Shown here: piece after piece, positions 1-40,411 of the stretch
How positions within the stretch are numbered: the stretch's first letter is position 1
Layout: each line of letters starts with the position of its first letter
Source: a virus
Length of the DNA stretch: 40,411 bases
Virus record (IMG/VR): IMGVR_UViG_3300024423_000005
Coordinates: 1 to 40,411 of that record
Strand: one strand, 5' to 3'
Notes under the pieces: generated by a model
The model's database searches: none
The model's input: only the letters and a program-made list of their open reading frames with translations
Told to the model about the DNA's origin: nothing
Translations under genes and position numbers: made by a program

Positions 1-20
1 ATCTAGAAAGGACACATCAG

Positions 21-252
21 ATGAAGACAGGCGACACTATTATTGGCTTTCCGGTAAAAGCGGTCGAGATGCCAACACGAGAACAGCCCTTTGGTATTCG
101 GGAAGCTTGAATACTATGCCCGTCGAGAGAACTGCCCACGGATTATAAAACTGTTTGATACCAATGGCAGCGTTCTGGCAGTTGGGCCAATAGGGTGGGG
201 GGATGAAGTGCCCTTAAATGAGGGCACTATTGTTTGGGAGGAAATGATATGA
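21..252 (+). pseudogene. Small hypothetical gene split by a +1 frameshift
   Basis: An ATG at 21 has a good ribosome binding site (AAAGGA, 8 nt upstream) but its frame stops at 108-110 after 29 codons. The +1 frame is open from 58 to 250-252 with no start of its own, and reads on with a protein-like composition (EYYARRENCPRIIKLFD, then VPLNEGTIVWEEMI). Removing one base near 101-108 (CGGGAAGCTTGAA) would give one protein of about 76 residues. Its stop overlaps the start of the next gene (ATGATATGA), as in an intact operon. The break may be a sequencing or assembly indel, a real mutation, or a programmed shift at GCT TGA. I do not recognise the protein. Confidence 0.55.
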
Positions 253-716
253 AAAGACCGGGCCTTATCTATTTGGCCGGACCAATTACGGCTGTTGGTC
301 AGGAGGAATCTCGAAAATGGCGTCAAGAAGCAGCCGCCAAATTGGAAGGGGCTGGATTTCTGGCGTTTGATCCAGCAGGGGCGTTTACTGTTCCGGAGGG
401 CCTTCTGGCCGACGCTTGCACGATTACGTACATTCAGGAAATCAACAATCTGGCCATAAGCAAAAGCCAGTGCCTGCTAGCCCGATTTATTGCCGGTGTG
501 AAATCGATCGGCACTGAAGAGGAGATTATTCTGGCCGGTCAACTGGGAGTGCCAATCGTGATTTACCACGAAAACGAGAAACAATGCTCAACAACGGCCA
601 TTGCCGTTGAGTGGTTACAGAGACTGCTTTCACCCCGCCAAATAACGGGGGTTTCTATTTTTACCGGAATAAACGCAGCAATCGAACACATTACAATTAG
701 AGGGGGTTTTCCATGA
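249..716 (+). CDS. Nucleoside 2-deoxyribosyltransferase-like protein
   Basis: The 155-residue product has the family's N-terminal strand-loop YLAGPI (residues 8-13) and a GTEEEI motif (89-94), where such enzymes keep the catalytic Glu in a GTxxEI/GTxWEI context. This is the typical small length of the nucleoside 2-deoxyribosyltransferase/DUF4406 superfamily, which cleaves or transfers the N-glycosidic bond of nucleosides or nucleotides in the cytoplasm. In phages such genes are linked to nucleotide salvage or hypermodified bases. ATG 249 was chosen over TTG 234 because GGGAGG lies 7 nt upstream and the ATG overlaps the preceding stop. The gene overlaps the RusA-like gene by ATGA, so the two are probably co-translated. 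The exact substrate cannot be read from the sequence. Confidence 0.8.
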   Translation: MKRPGLIYLAGPITAVGQEESRKWRQEAAAKLEGAGFLAFDPAGAFTVPEGLLADACTITYIQEINNLAISKSQCLLARFIAGVKSIGTEEEIILAGQLGVPIVIYHENEKQCSTTAIAVEWLQRLLSPRQITGVSIFTGINAAIEHITIRGGFP

Positions 717-1231
717 TGCGCATCGCTCTCTGGATAGAAGGCCAGCCGCCTCGCAAAAGCAATCAGCGCGTTTTCCGGCTTGTCCACAGTAAAAGCGGCA
801 AGGGCCTTAAGTGCCAGCGTTGTGGCAATGTGCTTGGCCTGCCAACCTTCACCAAAAGCGACCAGGCTCTTGCTTGGACCGATGACGCCTTGAAACAGAC
901 AACTGGCGATAAAAAACTTCAACTGGGATCACCAGATAGCCCGGTAGCAATAACAGCATACGTCTTTTATAAAAACCGCAGACCAGACCTCTCGATAGAG
1001 TTGATCCTTGATGCCCTCGAAAAAGCAGAAGTCATCGCCAATGATCGCCACGTCTACGAACAACACGCGCACAAATTCTTTTGTAGGCATCGTCAAGGGG
1101 TGCTGCTCGTAATCGAAGAGATACCCCCCGACAGACCGCTGAAGAATTTATTGGCAGAAGTCGCTTTTGGTTATTTGGGCCAGTTCAAAGACCTGCTTAA
1201 CGATCTTGTTGGTGATAAAGCCTCGGCCTAA
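713..1231 (+). CDS. RusA-like Holliday junction resolvase
   Basis: The 172-residue product starts IALWIEGQPPRKSN, as RusA-family endonucleases do (a short strand, then P-x-K). It carries the core RRPDLSIELILDAL (89-102) followed by VIANDRHV (107-114). RusA enzymes are dimeric, metal-dependent resolvases that cut four-way junctions made in phage replication and recombination before packaging. The usual catalytic acids are in PDxDN...DD. Here D92 and D111 fit, but the second Asp of the first motif is Ser94, so activity or the choice of metal ligand is uncertain (E96 is nearby). A CQRC pair at 34-37 is an insertion of unknown role. It is the last plus-strand gene and converges on the late operon, with only 17 bases between stops. 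Confidence 0.75.
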   Translation: MMRIALWIEGQPPRKSNQRVFRLVHSKSGKGLKCQRCGNVLGLPTFTKSDQALAWTDDALKQTTGDKKLQLGSPDSPVAITAYVFYKNRRPDLSIELILDALEKAEVIANDRHVYEQHAHKFFCRHRQGVLLVIEEIPPDRPLKNLLAEVAFGYLGQFKDLLNDLVGDKASA

Positions 1232-1248
1232 CCAGACCAAATAGAAGG

Positions 1249-1773
1249 TCACATTGTTCTACGCGGTCCAAACCTCGGCGCAGTATGACCCTCTGCTATT
1301 GCCTCTTGTGCCATCATCAGATCGGGCAATTCTTTTCTGAACTCGTCAAGCAAGCCATCCTTGGCACTGGCATACCATGCGTATAGTTTGTCAAACGCAG
1401 ACTGTACAAAAACAGCCCACTGCTTCTCGGTGACAAGATTGCCCACAACCACAGAAATGGGCAAACCAGGCACCTTTACAGTCAATTCTTTGACAAGGTT
1501 ATAGGTGATCCGGGCCATTTCCTTTTTGTCCGTTGTTTTCAATGCCCGTTGGAACAGGGTTAGTGCATGGGTCTCGAACTCGAAGATGCCGTAGATGGTT
1601 TTGTAGAGGACAGGCATCAATACCACTTCTATCTCGTCCTCCCCGGCATACCCATTCTTGAGCAGCAAAAACCTGTATAGTCTGGTCAGGCTATACAGAA
1701 CTGCCCCGGCCCCAACAACGGCCAACACAAAAGCGATCACCATCTGCAAGGGTGTCAACTGGTTAATGATCAT
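1249..1773 (-). CDS. Single-pass membrane protein, phage hypothetical (possible lysis module)
   Basis: The 174-residue product has one strong N-terminal membrane segment (about residues 9-37, VIAFVLAVVGAGAVLYSL) and then a mostly helical soluble domain with no known motif. The start is supported by GGGAG 8 nt upstream. It is the last gene of the late minus-strand operon, 2 bases after another membrane protein, and downstream of the glycoside hydrolase. That place is common for holin or spanin genes, but one membrane segment followed by 135 soluble residues is not a standard holin. A role in lysis is inferred from position only. It may instead be a membrane-associated virion or host-control protein. 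Confidence 0.55.
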   Translation of the reverse strand: MIINQLTPLQMVIAFVLAVVGAGAVLYSLTRLYRFLLLKNGYAGEDEIEVVLMPVLYKTIYGIFEFETHALTLFQRALKTTDKKEMARITYNLVKELTVKVPGLPISVVVGNLVTEKQWAVFVQSAFDKLYAWYASAKDGLLDEFRKELPDLMMAQEAIAEGHTAPRFGPRRTM

Positions 1774-1775
1774 TT

Positions 1776-2252
1776 CTACTTCTCCCTTTCTTTTGGGGCG
1801 TACCGTTCCTCGACGATACGCCGGATTTCGCCTTGCACAAGTTTTTCAATCGCATCAGGAAAGATATTTTTGATCATCTCGTGCAGAGCTTTGAATTGGT
1901 GCCCAATATCTATTCGCCAGTCCCGCAACTCTTTGAGCCAATCAAAGACGGCACTGGCGTTCCGCCGCTCTTGCTCCATCACACGATTGAGTAGTTCCCT
2001 CGTCTCGGTATTCAACGATGTTTGTAAAGTTTCCCGTTCTTTGTCTGCTTCGTCCAACTGCGCTTCCAGAAAGGCCATTTGTCTTCCGAATCCCTCTAAT
2101 TGCTTGGCGTGGATTTCTTTCAAATCCTCAATGCGCTGCTCAAGGCTCTTGAGGTAAAGCTGAAGCACCCGCCACGCTACATAGCCGATTGCCACGGCCA
2201 CGGCTAAGGGTATGCCTACATCGGAAATTAGTTTGAAAGTGGCAGCATCCAC
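1776..2252 (-). CDS. Membrane-anchored coiled-coil protein (possible lysis module)
   Basis: The 158-residue product has an N-terminal membrane segment (about 10-32, VGIPLAVAVAIGYVAWRVL), then a long charged coiled coil (about 34-100, rich in E, K, Q and L) and a helical C-terminus. The start has GAGGTGAA just upstream. An N-terminal anchor followed by a coiled coil resembles some holin, spanin-like or stator-type phage proteins, but I see no decisive motif. It lies between the receiver-domain gene and the other single-pass protein with 2-3 base gaps, so the three are almost surely co-translated. The coiled coil of this protein and the N-terminal coiled coil of the receiver protein might pair; this is speculation. 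Confidence 0.6.
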   Translation of the reverse strand: MDAATFKLISDVGIPLAVAVAIGYVAWRVLQLYLKSLEQRIEDLKEIHAKQLEGFGRQMAFLEAQLDEADKERETLQTSLNTETRELLNRVMEQERRNASAVFDWLKELRDWRIDIGHQFKALHEMIKNIFPDAIEKLVQGEIRRIVEERYAPKEREK

Positions 2253-2255
2253 ATT

Positions 2256-2702
2256 TCACCTCAAAAGCTCTGTGAGTTTGTTCAGCACGTCTTTTAGGTT
2301 TGACTTGCTGTAACAAGCAACCGCTCCGAGATTCAGGGCTTCAACGTATACCTCTTTTTCAAGGTGCGCCGAACACAGAATGACTTGGCTACCAGGCGAT
2401 ATTTTGTGGCACTGCCGCAGCAACTCCATGCCGTCCCCGTTTGGTAACGACAGGTCAAGCACTACCACGCGCGGCCTTAGCTCGTGAAGCGTTTTGAACG
2501 CATCCTCTAAATTCACCTCCAGCGCCACGGGCAACTCTGGAAATTTCATATTGAGAAATTCCCGGACCCCCTCTCCCAGTATAAGCTCGTCATCTACCAC
2601 GAGCACGCTCCAACTCGTCGTGGCGCGTTGCGCTTTTTCCAACCGCTCAAGGCGATTTTCAATCAGGGTAAGGCGTTTTTTGATTTCGTCCATCACGTCC
2701 AT
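2256..2702 (-). CDS. Stand-alone response-regulator receiver protein with N-terminal coiled coil
   Basis: The 148-residue product has a short coiled coil (about 4-25), a linker, then a full receiver domain (32-148). Visible key residues are the acidic pair DD37-38 in VLVVDDE, the phospho-acceptor D83 in VVVLDLSLPNGDG, S111 at the Thr/Ser switch and K133 in CYSKSN. There is no output domain, so it would act by protein-protein contact (CheY or Spo0F style). Receiver domains are phosphorylated on Asp by histidine kinases; no kinase is in the window, so the donor would be the host. The start at 2702 is chosen because it overlaps the upstream stop (TGATG) with GGAG 5 nt before it; a longer start at 2747 would overlap the hydrolase by 46 bases. 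Confidence 0.85.
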   Translation of the reverse strand: MDVMDEIKKRLTLIENRLERLEKAQRATTSWSVLVVDDELILGEGVREFLNMKFPELPVALEVNLEDAFKTLHELRPRVVVLDLSLPNGDGMELLRQCHKISPGSQVILCSAHLEKEVYVEALNLGAVACYSKSNLKDVLNKLTELLR

Positions 2703-3883
2703 CACCACTCCACGATCTTGATATTGCCCCAGTCGCCCAAGACGCAAAAGATGATCCCGCCTACAAATCCCTGGAAGCGATAGGCGACGCCATTGATCTC
2801 AATGTCATACTCTTTTGTCATTGGGCAGCCCAAGCGATTTTCCCGCCCAAATTTGGGAAAGGCGGCTGTCAGGTTGAACGCGATTCCAACCCCCCGCGCC
2901 CATGCCTCGTTTCGGATAACCTCCTCCACCATCATTTGGTCTGGTGGTTCTGGCGCAGGCGGTTCAGGTGGTATTGGCGGCTCTGGCTCGATGGGCGGTT
3001 CTGGCGGTTGCCACGCCAGCATTGCTTGGACGCAGGCCGAATTGCGATTGATCGAATTGTCCAATATCCAGATAGCGAATCCTGCTACGCCATGTTCGTG
3101 GAATGAATCGAATAATTCAATCCAATCACCCACAGACGCGCCCCCGCTGCAACCCCCTTCCGTCACCCAGACGGGCATGTACTTGGGGAAGAACTCGGCA
3201 TACTGGACAAATCGCAAACCTGACCATGGCTTGTCAATCAGTCCCGGCGCGGTGTAAATGTGTGCCAGGTACTCATCGGCCAGTAAGAGCGAATCACGGC
3301 AGGGGCCGTTGATTGCAGCAGCGTACAGTTCGGCCTCAGATGGATTATCTTTGGCCGCCTCCGGCCCGTGCATGTAATAGGGCACGTTTTGAGGATCGCC
3401 CGCAAAATAGGCGTCCCTGTTCCCGATTGTGAGGGGCGAGAACCCAATACGCCAACCCGTGCCGTTGGCTTTGACAGCCTGAATCGTCTTGACCATCCAG
3501 TCGTTGAATTGGTGATATGCCTCCGGTCCAAAGCCCTCCCACTGGTCATGCGGATCGCCAGCGGGGGCGGTATGGGGCATGTTGGGTTCATTCCACGCCT
3601 GGATATGCCGCTGGCCTTCGGGGATAAATTCCCATCGGCCCGGCTCTGTTAGTTCAGCGCAAATTCTCACGTGTTCAGCCCGCGCCGCGTCATTGTCCTG
3701 CGGCGGCCAGTAGGGGCGCAGGAATATCTCGCAGGCAGGATTGATTGCCAAAATCCGGCTGATTACATCGGCGTGAATCGCTGCGCCGGTGGCCACGACA
3801 ATGCCTGGTTTGGTGATTTCCAGCACATGCCAGGCTTCAGGTGATGGCACTGCTGCGTTATCCAGATGAAATCCGAGTTTCAT
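2702..3883 (-). CDS. Clan GH-A-like glycoside hydrolase with proline linker and C-terminal domain
   Basis: The 393-residue product has three parts. Residues 1-290 look like a TIM-barrel glycoside hydrolase of the GH-A type, with a probable acid/base Glu99 in QAWNEPN and a probable nucleophile Glu242 in VWVTEGG, the usual spacing and strand context for beta-4 and beta-7. Residues 291-316 are a Pro/Glu linker. Residues 317-393 are a compact domain (from about EVIRNEAW to the C-terminus), perhaps for binding or substrate recognition. It has no signal peptide. Next to the membrane genes it may be the endolysin or another envelope-glycan hydrolase, or a tail-associated depolymerase. The exact bond cut is unknown. 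CGGAGG lies 7 nt before the start. Confidence 0.75.
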   Translation of the reverse strand: MKLGFHLDNAAVPSPEAWHVLEITKPGIVVATGAAIHADVISRILAINPACEIFLRPYWPPQDNDAARAEHVRICAELTEPGRWEFIPEGQRHIQAWNEPNMPHTAPAGDPHDQWEGFGPEAYHQFNDWMVKTIQAVKANGTGWRIGFSPLTIGNRDAYFAGDPQNVPYYMHGPEAAKDNPSEAELYAAAINGPCRDSLLLADEYLAHIYTAPGLIDKPWSGLRFVQYAEFFPKYMPVWVTEGGCSGGASVGDWIELFDSFHEHGVAGFAIWILDNSINRNSACVQAMLAWQPPEPPIEPEPPIPPEPPAPEPPDQMMVEEVIRNEAWARGVGIAFNLTAAFPKFGRENRLGCPMTKEYDIEINGVAYRFQGFVGGIIFCVLGDWGNIKIVEW

Positions 3884-3897
3884 TGTACTACCTCCGT

Positions 3898-4290
3898 TTA
3901 ACTAATAGGCTCAAAGGTTGGCTGTGGCTCTAATGTGGGCCACGGCGTAAGCGTTGGCTGTTCCGGCCAACTGCACGCGGGTGTAGGTAGGCAGGTTGCT
4001 TCCGGCTTGGGTTGTGTCGGGTACGGCGTGGGGGAGGGACACGGTCCAGGGCCGGGGCAGGTATCATACCACCTTGTCGTGGTTGGCAATGGCGTGTTCG
4101 TAACAGTAGGTTGTGCCGTGAGAGTTGGCTGGATTGTAGCTGTTGGCGTAGGCGCAAGGGGTGTGTTGGTAGGTGTTGGGGTGTCCACTGGCGACGTAGG
4201 GGATGTGAACGGCATGGCCCGACTGCCAGAAGCGGCCAGCACAAATAGAAGCACGATGCTCAATAGCCTGATTATGGTTTTTTTAGGCAT
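3898..4290 (-). CDS. Small secreted or membrane-anchored Pro/Thr-rich protein
   Basis: The product (130 residues) has a basic N-terminus (MPKKTIIR), a hydrophobic segment (about 7-24) that looks like a signal peptide or anchor ending in ASGSRA, then a low-complexity tail rich in P and T with repeated PTxTxxPT units and several Cys (TCPGPGPCPSPTPYP, ATCLPTPACSWPEQP). PT-rich stalks of this style are common in secreted proteins of Anaerolineae; this is the main hint for the host. The start at 4290 has GGGAG 9 nt upstream and overlaps the preceding stop by 8 bases. It might be a lipoprotein-like or surface-exposed superinfection or lysis factor; function unknown. Confidence 0.6.
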   Translation of the reverse strand: MPKKTIIRLLSIVLLFVLAASGSRAMPFTSPTSPVDTPTPTNTPLAPTPTATIQPTLTAQPTVTNTPLPTTTRWYDTCPGPGPCPSPTPYPTQPKPEATCLPTPACSWPEQPTLTPWPTLEPQPTFEPIS

Positions 4291-4645
4291 CTTCAAATTC
4301 TCCCGCATCGGGATCAAGCATGTTCCACGCCTGCCCGACCTGAATCGGCCCCCACATTTTGCCGATGAGAGCCTTAATTTTGGCGATCTCCTCCGCCTTC
4401 AAATCAACCACGTCGCTCTGCTGCAATTTCTGTGCAAGCTGGTATCTGTCAAATTTTTCTTGTGCGGAAGGCTTGCCAGCCTGCGCCTCATCGCGGTATG
4501 TGGCGACTAGCGCTCTGGTGCAGATTGCCCGCAAAGTGGCTACTTCCTCATCTGCCGGTCTGCCACAGGCGGGGCAGGCTCGCTCCGTCAGCTTATGGAT
4601 TGTTCCGTCGAAATTGGTCAGTTTTTGTGTCATGTCGATTTTCAT
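4283..4645 (-). CDS. Phage hypothetical protein with CxxC zinc-knuckle-like site
   Basis: The 120-residue product starts MKIDMTQK and contains CPACGRPADEE (residues 24-34), a CxxC pair that could bind metal only with partners, then a helical region and a conserved-looking C-terminal stretch (IAKIKALIGKMWGPIQVGQ). The start has GGGG 7 nt upstream. It is followed by the Pro/Thr-rich gene with an 8-base overlap. I do not recognise a function; its place just after the tail-fibre block suggests a virion accessory or assembly role. Confidence 0.6.
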   Translation of the reverse strand: MKIDMTQKLTNFDGTIHKLTERACPACGRPADEEVATLRAICTRALVATYRDEAQAGKPSAQEKFDRYQLAQKLQQSDVVDLKAEEIAKIKALIGKMWGPIQVGQAWNMLDPDAGEFEDA

Positions 4646-4649
4646 ATTT

Positions 4650-4850
4650 TTACCCCTTAAACGAATGCTCGCAGACAGCCATCATCATTTGAGCCAATTC
4701 CATTGCGTTCTCAGCCGCCGAAATTGAGGATAATACCCGATTGAGAATATCTGCCGTTTCTGCCGCCATTTCCTCAATTACCACCGGCTCATTGCTTCTG
4801 TCGGCAATTGTCTGTAAATTGCTAATGGCCTGGTTTACCAGTTTTTTCAT
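4650..4850 (-). CDS. Small helical hypothetical protein (66 aa)
   Basis: The 66-residue product is almost wholly helical by composition (MKKLVNQAISNLQTIADR, later MELAQMMMAVCEHSF) and has no recognisable motif. A very strong site, GGAGGAGGAGA, lies just before the ATG, and its start overlaps the previous stop (ATGA), so it is well translated and coupled. Function unknown. Confidence 0.6.
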   Translation of the reverse strand: MKKLVNQAISNLQTIADRSNEPVVIEEMAAETADILNRVLSSISAAENAMELAQMMMAVCEHSFKG

Positions 4851-5137
4851 GTCTCCTCCTCCGGTTCTGTGTATTTTGCCCAGCCGGTCTCGGCCTCAAT
4901 TTCCGCATTGGTGGCCTGCAAAATTTGAGCCAGGATCGCTTTGAGATCGTCGCTTTGCTCCGGTGTGACGATCATTTGTACATTGATCTGCGTGCCCTGC
5001 TGTATGCCGGAGGCGTTGCGGAAAATATAGCGCGAAATCACCGCGATCTCGCCGTCAACCAATCTCAAGATGGCCGCTTTTTCTGCCAACTGATATTGCG
5101 CCACGTCGAAATATTCGTTCAGATTTGCAACTTGCAT
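4847..5137 (-). CDS. Small hypothetical protein after the tail fibre
   Basis: The 96-residue product is rich in Q, A and I with an acidic end (AEIEAETGWAKYTEPEEET). The ATG at 5137 is preferred over the ATG at 5143 because GGGAG lies 7 nt before the former and only 1 nt before the latter. It starts 11 bases after the tail-fibre gene. Its size and place fit a fibre-associated or chaperone role, but nothing in the sequence proves that. Confidence 0.6.
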   Translation of the reverse strand: MQVANLNEYFDVAQYQLAEKAAILRLVDGEIAVISRYIFRNASGIQQGTQINVQMIVTPEQSDDLKAILAQILQATNAEIEAETGWAKYTEPEEET

Positions 5138-5148
5138 AATCATTCTCC

Positions 5149-7029
5149 CTACGCAAACAGGCGTAAATACCTTACATTGCTACCGGCCACAACCTTTAAA
5201 TATTCATCCTGACCAGATTTGCCAGTGTAAATAGTGCCATTAAGGAACTCGATAAATTCCTCAGACACATCTTGTTGATCCAACACCAGCACGGCCCGAA
5301 CGCCTGTGTTTACAGCGTGCAATGGCGCGGTTGGCGTTGCCCCAATGCCCACATCACCAGCGAAATAGCTATCTTCCGTGGCGGCGCTGTAAATAGCCCA
5401 GCCAGCAGTCGAGCCGTCTATGAGATTGCCTATGTAAATCCCGTAGGCGGTAACGGCCTCCACCTCCGCAATATACAGTCCCCTCCCGGTTGTGATTGTT
5501 CCGGCGGTCAGGTTGGCCTCGCCTTGAAGGCCGGTGGCGGTAACAATTGTCCCTCCAGCGGCCACCTGGCTGACGCGCCCACGCACCCCTGTGGCGATGG
5601 TGATCTGTCCAGTCCCCTGATTGGCCACGGTTGGGAAAAACCCATACGCCGCTGATAGAGTTCCCGATCCGTACCATCCGGAAACACCTCGATAGAGGGC
5701 CTGGTAACCCGTGCAATTGTTGTTGTCGTTGTTGCGCACTGCTGCGTAAAACCCAACAACATCTGACTGCGATGCTGCACCAGGCGTATTGCAAATGTAT
5801 GAATAGATACCGACCTCGCTTATATTTGTCGTCCACGCACCGTCTCTCTGGGAATAAATGCGCGCATAATTGTTTGCGGCAACGCCAAAACCCGCGTGCC
5901 CGTCACTGCCCCGCACAAACAGCGCGTTGGCCTCGCCACTGCCCTCGACGCGGAAGTTCAAATCCAGCCCGCCGTCGTTAAATACAATCTCAGAAGAGTC
6001 AGCGTCCATAATCGCGCCGGTAGAGTTAACAATATGAACAGCGGCCCAAGCTGAATCACCAAAGACAAGCTCGTCATTGGGGGATTCATCGATAATGATC
6101 TCTTTGCCAGCACTGGTCGTGTTGTACAACATATACCAGCTACGTGCCGAGATCGCCCCAAACACATTGAGGCGGGCGGTGTCATCAGGGGCTTCTCCTA
6201 TGCCAATGTGTCCATCACTAGCGCGGCAACTCAGCCCGTCATCACTAGTATCCGATTGCCAAATAAAGTCGATGTCTTCATTATCGTCATTAAACACGAT
6301 CTGGCGCTGCGCGGATGTTTGAACATGGACATAGTTAAACCCACTTGTGTTATCTATGATGCTAAAAGCGATGGCTTGGGAGTCCGGAATAGTAATTAAA
6401 TTGGCCCCGCTTGCGGCATCGAAGGCAATTCCCGCGCCAAAAGTTACCTGATGCGCCCCTACGTTCCAAGCCGCACTTAGGGTGACGCTGCCATCAGCGT
6501 TGATGTATGTTTCATCTAGTGCGCCATCGGGGATGCCGGTAAAGTTCGTGCCGTCAAATATCGGGCTATCCCCGCTTTTTACGCTCTGATCAAACCAATC
6601 ATCAAGAGTCGGGTCGCCCTGAAGGGTGATCGCCCTGGCAGCATCGCCGGTGGTTAGTGTCAGAATTCGGTCGGCAGTCAGGTCAGAACCAGGCTTGATG
6701 ATCAGATCGTGGCTGACATTCGTGTCCAGAATATGCAGCCCCTCATTGGGAAGTGTTACCTCCTGACCAGGAGACCATGCCGCGCCTAGAGGCAGGGGGG
6801 AGGAGAGGAGAAGGTATTGCGGATGGTCATCGTCATCCAGGCCGCCAAGATTGCCATGATCCGTTACACCCACTATGCTCCAACCTGACCCATCCCAAAT
6901 ATATTCCAGGTCAGTATCAGTATCCCAAAATCGGATACCAACACTTGTAGCATCAAGGCTATTTCCCACCGCAGTTCTTTCTGCGGTTGTTCCCCAGTAG
7001 AAAATTCTGGCGTGTCGTCTCTCGGTCAT
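5149..7029 (-). CDS. Tail-fibre-like structural protein
   Basis: The 626-residue product has a short N-terminal region (residues 1-60) and the DDDDHPQYLL motif (about 65-74), widely seen in phage tail-fibre and collar proteins, followed by a long series of beta-rich repeats. The repeats alternate motifs of the types DGHIGIG, DGHAGFG and DVGIGATPTAPL, typical of trimeric fibre shafts. The C-terminus (EFLNGTIYTGKSGQDEYLKV) may be a tip or knob; I see no clear S74 chaperone catalytic motif. It would bind the host surface. GAGGAA lies before the start. Confidence 0.75.
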   Translation of the reverse strand: MTERRHARIFYWGTTAERTAVGNSLDATSVGIRFWDTDTDLEYIWDGSGWSIVGVTDHGNLGGLDDDDHPQYLLLSSPLPLGAAWSPGQEVTLPNEGLHILDTNVSHDLIIKPGSDLTADRILTLTTGDAARAITLQGDPTLDDWFDQSVKSGDSPIFDGTNFTGIPDGALDETYINADGSVTLSAAWNVGAHQVTFGAGIAFDAASGANLITIPDSQAIAFSIIDNTSGFNYVHVQTSAQRQIVFNDDNEDIDFIWQSDTSDDGLSCRASDGHIGIGEAPDDTARLNVFGAISARSWYMLYNTTSAGKEIIIDESPNDELVFGDSAWAAVHIVNSTGAIMDADSSEIVFNDGGLDLNFRVEGSGEANALFVRGSDGHAGFGVAANNYARIYSQRDGAWTTNISEVGIYSYICNTPGAASQSDVVGFYAAVRNNDNNNCTGYQALYRGVSGWYGSGTLSAAYGFFPTVANQGTGQITIATGVRGRVSQVAAGGTIVTATGLQGEANLTAGTITTGRGLYIAEVEAVTAYGIYIGNLIDGSTAGWAIYSAATEDSYFAGDVGIGATPTAPLHAVNTGVRAVLVLDQQDVSEEFIEFLNGTIYTGKSGQDEYLKVVAGSNVRYLRLFA

Positions 7030-7060
7030 TGTTATTTCCTCTTTGCAAAGAGGCTATAAA

Positions 7061-7696
7061 CTAAACCGTTCTCACTCGAACGGTGATATAGACATGCATA
7101 TCGTCGGCAGCAGCCGCAATCGCATCGGTATCCCAAACATGGATGTCATAGGTGGCCGGTAGGATGATCTTGGGCAGGCTGGCAAAAAGCTGGTTGGTAT
7201 CTCGAAAGCTGGTCAGTTCCAGACCATGCCCCTGACCAAGCGAATAATAGCGGTGTTCAGATGCGGCCTGGGTTGCTGCGCTACGCCAGGCCCATAAAAT
7301 ATTAGCCGAATCATCTCTGAATTCTATGCCAAGCACGCGATTGCCAGCATCTCCGCTGGCTGTGTAATCCACGTAGATGGTCATTACTTCCCACTCTTCG
7401 GCGGCTGTAACTGCGATGGCTTTATCCGAATCCCCCGTGTCTGTATCCGATTGAAGTTCCGTCCTCCATCCATCATCGACAAGCAGTTGGCCATCGGCAC
7501 TAAGGGCCACTGCGCCTACATCTCCGTCATCCAAAGAGCGGGGTGTAGCATCATGGCGGCCACCGATCAACACTGGTTCCCCAGTTACCGCCGCATCTTC
7601 TGCAGCCGCGCCAACAACGATTAAGCGGCCATCGTTGGTAACTAGCAAATCATAATACGTTCCGGTGCCGTCCTTGGCTGTGTTCCCTACTGCCAT
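7061..7696 (-). CDS. Phage structural protein, virion hypothetical
   Basis: The 211-residue product begins with repeated strand units (LLVTNDGRLIVVG, VLIGGRHDATPRSLDDGD, ALSADGQLLVDD) and continues as a beta-sandwich-like part rich in aromatic and acidic residues. Such units occur in phage particle proteins next to tail tips and fibres. AAGGAG lies before the start. It sits between the fibre and the 280-residue tail-tip protein with short gaps, which suggests a tail-tip or fibre-attachment role. No enzyme motif is seen. Confidence 0.6.
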   Translation of the reverse strand: MAVGNTAKDGTGTYYDLLVTNDGRLIVVGAAAEDAAVTGEPVLIGGRHDATPRSLDDGDVGAVALSADGQLLVDDGWRTELQSDTDTGDSDKAIAVTAAEEWEVMTIYVDYTASGDAGNRVLGIEFRDDSANILWAWRSAATQAASEHRYYSLGQGHGLELTSFRDTNQLFASLPKIILPATYDIHVWDTDAIAAAADDMHVYITVRVRTV

Positions 7697-7708
7697 AACT
7701 CTGCTCCT

Positions 7709-8551
7709 TTATCCCCGCACAAAATGCCGATCCATCAGTATCTCGATTTCACGCAACTGCGATTGTATTCTGCTTGAAAGCATGGCCGCCCCTGCATCGT
7801 CCCACATGCTACGCAGGTCTTCAAAATCGTTTTCATCAAAAGTCGTCTGACTTCCATCCAGCCTAACTAAACAAAGCGGGATATGCGGCATCGAAGGATA
7901 GGTCGGCTCGTCTGGTCGGACAGTATACGAGTCCACTGTTGTTCCTCCAACTGTATGGCCAACAGCATTACTCGGCTTATCCAAATAAACAAGTAAAAAC
8001 AAAGCCAACCCCACCCCCGGCTGGTCTCCACTGACATCATAATTTTGAATGCCCTCGTATTGTACACTTTCGCCATCGTAGTTATAGCGAAAAGGGGCAA
8101 CAGCCAAAGTCAAAGCAGAGTAGGCATATACTCGGCCGGGAACCCAAGCCCTTGTGTAAACGTTTACGGCATCTGCTCCAGGGCTGCCATCTGGCCACTC
8201 ATGTGACCGGTGGTGGTTCGGAAGATAGGGGTCTGAAGCGTCGTAATCTGGATGCCCGGCCATTGTTTGATAATTAACAGCCCGGATGACCCGGCGATAG
8301 GGAGCGTGCTGGTCTGGACCTACCCACACGGCCAGCCCGTTTCGCGCTTGCACATGGGGATTGAAGACCATCGATACCCCACCACCAAGACCATATTCTT
8401 GAATCCAAACGTAACCTGGCTTATTGTCTACGTGGACAGAACCACCAATCTCAATGATTTCAGCAGGAATGAGCCGGAGAACCGGTTCTTGACGCTTATC
8501 GGCACGGCTCTTGGCGGCTATGGCTCTCCAAAAATCCCCCGTGGTTGTCAT
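7709..8551 (-). CDS. Tail tip/baseplate-associated protein
   Basis: The 280-residue product has a basic N-terminus (FWRAIAAKSRADKRQE), a beta-rich core with RLIPAEIIEIGG and YVWIQEYGLGGG, and a helical C-terminus (SSRIQSQLREIEILMDRHF) that may be a trimerisation or assembly helix. Its start overlaps the stop of the 1218-residue tail protein by ATGA. By position it is probably part of the tail tip. There is no clear catalytic motif. Confidence 0.6.
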   Translation of the reverse strand: MTTTGDFWRAIAAKSRADKRQEPVLRLIPAEIIEIGGSVHVDNKPGYVWIQEYGLGGGVSMVFNPHVQARNGLAVWVGPDQHAPYRRVIRAVNYQTMAGHPDYDASDPYLPNHHRSHEWPDGSPGADAVNVYTRAWVPGRVYAYSALTLAVAPFRYNYDGESVQYEGIQNYDVSGDQPGVGLALFLLVYLDKPSNAVGHTVGGTTVDSYTVRPDEPTYPSMPHIPLCLVRLDGSQTTFDENDFEDLRSMWDDAGAAMLSSRIQSQLREIEILMDRHFVRG

Positions 8552-11500
8552 ACGTAAACAACGCTCCTTATTGCACCTGTGCCTGGATGGGAGCCGGTGA
8601 TATCAACCCACAGATTGTAGGGAGAAGCAGCCTGTGCAACCATAAGCGCTCCGCTAGCCAATCCAACTACGGCAATTTCATTGTCACTGCTCATGCTCAT
8701 TGCGTCTTGCCCCACCTTTACCTCCGCCGCAAATGGTAGAGAAGATACCCAAACCAATGTAGGCGGTGCACCGATTCCCCGGTAAAATCTGGCCGCATAG
8801 CCTGCACCTGCAGCAGGGTTGCGAATGGCCGAATATGTCCGATCGCCGCCCACCTCGGCACTGGCTATGAGCGCCCCACAGAGATCGTTGCCCCATCCGT
8901 TTTCCACGCTGGAAAAAGACCCCCCTCCGTCGTCGGTCAAGATAATATGTTGAATTCCACCTAAAGATTGGGGATCATCCATTCGACCAAAGACGATGCA
9001 GTAATCTTTGTCGGCAAGCGGGGTGTGCGGAAAAGCAATCAATTCCGATGACGCAAGCTGGGCAGCAGTGCACGCGCCAAGATCGTATTCGGTAGTTACG
9101 GACATATCGCTGATGGCACGTTTTTGTAAAACTAGGCGGGCGCTACGCCAGACAGTAACCCACAAGACCGTTCCATCCTCTGAGTCTATGTCTGCCCAGA
9201 TGGGTTTGAATTCTATTTGCACTGTGTTGGCGGTAATTGTAATGGCGCGTAAGGTTGGCTCGTTTCCACCACTCCCAAGGCACCTGATGCTGGCCGATCC
9301 TCGCGTATCGGGGTCAGGGCCATGCGATCTGTACCCCCCTGCCCCATTCCCAATCATATTGAACCAGCCGGTAACTTCTCCCAATGTCCATCCGCTTGGA
9401 CCGTTGGAGTATTCGCAAGTAATGGTCTCGACGGTACAGGGGTTTGCGACTGTAAAGTAGATGTGGCGGGGGGTTGAATCCACCTTGAACCCACTTGCTG
9501 TTGCTCTTGCACCAAATGTATGGGAATCCCCTATCTCGATTACATTATAAGGACTACTTGAAGAGGTCCTAAGCAAGGTGTAGACATTTGTAGTAATCGC
9601 TATCCATTCCCAAGTTTGACAATCGTCCTCGGTTTTGAGGAACCATCCCCGCCATTTATCGTTGCCCGAATCCACCTCCTGCCAACTAACCAAAATTATA
9701 TGAAGTTTATTGGTATGGATTGAGTCTACCCGTTGACCATACGTTACCGTGGTTGCTGTTGGCGCTGTAGTGTCACCCCAAGTGTTCGGTGGATCGTCAA
9801 CCGGTGTTACCTCTACCCACGCTTGGCCGCCATTAATAGAACGATATATCGCCCCCACCTGACACCGAATCAAAATAGCCTTACTAGGATCGGTAGAGGC
9901 TTGCTTTGTCGGCGTGGCCCACCAGGGATCATATCCCCCCTGCTCATCATCGTCAACAGTAACACCCGCGTTACGCTCTATCCAATCCGTGCCTTGTGGT
10001 GGACGATACCAACACCCGTCAAGACCAAACACAAACAGAGCACCAGTCCGTATAGAAGAAGGGGGCCAAACCGGGGGATCAGGATCATATGGCGGATCAG
10101 TGGGGGGGCCGGTTGGGAAGGCACTTGTTACTCCGTCCGGCCCTTCAGCTTCTTTGGCAAAAGATGCCGACGCAATAATCTCCCCCGTGCTGTGATCTAT
10201 CCTGGCCGAGACCGATCGGCAAATAAGCTTCTGGTCGGTCCAGGTGATGCCCCGATTGTTGTCTGAACCAGTTAAGGTCATGGTCCACCATTCCTGTGGA
10301 GCTACGTCCAGTACCCCCAAATAATGGCCGTGGAAGCCAATTGGGACAGAGGGAAACGTATTATTTTCCTTTGCCAAAACCCTGCCTGCAAGGGCATTGG
10401 CTTGAGATTGGCTTGAGAGCACCTGGCGTGGGGCGTCCCGTACTCCCATTCCTTCGTTATGCGGCACCTCTCCTGGAGCAACAGCGATGTAAGGGGTTGA
10501 TGAGGCCCCGTCAAACTCAAAGCCCGACAAAGTAACCATGCTTGTGCGTTTTTCTATTTGCCGCCCAAATTGGATCGTTTCTGTCCAATCTGCAGTGGTA
10601 AGCTCCCCAATGGTGGTTTTGGTTGCCCTGGCCGCATCATCAAGCATCTGAATATCCTCCTCGACATGCAATTGCCCCTGCTTATTGCAACAAAGATGGG
10701 CAAAAATGGAGTGTTCAGACCCAAAGGTATTTGCCTGTTGAAACAGAGCCATCCGGGTAAAATCTTCGCTTCCAGCCATAAGCAGGGTGTTGCTTGTTGG
10801 CAAAAACACATCCACGATATCGAGTAGGGTAGAATGCCACTTTAAGAGATGGTGCAAGGCATTGGCCACAGTCAAGTTGTTATGTTGATATTCATACCAA
10901 GTGCTAGGGTTCCGAGAGTGGGTAAGACTAATGCTGAACATGAAATATTTGGCCATCATCGCCTGAATGGTGGTGGCCTCAAAGGACACCTGACCGGTCT
11001 CGGAATCCTGCTCTGTGGTATCCGAACGAATATACCCGGCAAAAAGCTGGTTGGCCCCACCGGTCGGCCCACCAATGTACTCTTCGTGAACAATGCGGCC
11101 ATCGTCGGTGCCATCCGCAACAGATGCTACAGTAATGGTTGTAACACCAGCAGAATGAGTAGCGTTTCCGGAGCAGGTGTAGCTCCCATCGTTACCGGTG
11201 CTGCCAACTACCTTAAAAGAGGCGGTGTCGATAAAGAACGCCGTTTGATCCCCACTAACTGTAAAGGTGTTGGCCCCTGCGTCTGCTGTAGCTATGTCGA
11301 AGGTTGGCCCATACCACGCTTCGTGCCACAGGATAATCAAAGCGTTATCCGGAATGGTCGAAGCATCAGCAGTTCCCAAAGCAGAAAGGCTTAGTGACCA
11401 TCCTCCTTGATCCCAGTCTCCGCGTAACGAATCGACATTAAAGGCCGTGTACGGCATGTTGCTGGACTTGTCATGAGTAAACACAAGCCGCCTGGCCACT

Positions 11501-12204
11501 TGGGTTTTACCATTGCTATCTGTGACGATGCAGGATACCCAATCGCCATTTGGATTAGTGGCTGCAATTGTCAAGGTCGGTGTGGCTGAGGTGTCGTTGT
11601 CAAAGGAACCGGTGCCGGAAAATGACCACGCATAGCTGGAGATGGTTGCACCTTTGGCCGTGGCGTGGCTGTTGGAACCGTCAAAAGCAAAATCAAGAGT
11701 TGGGCCGGATTCCATAAAGCCAACGCGATGTGGGCCAATGATGGCCACAGGCGGGGGTTCCTCATTTTCATCGGTATAGGTGTCTCCGTCTGGACCGTCT
11801 TTGTAAAAAGTCCCATCGTCGGCAATGTAGGGCCAGATAGAGGTTAAGGGCCAATCGTGTTGAATCGTCAAATAGTCGTTATCGGCCCAATCGATAGCAT
11901 TCTCTGCAACCGTAATTGTGCCGCTGGTCTCATCTCCGGCGATAGAGCGCACACGAACGATCCCTTTGTCCTTAGCTCCCGTGCTCGTCCCAACCCACAA
12001 AGGTTGACCAGCGGCAACCAGGGCAAATTGGCCCGCTGTTCCTGACCCCCCGTCATAAGCGATTGACCGATCACCGGGATCGATGGAAGCGTTGTTGAGC
12101 CGGGCAACCAGAATACTGGTAGGAATGTGGATCGAAAGATAGGTTTTGGCCCTATGGCCAGTTGATCTCAACAGGGTTTTCTGGTGGGCCGTTAAAGCAG
12201 CCAT
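8548..12204 (-). CDS. Large multi-domain tail-tip protein with PKD-like and Asp-box domains
   Basis: The 1218-residue product starts with a baseplate-like domain, has a PKD-like beta domain at about 157-242 (SGPTLDFAFDGSNSHA, TISSYAWSFSGTGSFDND), then a long central part of baseplate-hub type and a Pro/Asp linker near 700 (PPTDPPYDPDPPVWPP). The C-terminal third has Asp-box-like motifs (SINGGQAW near 787, TEDDCQTW near 860, TDDGGGSF near 1090), the signature of beta-propeller (BNR) repeats. It is probably the tail-tip or receptor-binding hub with an added glycan-binding module. It follows the tape measure and a 130-residue protein, the usual order in siphoviruses. Confidence 0.7.
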   Translation of the reverse strand: MAALTAHQKTLLRSTGHRAKTYLSIHIPTSILVARLNNASIDPGDRSIAYDGGSGTAGQFALVAAGQPLWVGTSTGAKDKGIVRVRSIAGDETSGTITVAENAIDWADNDYLTIQHDWPLTSIWPYIADDGTFYKDGPDGDTYTDENEEPPPVAIIGPHRVGFMESGPTLDFAFDGSNSHATAKGATISSYAWSFSGTGSFDNDTSATPTLTIAATNPNGDWVSCIVTDSNGKTQVARRLVFTHDKSSNMPYTAFNVDSLRGDWDQGGWSLSLSALGTADASTIPDNALIILWHEAWYGPTFDIATADAGANTFTVSGDQTAFFIDTASFKVVGSTGNDGSYTCSGNATHSAGVTTITVASVADGTDDGRIVHEEYIGGPTGGANQLFAGYIRSDTTEQDSETGQVSFEATTIQAMMAKYFMFSISLTHSRNPSTWYEYQHNNLTVANALHHLLKWHSTLLDIVDVFLPTSNTLLMAGSEDFTRMALFQQANTFGSEHSIFAHLCCNKQGQLHVEEDIQMLDDAARATKTTIGELTTADWTETIQFGRQIEKRTSMVTLSGFEFDGASSTPYIAVAPGEVPHNEGMGVRDAPRQVLSSQSQANALAGRVLAKENNTFPSVPIGFHGHYLGVLDVAPQEWWTMTLTGSDNNRGITWTDQKLICRSVSARIDHSTGEIIASASFAKEAEGPDGVTSAFPTGPPTDPPYDPDPPVWPPSSIRTGALFVFGLDGCWYRPPQGTDWIERNAGVTVDDDEQGGYDPWWATPTKQASTDPSKAILIRCQVGAIYRSINGGQAWVEVTPVDDPPNTWGDTTAPTATTVTYGQRVDSIHTNKLHIILVSWQEVDSGNDKWRGWFLKTEDDCQTWEWIAITTNVYTLLRTSSSSPYNVIEIGDSHTFGARATASGFKVDSTPRHIYFTVANPCTVETITCEYSNGPSGWTLGEVTGWFNMIGNGAGGYRSHGPDPDTRGSASIRCLGSGGNEPTLRAITITANTVQIEFKPIWADIDSEDGTVLWVTVWRSARLVLQKRAISDMSVTTEYDLGACTAAQLASSELIAFPHTPLADKDYCIVFGRMDDPQSLGGIQHIILTDDGGGSFSSVENGWGNDLCGALIASAEVGGDRTYSAIRNPAAGAGYAARFYRGIGAPPTLVWVSSLPFAAEVKVGQDAMSMSSDNEIAVVGLASGALMVAQAASPYNLWVDITGSHPGTGAIRSVVYV

Positions 12205-12206
12205 GC

Positions 12207-12599
12207 TTAGGCAGCCTCCAATCTGGTAAACCGGATCGTAACGTCGGTATAAATGTTTTTGGAACTCATTGCCCGATTACTAAGAAGGTCGTCCGGCCAA
12301 TGCATAATGCAAGAATATTTAGCGAACGTGCCATCTTGTCTGCGCGTTACGATGTAGACCGTGGCCGATTTGTTACCAGCGGTACAAAAAGTGCGCAATT
12401 GATCTACCATGCCCTGGTCCAACCAGCTAAATTGCCATACAGCGATGGGGAACCCATGGCCGATTACAGAACTATCCCCCCGCAAGTAGGTTTTGCTCCA
12501 CTCTTGAAACGTGCTTCGTGGAACGTTAAGGGGGGTAGTCAGAGATTCGACATTTGTAGTCGAACTTGTTGAGCCAATTTCGTACTCGTAAAGCGGCAT
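12207..12599 (-). CDS. Small tail protein after the tape measure
   Basis: The 130-residue product starts MPLYEYEIGS and is beta-rich with several Trp, without motifs I recognise. It sits between the tape measure (3-base gap) and the large tail-tip gene (2-base gap). This is the place of distal-tail or tail-tip components (Dit-like) in siphoviruses, although it is shorter than a typical Dit. A role in tail-tip assembly is inferred from order. Confidence 0.6.
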   Translation of the reverse strand: MPLYEYEIGSTSSTTNVESLTTPLNVPRSTFQEWSKTYLRGDSSVIGHGFPIAVWQFSWLDQGMVDQLRTFCTAGNKSATVYIVTRRQDGTFAKYSCIMHWPDDLLSNRAMSSKNIYTDVTIRFTRLEAA

Positions 12600-12602
12600 A
12601 AA

Positions 12603-14705
12603 CTATCTGTCCCTGCTGGTCTGGGCGTTCATCACCTCGGTGAACGCCCGATATGCTGCCCTGTAAGCGGCATCCTTCAAAGCCGCCTCATTAACACCTG
12701 GAGCAACATTCCATTCCGACATGTCTATAGTGAAAGAATCCCCCTGTCGTCCGGTCGGGGTTTGATATGAGGTGCTGGGAGAATAACTAGAATAGCCGGG
12801 CATGAAGCTGGCACGGGTTTCCGATAACCAGCTTTCCAAATCCTCGGCCATCAGAGCATAGTATCTGTCCCTTACCTCTCGCTCTCCAAGCAGGCTAGCA
12901 TCAAGCTGGCGCAACTGGTCGGCAAAAGCAGTGTCTCTACGTTGAGCTTCGTACCTGAATTGTTCATCCATGCGCTGTAATTCAAGCCGGTTTTGTTCAT
13001 TTGTTCTCTGCATTTCACGCTTAAAATCGTTGTCCATATCGATCAACATCAGATTGTGGTGCTTTTGGGAATTCTTTTGTTGGCGCTCAAACTCGATCTC
13101 TTCTTGTTTGCGGCTATACTCAAATTCAGCCAACCTCATGTCACGCTGTTTGCGGTATTGTTCCTCGGTATCCTCTAATTCCAAGGCATAATCTGCGTTG
13201 CGTCGTCGAACAGTCTTTTGGTGATCCTGTTCCGCTTGCCGCCTGTCTTTTTCATGTTGCCGCATAGTTCGAAGATATCCAATGGCGTCTCTGTCCCTAG
13301 CCAGACCCTCCATCTCAAATTCGTAATCTTCGATCATCCGGATCATTTGGTCCCTATGATCCTCCTCCATCGAAGCCATTTCCCGGTTAAAATCTCTCGC
13401 TCTGATGGCCCTGTCTTCGTAATAGTCCTTCTCTGTCTGGGTCTCTTCTTTGGCAAATTCCTCTACAGCGCGAGAGCGCTGGTACTCCCAGTTTATAAGG
13501 TCTTCACGTTGTTGTCTGTGGAAATCACGAATAGTGCGGTTTCTCTGAAACTCGTTGTCCTCCTCCATCCGAACCCGTTCTCTGCCAAACTGCTCAATGG
13601 TAAGATTACGCTCTCGTTCCAGCATTCTTTCCGATTCGGCCCGCTCTGTCTGGAATTGGACAAAGGCATTTACCGCTTCTCCTATGTTAACACTATCCAT
13701 GGCATTTGCAGCATCCTCTGCTTCATCCGCTGCTTTGTCTGCTGCTCGTCCCACACCGGCAATTTTCACGGCCAGATCAGCTACTCTTTGCTTTCCTTCC
13801 ACCGTTGCCCAACCAAGCTTATCTGCAATCACGCCCCCCAAAGCAAAAACACTGGCAGCGGTTTTTCTGATAGTTTCAGTGGCAACAGTTAGACCTCCCC
13901 GTTCTTTTATGGCTTGGGCCTGTGGTTCCCACTGTTTCTCCCCATACAATGCCGGACCGAGGTGCTTTACGATCTGCTCTGCACCCTTGCCCGCAATATA
14001 AACGGCTGCAGCAGTCACAGCCACATAGGGAAGAGCTTTAGCAGCGAATCCTGCCGCCCCGGCTATGCCACCGCCCAGTCCTGCACCAACACTACCCACT
14101 CCTGCGGCTGCAAGCTGTTTATCTGCTGCTCTCTTCATGATTGTTGCAGCAAGAAGCTGTTTGGCAGCCATTATACCGGCTTTTACATCGGTGTATAAGC
14201 GGATGCCCCGTGTAACAGCCATGCCAATAGCGCCCAATCCGGCCACAACCGTACCTATCTGCAGAGCAGCTTGAACAATGCCGGGATGATCCTCGACAAA
14301 AGCAGCTGCTTTTCCTGCAAGGTCGGCTGCTTTTTCCATGGTGGGAAGGATGGCTTGCGCTGCGGCCCGCCCTACTTTAAATTGAGCGCGTTCCAAGTCC
14401 TCGGTAGAGCGTAACCACCGTCGGGAGGTTCCTTCAGCCCGGCCCGCAAACTGAACATAGGAGGTCGCTGCCGATTGAAGCGGTCCAACAATCGCTTGAC
14501 CAATGCCGGACAATTCTTGACCTGCCAAGGAAAGAATCTGGGTCCCATCGGTAAGCTGCATCATGGCATCATTTGCTACCGATGCTTGCTGTTCGAGGCT
14601 TTCTAAAGCATCTTCGATAGAAATTACTCCCCGCTCAACTTGATCGGCTGTGTTTCTATCGAAAGAAAATCTTAGAAGAGCTTTGAGAACCCGTTCATTC
14701 GCCAT
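12603..14705 (-). CDS. Tape measure protein with 22-residue repeat coiled-coil
   Basis: The 700-residue product has an N-terminal tape-measure region (1-140), two hydrophobic stretches (about 143-165 and 205-240), then a very charged helical region rich in R, E, D, Q and F/Y (about 350-620) and a C-terminal tail. In this region 22-residue units recur, about four at 364-452 and four at 498-586, with F/Y at the same place in each. The hydrophobic part is expected to enter the membrane at ejection. At about 1.5 angstrom per residue the length suggests a tail of roughly 105 nm. It overlaps the chaperone gene upstream by 11 bases. TAAGGGAA lies before the start. Confidence 0.85.
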   Translation of the reverse strand: MANERVLKALLRFSFDRNTADQVERGVISIEDALESLEQQASVANDAMMQLTDGTQILSLAGQELSGIGQAIVGPLQSAATSYVQFAGRAEGTSRRWLRSTEDLERAQFKVGRAAAQAILPTMEKAADLAGKAAAFVEDHPGIVQAALQIGTVVAGLGAIGMAVTRGIRLYTDVKAGIMAAKQLLAATIMKRAADKQLAAAGVGSVGAGLGGGIAGAAGFAAKALPYVAVTAAAVYIAGKGAEQIVKHLGPALYGEKQWEPQAQAIKERGGLTVATETIRKTAASVFALGGVIADKLGWATVEGKQRVADLAVKIAGVGRAADKAADEAEDAANAMDSVNIGEAVNAFVQFQTERAESERMLERERNLTIEQFGRERVRMEEDNEFQRNRTIRDFHRQQREDLINWEYQRSRAVEEFAKEETQTEKDYYEDRAIRARDFNREMASMEEDHRDQMIRMIEDYEFEMEGLARDRDAIGYLRTMRQHEKDRRQAEQDHQKTVRRRNADYALELEDTEEQYRKQRDMRLAEFEYSRKQEEIEFERQQKNSQKHHNLMLIDMDNDFKREMQRTNEQNRLELQRMDEQFRYEAQRRDTAFADQLRQLDASLLGEREVRDRYYALMAEDLESWLSETRASFMPGYSSYSPSTSYQTPTGRQGDSFTIDMSEWNVAPGVNEAALKDAAYRAAYRAFTEVMNAQTSRDR

Positions 14706-14952
14706 GCAAACTTTCCCTTAAGCGGCTGGAAGCAAATTGTACAGCCATCAGATCGTCCATCAAGCTTTCCGGTTGATCCAAAAGACCCCCAGCCATAGGC
14801 AAATGTCTCCACCCGGTATTTTCTGCCCACACCCACAGTCTCCACACCAAATCGAGATCATTGCTTATGAAGACATCCGGCAAGTCTTCTTCACTAGAGT
14901 TATCACTGCTCTTGACATGCCACACTGTTAGTCGCCGGTAGAGCCGCTCACT
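14695..14952 (-). CDS. Tail assembly chaperone T part, made by -1 frameshifting from G
   Basis: The frame -1 relative to the gpG-like gene is open from the slippery heptamer through SERLYRRLTVWHVK to the stop at 14695 and is expected as the C-terminal 85 residues of a 222-residue fusion (GT type). It contains an acidic stretch and LVWRLWVWAENTGW, and overlaps the tape measure by 11 bases. A GTG at 14923-14925 could start an independent 76-residue protein, but the continuity across A AAA AAA and the position directly before a tape measure favour a frameshift product, as for lambda G/GT. Such proteins bind the tape measure until the tube assembles. Confidence 0.75.
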   Translation of the reverse strand, partial: SERLYRRLTVWHVKSSDNSSEEDLPDVFISNDLDLVWRLWVWAENTGWRHLPMAGGLLDQPESLMDDLMAVQFASSRLRESLHGE

Positions 14953-15362
14953 TTTTTTGAGGCTTCCTGATCCGGTCGCGTTGGTAGCCAGTGGGGGTTC
15001 AAATGGTACACCTTATCCTCCCATTGAGCTACAAAAGTCTCAGGCAATTCAAGAAGAACAGCTACAGAGATAGGGGACGGAAGAAGCTCCCAAGCTGTTT
15101 CCCCATCTACCGATTCGGCTATGGCAACCTCTATTGTGGCCTCTACAGTAGCAGCAATGACATCGGGATAGGTGAATCTCCGAACCAACCACTCGTCCGG
15201 ATTTTCTTCCCTATCAACCTCGGCAGAAACCTCGATTCGGATTCTTTGCCGTTTCATTCCGATTAGAGCATTTGCCTCGGATATCAGCAAATCGGCTCTG
15301 ATTCGGCCATCGTCATATTGCAGGGTGTCCTGCTTGAGCGATAGAAGGCTACTCGTGCTCAT
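14928..15362 (-). CDS. Tail assembly chaperone G-like protein
   Basis: The 144-residue product (MSTSSLLSLKQDTLQYDDG) has the length and place of a lambda-G-like chaperone: after the tail tube gene and before the tape measure. It ends with EASKKVSGSTGD, where the two Lys codons form the slippery run. The start at 15362 (ATG) overlaps the tube gene's stop by 14 bases; TTG 15374 is possible but lacks a better site. The protein would coat the tape measure and recruit tube subunits. No catalytic role. Confidence 0.8.
   Translation of the reverse strand: MSTSSLLSLKQDTLQYDDGRIRADLLISEANALIGMKRQRIRIEVSAEVDREENPDEWLVRRFTYPDVIAATVEATIEVAIAESVDGETAWELLPSPISVAVLLELPETFVAQWEDKVYHLNPHWLPTRPDQEASKKVSGSTGD
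14952..14958 (-). promoter_or_regulatory. Programmed -1 frameshift site (A AAA AAA)
   Basis: On the minus strand a run of seven A gives TCA AAA AAA GTG in the zero frame, a perfect X XXY YYZ heptamer with X=Y=Z=A. It lies 8 codons before the end of the G-like gene. The Shine-Dalgarno-like AGGA of CAGGAAGCC lies just upstream, a known stimulator type. After a -1 slip the frame reads SERLYRRLTV and continues as the T-like part. Confidence 0.85.
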
Positions 15363-16167
15363 AGAACACCACAATCACCGCGTCTGTATCTGGGGCTACG
15401 GCAAACCCGATGCTATCTGTGCCCAGCGTGTCTGCAGTGGTCAAGACTCCGTCGATCCATGACACAATCTTGCCGGTTGCCTGGGCCGTAGCCCCGGAGG
15501 GAAAGGTAAAGGTGGTTGCGGATGTATCCCCCAGAAAGGCCACTATTTTGGGCTTGAATTCCGAGACACCGCGCAGGCCCTGGGCTTGCTCAAATCCTTC
15601 TGTAGCAGCGTCGAAATCAACGCCCCACAAATGACTTCGAACGAACTGGGGCCGCACAGTGTACGCCCGGTCTTCAGGGGTATCCTCAAAGCCCCCCTCT
15701 CTGCGAATGACGAAGCACTTGGGAAAAAGCCTGAACTCCCAACGCCGCGCCCCAAAATTTGCAGAATTGGGATCAGTATCAACCGCTTGACGATAGGCCA
15801 AAAGAGCAACCTGGTCTTCGTCACCCCGGCTATCGGTGCCGATACCGAAAAAGTTAGCTTCCCCAACGGTAAAAGCGGCATCGTCTGACAAGGCCGCATC
15901 TACCGTATCACTTATTTTGCCAACCCGCAATTCTCCAGAGATGGGGTCGGTAGGAGGGAGCACATCAAGAGCGAAGATGCGGTCATCCCCCCGATGGATG
16001 ATTTGTTGCGGTTCGGGGTCTTCGATCGTCAATGCCTTGGACCCCGTAATAGCGATACCCTCATAAGCGCTGGTATCGGTAGCGGCTGGGTAGCCGTCGG
16101 CGTCCAGTGCAAAGACCCGGACGTTTCGAAAACCCACTCCACTTCTAACTGCACTTGGTGCTGCCAT
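15349..16167 (-). CDS. Major tail (tube) protein
   Basis: The 272-residue product begins MAAPSAVRSGVGFRNVRVF and is beta-rich, with VAFLGDTSATTFTFPSG near the C-terminus, the usual style of siphovirus tail-tube proteins. It precedes the G/GT chaperones and the tape measure, which is the canonical order. TAGGAGGT lies before the start. It should form the hexameric rings of the tail tube. The C-terminus (VIVVFYEHE) extends over the start of the chaperone gene. Confidence 0.8.
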   Translation of the reverse strand: MAAPSAVRSGVGFRNVRVFALDADGYPAATDTSAYEGIAITGSKALTIEDPEPQQIIHRGDDRIFALDVLPPTDPISGELRVGKISDTVDAALSDDAAFTVGEANFFGIGTDSRGDEDQVALLAYRQAVDTDPNSANFGARRWEFRLFPKCFVIRREGGFEDTPEDRAYTVRPQFVRSHLWGVDFDAATEGFEQAQGLRGVSEFKPKIVAFLGDTSATTFTFPSGATAQATGKIVSWIDGVLTTADTLGTDSIGFAVAPDTDAVIVVFYEHE

Positions 16168-16196
16168 GATCTTACCTCCTATTTAACTTGATTTGC

Positions 16197-16463
16197 CTAT
16201 CTGCGCTGTAGATTTCTAAACATTCTTACCACTGCGCCAACGGTTCTGTCCAAAGAAGATGCCACATCGCTTGCCTGGCGCTGTGGGGTATCTACGAGCC
16301 GCGCAACATCTCGATAACCCCCTTGTTCCAAGCGTTTGAGCAACCACCGCATTCCAAGATCAAGCTTCTTGGCCTGATCCCTAAGAGCATGAAGCTCCTT
16401 GATAGTCCCTCGTAGCGTCTCCGCTCTGGTTGCTACCGATGACGATCCCACTCGTCCTACCAT
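16197..16463 (-). CDS. Small basic helical hypothetical protein
   Basis: The 88-residue product is basic, with TLRGTIKELHALRDQAKKLD and VGAVVRMFRNLQRR at the end; a long helix is likely. The leader AAGAATAGGAGGATAAAATGG is identical over 21 bases to that of the next upstream gene (16916-16936), a sign of duplication of the 5' control unit. Function unknown; its place between the tube and the neck genes suggests a virion or assembly role. Confidence 0.55.
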   Translation of the reverse strand: MVGRVGSSSVATRAETLRGTIKELHALRDQAKKLDLGMRWLLKRLEQGGYRDVARLVDTPQRQASDVASSLDRTVGAVVRMFRNLQRR

Positions 16464-16490
16464 TTTATCCTCCTATTCTTCTTGATCGAG

Positions 16491-16919
16491 TCATTGACGT
16501 ACTGGGTATTTTTCTCTATGTTCATTTAGCTTTTTCTCGGCCTGCTTAAGAGAGGGGATGCCCCCGGAATTGGTTGGCCACCACTGGATGTACGCGTACG
16601 CATTAGTTGACATCCTGGTAATTGTGCCATTCGGCCTAATGCCGATTTGCAATTGAAACCTTCTGATCTTGGGGTGCTTCAGAACAAGGTCAAAAAGATC
16701 GAACCCCCAAGACCCCCTGACCCATTTCCAGCCCTTTGATTTGGCCTGGTTTGCTATCCTTTTGGGAGCGCTTGGCAGGTTGCGTAAGCCCCAAGACAAA
16801 CTCCCACCCATACCACCACGATACTCTTCAGCTATCTTGTCCATAATGGCTTGATCTGCAGATGAAAGGCCCTTCAGCCGCCGTCCAATCGCTCTTATCA
16901 AGTGCTTTCTCTTGCCCAT
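16491..16919 (-). CDS. Hypothetical protein with shared N-terminal basic cassette
   Basis: The 142-residue product begins MGKRKHLIRAIGRRLKGL, one of six copies of a shared start peptide in the window. The rest has a Trp/Arg-rich stretch (SKGWKWVRGSWGFDLF) and a C-terminal beta/helix part (LQIGIRPNG, later SLKQAEKKL). The start has the strong GGAGG leader shared with the neighbour. The fold and role are unknown. The cassette suggests a common sorting or assembly signal (see findings). Confidence 0.6.
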   Translation of the reverse strand: MGKRKHLIRAIGRRLKGLSSADQAIMDKIAEEYRGGMGGSLSWGLRNLPSAPKRIANQAKSKGWKWVRGSWGFDLFDLVLKHPKIRRFQLQIGIRPNGTITRMSTNAYAYIQWWPTNSGGIPSLKQAEKKLNEHREKYPVRQ

Positions 16920-16928
16920 TTTATCCTC

Positions 16929-18179
16929 CTATTCTTTGGACACTAGATGGGGACGCTCTAGAATGTATCTATCCCAGTCATCTTTGGCAATCGCTACAAT
17001 AGACAGATGGGGAGAGATTGTTGAGGTGTCACACCACTGGCTTATCCCGGCCTCTTCACATCTCCTCGCAAAGAAAATGTCCTCGGTCTGGCGAAAGTTG
17101 CTTTCTTCAGGATAACTATACCGAAAATGGGGATAGGGAAACCCGGCTTCCTCTAGTTTGACAAACACATGTTGCCTTATTCCTATTGCACAAGTAGCTA
17201 TTGCTGCACACTCATAAAGCGCCCCCTCTTCCCACTCCGCCGGTGCTCGAAGCTTGCCCTCCGAATTGCGTATGTAGAAAAGAGGATCATACGGCGGGCC
17301 ACGTCGAAAAGCCAAAGCGCCCACAACCCCAAACTCGCTGCCCAAAGCGGATAGTTTAACCAGAATGTTGTCAGGATGAATATGGTCGGCATCCAGCATG
17401 ATGACCATATCGTCCGGATTCTCGGATATCTCAAGGAAAGACTGCACAATGTGGTTTCGGGCCATATCAGTTCTCATATAGGGGACTGTGATCCTTCTGA
17501 AACCTTTGAGAGCAGCAATGCCCGCAATATCGATGACCGAATTTACCGTGTTGTATCCAATGTTCCGCTCCATCGGCATCGCCCAAAACACTTTTGGTTT
17601 GCTACCGTGCTCTGGGTCGTACCCTTGCTCCGTAGCCAATGCCCGGATTTCTGCGCCTAGTTCTCCCTCGATGGTAGCCAAAGGGACTTTGTAGGGGGGG
17701 CCAAATCGCTGATAGTCACATTTGCTATCGGAAAACAGGGGGCTTTCGGGAAGATCAATCTTGAGCCTGGTCAACATTCGCTCTGGGGCAATCTCTGCTG
17801 GTATCCTGATGGCGTCTGGTGCTTTGGCCCTAATTAACTTGTTCCATACAAGAACGTATTTTACGGCTTGCTCCAAAGGCGTCTTAAGAGACCTTAGCCC
17901 CGGCACTTGGTTGTAGATAAACGTCCTGGCAAGAGACGATTGCTCAAAAAACCTTGTTCTAAGCAAGCCTTCTATTACATGTTTGGGATGCCTGGTTGCA
18001 TAAATAACTTGCACTCCACTGGCCTGATCAAGATAGGGAGCAGTCATCCATGGGGCAATATCGCTCCACCCGGCAAATACGGTTTCATCCTTGTGACCGC
18101 ATTCTGCGCCTGCGCTGATTAAGACTTTCGATATGTATTTTGCGCCTGATCCCAAAACCCCAGTAACATGGAACTTCAT
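16929..18179 (-). CDS. Sulfotransferase-like/glycosyltransferase two-domain fusion
   Basis: The 416-residue product has two enzyme-like halves. Residues 1-170 resemble P-loop sulfotransferases: VTGVLGSGAKYISKVL (5-20) as the 5'-phosphosulfate loop, GHKDE after it, YATRHPKHVIEGLLRTRFF like the 3'-phosphate (PSB) region, and YVLVWNKLI. Residues about 195-416 resemble GT-A glycosyltransferases, with VIMLDADHIHPDN (DxD near 260-262) and FFARRCEEAGI. No signal peptide. The first domain could be degenerate because the usual Lys and Arg set is only partly visible. It sits among neck genes with ATGA overlap to the following small gene, and may modify virion proteins or host glycans. Confidence 0.75.
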   Translation of the reverse strand: MKFHVTGVLGSGAKYISKVLISAGAECGHKDETVFAGWSDIAPWMTAPYLDQASGVQVIYATRHPKHVIEGLLRTRFFEQSSLARTFIYNQVPGLRSLKTPLEQAVKYVLVWNKLIRAKAPDAIRIPAEIAPERMLTRLKIDLPESPLFSDSKCDYQRFGPPYKVPLATIEGELGAEIRALATEQGYDPEHGSKPKVFWAMPMERNIGYNTVNSVIDIAGIAALKGFRRITVPYMRTDMARNHIVQSFLEISENPDDMVIMLDADHIHPDNILVKLSALGSEFGVVGALAFRRGPPYDPLFYIRNSEGKLRAPAEWEEGALYECAAIATCAIGIRQHVFVKLEEAGFPYPHFRYSYPEESNFRQTEDIFFARRCEEAGISQWCDTSTISPHLSIVAIAKDDWDRYILERPHLVSKE

Positions 18180-18364
18180 TTTTCCTTCTCCACCGGCTTG
18201 ATTGTAACAGATACGTATTTCTTAATCATGTCTGCTTCATGCTGACAAAGGGCAATAGCGATTTCCCGGCCACTGGCCCCGTCGGGATAACTAATCTCCT
18301 CCTCAATGAGAGCCTTTGTAGTTCCCTTAAAGTCAATGTTGAGGGTGAAAATAAAGCTTCTCAC
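18176..18364 (-). CDS. Small hypothetical protein, neck region (62 aa)
   Basis: The 62-residue product starts from GTG (MRSFIFTLNIDFKGTT) with GAGGGAAT 7 nt upstream, and overlaps the next gene by ATGA. It has a compact alpha/beta composition and ends VSVTIKPVEKEK. Its position between the tail-terminator-like gene and the fusion enzyme suggests a neck-associated role. No motif is recognised. Confidence 0.55.
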   Translation of the reverse strand: MRSFIFTLNIDFKGTTKALIEEEISYPDGASGREIAIALCQHEADMIKKYVSVTIKPVEKEK

Positions 18365-18366
18365 AA

Positions 18367-18822
18367 CTATTCCCTCGTTGCATACGTTCTGGCTATCAGG
18401 CTCATTACACGTACCCGCACTTCGAAGCCTATAAATTTGCCCTCATATTCAGGGAGAATGGCAATACCACTATCCGTTTCTACTGTTGCCTCAAGCACTC
18501 CCAACACCCCACCGAGAGAGGGATATTTGGCCAGTTCATCCCTAACAGCTTCGATCAACGGCCTGCACCTGGTCTCACGAGTTTCTGGCGTGGCCTGGTT
18601 CACCGGAACCACAGCAACCTGAACACGGTATGTCCTGATGACAGACCCCACATCGTCCCTTCCAGGAATGGTCCAGTCATACTCGGATTCCCCGGTAAAC
18701 ACGAAAGCACAGGGCAGCAGAGCCGTGTCAATTATTCCAGGTGGAGGGTCTTTAGCTGTTGTGATACCGGCCACACCCTCTACAATAGCGATAATGGCCG
18801 GGGGAATGGTCTGAACAGTCAT
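18367..18822 (-). CDS. Tail terminator/neck protein
   Basis: The 151-residue product has the pattern of tail-terminator (gpU-like) proteins: an N-terminal helix (IPPAIIAIVEGVAGI), FVFTGESEYDWTIPG, and a middle strand RTYRVQVAVVPVNQA followed by a helix (RPLIEAVRDELAKYP). It is directly upstream of the tail genes and after the head-tail adaptor. It would cap the tail tube and join it to the head connector. AAGGG lies about 11 nt before the ATG. Confidence 0.65.
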   Translation of the reverse strand: MTVQTIPPAIIAIVEGVAGITTAKDPPPGIIDTALLPCAFVFTGESEYDWTIPGRDDVGSVIRTYRVQVAVVPVNQATPETRETRCRPLIEAVRDELAKYPSLGGVLGVLEATVETDSGIAILPEYEGKFIGFEVRVRVMSLIARTYATRE

Positions 18823-18857
18823 TGATTGCTAACCCTTGTTTTGCCCCTTCTCCTCTA

Positions 18858-19418
18858 CTACAACTCATGGGAAATGTCGATGCCGTTCTCCCAGATAGAC
18901 CACCCTTTACGCAGCGCATCCTTCCACCAGCCGCCAGCTTCTCTCTGCAATCTTTTTAGTACCGCGCTAATATTCCGGCTTTTGTATATTTGTCTACCGC
19001 CCTTCTTCAAAACATACATATACGCCGTTTTCTGTGTTTTCAGTCCTTGCGCAATTGCTCTCTTCAACCGTTCCTGTTTACTGGTCATTGACTTGCCCCT
19101 CTCCCTGCTTGCAATTTTATCTATCTCCGCCTCTGCCCACCTTTGGGCGGCTCTCTTGTCTCTAAATCCCCGCTTGCCAAGAGACGCCCCATGCCCCCAC
19201 CAGTTTGATGAGGGGGCCAATATTACGGCTTCCCAACTGTTGGGGTCAAAACCACGTCGATCATCCCTCGCCGGGCCAACAGACAAGAACCATTCAGCAA
19301 CCACGCCCCTCTTTTTTCTGCCTAACGGATCAGGAATAAAAGCAGAAAATGTTTCCCACCTAATCATCTGACCACCAACAGCCCTACCTATCGGTTTTGA
19401 TGTCCACTTCACTCTCAT
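18858..19418 (-). CDS. Hypothetical protein with internal shared basic cassette
   Basis: The 186-residue product has a neck-like or unknown N-terminal part (MRVKWTSKPIGRAVGG, then RDDRRGFDPNSWEAV) and, at residue 111, a copy of the shared start peptide (MTSKQERLKRAIAQGLKT) followed by a 60-residue basic C-terminus. An ATG at 19088 with AGGGAGAGGGG upstream could also start a separate 76-residue protein there. The 23-base sequence coding for the cassette is repeated exactly at 19439-19461. The full-length start has GGGGAGTG 6 nt before. It overlaps the 22-codon frame upstream by ATGA. Confidence 0.6.
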   Translation of the reverse strand: MRVKWTSKPIGRAVGGQMIRWETFSAFIPDPLGRKKRGVVAEWFLSVGPARDDRRGFDPNSWEAVILAPSSNWWGHGASLGKRGFRDKRAAQRWAEAEIDKIASRERGKSMTSKQERLKRAIAQGLKTQKTAYMYVLKKGGRQIYKSRNISAVLKRLQREAGGWWKDALRKGWSIWENGIDISHEL

Positions 19419-19483
19419 CGTCTCACTCCCCTTTTTAATCCTTGCGCAATTGCTCTCTTCAGTTGCTGTCGTTTACTGGCCAT
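19415..19483 (-). CDS. 22-codon frame made only of the shared basic cassette
   Basis: An ATG at 19483 opens MASKRQQLKRAIAQGLKRGV and then stops after two Arg, overlapping the next start by ATGA. It contains nothing but the shared start peptide seen on five other frames, and overlaps the preceding 28-residue gene by 11 bases. The site upstream is weak, so translation by coupling is likely if it is used. It looks like the remnant of a gene whose body was replaced by an inserted gene. Confidence 0.4.
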   Translation of the reverse strand: MASKRQQLKRAIAQGLKRGVRR

Positions 19484-19559
19484 TGATTTGGTTCTTACTC
19501 TCGATCTCGTTCTTTAGCGCATTAAACGCCGTATCCGCCTTAGCAAAAGCTTGTCCCAT
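19473..19559 (-). CDS. Small 28-residue protein after the head-tail adaptor
   Basis: The frame starts MGQAFAKADTAFNAL and ends IESKNQINGQ. It has a near-perfect AAGGAG 6 nt before the ATG, and sits 10 bases after the adaptor gene. The product is a short amphipathic helix with no motif. The strong site argues for expression. Function unknown. Confidence 0.45.
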   Translation of the reverse strand: MGQAFAKADTAFNALKNEIESKNQINGQ

Positions 19560-19569
19560 CTTCGTCTCC

Positions 19570-20508
19570 TTACAGTCTAGGAGATTTCGGAGCAGGCAAA
19601 AGAGCCTGCACATCGGCGGGCAAAGCAGATGGGATAATGGCAACCCCAGTTCCCAAGATAGCTGCCTTGTCAAAGGTGTCAGTATCTTTTTGTCTGTAAG
19701 CCCAAGCAACTAGCCGGGTGCACGCCCTGACAATGTTGTCCATCGGTCTATAAACGTAAATTGCTGTACCTTGAGCGTGCTCCGTACCCGTAGTGCCGTT
19801 GAACCCCCTGGTTACGGTCAAAACATTGGTCGTGTAATTGGCAGCAACGATAAATAGGAACTCGGTCACGCCGCCAGTGGTTATCTTGATCATGTTGCCT
19901 GGCTGGAATCGGTAAGCCAAAGTGTCCGCAGCCACTCCATCGGCATCGCCCACTGTTAAGCTAGTTGCTGAAGGGGAAAGGGGGTTGTCCTGCACGGTAT
20001 CCAGTGTGTCTACCCAATCCTCATCGCCATACTGATTGTGATACCCCCAATAACCGTCAATCGAAATGACTTGTCTGCGCTCTCCACCGGTGCCAGTTTC
20101 CCAAACAGCCCCGCTTCCCTCGACTAGCCGGACGCAATGTTTGGGATAGAGATTGGGTGGCTCCAAAATGAAATCGTCGGCCTCGATCTCGTTATCATCG
20201 CCGTTAGTGAGAACAATTACTTCCAGTAAATCCTCATCCATCTTAAGCCTTTGGTCTATCCAATTGGCCACAGCCGTCATCTGGGCCACAAAGTTTTCGG
20301 CGCTGTATACACCAAGACGATCCTGTCTTTTGAGGGGATAATCAAAAAGCCTTGTTTGACGCCTGATATCGAACCGGCGACGACAGGTTTTGTTTATTGT
20401 TGTTACCGAGTCTCTGATAAACCGCTTTAGAAGCTCGTCATCATCGGTCTCGGCATCCAGCAGCTTCAGATAGTCGCGTACTTGTCGAAGCGTTGAGTAA
20501 TGGATCAT
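19570..20508 (-). CDS. Head-tail adaptor/connector protein
   Basis: The 312-residue product starts MIHYSTLRQVRDYLKLLDAE followed by LLKRFIRDSVTTINKTCRRRF, the helical N-terminal pattern of gp6-like head-tail connectors (HK97 gp6/SPP1 gp15 type). It ends with a helical segment and LPADVQALLPAPKSPRL. It has a beta-rich insertion (about 90-250). It would attach to the portal ring and carry the neck. GGGGAG lies 4 nt before the ATG. Its place between capsid and tail genes supports the assignment. Confidence 0.75.
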   Translation of the reverse strand: MIHYSTLRQVRDYLKLLDAETDDDELLKRFIRDSVTTINKTCRRRFDIRRQTRLFDYPLKRQDRLGVYSAENFVAQMTAVANWIDQRLKMDEDLLEVIVLTNGDDNEIEADDFILEPPNLYPKHCVRLVEGSGAVWETGTGGERRQVISIDGYWGYHNQYGDEDWVDTLDTVQDNPLSPSATSLTVGDADGVAADTLAYRFQPGNMIKITTGGVTEFLFIVAANYTTNVLTVTRGFNGTTGTEHAQGTAIYVYRPMDNIVRACTRLVAWAYRQKDTDTFDKAAILGTGVAIIPSALPADVQALLPAPKSPRL

Positions 20509-20644
20509 GATGCTCCCCGATTACTTTTCAGACCAAAAACTTTTGTAGGACCTTCTTAGGAGAGGGGATCCCCCTCCATCTTTCGGACTTACTCGGCTCA
20601 CCAAAGTATTCCAATACTGTTTACCCGCTCTTCATGCGTCCTTG
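20509..20644. other. Gap before the adaptor gene, with hairpin and a short possible frame
   Basis: The gap holds a G-C-rich near-palindrome (GGAGAGGGGATCCCCCTCC near 20569-20587) that could form a hairpin but has no T-run, so a terminator is not clear. A minus-strand frame from TTG at 20614 to 20528 would code 28 residues beginning LEYFGEPSKSERW and looks protein-like, but the start is rare and the site is weak. I do not annotate it as a gene. Confidence 0.3.
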
Positions 20645-21010
20645 TCATCGTGCTACATATGCCCTGGCTGCCCTCTTTCCGGCATCCTTCATCGTTGGTA
20701 TGGAATTGTAATCGACGGAAAATAGGTTTCTGCCGGTTCTGACATCAGAAACAAAAAGCTGAATCCTGAATCTGCCCCCTGCCAACCCAGACAGGTACAG
20801 GTACATTCGCATTTCTGGATCACTCCTTGAAGCATTTGTGGGTTTTGGCACGCTCTCTTGTCTGGTGGAGATGTCATAATTACTGGCTTGCTGAATGTAC
20901 CAACCTTTCTTCTTCAACTCCGCCACAACAGAGCGCCTATCGGTTGCTCTGGTCTTTAATTCCTCGAAGGAAAGTTGGCCTGACTTTAAACGCTGTTCAA
21001 GAGTATTCAT
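20645..21010 (-). CDS. Hypothetical protein with second shared start motif
   Basis: The 121-residue product begins MNTLEQRLKSGQLSFEELKT, which matches the start of the gene at 21702 (MEALEHSLKVGQTSFDDLKA). Both end with an N-x-PTM motif and a basic RxARxxxxR pattern, so the two are distant paralogues sharing a start. GGAGAAAA lies before the ATG, which overlaps the previous stop by ATGA. Function unknown; likely a head-neck accessory gene. Confidence 0.6.
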   Translation of the reverse strand: MNTLEQRLKSGQLSFEELKTRATDRRSVVAELKKKGWYIQQASNYDISTRQESVPKPTNASRSDPEMRMYLYLSGLAGGRFRIQLFVSDVRTGRNLFSVDYNSIPTMKDAGKRAARAYVAR

Positions 21011-21402
21011 TTTTCTTTTCTCCTCTCCAGAAGCGCCCGCATTTTAGCCACGGTTTTTGCCCCTACCCCTTGAACGGCCAAAAGGTCAACATCAGCAGCT
21101 TCCTCCACCTGATAAATAAAATAGAAACCCTTCTTCTTGAGCATATCTGGCAGACGGGGGCTGATTGTGCGGAAAACATCAACGCTGGTTAGGAGACCAA
21201 CGGGTTGCCCTTGGGAAGGACCAACCGCTTCTGAAGGAACAGGGCCTGCATAGGTGTGCTCTATCCACACCTCGGCGTACCCGTCATCAATGAGGGATTG
21301 CCCATAAGACATTCTGGTAACAAAAATGTCTCCGGCAACCCGTTTCTCGGCCTGATTGTTGAGATCGTTATAAACGCCTGAAACCAAAGCTCTGAGCTTC
21401 AT
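21007..21402 (-). CDS. Head-neck hypothetical protein with helix-hairpin-helix
   Basis: The 131-residue product has an alpha/beta N-terminus (MKLRALVSGVYNDLNNQ) and a clear helix-hairpin-helix at 101-126 (VDLLAVQGVGAKTVAKMRAL), which binds DNA backbones in many proteins. It is coupled to the next gene by ATGA. A DNA-binding role near the packaged end, or a structural use of the fold, are both possible. The upstream site (AAAGAG) is weak. Confidence 0.6.
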   Translation of the reverse strand: MKLRALVSGVYNDLNNQAEKRVAGDIFVTRMSYGQSLIDDGYAEVWIEHTYAGPVPSEAVGPSQGQPVGLLTSVDVFRTISPRLPDMLKKKGFYFIYQVEEAADVDLLAVQGVGAKTVAKMRALLERRKEK

Positions 21403-21417
21403 TATTTTACTCTTTCT

Positions 21418-21702
21418 TTAAGCCAAGTCCTGCCGAGACGGAACATGGCCTTTTCCATAAAGCCTGTACCAGTCCTTAAGAATGCGGTTAAATTCGCGTC
21501 TGGCCAATCTTTCGCTGCCCATCATAGTTGGCACATTGAACCGCATCACCCGCCAACGTTTGCCATCTGTTTGCAGCGTCAAGGACAAGTTGGCATACCC
21601 GTACTGTTTAGACAGGTGCTTTTTATCAACCCACCTGCTAGTTGCTTTTAGATCGTCGAAACTGGTTTGCCCTACTTTTAGAGAGTGTTCAAGAGCTTCC
21701 AT
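21418..21702 (-). CDS. Hypothetical protein, paralogue of the 20645-21010 gene
   Basis: The 94-residue product begins MEALEHSLKVGQTSFDDLKA and ends with a basic helix (RLARREFNRILKDWYRL). The start at 21702 is chosen because GAGG lies 6 nt before it; an ATG at 21726 would overlap the -10 box of a repeat promoter. It is the first gene under that promoter. Function unknown. Confidence 0.6.
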   Translation of the reverse strand: MEALEHSLKVGQTSFDDLKATSRWVDKKHLSKQYGYANLSLTLQTDGKRWRVMRFNVPTMMGSERLARREFNRILKDWYRLYGKGHVPSRQDLA

Positions 21703-21720
21703 TGTTTTCCTCTTTCCTGC

Positions 21721-21740
21721 CCCCATTATACCACAGATGG
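21721..21740 (-). promoter_or_regulatory. Repeat promoter, copy 1 (extended -10)
   Basis: On the minus strand CCATCTGTGGTATAATGGGG carries TATAAT with TGG in front (extended -10) and no clear -35. The same 20 bases recur exactly at 37088-37107, and 17 of them at 35640-35656. The ATG of the next gene lies about 20 bases downstream of TATAAT, giving a very short leader. Confidence 0.6.
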
Positions 21741-21768
21741 AGCTTTCTTGGGAATTACAGGTAGCAAT

Positions 21769-22203
21769 CTAGATATTCCTTCTGTCAACCGCATAAACCT
21801 GCACATCGCTAGCCCGGATTCGAACATCCGGTATTTTCTCCCAGCTATAGCCGCTTCCCCTCTCGTAAGTGCTGGCCGGTATATCAATAATGTAAGCCTC
21901 GTCATCAGTGTAAACCAACAAGGGGGCATGATCGCTTCCTGGTTGACCCCCAACGTCAATATCGACACCAGAAACAGATGTTGCCACTATATCGCTCATG
22001 GCATCGCACACCTCGTCACAGATGCCGCCCGATCCCCATTCATCCTCCGGGTCCCACTGATCGTAGACCCTTTGAGCGGCTAAAGCAATCCGAGACCTTA
22101 AAGACATTAATTTGCGCTTTAGTTTCCCTGGCCCATATTTGGCCTTTTGGGATGCCTTCAGTCTCTTGCTTATTGCCCTTGCAAAGCGATGACGTTTGCT
22201 CAT
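21769..22203 (-). CDS. Predicted papain-like (NlpC/P60- or deamidase-like) cysteine enzyme with shared basic cassette
   Basis: The 144-residue product starts with the shared cassette MSKRHRFARAISKRLKAS, then a basic helix and a catalytic-looking domain: EWGSGGICDEVCDAM (Cys62, helix start), DHAPLLVY (His92 at a strand start) and YIIDIPASTYE (Asp107). This Cys...His...Asp order with helix-strand-strand context fits papain-like enzymes, including phage and toxin deamidases and NlpC-type amidases. It could be ejected with the DNA, or cleave glycans or peptides in the envelope. The start at 22203 was chosen because the longer frame (22263) runs into a non-coding hairpin region. The next promoter repeat is just downstream. 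Confidence 0.55.
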   Translation of the reverse strand: MSKRHRFARAISKRLKASQKAKYGPGKLKRKLMSLRSRIALAAQRVYDQWDPEDEWGSGGICDEVCDAMSDIVATSVSGVDIDVGGQPGSDHAPLLVYTDDEAYIIDIPASTYERGSGYSWEKIPDVRIRASDVQVYAVDRRNI

Positions 22204-22296
22204 CCTTCTTAAACTCTCTTTCCCCACTTGCTGCTTGAATGGCGTGATTGTCTTTTGTAGCAATGAATTGCTACTCCCTTTGAACCTAGGCTCTCT

Positions 22297-22345
22297 CCAA
22301 AAGACGGGCAGAGGGAGAAGGGGGAGACCCCTCTGCCCGATAAAA
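22297..22345 (-). terminator. Rho-independent terminator inside the head module
   Basis: On the minus strand an 11-bp perfect stem (CGGGCAGAGGG at 22329-22339 with CCCTCTGCCCG at 22305-22315) has a 13-base loop and is followed by TCTTTTGG. It lies after the decoration-like gene and before the 22203 start, so it should limit transcription from the capsid genes into the small genes. A-runs on the other side make it potentially bidirectional. Confidence 0.85.
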
Positions 22346-22365
22346 AGAGTGGGTAAAAGAGAGAC

Positions 22366-22815
22366 CTACGCTCTCTCGAACCCGGCCTGGATCACAGTAT
22401 TCTGCTGTGTCGGCACACCCCGACGTGCACGGAAAAGAACGAAGGATACGCCGATGAAACCGCCCCCAGCAGAGCCGCCGTCGATGTCACAACGGATGTA
22501 GCGCTCACATTCTGACAGGTTGATCTCGATCAAGTACACTTCGTTCTGCCCGGCATTGGAGATAGCTGCAGTGGTTGCGCCAGAGATGTCGGCGTAGGCA
22601 TCACTGCTCCCGTCGTCTGAACTTTGCTGCAACAGCGCCATAACGCTATAGTTGGTGGTATCAGTCACGGCCCCAACCTCGACGATGGCCAGCAAAGCCT
22701 CATAGCCAAGAGTATCAACGCCGGCGCCAGTCGCCACGGATGCCCCGGTGCTTACAGATTGTGGAGCGAGGGCTTGTACAAATTTCATATTGTCGGTTAT
22801 GGTATGGATATTCAT
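22366..22815 (-). CDS. Head decoration-like protein
   Basis: The 149-residue product is beta-rich with ALAPQSVSTGASVATGAGVD, EVYLIEINLSECERYIRCDI and GGGFIGVSFVLFRARRG. Its position directly after the major capsid gene and before a terminator fits a decoration or head-fibre subunit that stabilises the capsid. AGGAGG lies about 10 nt before the ATG. I have no family-level match. Confidence 0.55.
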   Translation of the reverse strand: MNIHTITDNMKFVQALAPQSVSTGASVATGAGVDTLGYEALLAIVEVGAVTDTTNYSVMALLQQSSDDGSSDAYADISGATTAAISNAGQNEVYLIEINLSECERYIRCDIDGGSAGGGFIGVSFVLFRARRGVPTQQNTVIQAGFERA

Positions 22816-22896
22816 TTTCTATTTTACCTCCTGCTTTTACTTGGATAGGGAAAAAGAGCACTCTCTCCCTACCTAGAAACGATCTTGATCAGATGC

Positions 22897-24582
22897 TTAT
22901 GTTGCCGAAATCTTCAGGCAGGCCAGAGCGACCTCCTGCTTGACCTGGCCGCCGAGACGACGACGGAAGATGAATTTAACCAGGTCTTCCTCGGCTTGGG
23001 TGACACCATCCCGAATCACGCTCATGCCGATACGATCGGCAATCTGATAGCCCTCTTTTATGTTTCCAAAGATGACCGGGTAGGCATTTTGAGCAACGTC
23101 GGGCATGGCGTCATCCATGTAAACCGGGTAGTTCAACAGGGTTGGCGGTTGGCCGATTTGGACGTTCTCCTCCCAAAGGTAATCCCCATTGCCGTCTTTC
23201 AGTTTCCGGATCACCTTGGCGGTTGTGCGATTCATGATCCACACACACCCGGCCCAATACTGCTGTGCCAAAGTGTAGACCACATCAACCAGGCTATCGA
23301 AGAGAATGGTTGAGTTGCTGCCAGAGATGACTTCCTGGCTGGAACCCAAAACAGTATTGGCCGAATCGGGTAAGATGCCTTGCGGCTTGGCAATGCCGGT
23401 GCCAATGAGAAACTGCTCGTCCTCATCTATACCGAAAGACTGTGATACCCACTCATTAATCTTTTGGACCAGCGGGAAGGGGGTATCCTCCATCAGCGCC
23501 ATGGGCACATGAATGGTGGCCTTGCAAATGTGAACAGGGGTGCGCTCCACACTGAAGGTGGGACGAGTGTCGGCGCTACCGGATGCAGGGATGTCTCCAA
23601 CCCAAGAAACGGTAACAGCGCTGGTGCGCCGGTCATTGCCGCCGGTCACTTTGACGCGAGTCATCATGTCGGAACCGGTGGTGTAAACGTCGGCAAGGTT
23701 GCGGATGATGGTCAGTCCGGGCAGACGCTCGATCATGTCTGTGCGAAAGTCTTCAGGAACAAGGAAAGCGCCCAACTGGTCCACTACCTCGCTCATATCG
23801 GACTTGATAGAAGCGGTGGGAACACCGTTATAAGCATACGCCTTCAACTGGGAGGGGGTCAGGATGACCATCTTGAGAGACTTCCGGGCGTCCCTGTCCA
23901 GCGCTTCCTTGCCATGGCGGACATATGTAGCGAATGCCCGCTGCTGCTTGTAGCGCTTCAACTCGTAGTCCGACCCATACAGATCGTTGGCAATGGCTTT
24001 GATAGCCGGTGCAGTCTCTCCAAACTTGAGAAGATGCGGTGCAGTCATGGGTTTCTCCCTTTGAGCAGGGGTCCAAGCATAGGGGGGGCGATTGACAGAG
24101 CGAACCGGACGCCGGGAACGCCGGGCCGGAACACTGCCATACACCTCATCGAACGCACTGTCCACAATGGCCCGAATTTCGTCGTCTTCGAGATCGTTCT
24201 CCGACCCTTCCTCCAACATGTCGTCCTCGTACTCGTCCTCCATCAGCATGTCGTCCTCAAGAGGCTCCTCTTCTGCCAAGGCGCTGGCCAGCGCCAGTTG
24301 CAAAATGGCCGCTACTTTTTCTTGCTGTTCAGGGGTGAGAGTGACCACATTCTGGATAACGGTCAGAATCTCGTCCAGAGATGCGGCAGCCTTCCAGGGG
24401 TCAATCCAGGTTTCCAGACCAAAGTAGGCCCGCATCTCGTCAGTCACTTCTCCCTCGATTGGCAATTCCTCTGCTGGTTCCCCCATCCCCAGACGCAAAA
24501 TGGCAGATATTTGCTCCATTTGCTCGTCCGAAAGTTCAGGAACCAACTGCTTTAGCGAGTTCAAAAGCTCTTGCAAGTTCAT
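22897..24582 (-). CDS. Major capsid protein (HK97 fold) with acidic N-terminal scaffold domain
   Basis: The 561-residue product has a long N-terminal delta/scaffold-like region (about 1-190), with glutamate- and aspartate-rich runs (EEEPLEDDMLMEDEYEDD, LEEGSENDLEDDE) and a following basic PARRSRRPVRSVNRPPY. The capsid part is about 190-561 (GAFLVPEDFRTDMIERL, then MTRVKVTGGNDRRTS, EDEQFLIGTGIAKPQGIL, VLGSSQEVISGSN), the order of P-domain and A-domain strands of HK97-type capsid proteins. The scaffold part is probably removed by the prohead protease next door. CGGAGG lies before the ATG. Confidence 0.85.
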   Translation of the reverse strand: MNLQELLNSLKQLVPELSDEQMEQISAILRLGMGEPAEELPIEGEVTDEMRAYFGLETWIDPWKAAASLDEILTVIQNVVTLTPEQQEKVAAILQLALASALAEEEPLEDDMLMEDEYEDDMLEEGSENDLEDDEIRAIVDSAFDEVYGSVPARRSRRPVRSVNRPPYAWTPAQREKPMTAPHLLKFGETAPAIKAIANDLYGSDYELKRYKQQRAFATYVRHGKEALDRDARKSLKMVILTPSQLKAYAYNGVPTASIKSDMSEVVDQLGAFLVPEDFRTDMIERLPGLTIIRNLADVYTTGSDMMTRVKVTGGNDRRTSAVTVSWVGDIPASGSADTRPTFSVERTPVHICKATIHVPMALMEDTPFPLVQKINEWVSQSFGIDEDEQFLIGTGIAKPQGILPDSANTVLGSSQEVISGSNSTILFDSLVDVVYTLAQQYWAGCVWIMNRTTAKVIRKLKDGNGDYLWEENVQIGQPPTLLNYPVYMDDAMPDVAQNAYPVIFGNIKEGYQIADRIGMSVIRDGVTQAEEDLVKFIFRRRLGGQVKQEVALACLKISAT

Positions 24583-24583
24583 T

Positions 24584-25678
24584 TTAATACCTCCGTTTGT
24601 TTTGTCTCATAATGTTTACTAATCGATCGAAATTTCCCGACCCCCAAACACGTTTAGGACCAGATGCCCCTTTAGGCATCTCTGCGCCTAGCCCGTTTGG
24701 AAGTTCCAACAAGGTTTTCAGCGGAACCACTTTGACCGACCTTAAGGGTCTGGCCATTGTCTTCGGCTCCGCTGGGGTAGGTGTGAAACTGCCCTCGGCA
24801 ATAAACCAGTTAAGTATTTCGCCGCTGGCATTCTTGGCAATCATATGGCTTGCTGTGCCACTTGACAGGCCCATTTTGTCCCTGTTTGTCAGGTGGTATA
24901 TGGCCGCCTCATAATCATGCCTTAACTTTAGCTGTGTTTCTACCCACAACCCAACATCATCGATACGCCCAAGTTTCCACCCGTTGCCAAGTTCGACTTT
25001 ACCCAGCACCGGATCAAGCCCGTGGTGATAAAGAGCGGGCCTTTTTTCCTTGCCCGCCCAATGATAGTTTGTGTTCTTGGTAAACCATTCGCCGGTTAGG
25101 TCTTTATCACCCACTGTAGAACCGTCTGAAAATAGAACCAGATATCCACCAACTCGACCATCGCCAATAGCCTTAAGCTGGCCCCCATAGCACACCACGG
25201 CCTCAGATAACCCATCTGCGTATACAATGCTGGCCGTTTTGAGGCCAGATATCAGCAAATCGGCAACCTCAGGAACAAGTGGGCGAGTTTGTAAGCCCAT
25301 TTCATCAATGGTTTTGTTGAGAGCATCCAAAGAAGTACCGATGGCGCTAGACAAGCCAATGCGCTCCTCTCTGTTCAGAAAGCCAAGGCCGAACAACATG
25401 TCGGCAGCCCAAGTAAAAGACAGGTGAACTTTGCTTTCCAGAGCATCGCCCACATTGGCGCAGTCGGCTGCACCAATGGCCTTAAGCAAAGTGCCAAGAA
25501 GAACCGCCCTTTGAGCCGGTGCATGGGAAGCAGCGCCAATCGCCTGTATCTGCTCTACTGCTTTAGCTTTTGACGTATGACAACCCAAGGATTCCCCAAT
25601 CTTTTCCCCTTCGCTATCTACCTTGAACACACAAAAAGGTTTGTTTTCTGGCCCTGTTTTAAATACCTTCCACGGCAT
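24584..25678 (-). CDS. Prohead protease (HK97/S78-like) with N-terminal extension
   Basis: The 364-residue product has a 150-residue extension (KPFCVFKVDSEGEKIGES at about 13-30, ESLGCHTSKAKAVEQIQAI) and then the protease: GGYLVLFSDGS, a His in RPALYHHGLDPVLGKV and a Ser in MGLSSGTASHMI, matching the His/Ser pair of S78 caudovirus prohead proteases, with NWFIAEGSFTPTPAE after it. It cuts scaffold sequences from the capsid protein inside the prohead. It ends 1 base before the capsid start; GGAGG lies before its own ATG. Confidence 0.8.
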   Translation of the reverse strand: MPWKVFKTGPENKPFCVFKVDSEGEKIGESLGCHTSKAKAVEQIQAIGAASHAPAQRAVLLGTLLKAIGAADCANVGDALESKVHLSFTWAADMLFGLGFLNREERIGLSSAIGTSLDALNKTIDEMGLQTRPLVPEVADLLISGLKTASIVYADGLSEAVVCYGGQLKAIGDGRVGGYLVLFSDGSTVGDKDLTGEWFTKNTNYHWAGKEKRPALYHHGLDPVLGKVELGNGWKLGRIDDVGLWVETQLKLRHDYEAAIYHLTNRDKMGLSSGTASHMIAKNASGEILNWFIAEGSFTPTPAEPKTMARPLRSVKVVPLKTLLELPNGLGAEMPKGASGPKRVWGSGNFDRLVNIMRQNKRRY

Positions 25679-25700
25679 CTTTCTACCTCCTACCCGTTTC

Positions 25701-25892
25701 TTAATAGGCTTCTACACAAAAGCCGTTTTGCGCTGCCAAAGATTCCAATTTAGACCACTTGGGGTTTGGTTGCCACCCATAAATTACAATAAAAACACTA
25801 GATGCGCGTGCAAGGTCTGCAAAGCTTACAATTTTGCCCCTTAATCTGGTATATGGCAACTGGTTTCTCTTGCCCACGATAACCTTCACCAT
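25701..25892 (-). CDS. Small hypothetical protein before the protease
   Basis: The 63-residue product starts MVKVIVGKRNQLPYTRL and has a hydrophobic strand (SSVFIVIYGWQP). It overlaps the previous gene's stop by 7 bases (ATGGTGA), so it is coupled. The end has a Cys (NGFCVEAY). Function unknown. Confidence 0.5.
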   Translation of the reverse strand: MVKVIVGKRNQLPYTRLRGKIVSFADLARASSVFIVIYGWQPNPKWSKLESLAAQNGFCVEAY

Positions 25893-26185
25893 CCTTTTCG
25901 GCGTCCGTAAGCCAATACTTTAGCAACATCTATGCCGAGTTTTTCGGCCTCCCTCCTCGACAAATCCCCCTCTTTAAGCATTTGCCAAACATACTGTTCC
26001 GGACCATATTCTTCAGCTATCGTCGCTACATCTGCCCCCATCTCACTGGCCCGTCGTCGTATCTCTTGTTTCCAATCGCTGCGAAAACTATTGACCACAT
26101 GGCTGGGAAGGCCCGGCACAGCCATTTTCAAGCTCGGTGACAGTCGTTTTGCAATTGCCCTCTTAAGCTGGTTTCTCTTGCTCAT
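25886..26185 (-). CDS. Hypothetical protein with shared N-terminal basic cassette (portal side)
   Basis: The 99-residue product starts MSKRNQLKRAIAKRLSPS, one of the six copies of the cassette, then a helical part (EIRRRASEMGADVATIAEE, YVWQMLKEGDLSRREAEKL). The start at 26185 was chosen because it overlaps the previous stop by ATGA with GGAAGGA 8-9 nt upstream. It is followed by the small gene by a 7-base overlap. It sits between portal-side genes and the prohead protease, so an internal-head role is plausible, but not shown. Confidence 0.6.
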   Translation of the reverse strand: MSKRNQLKRAIAKRLSPSLKMAVPGLPSHVVNSFRSDWKQEIRRRASEMGADVATIAEEYGPEQYVWQMLKEGDLSRREAEKLGIDVAKVLAYGRRKGW

Positions 26186-26706
26186 ACGTTCCATTCCTTC
26201 CTGATATCGGCCCACCAAATATCAATAAACGTCTGGTAGGCATCGTCTAGGTTGTCCTCAATCACCTGGTGAAATTTCCACCATCGGCCCGCGTGAATTG
26301 GTGCCTGATACATCCGCACTCCCCCAAAAGTTATTGCCTCTTTCTCGTCTGGCCCGACGACCCAAGGAGCATATGGAAGATCGGTCCCGATCTCTCCAAA
26401 AACAGTACCATGCCTAACCCTTACACCGGTTGTGAATTTCCGACCCAGCGTGCCAGTGCGACGATACTTGGCTTTTATAATCCCTTGGCCCAATGCCCAG
26501 AAAAAGTACCGCCGCTGTTTATCGGTCCAATGCTTTGATGCCTCTCCCTGCTTTGGGGGATCAGGATATTCTGGCAACTTAGAATGAAGAAAAAGCAACG
26601 CCTCCGTCATCCCATGTTTGGCCGCATGCATAAACTCGACAGAGATGAAATGGTCCACCATCTCTGTTACTTTATCCATCCCCTCTACATCAAAAATGCT
26701 GGACAC
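26182..26706 (-). CDS. Hypothetical phage protein, possibly gp10-like
   Basis: The 174-residue product starts from GTG (MSSIFDVEGMDKVTEMVDHF) and contains LGQGIIKAKYRRTGTLGRKF, YAPWVVGPDEKEAITFGG and a C-terminal aromatic helix; such patterns occur in HK97 gp10-like tail-completion proteins. In this genome it sits near the portal, not the tail. AAGG lies before the start. It ends by overlapping the cassette gene (ATGA). The assignment is weak. Confidence 0.5.
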   Translation of the reverse strand: MSSIFDVEGMDKVTEMVDHFISVEFMHAAKHGMTEALLFLHSKLPEYPDPPKQGEASKHWTDKQRRYFFWALGQGIIKAKYRRTGTLGRKFTTGVRVRHGTVFGEIGTDLPYAPWVVGPDEKEAITFGGVRMYQAPIHAGRWWKFHQVIEDNLDDAYQTFIDIWWADIRKEWNV

Positions 26707-26725
26707 CCCATGCCTTCTTTCCTGG

Positions 26726-27250
26726 CTAATTCTGCATATCGCTTATAGATAGGCCACATCGAACCAATGTTGCCCTAGCCCATTTTTGTAACCTCTCATA
26801 TTTCTCCTGGTCAAAACCAATTCTGCCAAAACGACAGGCTTTGGACAAGGCAATGTTACATAGGCCGTAATTCCTGAACCAGTCACCCTCTCCACGCCTT
26901 AGCGCCTGCAAATGCTGTTTGACACGAATAGTAGGAAAATGCCTGTCGATTTGTTCCCAAAAGCAAATTGCTTTGTCGATGTTAGTCATGGCCGCCCGAA
27001 TGCTTTTAGCCACTTGGCGGGAAACTCTGTTGGTTGCCAATTTTAGTATTGTGGCACCAGTGTTTCTAAGGTCTATTACAACATAGCGTGTTCTGTCAGA
27101 GACGCTTGAGCCAGAAATTACATACCCATTGCTACGCTCTACCCTGAAGGTTCCTTTCCCTGGGGCCTTAAGAATCGATCCCACTGGTATCTTGCCCGGC
27201 CATCCAGCCCGGCCCGATTCCATGAGATATTCATAAGCAGACTGTCTCAT
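26726..27250 (-). CDS. Hypothetical protein next to the portal
   Basis: The 174-residue product has a beta N-terminus (YVISGSSVSDRTRYVVIDLRN) and a helical basic C-terminus (AKSIRAAMTNIDKAICFWEQ, KYERLQKWARATLVRCG). It contains several Cys and no catalytic motif I recognise. It begins 3 bases after the portal gene. No clear strong site before it; coupling is likely. Function unknown. Confidence 0.5.
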   Translation of the reverse strand: MRQSAYEYLMESGRAGWPGKIPVGSILKAPGKGTFRVERSNGYVISGSSVSDRTRYVVIDLRNTGATILKLATNRVSRQVAKSIRAAMTNIDKAICFWEQIDRHFPTIRVKQHLQALRRGEGDWFRNYGLCNIALSKACRFGRIGFDQEKYERLQKWARATLVRCGLSISDMQN

Positions 27251-27253
27251 TTC

Positions 27254-29647
27254 CTATGCTCTCTTTCCTAACCATTCCCCGTGGCTAATTATTCTGCCAT
27301 GAAGCTCTCTGCACCCCTCGGCTCGACCATCCGGCAATTCACCCATCCATGGCACTCTAAGAGGCTGCTTGCACACCTGCTCATCTCGGACCGTGTACCA
27401 CTTCATTACCCAAACCCCGCTTGGCAACCTATGCGGCTGTAAATAGCACCGGCATCTGACATGGGCGGGGGGTTTGTAGGCAGCCGGTGCAATGCCTGCC
27501 GCTTCCCAAACTAGCGTGTTTCCCTCGGCATATGTGGCAGTGGCCTCGGTTTCCGCTATTACCCTAGCCCTTGCCAACCCAATTGGGCCAGGTTTCTCTC
27601 TTGTTCCACGAATCCGCCCCACAAGACCGGGGAGACCCTCACCTGATTCCACCCAGTCTGCGACGGCTTCTCGTATCTTCTGCTTGGTGGTATCAGTGAC
27701 CCCGGTAACAAGTTCTGCAGCGCGTTGCCTGGCCCAATCTGCAGCCTGCTGATTGACAAGTTCCCAATTTATAGCATCCTGCATTCGAACGCCGATTTGA
27801 TGTTGCCCGTGTCTTAGGCCCAACCGCGCAATTCCGTGCAGTCCTTCATATAGCCTGTTGAAGAGCCTTTCCCGGTGGCCCATCCAAAAGGTTTCATTGC
27901 CTAATACCGCTTGTGGCCCTTGTTCTTTGGCTAACTTGGCTAAAGCGACCGTCTCTTTCTCGAATAACCTCTGGACGCTTAACCTAAGATACTCCTCCCA
28001 ACGGTCCCAAGGTCTACCCAGCTTACCAAGAGGAGCCTTAACCGCCGACCAAAAAGGGTAATGTGCGGCTACCCCCTGAAAAACCGCTTTCACTTCCTCC
28101 ATTGAAGAACCCGCTGCAAGCCCCCGGCTTATTTCCGCAGCGATATAAATAGGAATATACTCACTATCAAACACCAGGGGCAACGGCCTTTTCCGCTTGA
28201 TTGAATTTATCGCTTTCCGTCTCCACTTTTTGATATCGGAAACGGCCAAACTATCTTGGGGACTAGGCCGGTTATTCGTTCTGGGTCTCGAACTCGGCTC
28301 TGGCGGCCCAGAAACAGTTTCAGAAGGGAGCAATTGTCTTGGAGGCACGAGTTCGCCCTCAACGGTAAAAGGGTTTTCTTGGCTACCTCCACCAAAGCTA
28401 GATGCCGACGTTTGCTGTTCAGCACTAGTCATTTCGCCTCGACCATTAGGTAAAGCCTTCAACCCCCAATATCTTATTCTGATCTCATCTATAGACAAAT
28501 ACGGGCCAGCAGCAGATATCTCCTGAAGCTCAAGCTCCCTGCTGGTCTTACGGATATCCTTAAAAGCTGCAGCGAAATTTTTGCCATAGAAGGGGATCAC
28601 AAGCTCCACAGTTATCTGCTCTGCTATCAACTTCAGGAAAGGCCAAACTGTCTTATCGGTCAGAACCTTTTCGGCGTTTTCGCTATTGGCACGAGTGGCG
28701 TTTTTGTCGAAGAACCCACCAGGAATGCCGTATATCTCGTAGATTTCCTCCTTGGTAAATTGCCTTCCCTGGAAAAAGTCAAGGTCTCGCTGGTTCCACC
28801 CCAACAACTCCACGCTCATTTTGGTTGCCGTGGTAACGGCTACCTTTCGTTTGAACGCCTGATATTCCGATAGCAGATCGTCCTTAAGCATCTGGGCATC
28901 AGCAGGGTCCACCGGATTGTCAGGATCACCACTATCAAGGTTAATGACCGCTGAAGGCATCACATTGTCTCGACCAAAAAAGGTCGCGTTCCACCGGCTC
29001 ATAAAGTTATCGGTGTCCACAGGCATCATCGCCGCTGTGAGGGGTGACATTCCCTCGAAAATGTCATATGGATTAGGCAACTTTATGTGAACTATATACT
29101 CTGCTGGAATCTCGTACTCGGTCCCACCAACCTTGTAGACATAATGATCGATAAATCGCTGCGCGTCTCCTGGAACTGGGTAAACATCCTTGGCCGGTAG
29201 AGGCCAAATCTCCTCTAGTTGGCCGGTTGGCCCCAATGCCAGAAACCAATAGGCATTGCCGCCCAATTGCAACCACCACGCGGTATACTGCCACAAGAAA
29301 GACTGACCAATAAACTCGTTTGGATGCCTTAGACGCTCTTCTAGAGGATGGTTGGGAATCTGGGTCGGTTCCTCGTCTACCCCCTTATGCTCCACCACCT
29401 GGAACTTGGCTGCACTGGTTTCACGAGCAATAAGCGAAATGGCAGTAAATACCCAAGAGTTCTGTATCGCTCTACGTTGGGCCTGCTGCTTTATCTCGCT
29501 GTAACCCTGGTGTCTATGCTTTCCCTCTGCAGCCCATGCAGAGAAAAACGGGGGGCGTCTACCATATCGAGCAATATGCCTACTCCTACGAAAGGTACCG
29601 ACCATCCGCCCTACAGTTTCAGCAGCCTTAACCAGAATATTGGCCAT
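27254..29647 (-). CDS. Portal protein fused to a MuF-like minor head domain
   Basis: The 797-residue product has a portal half (about 1-400): NSWVFTAISLIARETSAAKF, HPNEFIGQSFLWQYTAWWLQ, AEYIVHIKLPNPYD, and the typical RWNATFFGRDNVMPSAVINL and YEIYGIPGGFFD motifs. A Ser/Pro-rich linker follows (about 405-460). The C-terminal half (about 500-797) resembles MuF/gp7-like minor head proteins, with LARARVIAETEATATYAEGN and HVRCRCYLQP as conserved Cys/Arg patterns. Portal rings pass DNA and seat the terminase. A fused MuF domain is less common than separate genes. GGGGAAAA lies before the ATG. Confidence 0.85.
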   Translation of the reverse strand: MANILVKAAETVGRMVGTFRRSRHIARYGRRPPFFSAWAAEGKHRHQGYSEIKQQAQRRAIQNSWVFTAISLIARETSAAKFQVVEHKGVDEEPTQIPNHPLEERLRHPNEFIGQSFLWQYTAWWLQLGGNAYWFLALGPTGQLEEIWPLPAKDVYPVPGDAQRFIDHYVYKVGGTEYEIPAEYIVHIKLPNPYDIFEGMSPLTAAMMPVDTDNFMSRWNATFFGRDNVMPSAVINLDSGDPDNPVDPADAQMLKDDLLSEYQAFKRKVAVTTATKMSVELLGWNQRDLDFFQGRQFTKEEIYEIYGIPGGFFDKNATRANSENAEKVLTDKTVWPFLKLIAEQITVELVIPFYGKNFAAAFKDIRKTSRELELQEISAAGPYLSIDEIRIRYWGLKALPNGRGEMTSAEQQTSASSFGGGSQENPFTVEGELVPPRQLLPSETVSGPPEPSSRPRTNNRPSPQDSLAVSDIKKWRRKAINSIKRKRPLPLVFDSEYIPIYIAAEISRGLAAGSSMEEVKAVFQGVAAHYPFWSAVKAPLGKLGRPWDRWEEYLRLSVQRLFEKETVALAKLAKEQGPQAVLGNETFWMGHRERLFNRLYEGLHGIARLGLRHGQHQIGVRMQDAINWELVNQQAADWARQRAAELVTGVTDTTKQKIREAVADWVESGEGLPGLVGRIRGTREKPGPIGLARARVIAETEATATYAEGNTLVWEAAGIAPAAYKPPAHVRCRCYLQPHRLPSGVWVMKWYTVRDEQVCKQPLRVPWMGELPDGRAEGCRELHGRIISHGEWLGKRA

Positions 29648-30157
29648 TTATTTTCCCCAATAGACCGTGGCAGTCATCATGGTGGTGCTACTCGTTGTCT
29701 GTCCAACCGTAATGTCCAGCGCATCGTCTATGGCTATCCGATCATACGTTCCTAGCCCCGACCCGGCAGAATCGGTCTGCTGAACAGCAGGATAGTACCA
29801 CGCGTCCGTGGCTGAATCATCTTTTTGAATCACGATTAGAGGGGGAAGGGCCTGGACAACTGTAATGTCGGTGGTAGTAGTAATGCCCGCCCCATAGTCA
29901 AGATGAATAGCATAAATGTGACCCTGTATGTCTCTATCGGTAGAGCCGCTGCCAGTGGCCGCCCCTGCAGCGCCCGTAGCAACAATCACCACCTCTTCAA
30001 CTTTGAGCCATCCGTAATCGGAGGACCCCCTGGTTATCGGTTCGTCGTCCCGACCACAAGACACCCCCAGAATGCTTAAAACCACAAGCACACCCAGAAT
30101 GGCTATAACCGCCAGAAAATCCCCCAGCCTTTTCTTTCCAAACAGTCTTTTCTTCAT
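29648..30157 (-). CDS. Membrane-anchored or lipoprotein-like beta-rich protein
   Basis: The 169-residue product has a basic N-terminus (MKKRLFGKKRLGDF), a strong hydrophobic segment (about 15-32) ending in LGVSCGRDD, a weak lipobox (Cys34), then a beta-rich Thr/Ala/Gly domain (ATGAAGAATGSGSTDRDI, TYDRIAIDDALDITVG). It would be anchored in the cell membrane or outside it. It lies directly upstream of the portal. GAGAGGA lies before the start. Perhaps a superinfection-exclusion or surface protein; unproven. Confidence 0.6.
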   Translation of the reverse strand: MKKRLFGKKRLGDFLAVIAILGVLVVLSILGVSCGRDDEPITRGSSDYGWLKVEEVVIVATGAAGAATGSGSTDRDIQGHIYAIHLDYGAGITTTTDITVVQALPPLIVIQKDDSATDAWYYPAVQQTDSAGSGLGTYDRIAIDDALDITVGQTTSSTTMMTATVYWGK

Positions 30158-30167
30158 ACGTCCTCTC

Positions 30168-30335
30168 TTATTTTCTCGTCATGGAAAAGCCGCATCTGGG
30201 GCATTTCCTCTTAGAGCACGGCCTGGCTACTGTATGGGAAGAGGTATACCCGCAAACAACACAATAACACTTCCCACCCGGCCCCTCTGCTCTGCGAGGC
30301 CCTGCTGGTTGACGTTTTTTTACAAGCCGTTTCAT
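30168..30335 (-). CDS. Small zinc-ribbon protein (55 aa)
   Basis: A short frame codes MKRLVKKRQPAGPRRAEGPG and then CYCVVCGYTSSHTVA followed by CSKRKCPRCGFSMTRK. Two CxxC pairs (CVVC and CPRC) with extra Cys form a small zinc ribbon behind a basic tail. GGGGAG lies about 13 nt before the ATG with GATAGGG between. Such tiny ribbons may bind DNA, RNA or protein. It fills the gap between two portal-side genes without overlap. Confidence 0.65.
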   Translation of the reverse strand: MKRLVKKRQPAGPRRAEGPGGKCYCVVCGYTSSHTVARPCSKRKCPRCGFSMTRK

Positions 30336-30341
30336 AATGCC

Positions 30342-30638
30342 CTATCTCCCCAAAGTATTTTCAATAATCCTGGTTGCCCCACCCAAGGTAGAAACAGCTT
30401 CCTCCAAACTTCCCGCTGCTGCTACTATCCCATTCTCCACACTTTCCAGGTTCCACCCGGCGCGCCCCCCACCACGGGCTTGACGAAGAACGGGCTGAAG
30501 CTTATCCAAACGGGAAATCATGCCGCTGAGATGTCGTTGCATGGTCTGCAAATCTTTCACGGCCTGCAAGACTTTTTTCCTGGCTGCCACTCGGCGTGCT
30601 GCATATTGTTGAAGTTCGCCTTTTTTATTTCTGATCAT
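30342..30638 (-). CDS. Small basic coiled-coil hypothetical protein
   Basis: The 98-residue product is helical: ELQQYAARRVAARKKVLQAV, KDLQTMQRHLSGMISRLDKL, then a Gly/Arg patch (RQARGGGRAGW) and a C-terminal helix. A coiled coil with a basic face suggests nucleic acid or capsid contact. AGGAGGT lies before the ATG. Function unknown; it is one of the small genes between terminase and portal. Confidence 0.55.
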   Translation of the reverse strand: MIRNKKGELQQYAARRVAARKKVLQAVKDLQTMQRHLSGMISRLDKLQPVLRQARGGGRAGWNLESVENGIVAAAGSLEEAVSTLGGATRIIENTLGR

Positions 30639-30648
30639 AGTTCACCTC

Positions 30649-31038
30649 CTATAGTGTCGATCTTAGCTCCCTGGCTACCAGTTGCGTGGCCTGTTTCACA
30701 GAGAGCAACCTTGTGGCGGGAAAGTTTCCAAGGTGCTTCCCCTTGGATGTCTGGGCAACAACCACTATCCTTGTCACCCCCCCAGAACCATACTGGCCTG
30801 GCCTCTGAGCGATGGTATCGACGAAAATAGAGATATGGATAGGGCTTGCCCCCGGCTTTAAAGTAACCCTTTTCCACTTGGCATCAATCTGCTGCTTTCG
30901 ACCAACGCTATTTCCTATCCGCAAGCCACTCCACCCCCCCCTGAACAGGGTATCCATGACCTCTTTGGTCACTTTGGTTGGTGTGTAGCCCTTTAATCCC
31001 CGCGCAATCTTCTTTGCTACTTGTCGTCTCTTGCTCAT
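30649..31038 (-). CDS. Hypothetical protein with shared N-terminal basic cassette, next to the caspase-like gene
   Basis: The 129-residue product begins MSKRRQVAKKIARGLKGY, a copy of the cassette, then TKEVMDTLFRGGWSGLRIGN, a beta-rich middle (ITVALFVDTIAQ-like strand, IRIVVVAQ) and a C-terminal helix (SVKQATQLVARELRSTL) resembling those of the other cassette genes at 16491 and 32618. Its start overlaps the caspase-like gene's stop by ATGA, so the two are translated together. It might be a partner or substrate of that protein; this is inference. Confidence 0.6.
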   Translation of the reverse strand: MSKRRQVAKKIARGLKGYTPTKVTKEVMDTLFRGGWSGLRIGNSVGRKQQIDAKWKRVTLKPGASPIHISIFVDTIAQRPGQYGSGGVTRIVVVAQTSKGKHLGNFPATRLLSVKQATQLVARELRSTL

Positions 31039-31610
31039 GCTGTTTCCTCTCTATGATAAGCTCTAAAAGCCAAGGTATCCTTGGCAGCTTTGGCCCGGCC
31101 AAATCGCCGCAACACCCTGTCCTTAAAAAGGTCTGCCCTAACCCGCCTTTTAGCCAAGGCAATGGCCTTTAGAGGATTTGTCACCCTGAGCAGTCGTCTG
31201 AACCACAACCCCAGCAGCGCCGCTCCATAAAGAGCCTTTTCACCAGCATAGTTTTTGCCATCCCCAGCGACGATATAGGCCGCCCCAGCACCCAAAAGAG
31301 CATCCAACATTGGCGAGTCCTTATCTGCCAAAAAGCAGTTCATAGCAAAAACCACCGGCTCGTTAGGAAACCGTATCGCCCTTAGTTGAGCAGCGGTAAG
31401 AGCAACCCGCCCATCATCGCCATACCACGCAGAATCTCCAGGGCCTCCATGAAGATCAAAGTAAAGAAGGTCTGCCCCCATCATCCAAGAAGGATTGAAG
31501 GAAGCCGACACTACAGGGGGGCATGTCACAGGCTCCACGCCCGCCCCCCTTTTGGTAGTGTCCCTGAAACTCTGGCAACAATAAGCGAAAACACGCACTT
31601 TACGGAGCAC
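31035..31610 (-). CDS. Caspase-fold (CHAT-like) cysteine protease-like protein
   Basis: The 191-residue product has the key steps of the caspase/CHAT/gingipain fold. Strand 3 ends with His54 (LLYFDLHGGPGDS), then WYGDDGRVALTAAQLRAI, and strand 4 ends with Cys92 (VVFAMNCFLADKDSPMLDAL) followed by LGAGAAYIVAGDGKNYAG, the usual AGA-x-x-VVG-like tail of CHAT domains. A His-Cys dyad cuts peptide bonds. An extra basic C-terminal part (140-191) follows. The start is uncertain (TTG 31616, GTG 31610 or GTG 31598); GTG 31610 has AGG 6 nt before it. It overlaps the next gene by ATGA. An unusual gene for a phage head module. Confidence 0.7.
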   Translation of the reverse strand: MLRKVRVFAYCCQSFRDTTKRGAGVEPVTCPPVVSASFNPSWMMGADLLYFDLHGGPGDSAWYGDDGRVALTAAQLRAIRFPNEPVVFAMNCFLADKDSPMLDALLGAGAAYIVAGDGKNYAGEKALYGAALLGLWFRRLLRVTNPLKAIALAKRRVRADLFKDRVLRRFGRAKAAKDTLAFRAYHREETA

Positions 31611-32295
31611 CAACAACCTGCCACATAATGCAGGTGTCGACCTCTGTGGCCTCGGTGGTCCAATCGTCTTGATAGCAAGTCACCGTCACCACATTGGCCG
31701 ACACTGTAGCAATGCAGAACGCGCTATCCCCTGCACCCGTACCCGGCGCTTCACAAATGTCGGCCAAAGCCCAAGTCACTGTGGTCAAACCATGGGCAGC
31801 CGTGGTAGTCCCGGTGATGTCCTCTGTGCCGTAGACCAATTGTTGGCCAGAGGTAGCAAAGCCTACCGGGTACAAGTCACTTGTGCCAAATTGTAAGGTA
31901 CTGTCCAGGTCTACCGCGCCAGTGATATTCACGCTATCCGTAATTGTAATCGAACCGGTGCCGCTGGAAATGTTGCCGTCAACGTCCAGAGTGCTATTCA
32001 AGGTTACGGCCCCGTCCACATTCAGGGTACTGTCCAGATCAATCGCGCCCCCCCATCCGGACGTTGCCCCGCTTTGGATATCCAGTGTACCGCCGCTTTG
32101 GACCTCTATTTCCCCACCATCGGCAACCACGAACTTGGCACACCCCTGCTCCGTGTAAACGTCGCACTGGTACGTTCGTTCCACCGGCTCCTCCGCCGGG
32201 GTAAAGTAGGACAGGGCGCCAAAGATGCCCCCGACCAGAACCAACACCAAAACCGCCCCCAGAACCATGGCATTTTTGTTAATCTTTTCAAGCAT
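31600..32295 (-). CDS. Membrane-anchored beta-repeat surface protein
   Basis: The 231-residue product starts MLEKINKNAMVLGAVLVLVL, with one membrane segment (about 9-29), then Cys-containing QCDVYTEQGCAKFVVADGGE and about four near-repeats of the type LDSTLNVDGAVTLNSTLDVDG that form a beta-helix-like stack, and a C-terminal Cys-rich part (DICEAPGTGAGDSAFCIATV). It would be exposed outside the cell. CAGGAGGC lies before the ATG. It overlaps the caspase-like frame by about 11 bases. It may be a receptor-masking or adhesion protein, or part of the virion. Confidence 0.6.
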   Translation of the reverse strand: MLEKINKNAMVLGAVLVLVLVGGIFGALSYFTPAEEPVERTYQCDVYTEQGCAKFVVADGGEIEVQSGGTLDIQSGATSGWGGAIDLDSTLNVDGAVTLNSTLDVDGNISSGTGSITITDSVNITGAVDLDSTLQFGTSDLYPVGFATSGQQLVYGTEDITGTTTAAHGLTTVTWALADICEAPGTGAGDSAFCIATVSANVVTVTCYQDDWTTEATEVDTCIMWQVVGAP

Positions 32296-32330
32296 TTTCC
32301 TGCCTCCTGTTTCTTTCTTGACTGATTTAG

Positions 32331-32609
32331 TTAACCCTGTCCTTCGCCTTTGGATATGGCATACTTGAGTCGACGGCCTGATGCAGTCGCCGTCTTTTGA
32401 ACAGACCTCAAATACTCGATCATTGTCTCCAACTCGTCAACGATGTCGATCAGGGTGTAGTCTCTTGGGCCTGCAATGCGATTGATTTTTTGCTGAACTC
32501 CCCGAAATCTGCGCAACAGCGCTAAAGCATCTCTCGCCAGCCCATCGAGTTCATCTTTGTAGCCGGAATCAACCGCCTTTCGCCCCCTACTCCTACGTGG
32601 TCTCCTCAT
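32331..32609 (-). CDS. Small basic helical protein before terminase
   Basis: The 92-residue product starts MRRPRRSRGRKAVDSGYKDE and then is helical (DELDGLARDALALLRRFRGV, DIVDELETMIEYLRSVQKT) with a basic end. TTAGGAGG lies 4-5 nt before the ATG. It may bind DNA or the terminase complex; no motif proves it. Confidence 0.55.
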   Translation of the reverse strand: MRRPRRSRGRKAVDSGYKDELDGLARDALALLRRFRGVQQKINRIAGPRDYTLIDIVDELETMIEYLRSVQKTATASGRRLKYAISKGEGQG

Positions 32610-32617
32610 GTTTCCTC

Positions 32618-32795
32618 CTAAGCTTTCTCAACAAACAGGCTTCCCATTGTTCCCCGCACTGCTCTCTCATGGATACGCTGGGCCACTCTTTTTGCTTCAG
32701 ATACAGAGGGAATTTTCTCTAACCCGGACTTGGGGCTACTACCGATGACCCTCCCGTCACGAACACAAAAAACGTGAAGGCTTACGCAAGGCCAT
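32618..32795 (-). pseudogene. Small gene with a +1 frameshift in a T6 run
   Basis: An ATG at 32795 has a perfect AGGAG 8 nt upstream but the frame ends after MALRKPSRFLCS. The +1 frame from the T6 run (32767-32772) runs on without start as FCVRDGRVIGSSPKSGLEKI, then SVSEAKRVAQRIHERAVRG and stops at 32618. Removing one T makes a 58-residue protein whose end resembles the C-terminal helix of the cassette genes. Because the break is in a homopolymer, a sequencing indel is likely, but decay is possible. It starts inside the last codons of the large terminase gene. Confidence 0.5.
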
Positions 32796-34359
32796 GATAG
32801 GCTCTCCTCTTTCTGGTCTTTTTGACTAACTTGTTAAATGCGCCAGACGAGGCATCCGCTTGGTCCCGATACGTGCTGAAGGGAACAGTACAAATTTCCT
32901 CTAACCATGCCCAATTCCATGGCCCCCGCACTAGCACAACTTTTCCGTTTTCCGCCTGAACAGCGAACGGTTCCAACCGAGCATCCTTGCTACCAGTAGG
33001 ACGATCCCTACGAATCCTAAATCCCTTTAGACTGGCAATCGTGGCATCTGCACTCTCCTTACCACCGCTGCCCGGCTCCTGCTCAATGTAAATTTCTGGT
33101 CCCGGATCAGCAATCTCATAGTGTTCATAGTCATCATCCCACTTAAGAATAGCGTACTGTTCCGCAGCCTCTAATATTCTCTTCTCCCGATTGGCCGCCG
33201 ACCACTGCCCCCGAAAAACCCGCTCAACATAGGTGATGCCGTCAAGATGGGCAAGCATTACACCGGCTGTAAAAGCCCCTCCCCCCTCTGTAGCCGCCTT
33301 GTCCCAATAGATGACCCTGGTTGCGCCATCGGGAACGGCATCAACGATTTTAAACCAATTCCGTTTAAACCGATGGCCTTCAGGGGCACGAGGCGAACTG
33401 ATGTATTGAGCATTCCAAGCAGAGGTTCCAACATCATCCCGGATATCCCCCAATGTGGCTGCGCTAAATAGGGTGGGACAAAGGGCTTCCCCTGGCTCCC
33501 GAAGTAGGGGGTCTGGTAGACCAGCGGATAATCCTAGTCGTTTGTTGTTTTCATCTCGGTCTTGTTGGGTTTCGGCCAAAGCTGGCAGTCTGAGAATGGT
33601 CCACTTATGAGATTGGTCTTGAAGCAGTCGGCCCGCCAGATCATCCTCGTGCCATCTAGTAGTGACTATTACGATAGCCGCATTTTCTCGCATTCGGGTT
33701 CTGAAGGTGGTCCTATACCACTGCCATATACTCTCTCGAATAACGGGGGATTGGGCTTGTTTCCAATTCTCGAAAGGGTCATCGACGATGCCTAATAGCC
33801 CACCGTGGCCGGTGATTGGCCCCCCTACACCACTGGCTAACATCTCTCCTGTGTGGCCCCTGATGCGCCAATGCTCTCTGGCCCGTGCCGATCGATCGAT
33901 AGAGATAGAGGGAAATAGCTCCCGGAATTCCGGGGATTCTACCAGCGCTCTACATTCCCAAGATTTGGCATGGGCCAGACTGGCTCCATAAGAGGTGAGA
34001 ATAACGGGATCATCAGGGCGTTTAGCCAACCAAAAAGCAGGGAACCCAATAGAGACCAGGGTAGTCTTTCCATGTTGCGGAGGGGCGAAAATCATGAGCC
34101 GAAGTATCTTTCCATGTAGCACTTGATCAAGATGGTCTGCTACTAACCGGTGGGCCTTGCTAGCTACGTACTTTGGCAAAGTGTATTGGTTGAAATTGAT
34201 CAACTTGCGACGGGCAGCTTTTATTGTCTCTGGAGAGAGCCGATCGGCCCGATATTGTTTGTTAAGTTGTCGAAGATGCGCAAGGAAAACCCGCTTACGA
34301 GAGGTGGGCCATGCCTGCCAATTGCTACCCGATGAGGGTTGGGGTGCCGTTTGCAGCAT
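32782..34359 (-). CDS. Terminase large subunit
   Basis: The 525-residue product has Walker A APPQHGKTT (92-100), a hydrophobic strand and Walker B GLLGIVDDP (187-195), and a coupling motif VTTRWH (232-237). The nuclease part follows, with VIYWDKAATEGG (near 335), and a basic end (KKTRKRRAYHG). It drives DNA into the prohead by ATP hydrolysis and cuts at the ends. The start overlaps the small-subunit gene by 35 bases, with GGAGG 9 nt upstream. There is no inserted intein. Confidence 0.9.
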   Translation of the reverse strand: MLQTAPQPSSGSNWQAWPTSRKRVFLAHLRQLNKQYRADRLSPETIKAARRKLINFNQYTLPKYVASKAHRLVADHLDQVLHGKILRLMIFAPPQHGKTTLVSIGFPAFWLAKRPDDPVILTSYGASLAHAKSWECRALVESPEFRELFPSISIDRSARAREHWRIRGHTGEMLASGVGGPITGHGGLLGIVDDPFENWKQAQSPVIRESIWQWYRTTFRTRMRENAAIVIVTTRWHEDDLAGRLLQDQSHKWTILRLPALAETQQDRDENNKRLGLSAGLPDPLLREPGEALCPTLFSAATLGDIRDDVGTSAWNAQYISSPRAPEGHRFKRNWFKIVDAVPDGATRVIYWDKAATEGGGAFTAGVMLAHLDGITYVERVFRGQWSAANREKRILEAAEQYAILKWDDDYEHYEIADPGPEIYIEQEPGSGGKESADATIASLKGFRIRRDRPTGSKDARLEPFAVQAENGKVVLVRGPWNWAWLEEICTVPFSTYRDQADASSGAFNKLVKKTRKRRAYHGLA

Positions 34360-35008
34360 CCTCGGTTTCCTCCTCTGTCGGATTGTCGTTCATTTGCATT
34401 AGAAGCATTTCAAGCTCTCTTCGAATAACGCCATCCAAAGCATGCCCGGACAGTTTTACATGTTCTGTAGGACTATCCGTTGCCAAACGCTGTAATGCAC
34501 TGGCCTGTTTGAGAGCCACTGCAATTTGATGCAAACCCACGTTAACCTGCTGGCGCAATACCCGTATCTTTTTGCCAGATGCCGGATCAGTAACCTCGGC
34601 CAGACCGCCCTGCAAGAATAAAGGCAACACATTGAGACATTCAGTTGCCCTCTCCCTTAGTGCTGCCCCATCGCCCCACTCTGCTTCAAGAAGCGCCTCT
34701 CTCCTGTACTGCCACTTCTCAAGATTTAATTCGTAGTTGATCTCATCAAAACGCCCGACCCGGCTCTGCCATAAAAACTGAACCGACCATCGCCTTAGCG
34801 TGGCCGGTCTGCGTGTAGGTGGAAGTATCTGACCCTTCTCGTACTGCTCTCTATAACGCAAGGCCAAAGCCCGCAAGCCCCGACCCGGCCCCATCAACGC
34901 ATAATCCTTCAAAGCAACATTGGCCTTGTGAGATTCACCCTTCACCCGCGCCAATGGGTCATCGTTCAAATACGTCTCTATCTTTGGTGTGTACGCTGCT
35001 GTGGCCAT
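34325..35008 (-). CDS. Terminase small subunit
   Basis: The 227-residue product begins MATAAYTPKIETYLNDDPLA and contains a helical N-terminal half with GRGLRALALRYREQYEKGQI, an Arg-rich RPATLRRWSVQFLWQSRVGR and a long helical C-terminus ending acidic (NDNPTEEETEDA). Small terminases recognise the pac or cos site and activate the large subunit. Position directly before the large gene and the helix-turn-helix-like N-terminal part fit. GAGGTGGG lies before the ATG. Confidence 0.75.
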   Translation of the reverse strand: MATAAYTPKIETYLNDDPLARVKGESHKANVALKDYALMGPGRGLRALALRYREQYEKGQILPPTRRPATLRRWSVQFLWQSRVGRFDEINYELNLEKWQYRREALLEAEWGDGAALRERATECLNVLPLFLQGGLAEVTDPASGKKIRVLRQQVNVGLHQIAVALKQASALQRLATDSPTEHVKLSGHALDGVIRRELEMLLMQMNDNPTEEETEDAANGTPTLIG

Positions 35009-35031
35009 AGGCCCACCTCATCTGAAGGCGC

Positions 35032-35235
35032 TCACGCAATCCGCGCCCCAATCCGCCCATCTCCACGAAAATTTAATGCATATTTCCAATGTGAGCGCTT
35101 GCACTCACAAATAACCTCATAATATTTCATGCCGGGGTTAGTACGTGGTAGATTGTGGTCCCACTCATGCAATCTACCACACTTGCAACGGAACCGCCTG
35201 CTATTATGGTGATGCTGGATACTGTAGCTCTCCAT
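35032..35235 (-). CDS. Small zinc-finger-like protein (67 aa)
   Basis: The 67-residue product has RFRCKCGRLHEWDH and YYEVICECKRSHWKYA, two C-x-C pairs with nearby His that may bind one metal. GAAGGG lies 6-7 nt before the ATG. It is the first gene after the attC-like site (R' end at 35268-35274), so it could be the next cassette. Its product may bind nucleic acid. Function unknown. Confidence 0.55.
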   Translation of the reverse strand: MESYSIQHHHNSRRFRCKCGRLHEWDHNLPRTNPGMKYYEVICECKRSHWKYALNFRGDGRIGARIA

Positions 35236-35267
35236 TTGTCACCCTTCCCCCAATTGTGTGTCCAGCA

Positions 35268-35372
35268 ATCTAACTAACATTCGAGCTAACCCGCCACCGG
35301 GTGGAGCGTGTGTACGCTCTGTGGATATTGCACCCACCTTTCCCACCGGTGGCGAGTTAGCGATTGTTAGGC
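35268..35372 (-). repeat. attC-like imperfect palindrome downstream of the 35367-35627 gene
   Basis: Read on the minus strand, the site begins GCCTAAC (RYYYAAC, R'' box, sharing TAA with the stop codon of the gene) and ends GTTAGAT (GTTRRRY, R' box). Between them are two arms (35343-35370 and 35274-35304) that pair over about 26 bp, with one mismatch, one 2-base bulge and one 1-base bulge. The 38-base spacer contains a small hairpin AGCGTGTGTACGCT. Length (105 bp), boxes, extra-helical bases and position after an ORF match integron attC sites. No integrase is in the window. Confidence 0.6.
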
Positions 35373-35627
35373 CGCCTTTATTTCTGCCCCCTCGTCCAGA
35401 AATTCTACCATACGCAGAAATTCACGGCGGGGGGCGGAAATGGAAACGATTGGCGCAATCCCACAATGCGGGCACGGCTCACCACGCAGGCTCTTTCTCG
35501 GCGTATTGGCAGCGATAGTAATCGTCAGCACGGTTCCTCTGGGTATGCTGACGATGCCGTTTGTGGCTTCGATCAGCAAGCGAACTTTTTTACCCTCCCA
35601 GTCTTTTTGGCTTTTTGGAGCCTTCAT
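35367..35627 (-). CDS. Small hypothetical protein with own promoter, cassette-like
   Basis: The 86-residue product starts MKAPKSQKDWEGKKVRLL, is beta-rich (VSIPRGTVLTITIAANTP) and contains CPHC (52-55), then a helix. The leader TATAATGGGGAGGTAGGAGATTATG gives promoter, site and start in 25 bases. Its stop codon lies in the R'' box of the attC-like site. This promoter-ORF-attC layout is like an integron gene cassette. Function unknown. Confidence 0.6.
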   Translation of the reverse strand: MKAPKSQKDWEGKKVRLLIEATNGIVSIPRGTVLTITIAANTPRKSLRGEPCPHCGIAPIVSISAPRREFLRMVEFLDEGAEIKAA

Positions 35628-35639
35628 AATCTCCTACCT

Positions 35640-35656
35640 CCCCATTATACCACAGA
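35640..35656 (-). promoter_or_regulatory. Repeat promoter, copy 2
   Basis: Minus-strand TCTGTGGTATAATGGGG (17 bases shared with copies 1 and 3) with extended -10 TGGTATAAT. The ATG of the 35367-35627 gene is about 15 bases after TATAAT, so the transcript would begin just before the ribosome binding site. Confidence 0.6.
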
Positions 35657-35753
35657 CCCCATACGTCCGACGCATCGTGTCGATAATCACTCAAAGGAAC
35701 CAGCTTCCCTGCCGGTTATTTGTTTGCATGCCTGTTCAATATCAACATCCGGC

Positions 35754-36923
35754 TCACAACGACCTACGAAGATTCGGCTGGCTCTGAAAATAGAACCTGC
35801 CCAATGGGGTTCTTAACTCTGCTAAAACCCCCTGTAAGCCAGGATGCCACACCAAATGAAAAGAATGCCCCACCGGCGCATACCACCACAACAACCAGCG
35901 CCAAGTGATGCTCCATCGCCAATGCCATGCCGCAATCAAAAACGATCCCCTGGAGTTTGTTTTCTCCAAAAAACGTAACGGCCCCCCCAATTCCAGCAAA
36001 ACCAGAGTAGGAATGAGCAGCACGCTACAACCTATGGCCATTGGTCGAGACGCCCCCACCACCAGCAGCAGCACCGGCAAATAGGAAAGAACCACTAAAA
36101 TTTTCCGCTTGCTAAACATTAGAGGAAGCAAAACAGTATACGTGTTTACATCTGGCATAATTAGACAAGCAATACACAGCACAATGGGCAAAGTGCTGAC
36201 TCCTGGCCGCAACAGCAGCAATATCGCTGCACCGGTTGCCATGGTAACAACGTTTGAGCCTGTAGGCACAGCTTCTGGCAATCGGCTTAGATTGTTTAAC
36301 CATTGAATTGGCCAAAACCCCCACTGAACCAGAGAAACAATAAGTACACACACCGGCAAGACCCATATTCGCCACTCCCGCCAATATTTCCACAAGACAA
36401 ACAAAACTAAAATTAGCCCCACTTGCGGTTTGATCAACAGCAAAAGTATACCAGCACCCCTGATCATGGGCTTCTTGCTCATCACCAGGAGAATCCCAAG
36501 AGCTAAAATCGCCTCAATCTGACCCAACCAAATTTCCCATATCGTGGGAAAGCTAAGCAGAACAACCAAAGGATCGCCGCCTACTTTCGAAGAAACAATG
36601 CCTATGACCAAAACAGTGGCCGCTGCCCACAAAGCCTGCGTTATTGGAAAAGAAAACACCCGCAAAGGCGCAAGTAACCAATAACCATACCAAGGAATCC
36701 AGACGTTTTCCACTCCTTTAGGATACAAATAAAAAGCGGAAAGGTCATGCCCCTCAAAACCGGGAACAAACAAAATAGCCAGCATCACGATGAAGGCTAT
36801 TTCAAGAATGATCCCCCTCTGAAGACCGACCCACACGCGCTTATTGCGACTCATCCTCTCACCCCCACTCTTTCTTTCCAACTCTACCCTTTGCCAACCA
36901 TAGCCGGTCAGCTTAAACCGCAT
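35754..36923 (-). CDS. Polytopic membrane glycosyltransferase-like protein (GT-C, GT87-like)
   Basis: The 389-residue product has about nine membrane segments and the GT87/DUF2029 pattern LLLLIKPQVGLILVLFVLWK followed by YWREWRIWV. Before it GFEGHDLSAFYLYPKGV is acidic (possible catalytic Asp). Such enzymes transfer sugars from polyprenol phosphates outside the membrane. In phages, surface-modifying enzymes can block superinfection or change serotype. The start may be 36923 (AAGG 7 nt before) or 36854 (near GGTGAGAGG). It is driven by the repeat promoter at 37088, 165 bases upstream. Its C-terminus is Trp-rich. A moron-like gene. Confidence 0.65.
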   Translation of the reverse strand: MRFKLTGYGWQRVELERKSGGERMSRNKRVWVGLQRGIILEIAFIVMLAILFVPGFEGHDLSAFYLYPKGVENVWIPWYGYWLLAPLRVFSFPITQALWAAATVLVIGIVSSKVGGDPLVVLLSFPTIWEIWLGQIEAILALGILLVMSKKPMIRGAGILLLLIKPQVGLILVLFVLWKYWREWRIWVLPVCVLIVSLVQWGFWPIQWLNNLSRLPEAVPTGSNVVTMATGAAILLLLRPGVSTLPIVLCIACLIMPDVNTYTVLLPLMFSKRKILVVLSYLPVLLLVVGASRPMAIGCSVLLIPTLVLLELGGPLRFLEKTNSRGSFLIAAWHWRWSITWRWLLWWYAPVGHSFHLVWHPGLQGVLAELRTPLGRFYFQSQPNLRRSL

Positions 36924-37111
36924 CCAAACGCCTTAATTGGGCTTGCCCGCCAATGCAAGAATGCTCTCTTTGCAATATGCAGACGCAATTGTTCCCATAA
37001 CCACATGCCCCTCTCATCTCGGCATCTTGGGACTAGGTGAGAACAATCAACAATTCACCACGTCTTGCTGCTCTATTGCCCGCACACCCCCATTATACCA
37101 CAGATGGGTCT
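36924..37111. other. Gap with repeat promoter and a doubtful short frame
   Basis: This gap of 188 bases holds the third repeat promoter (37088-37107). A minus-strand frame from ATG 37006 to 36908 codes 32 residues (MWLWEQLRLHIAKRAF at the start) with GAGAGG only 3 nt before it; I do not call it. No hairpin terminator is clear. Confidence 0.3.
37088..37107 (-). promoter_or_regulatory. Repeat promoter, copy 3
   Basis: Minus-strand CCATCTGTGGTATAATGGGG identical to copy 1 over 20 bases. Here a -35-like TTGTTG lies 17 bases before TATAAT. The next gene on that strand is the GT87-like membrane protein. Confidence 0.65.
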
Positions 37112-37603
37112 CTACAACAATTGGCGGGGGCGATCCTCAAGGGTATCTGTACAGGCAAGTTGCTGCTCCTCCGCAGCCTTGGCTTGCCAAAATGCGGCCT
37201 GCTCCTGCCAATGACGAATCGCTGCTATAGTGAAACGCCTTTCAGATAGGGCTATCTCCCTGTCTGTAGCAGTGGATCGTAATTGGTCTAAAGCAATAAT
37301 GCCCTCATGTCTGAACATGTACAAAGAGACAACAGCAACAACCACTAAGATCACGACCAATACTGGTAGAAAAGCGTACATCTGACGAATGGCATCATCA
37401 ACTCGATTTGAATTTGCCCATGACCACCATTTGATCTCGTTGATGGTGTTCTCGCCTTTTTGCCTTTCCAGTTCGGCCCTGCCGTCCCAGTAGGCGCGTT
37501 CTTGCTTCACCTGGCTATCAAAAAAACTATCAAATACGCCAGTCACAGAAAGGACGAACACAGCCGCTATAACAACCAGCAGCACACCGGCAAAAACCTT
37601 CAT
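37112..37603 (-). CDS. Two-pass membrane protein with coiled coil
   Basis: The 163-residue product starts MKVFAGVLLVVIAAVFVLSV, a membrane segment, continues with a charged helix (FDSQVKQERAYWDGRAELER), and has a second segment near 80-100 (FLPVLVVILVVVAVVSLYMF), then a charged C-terminal helix. The start at 37603 overlaps the previous stop by ATGA. The topology N-in, loop out, C-in is expected. It is not a typical holin, as both ends are long. Possibly an envelope-located phage control protein. Confidence 0.55.
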   Translation of the reverse strand: MKVFAGVLLVVIAAVFVLSVTGVFDSFFDSQVKQERAYWDGRAELERQKGENTINEIKWWSWANSNRVDDAIRQMYAFLPVLVVILVVVAVVSLYMFRHEGIIALDQLRSTATDREIALSERRFTIAAIRHWQEQAAFWQAKAAEEQQLACTDTLEDRPRQLL

Positions 37604-37764
37604 ACTTCCCACCATGCCTTCTCCTTTTTCTTTTTCCGACGACGCCGCTGCTGTTTGACAAATCGCCTGTGCAAACGGGTGTCATGCCGCATCCGGCGGT
37701 TGTATTGGCGGTTCCACTTTCGCCATTGTCTGGCTTCCTCTTTGCTAATTTTAGTCTTGGTCAT
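37600..37764 (-). CDS. Very basic small protein (54 aa)
   Basis: The product starts MTKTKISKEEARQWRKWNRQ and is dominated by Arg/Lys (RRRRKKKKEKAWWEV end). The start at 37764 has GAGG 4 nt before it. The longer frame from 37803 is less likely since the upstream tiny gene overlaps it. Charge suggests RNA or DNA binding, or packaging. It is chained by overlaps to both neighbours. Confidence 0.5.
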   Translation of the reverse strand: MTKTKISKEEARQWRKWNRQYNRRMRHDTRLHRRFVKQQRRRRKKKKEKAWWEV

Positions 37765-37825
37765 GTTCCTCAAAGCAAGTCCACACCCCCATGCCCCAAT
37801 CAACCTGCGCTGTGATCTGATTCAT
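37751..37825 (-). CDS. Tiny 24-residue protein with strong ribosome site
   Basis: The frame MNQITAQVDWGMGVWTCFEE ends HDQD. AAAGGAGG lies 6 nt before the ATG. It overlaps the next gene's start by 14 bases (translational coupling). It is too small to call by length; the site and overlaps support it. It could also be a leader that sets translation of the basic protein. Confidence 0.4.
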   Translation of the reverse strand: MNQITAQVDWGMGVWTCFEEHDQD

Positions 37826-37838
37826 GCTTTGCCTCCTT

Positions 37839-37979
37839 TCAGAACGGCCAACCCCCGGCCATGCAACACATTTGCATATAAGCCAACCAAAAAGCCAAAC
37901 CAATTCCACTCAACAGAAATACAATTACGATAATGCCTATAGTCTGGACGATGCCTGAAATCCACCAAAGAAGTCTCAT
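37839..37979 (-). CDS. Small single-pass membrane protein (46 aa)
   Basis: The frame starts MRLLWWISGIVQTIGIIVIV and continues as one long hydrophobic helix, then a Cys/Met cluster (MQMCCMAGGWPF). Its ATG overlaps the previous stop (ATGA). Small single-helix proteins of this type in phage operons can be holins, antiholins or membrane peptides that control host defences; no motif decides. Confidence 0.5.
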   Translation of the reverse strand: MRLLWWISGIVQTIGIIVIVFLLSGIGLAFWLAYMQMCCMAGGWPF

Positions 37980-38335
37980 TTTTGTTTCCTTTTCTTCAAC
38001 TGGCGCACCCGCCGCCGATACTGCGAACGAGGTGCGGCCTCATAAACTCGGCCCCCCGGCAGTAATCTTTTTGGTATGCTAAGCAACTTCTCGGTGTTGT
38101 TGGCCCTAGCAAAATAACCATCTACCGCCTCGTTGCCAGCATCCACACCGATCATTATCCCTATCCAGGTAAACAGGCCGATAATCAGCGGTATCCCGCA
38201 TCGCGCCGCTGGATCACTTGAATCCCAGGTTAATGGATCAGGATCATCGGGGTCATAGGGAGGGGGTGTAATCACCAATGCAATCGTCACCAATATTCCA
38301 AAGATTGCTGTTACCCATATCTGCTCATCGCGCAT
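37976..38335 (-). CDS. Two-pass membrane protein with basic C-terminal tail
   Basis: The 119-residue product has two segments (about 6-23 AIFGILVTIALVITPPP and 47-65 GIPLIIGLFTWIGIMIGV) and an Arg/Lys tail (RRRVRQLKKRKQK), with an acidic loop of repeated DPDDPDP between. This is a class II holin-like layout, although its place far from the lysis genes is unusual. AAAGGAC lies before the ATG. Function unproven. Confidence 0.5.
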   Translation of the reverse strand: MRDEQIWVTAIFGILVTIALVITPPPYDPDDPDPLTWDSSDPAARCGIPLIIGLFTWIGIMIGVDAGNEAVDGYFARANNTEKLLSIPKRLLPGGRVYEAAPRSQYRRRVRQLKKRKQK

Positions 38336-38354
38336 TTCTTTGTCCTTTCCAACC

Positions 38355-39206
38355 CTATGCCCCCTTCAAGAGACGGGGTGGGGTTTCATCCTCTGGAAAC
38401 AGTTCCCTCTGAACCGGCCTGCCGATCGGCTGCAACGATTTGTTAGACCCCATCGCAGCCATCTGCCAGAGCGATCGCTGCCGGAGCCGCTCGACGGCGA
38501 TCTCACAATATTCCTCTGATAATTCTATGCCCACGGCGCGGCGGCCTAGCTGCTGGGCGGCTACGAGGGTTGTACCGCTACCCATGAATGGATCACAAAT
38601 ATGCAGACTGTTTGTGGTTTCTATTGCACGGATTGGTATACCAATCGGAAACGGGGCCGGGTGGGGCGTATTTGGCTTTTGTGGAAAATACCATACATCA
38701 CCACTGCCCGACGCCCCCTTGCTTTTTAATCTAAAACCGTGCTTTGCCAAAACCATTATCCATTCATGGGTAGGTACGTAGTGAGTAGTTGCAAAATTTA
38801 TCCCACCAGCACGCGCCCATATAATAATCTGGCGCAACGGCAATCCAGGATTAAATCGCAATGGGAGTTGAACTTCACCATTCTGTATTCTTGGTTTGTG
38901 ATTATAATAAATCGCCCCGGTGGGCGATAGGGCTGCCCACATCACTTTTAAGGCATTGCGTTGCCACGCCAAATATTCATTTGGCGGCATTGCATCATCA
39001 TAATCCTCATAACCATGCGCCAATCTTGCGGAAACCCATTTGCCTGACTTTAGCGCACCTTTCAGACCTCCCCCGGAGGATACACCCAAGTTATACGGTG
39101 GGCTTGTCACAACCAGGTCAAACGGCTCTATAAGTTGCGGCATCACCTCCAGGCAGTCACCGCGATAAATTGTAATTCCGTCTCGTTCATAGTACGGTGT
39201 TAGCAT
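38355..39206 (-). CDS. Beta-class DNA methyltransferase (N6-adenine or N4-cytosine)
   Basis: The 283-residue product has motif IV TSPPYNL (34-40) before motif I DPFMGSGTT (205-213), the order of beta-class amino-methyltransferases; GDCLEVMPQL (16-25) and VGIELSEEYCEIAVERL belong to motif X/II-like regions. TSPPY fits N4-cytosine or N6-adenine enzymes. Without a restriction partner here it probably protects phage DNA from host restriction. The start at 39206 overlaps the zinc-ribbon gene by 20 bases; the upstream sequence is weak in sites. Confidence 0.8.
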   Translation of the reverse strand: MLTPYYERDGITIYRGDCLEVMPQLIEPFDLVVTSPPYNLGVSSGGGLKGALKSGKWVSARLAHGYEDYDDAMPPNEYLAWQRNALKVMWAALSPTGAIYYNHKPRIQNGEVQLPLRFNPGLPLRQIIIWARAGGINFATTHYVPTHEWIMVLAKHGFRLKSKGASGSGDVWYFPQKPNTPHPAPFPIGIPIRAIETTNSLHICDPFMGSGTTLVAAQQLGRRAVGIELSEEYCEIAVERLRQRSLWQMAAMGSNKSLQPIGRPVQRELFPEDETPPRLLKGA

Positions 39207-39492
39207 AAGCCGCCAGCAAATCAGTGCCTGCGTCCACAGTGAATTCCTCATCGCAATCAAAACACATGATCACATCGACTGCTGCAAATACATCATTGTG
39301 AATCAATCCGCAGTTTTTTGAATCGCAATGAGGGCATTGGTATATCAGATCATCTTCCTTGTAGTGTGCGTTCTGGCGACATTTGTGGCATAGAAAATCT
39401 GGTGATTCGACCGGCAACCCGCAATCGCAATGCGTTCTCGGTTCTGGAATTGACGGGCCTTGTTTGGCCCACATTAACCCCTGTCCATACAT
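39187..39492 (-). CDS. Double zinc-ribbon-like protein before the methyltransferase
   Basis: The 101-residue product has three Cys/His clusters: HCDCGLPVESPDFLCHKCR, QCPHCDSKNCGLIH and CFDCDEEF. The arrangement could bind two zinc ions. The start at 39492 has GGGAGG 5 nt before it and overlaps the preceding 40-codon frame by TAATG. It may bind DNA, or be a partner of the methyltransferase, with which it overlaps. Confidence 0.6.
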   Translation of the reverse strand: MYGQGLMWAKQGPSIPEPRTHCDCGLPVESPDFLCHKCRQNAHYKEDDLIYQCPHCDSKNCGLIHNDVFAAVDVIMCFDCDEEFTVDAGTDLLAAYANTVL

Positions 39493-39614
39493 TACCGCCT
39501 CCCATCTGTGGATTGCGCCCAGCTTTCCCACCGGTGACGAGTTAGTAGCGATTCTCGATCAGGTGGTCGGGCTGTACGAGTTGTTAGGGGGCGCGTCAAG
39601 GTTCTCCTATTCAT
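39492..39614 (-). CDS. 40-residue arginine-rich frame over attC-like sequence
   Basis: An ATG at 39614 has GGGAGG 6 nt before it and codes MNRRTLTRPLTTRTARPPDR and onward to a TAA that overlaps the next ATG (TAATG). The DNA it reads through resembles two attC half-sites, so the peptide may be accidental, a leader, or a truncated cassette. The strong site and the stop/start overlap are the only support. Confidence 0.35.
   Translation of the reverse strand: MNRRTLTRPLTTRTARPPDRESLLTRHRWESWAQSTDGRR
39507..39590. repeat. attC-like half-sites without partners
   Basis: On the minus strand CCCTAACAACTCGTACAGCC resembles a left half of a 59-base element. About 30 bases on, a second left half, CTAACTCGTCACCGGTGGG, matches the left arm of the complete attC-like site at 35.3 kb with an extended match (about 45 bases with a few differences, through GCAATCCACAG). 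No right arms follow. The segment looks like broken or recombined cassettes. Confidence 0.45.
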
Positions 39615-39625
39615 TTTTTACCTCC

Positions 39626-39656
39626 CTTTGCAATAGTATATGGTACTATTGCAAAG
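39626..39656. promoter_or_regulatory. 31-bp palindrome, probable operator
   Basis: Two 13-base arms, CTTTGCAATAGTA and TACTATTGCAAAG, are perfect inverted repeats separated by 5 bases. No T-run follows, so it is more likely a protein-binding operator than a terminator. It is directly before GGGAGG and the ATG of the 40-codon frame, and after the partial gene at 39714. The sequence TTGCAATAGTA is AT-rich and may overlap a promoter. Confidence 0.65.
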
Positions 39657-39657
39657 C

Positions 39658-39690
39658 AACCTAACTATTCGAGTTCAGCCGCACGCGGGA
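39658..39690. repeat. attC-like half-site after the partial gene
   Basis: ACCTAACTATTCGAGTTCAG on the plus strand begins with RYYYAAC; on the minus strand the end reads CTCGAATAGTTAGG, like the right end of the complete site (CTCGAATGTTAG). No matching second arm is found nearby. It lies about 24 bases downstream (minus direction) of the stop codon at 39714. Confidence 0.4.
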
Positions 39691-39713
39691 GCGGCTCCCA
39701 GTAATGCCCCCAA

Positions 39714-40409
39714 TCAATGCTGCTCTGGTAATTTCGGAATGCGATCCTTTGGCAAACGGATTTCATTGATGACATCAAGAAGCTCATAGGGACTAAAACC
39801 ACGATTTAATTCGGTAGGCATGCCCGGCTGTGTAATGAAAACCTTAGCGCTTTTTAGGATCGCGTGCAATTTACGATAGGAAGCATCGGTAATAGGAAAG
39901 TTGGTTAAAGGCAAAACCAGTTCCCTCCTGGTTGCTTCCCGATACTTAACTGTCAAGTCCCGACGACTAGGCCCAATCGTCAAACAGAAAAATAAAAACT
40001 GCACAAGGTCCAACTTAAATTCGCTCTCGGCCATATTCCGTTGAGAGGCATAGGTAGGCTGTCGAAGATTGGGGAAAAGCAACCCGTCCTTGAGAGTGGT
40101 CAATCCCGTGCCAATCTCACTTTTGACCGCATCCAAAAGGGCCTCTCGATGTTGGTCACTAAGGTCTCCCAAACCAAACTGAAGCAGCATTCTCTGCTCC
40201 TCAAGATCAAGTTTCCGCTCCTCAAGAACTTTTTCTTCCTGAAAAATCCTCCAGTTGACCTTATGAGGACCAGTTAATTCGAACACTATAATCAACTCTT
40301 TAAGAAAAGCGTAGGCCGACACCCCGCCCCCGCTCATGAAAAAAAGCGATAGCAAAAAGCAACTAATTAGCCCAAACCACCCGACAGGGGGGTCGGGGCA
40401 GTCTCCCAG
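39714..40409 (-). CDS. Partial hypothetical protein with N-terminal membrane segment, cut by the right edge
   Basis: The frame is open from the right edge of the window to the stop at 39714, about 231 codons, with its true start outside. A hydrophobic helix is seen near the edge (FGLISCFLLSLFFMSGGG), then a soluble part with VLEERKLDLEEQRMLLQFGL and RPTYASQ-like segments, later AESEFKLDLVQFLFFCLTIG. No known domain is seen. A TTG at 40355 or ATG at 40337 would be possible starts, but they would cut the membrane segment. Function unknown. Confidence 0.55.
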   Translation of the reverse strand: MGDCPDPPVGWFGLISCFLLSLFFMSGGGVSAYAFLKELIIVFELTGPHKVNWRIFQEEKVLEERKLDLEEQRMLLQFGLGDLSDQHREALLDAVKSEIGTGLTTLKDGLLFPNLRQPTYASQRNMAESEFKLDLVQFLFFCLTIGPSRRDLTVKYREATRRELVLPLTNFPITDASYRKLHAILKSAKVFITQPGMPTELNRGFSPYELLDVINEIRLPKDRIPKLPEQH

Positions 40410-40411
40410 AA

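Follow-up and report, generated by a model that had tools for sequence, protein, structure and literature searches.

An attC-like hairpin behind a small gene in a tailed-phage genome: a possible degenerate or strongly divergent integron site

In a tailed phage, a hairpin stands behind a small gene and ahead of the terminase genes: is it an integron attC site? The locus lies in IMG/VR record IMGVR_UViG_3300024423_000005, a linear virus record of 40.4 kb, of which positions 1–40,411 were analyzed (hereafter the window). Terminase, portal and major capsid genes were present, bearing out the view of the sequence-only reading that this is phage DNA; the closest phage relative found was 59% identical in TerL, and no nucleotide relatives of the hairpin region were found among known phages. 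The hairpin (~100 nt, 35268–35372, minus strand) lies between an 86-aa ORF and a 67-aa ORF with the terminase genes beyond, and no other short-range inverted repeat in the whole window is as strong (Table 1). In our assessment the balance tips modestly towards a degenerate or strongly divergent attC that formed the 3' end of a cassette in the phage lineage.

Read directly on the minus strand, the R''-like box GCCTAAC was found as the sequence-only reading had described it; the box conforms to RYYYAAC, and the TAA stop codon of the 86-aa ORF does lie within it. AACAA follows R'' on the gene strand and the polarity of the sequence is that of the gene, so that the site stands behind the gene in the canonical direction of a cassette. 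The letters of the second reported box, GTTAGAT (35274–35268), are also present and match R' by consensus alone, but they stand 4 nt beyond the usual place. With the spacing of known attC sites R' falls on GTTAGTT (35278–35272), which breaks GTTRRRY, and the 3' half-site scored 11.1 with GTTAGTT as R' versus -9.9 with GTTAGAT.

Table 1. Coordinates of the hairpin, its parts and neighboring features in the window
Feature	Position	Strand	Basis or remark
67-aa ORF	35032..35235	-	begins 33 nt past the hairpin; terS follows at 35008
3' box region GTTAGTTAGAT	35278-35268	-	half-site scores and direct reading
Inner-stem 3' arm, L'-like, CCGGTGGCGGGTTAG	35286..35300	-	inverted repeat and direct reading
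Variable apical region, two small hairpins	35301..35345	-	predicted fold
Inner-stem 5' arm, L''-like, CTAACTCGCCACCGG	35346..35360	-	fold and inverted repeat; pairs without extrahelical base
R''-like box GCCTAAC	35372-35366	-	direct reading; holds TAA stop of 86-aa gene
86-aa gene, function unknown	35367..35627	-	ORF; ends in R''-like box
TGTGGTATAATGG, extended -10-like element	35642..35654	-	promoter-like; just upstream of 86-aa gene
N6_N4 DNA methyltransferase gene	38355..39260	-	cargo kind reported in phage-borne cassettes
attC-like 5' half GTCTAACAAATCGTTGCAGCCGAT	38425..38448	-	26.6 bits; no 3' half; in 3' end of methyltransferase ORF
Truncated second copy of hairpin L'' arm and loop	39512..39545	-	34 nt, 91% identity
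attC-like 5' half CCCTAACAACTCGTACAGCCCGAC	39566..39589	-	16.2 bits; partnerless
attC-like 3' half GCGGCTGAACTCGAATAGTTAGG	39660..39682	-	right after stop of 39714-40409 gene

Folded as DNA, the hairpin was far more stable than its shuffles on either strand (z -5.3 for the minus strand, -4.9 for the plus strand and -6.6 for the trimmed plus strand), as befits the stable imperfect palindrome of an attC. The bottom-strand fold suggested by the sequence-only reading thus stood up in its stability, and failed in that the R''-L'' arm carries no extrahelical base. Of the bulges that had been placed on one strand, the predicted fold kept just one, 2 nt long and on the R'-L' arm, together with a C-A mismatch in the bottom strand; the inner L''/L' stem was continuous. 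Bottom strands of sites from aadA1 and from Tetrasphaera phage TJE1, folded the same way, had single extrahelical bases on the R''-L'' arm. In the hairpin as in the folded TJE1 site, the R stem of 6 bp gives way to a small mismatch. TCG/CGA pairs are predicted inside the central spacer of the hairpin; in the same prediction the spacer of the TJE1 site, which is reported to be functional, is also partly paired.

Chance occurrence of the boxes with the stem was assessed against shuffled windows and against related phage loci (858 kb; 1.7 Mb counting both strands). In a pattern scan, RYYYAAC...GTTRRRY with a strong inner stem occurred at one place in the window; the box pattern with a stem score of at least 9 was absent from 100 shuffled windows (4 Mb), and with a stem of such strength it was absent from the 858 kb of relatives. 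Position matrices for the two half-sites were built from ~140 real attCs (class 1 integrons, Pseudomonadota, Acidobacteriota and three phages) and gave the hairpin 9.8 bits (5') and 11.1 bits (3'), a joint score of about 20.8–20.9, alongside a stem score of 15.3. The thresholds of the joint test (half-sites at least 20.9, stem at least 9) were reached together nowhere in the 858 kb of relatives or in 200 shuffled windows. Since 94% of real attCs score at least 20.9, the hairpin stands at the low edge of real sites. Its 5' half ranked third in the window, below those at 38448 and 39589 and tied with one at 32839–32816 (ATTTAACAAG..., 9.8 bits), all of them on the gene strand; the match at 32839, being inside terL, was put down to chance.

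Two home-made attC covariance models with short calibration, R1 (28 sites) and R2 (136 sites), gave the hairpin 8.8 bits (E 3.9) and 9.1 bits (E 4.6), respectively, for ~40 kb. Both scores are at chance level, R1 having ranked three chance matches at other places of the window higher, and a search without a model hit is what the sequence-only reading had itself held to speak against an attC. Held-out known and new phage attCs scored 17–50 bits. Among these, R1 recovered at least 16 sites in Vibrio phage Va_90-11-286_p16, at least 12 in Shewanella phage M16-3 and three in TJE1 at 21–25 bits, the latter with extrahelical bases, unlike the hairpin with its 9 bits and none. Most Acidobacteriota arrays were also recovered by R1; one Acidobacteriota attC type scored poorly and was recovered by R2 at 16–36 bits, as were sites in three further viral contigs (16–50 bits). 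The failed match of the hairpin is attributed to its continuous inner stem, a 2-nt bulge in the opposite arm and the partly paired spacer. With these scores, an R' off consensus and an R''-L'' arm without extrahelical base, the evidence does not bear out the description of the hairpin as a complete attC; box patterns alone overcall attCs, and a consensus match made by eye can fail a structural model.

No second full attC was found in the window by R1, R2 or the half-site scans, and no intact cassette array; besides one degenerate site, the window contains a truncated copy and three half-like sites. Published phage CALINs have at least two full sites, a number that defines the CALIN type and that the locus does not reach. 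The two best 5'-half matches of the window (38448 and 39589) are on the strand of the hairpin and within 4.3 kb of it. The half at 38448 scored above all background, the maxima being 16.1 bits in the 1.7 Mb of relatives (both strands) and 22.3 bits in 200 shuffles, and the half at 39589 was level with the former maximum and below the latter. The 38448 half may be a coincidence, since it lies inside the methyltransferase frame and the protein tail there is partly like that of a relative (PVQ..L; L198, see below). A 34-nt piece of the hairpin recurs at 39545 with 91% identity, and the 3' half at 39682, which has the same CTCGAAT spacer, scored only 5.3 bits, owing to 1 nt of extra spacing. At 39600–39660 (minus strand), a perfect palindrome with 11-bp arms (TTTGCAATAGT...ACTATTGCAAA) is followed by GGGAGGT and an ATG, and the 40-codon ORF beginning there runs over the attC-like halves.

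Viral contigs were compared for similar arrangements. The best viral relative of the window's methyltransferase (N6_N4, 50% identity) was found in IMGVR_UViG_3300008113_002916 (L198; 12–1253), where a 28.4-bit attC directly follows the stop codon, with its best score on the strand opposite the gene; GCCTAAC is also where the next gene of that contig ends, and no full attC follows it. An 18-mer of the 38448 half led to IMGVR_UViG_3300029891_000006 (L157; 2598–3882), in which a D12-class DNA methyltransferase gene has a worn attC (20.8 bits) ahead of it and its stop codon within a good one (50.2 bits), likely a phage-borne methyltransferase cassette. In IMGVR_UViG_3300020042_005850 (L156), a 33.4-bit attC and an attC-like half (334–418 and 650–714) lie ~240 nt apart. 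The exact pattern CTAACTCGNCACCGGTGG had no match in viral contigs, and its 8 matches in 85k genomes were all judged by their flanks to be chance.

In bacteria, the closest resemblance was to Acidobacteriota integron attCs (L163–L166, L189), whose L''/L' sequences GCT(C)AACTCGGACC and GGTTAGC resemble the GCTAACTCGCCACC and GGTTAGC of the hairpin; unlike the hairpin, these sites have extrahelical bases and correct R' boxes and stand in long arrays beside intI. A BLAST search with the hairpin site against 297 Acidobacteriota and 398 Pseudomonadota genomes returned only chance matches of 24–28 nt, and no integron with the site was found in either set. In the Acidobacteriota sample (e.g. L164, L166, L189), an integron integrase was present in 48 of 149 genomes and at least two attC types occurred, one of which (GCCTAACCCTCCGCTCAACTCGGACC...GGTTAGCTTCATTCGTTAGGC) was poorly recognized by the model whose training sites came from Pseudomonadota and class 1 integrons.

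The joint score unmatched in the null sets, the same-strand halves nearby and the methyltransferase relative with a good attC favor attC ancestry, which is more likely than chance resemblance and is the best single reading of the hairpin. The truncated second copy, the agreement of gene and site polarity, the L157 methyltransferase between two attCs and the published phage clusters with N6_N4 methyltransferases speak for it too. Against it count the chance-level covariance scores, the R''-L'' arm without extrahelical base, the bulge on the opposite arm, the R' off consensus, the window's lack of a second intact attC and of a junction upstream of the 86-aa gene, the orientation of the L198 attC, and the searches of genomes and viral contigs in which no integron with the site came up. 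Cassette origin, decay and low activity go beyond the sequence, fold, half-site statistics and covariance scores established here, and are what we infer. An integron gene cassette would have entered the phage lineage with the hairpin as its 3' end, and the stretch from 35.3 to 39.7 kb would be a worn, integrase-free cassette cluster. If the site ever worked, it would have done so as attCs usually do: the plus strand, which is the bottom strand for the flanking genes, would have folded, an integron integrase supplied by a host would have bound the R and L boxes, and one strand would have been exchanged at the R' box between G and TT; the present hairpin would probably be a weak or dead substrate that persists as an intergenic structure. 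Of the earlier proposal of an integron-type cassette in a phage, the ancestry is thus favored, and no intact array accompanies it.

Phage-borne attC clusters are already on record. Qi et al. (2023) described 17 clusters of attC sites from phage genomes, with methyltransferases (N6_N4 included) among the cargo, CALINs in the virulent phages Tetrasphaera phage TJE1, Polaribacter phage P12002L and Pseudoalteromonas phage PH101, and recombination by IntI1 of five of the six phage attC sites tested (PMC9892861). The suggestion that phages may spread cassettes had already been published, with functional tests, and is as a general claim not new; the window adds a degenerate variant. With the published phage CALINs it shares an attC-like hairpin after a gene, a tailed-phage setting, methyltransferase cargo and the lack of an integron integrase. 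If attC ancestry is true, the locus is a further instance of integron cassette material in a tailed phage, showing signs of decay since its entry, and extends the link already published between attCs carried by phages and DNA methyltransferases.

The strongest competitor, possible and clearly less probable than attC ancestry, is an intergenic hairpin of the phage's own that merely resembles an attC, its boxes matching by chance, and that closes a moron-like unit (promoter, 86-aa gene, hairpin) as an mRNA-end or processing structure. The 86-aa gene starts 15 nt downstream of TGTGGTATAATGG, which is present in three exact minus-strand copies (21723–21735, 35642–35654 and 37090–37102), each at or just upstream of a minus-strand gene, and these are possibly a phage promoter family. 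Because the element recurs at two other phage sites, the promoter of the 86-aa gene looks phage-own, which goes against the cassette-borne promoter that had been proposed and fits an ordinary moron-type gene. No att junction was found in the window upstream of this gene; its protein had distant matches (~35% identity, E ~0.005) in enterobacterial plasmids and a few phage records, and no relatives in viral contigs. The start of the structure at the stop codon, the rejection of an attC by the covariance models, the almost equal folding of both strands and the strong hairpins of other sequence in many related phages all agree with a phage-own hairpin. Like the intrinsic terminators and moron-boundary hairpins of phages, it is GC-rich and directly follows a small gene with a promoter-like element; unlike them it has no T run after the stem, and boxes and an interrupted outer stem would be unexpected there. 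Against such an origin stand also the lack of any terminator-like match at this place, the absence of a similar site from 72 related phage loci, the joint box and stem score reached nowhere in the nulls, and the clustering of attC-like halves nearby. An intrinsic terminator as such was rejected for want of the T run, and no Rfam family matched the hairpin at threshold.

It is unlikely that the hairpin is a working attC of an undescribed type, whose missing extrahelical bases are tolerated by the native integrase of an unsampled host. The box and half-site signals, the gene context and the long stable stem agree with such a site, and real attC types do differ, as the poor R1 scores of one Acidobacteriota type show; yet R2, which recovers that type, does not recover the hairpin, and no bacterial array with the hairpin site was found among the genomes sampled. 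In published mutants, deletion of the extrahelical bases lowered attC x attI integration only ~6-fold, but it abolished attC x attC recombination, and deletion together with pairing of the central spacer cut integration 8.5x10^4-fold (PMC2727003). As the hairpin lacks extrahelical bases and its spacer is partly paired in the predicted fold, it is probably a poor recombination substrate.

Very unlikely, in our judgment, is a class of phage-adapted attC-like hairpins that have lost their extrahelical bases, and hence strand choice, and through which host integrases would still move anti-restriction genes during infection. Least probable of all is a signal for packaging (cos/pac) or replication, as the position ~260 nt before terS might suggest: in the 72 related phage loci nothing similar stands upstream of the terminase genes or near terL, on which ground the packaging-signal reading was rejected, and a partial copy of the hairpin lies 4.2 kb away. 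A gene adjoining that of the methyltransferase (39187–39480, minus strand) encodes a zinc-ribbon-like protein of 97 aa that weakly matches the Lar restriction-alleviation family (E 0.014, below cut-off), and the two are perhaps an anti-restriction pair.
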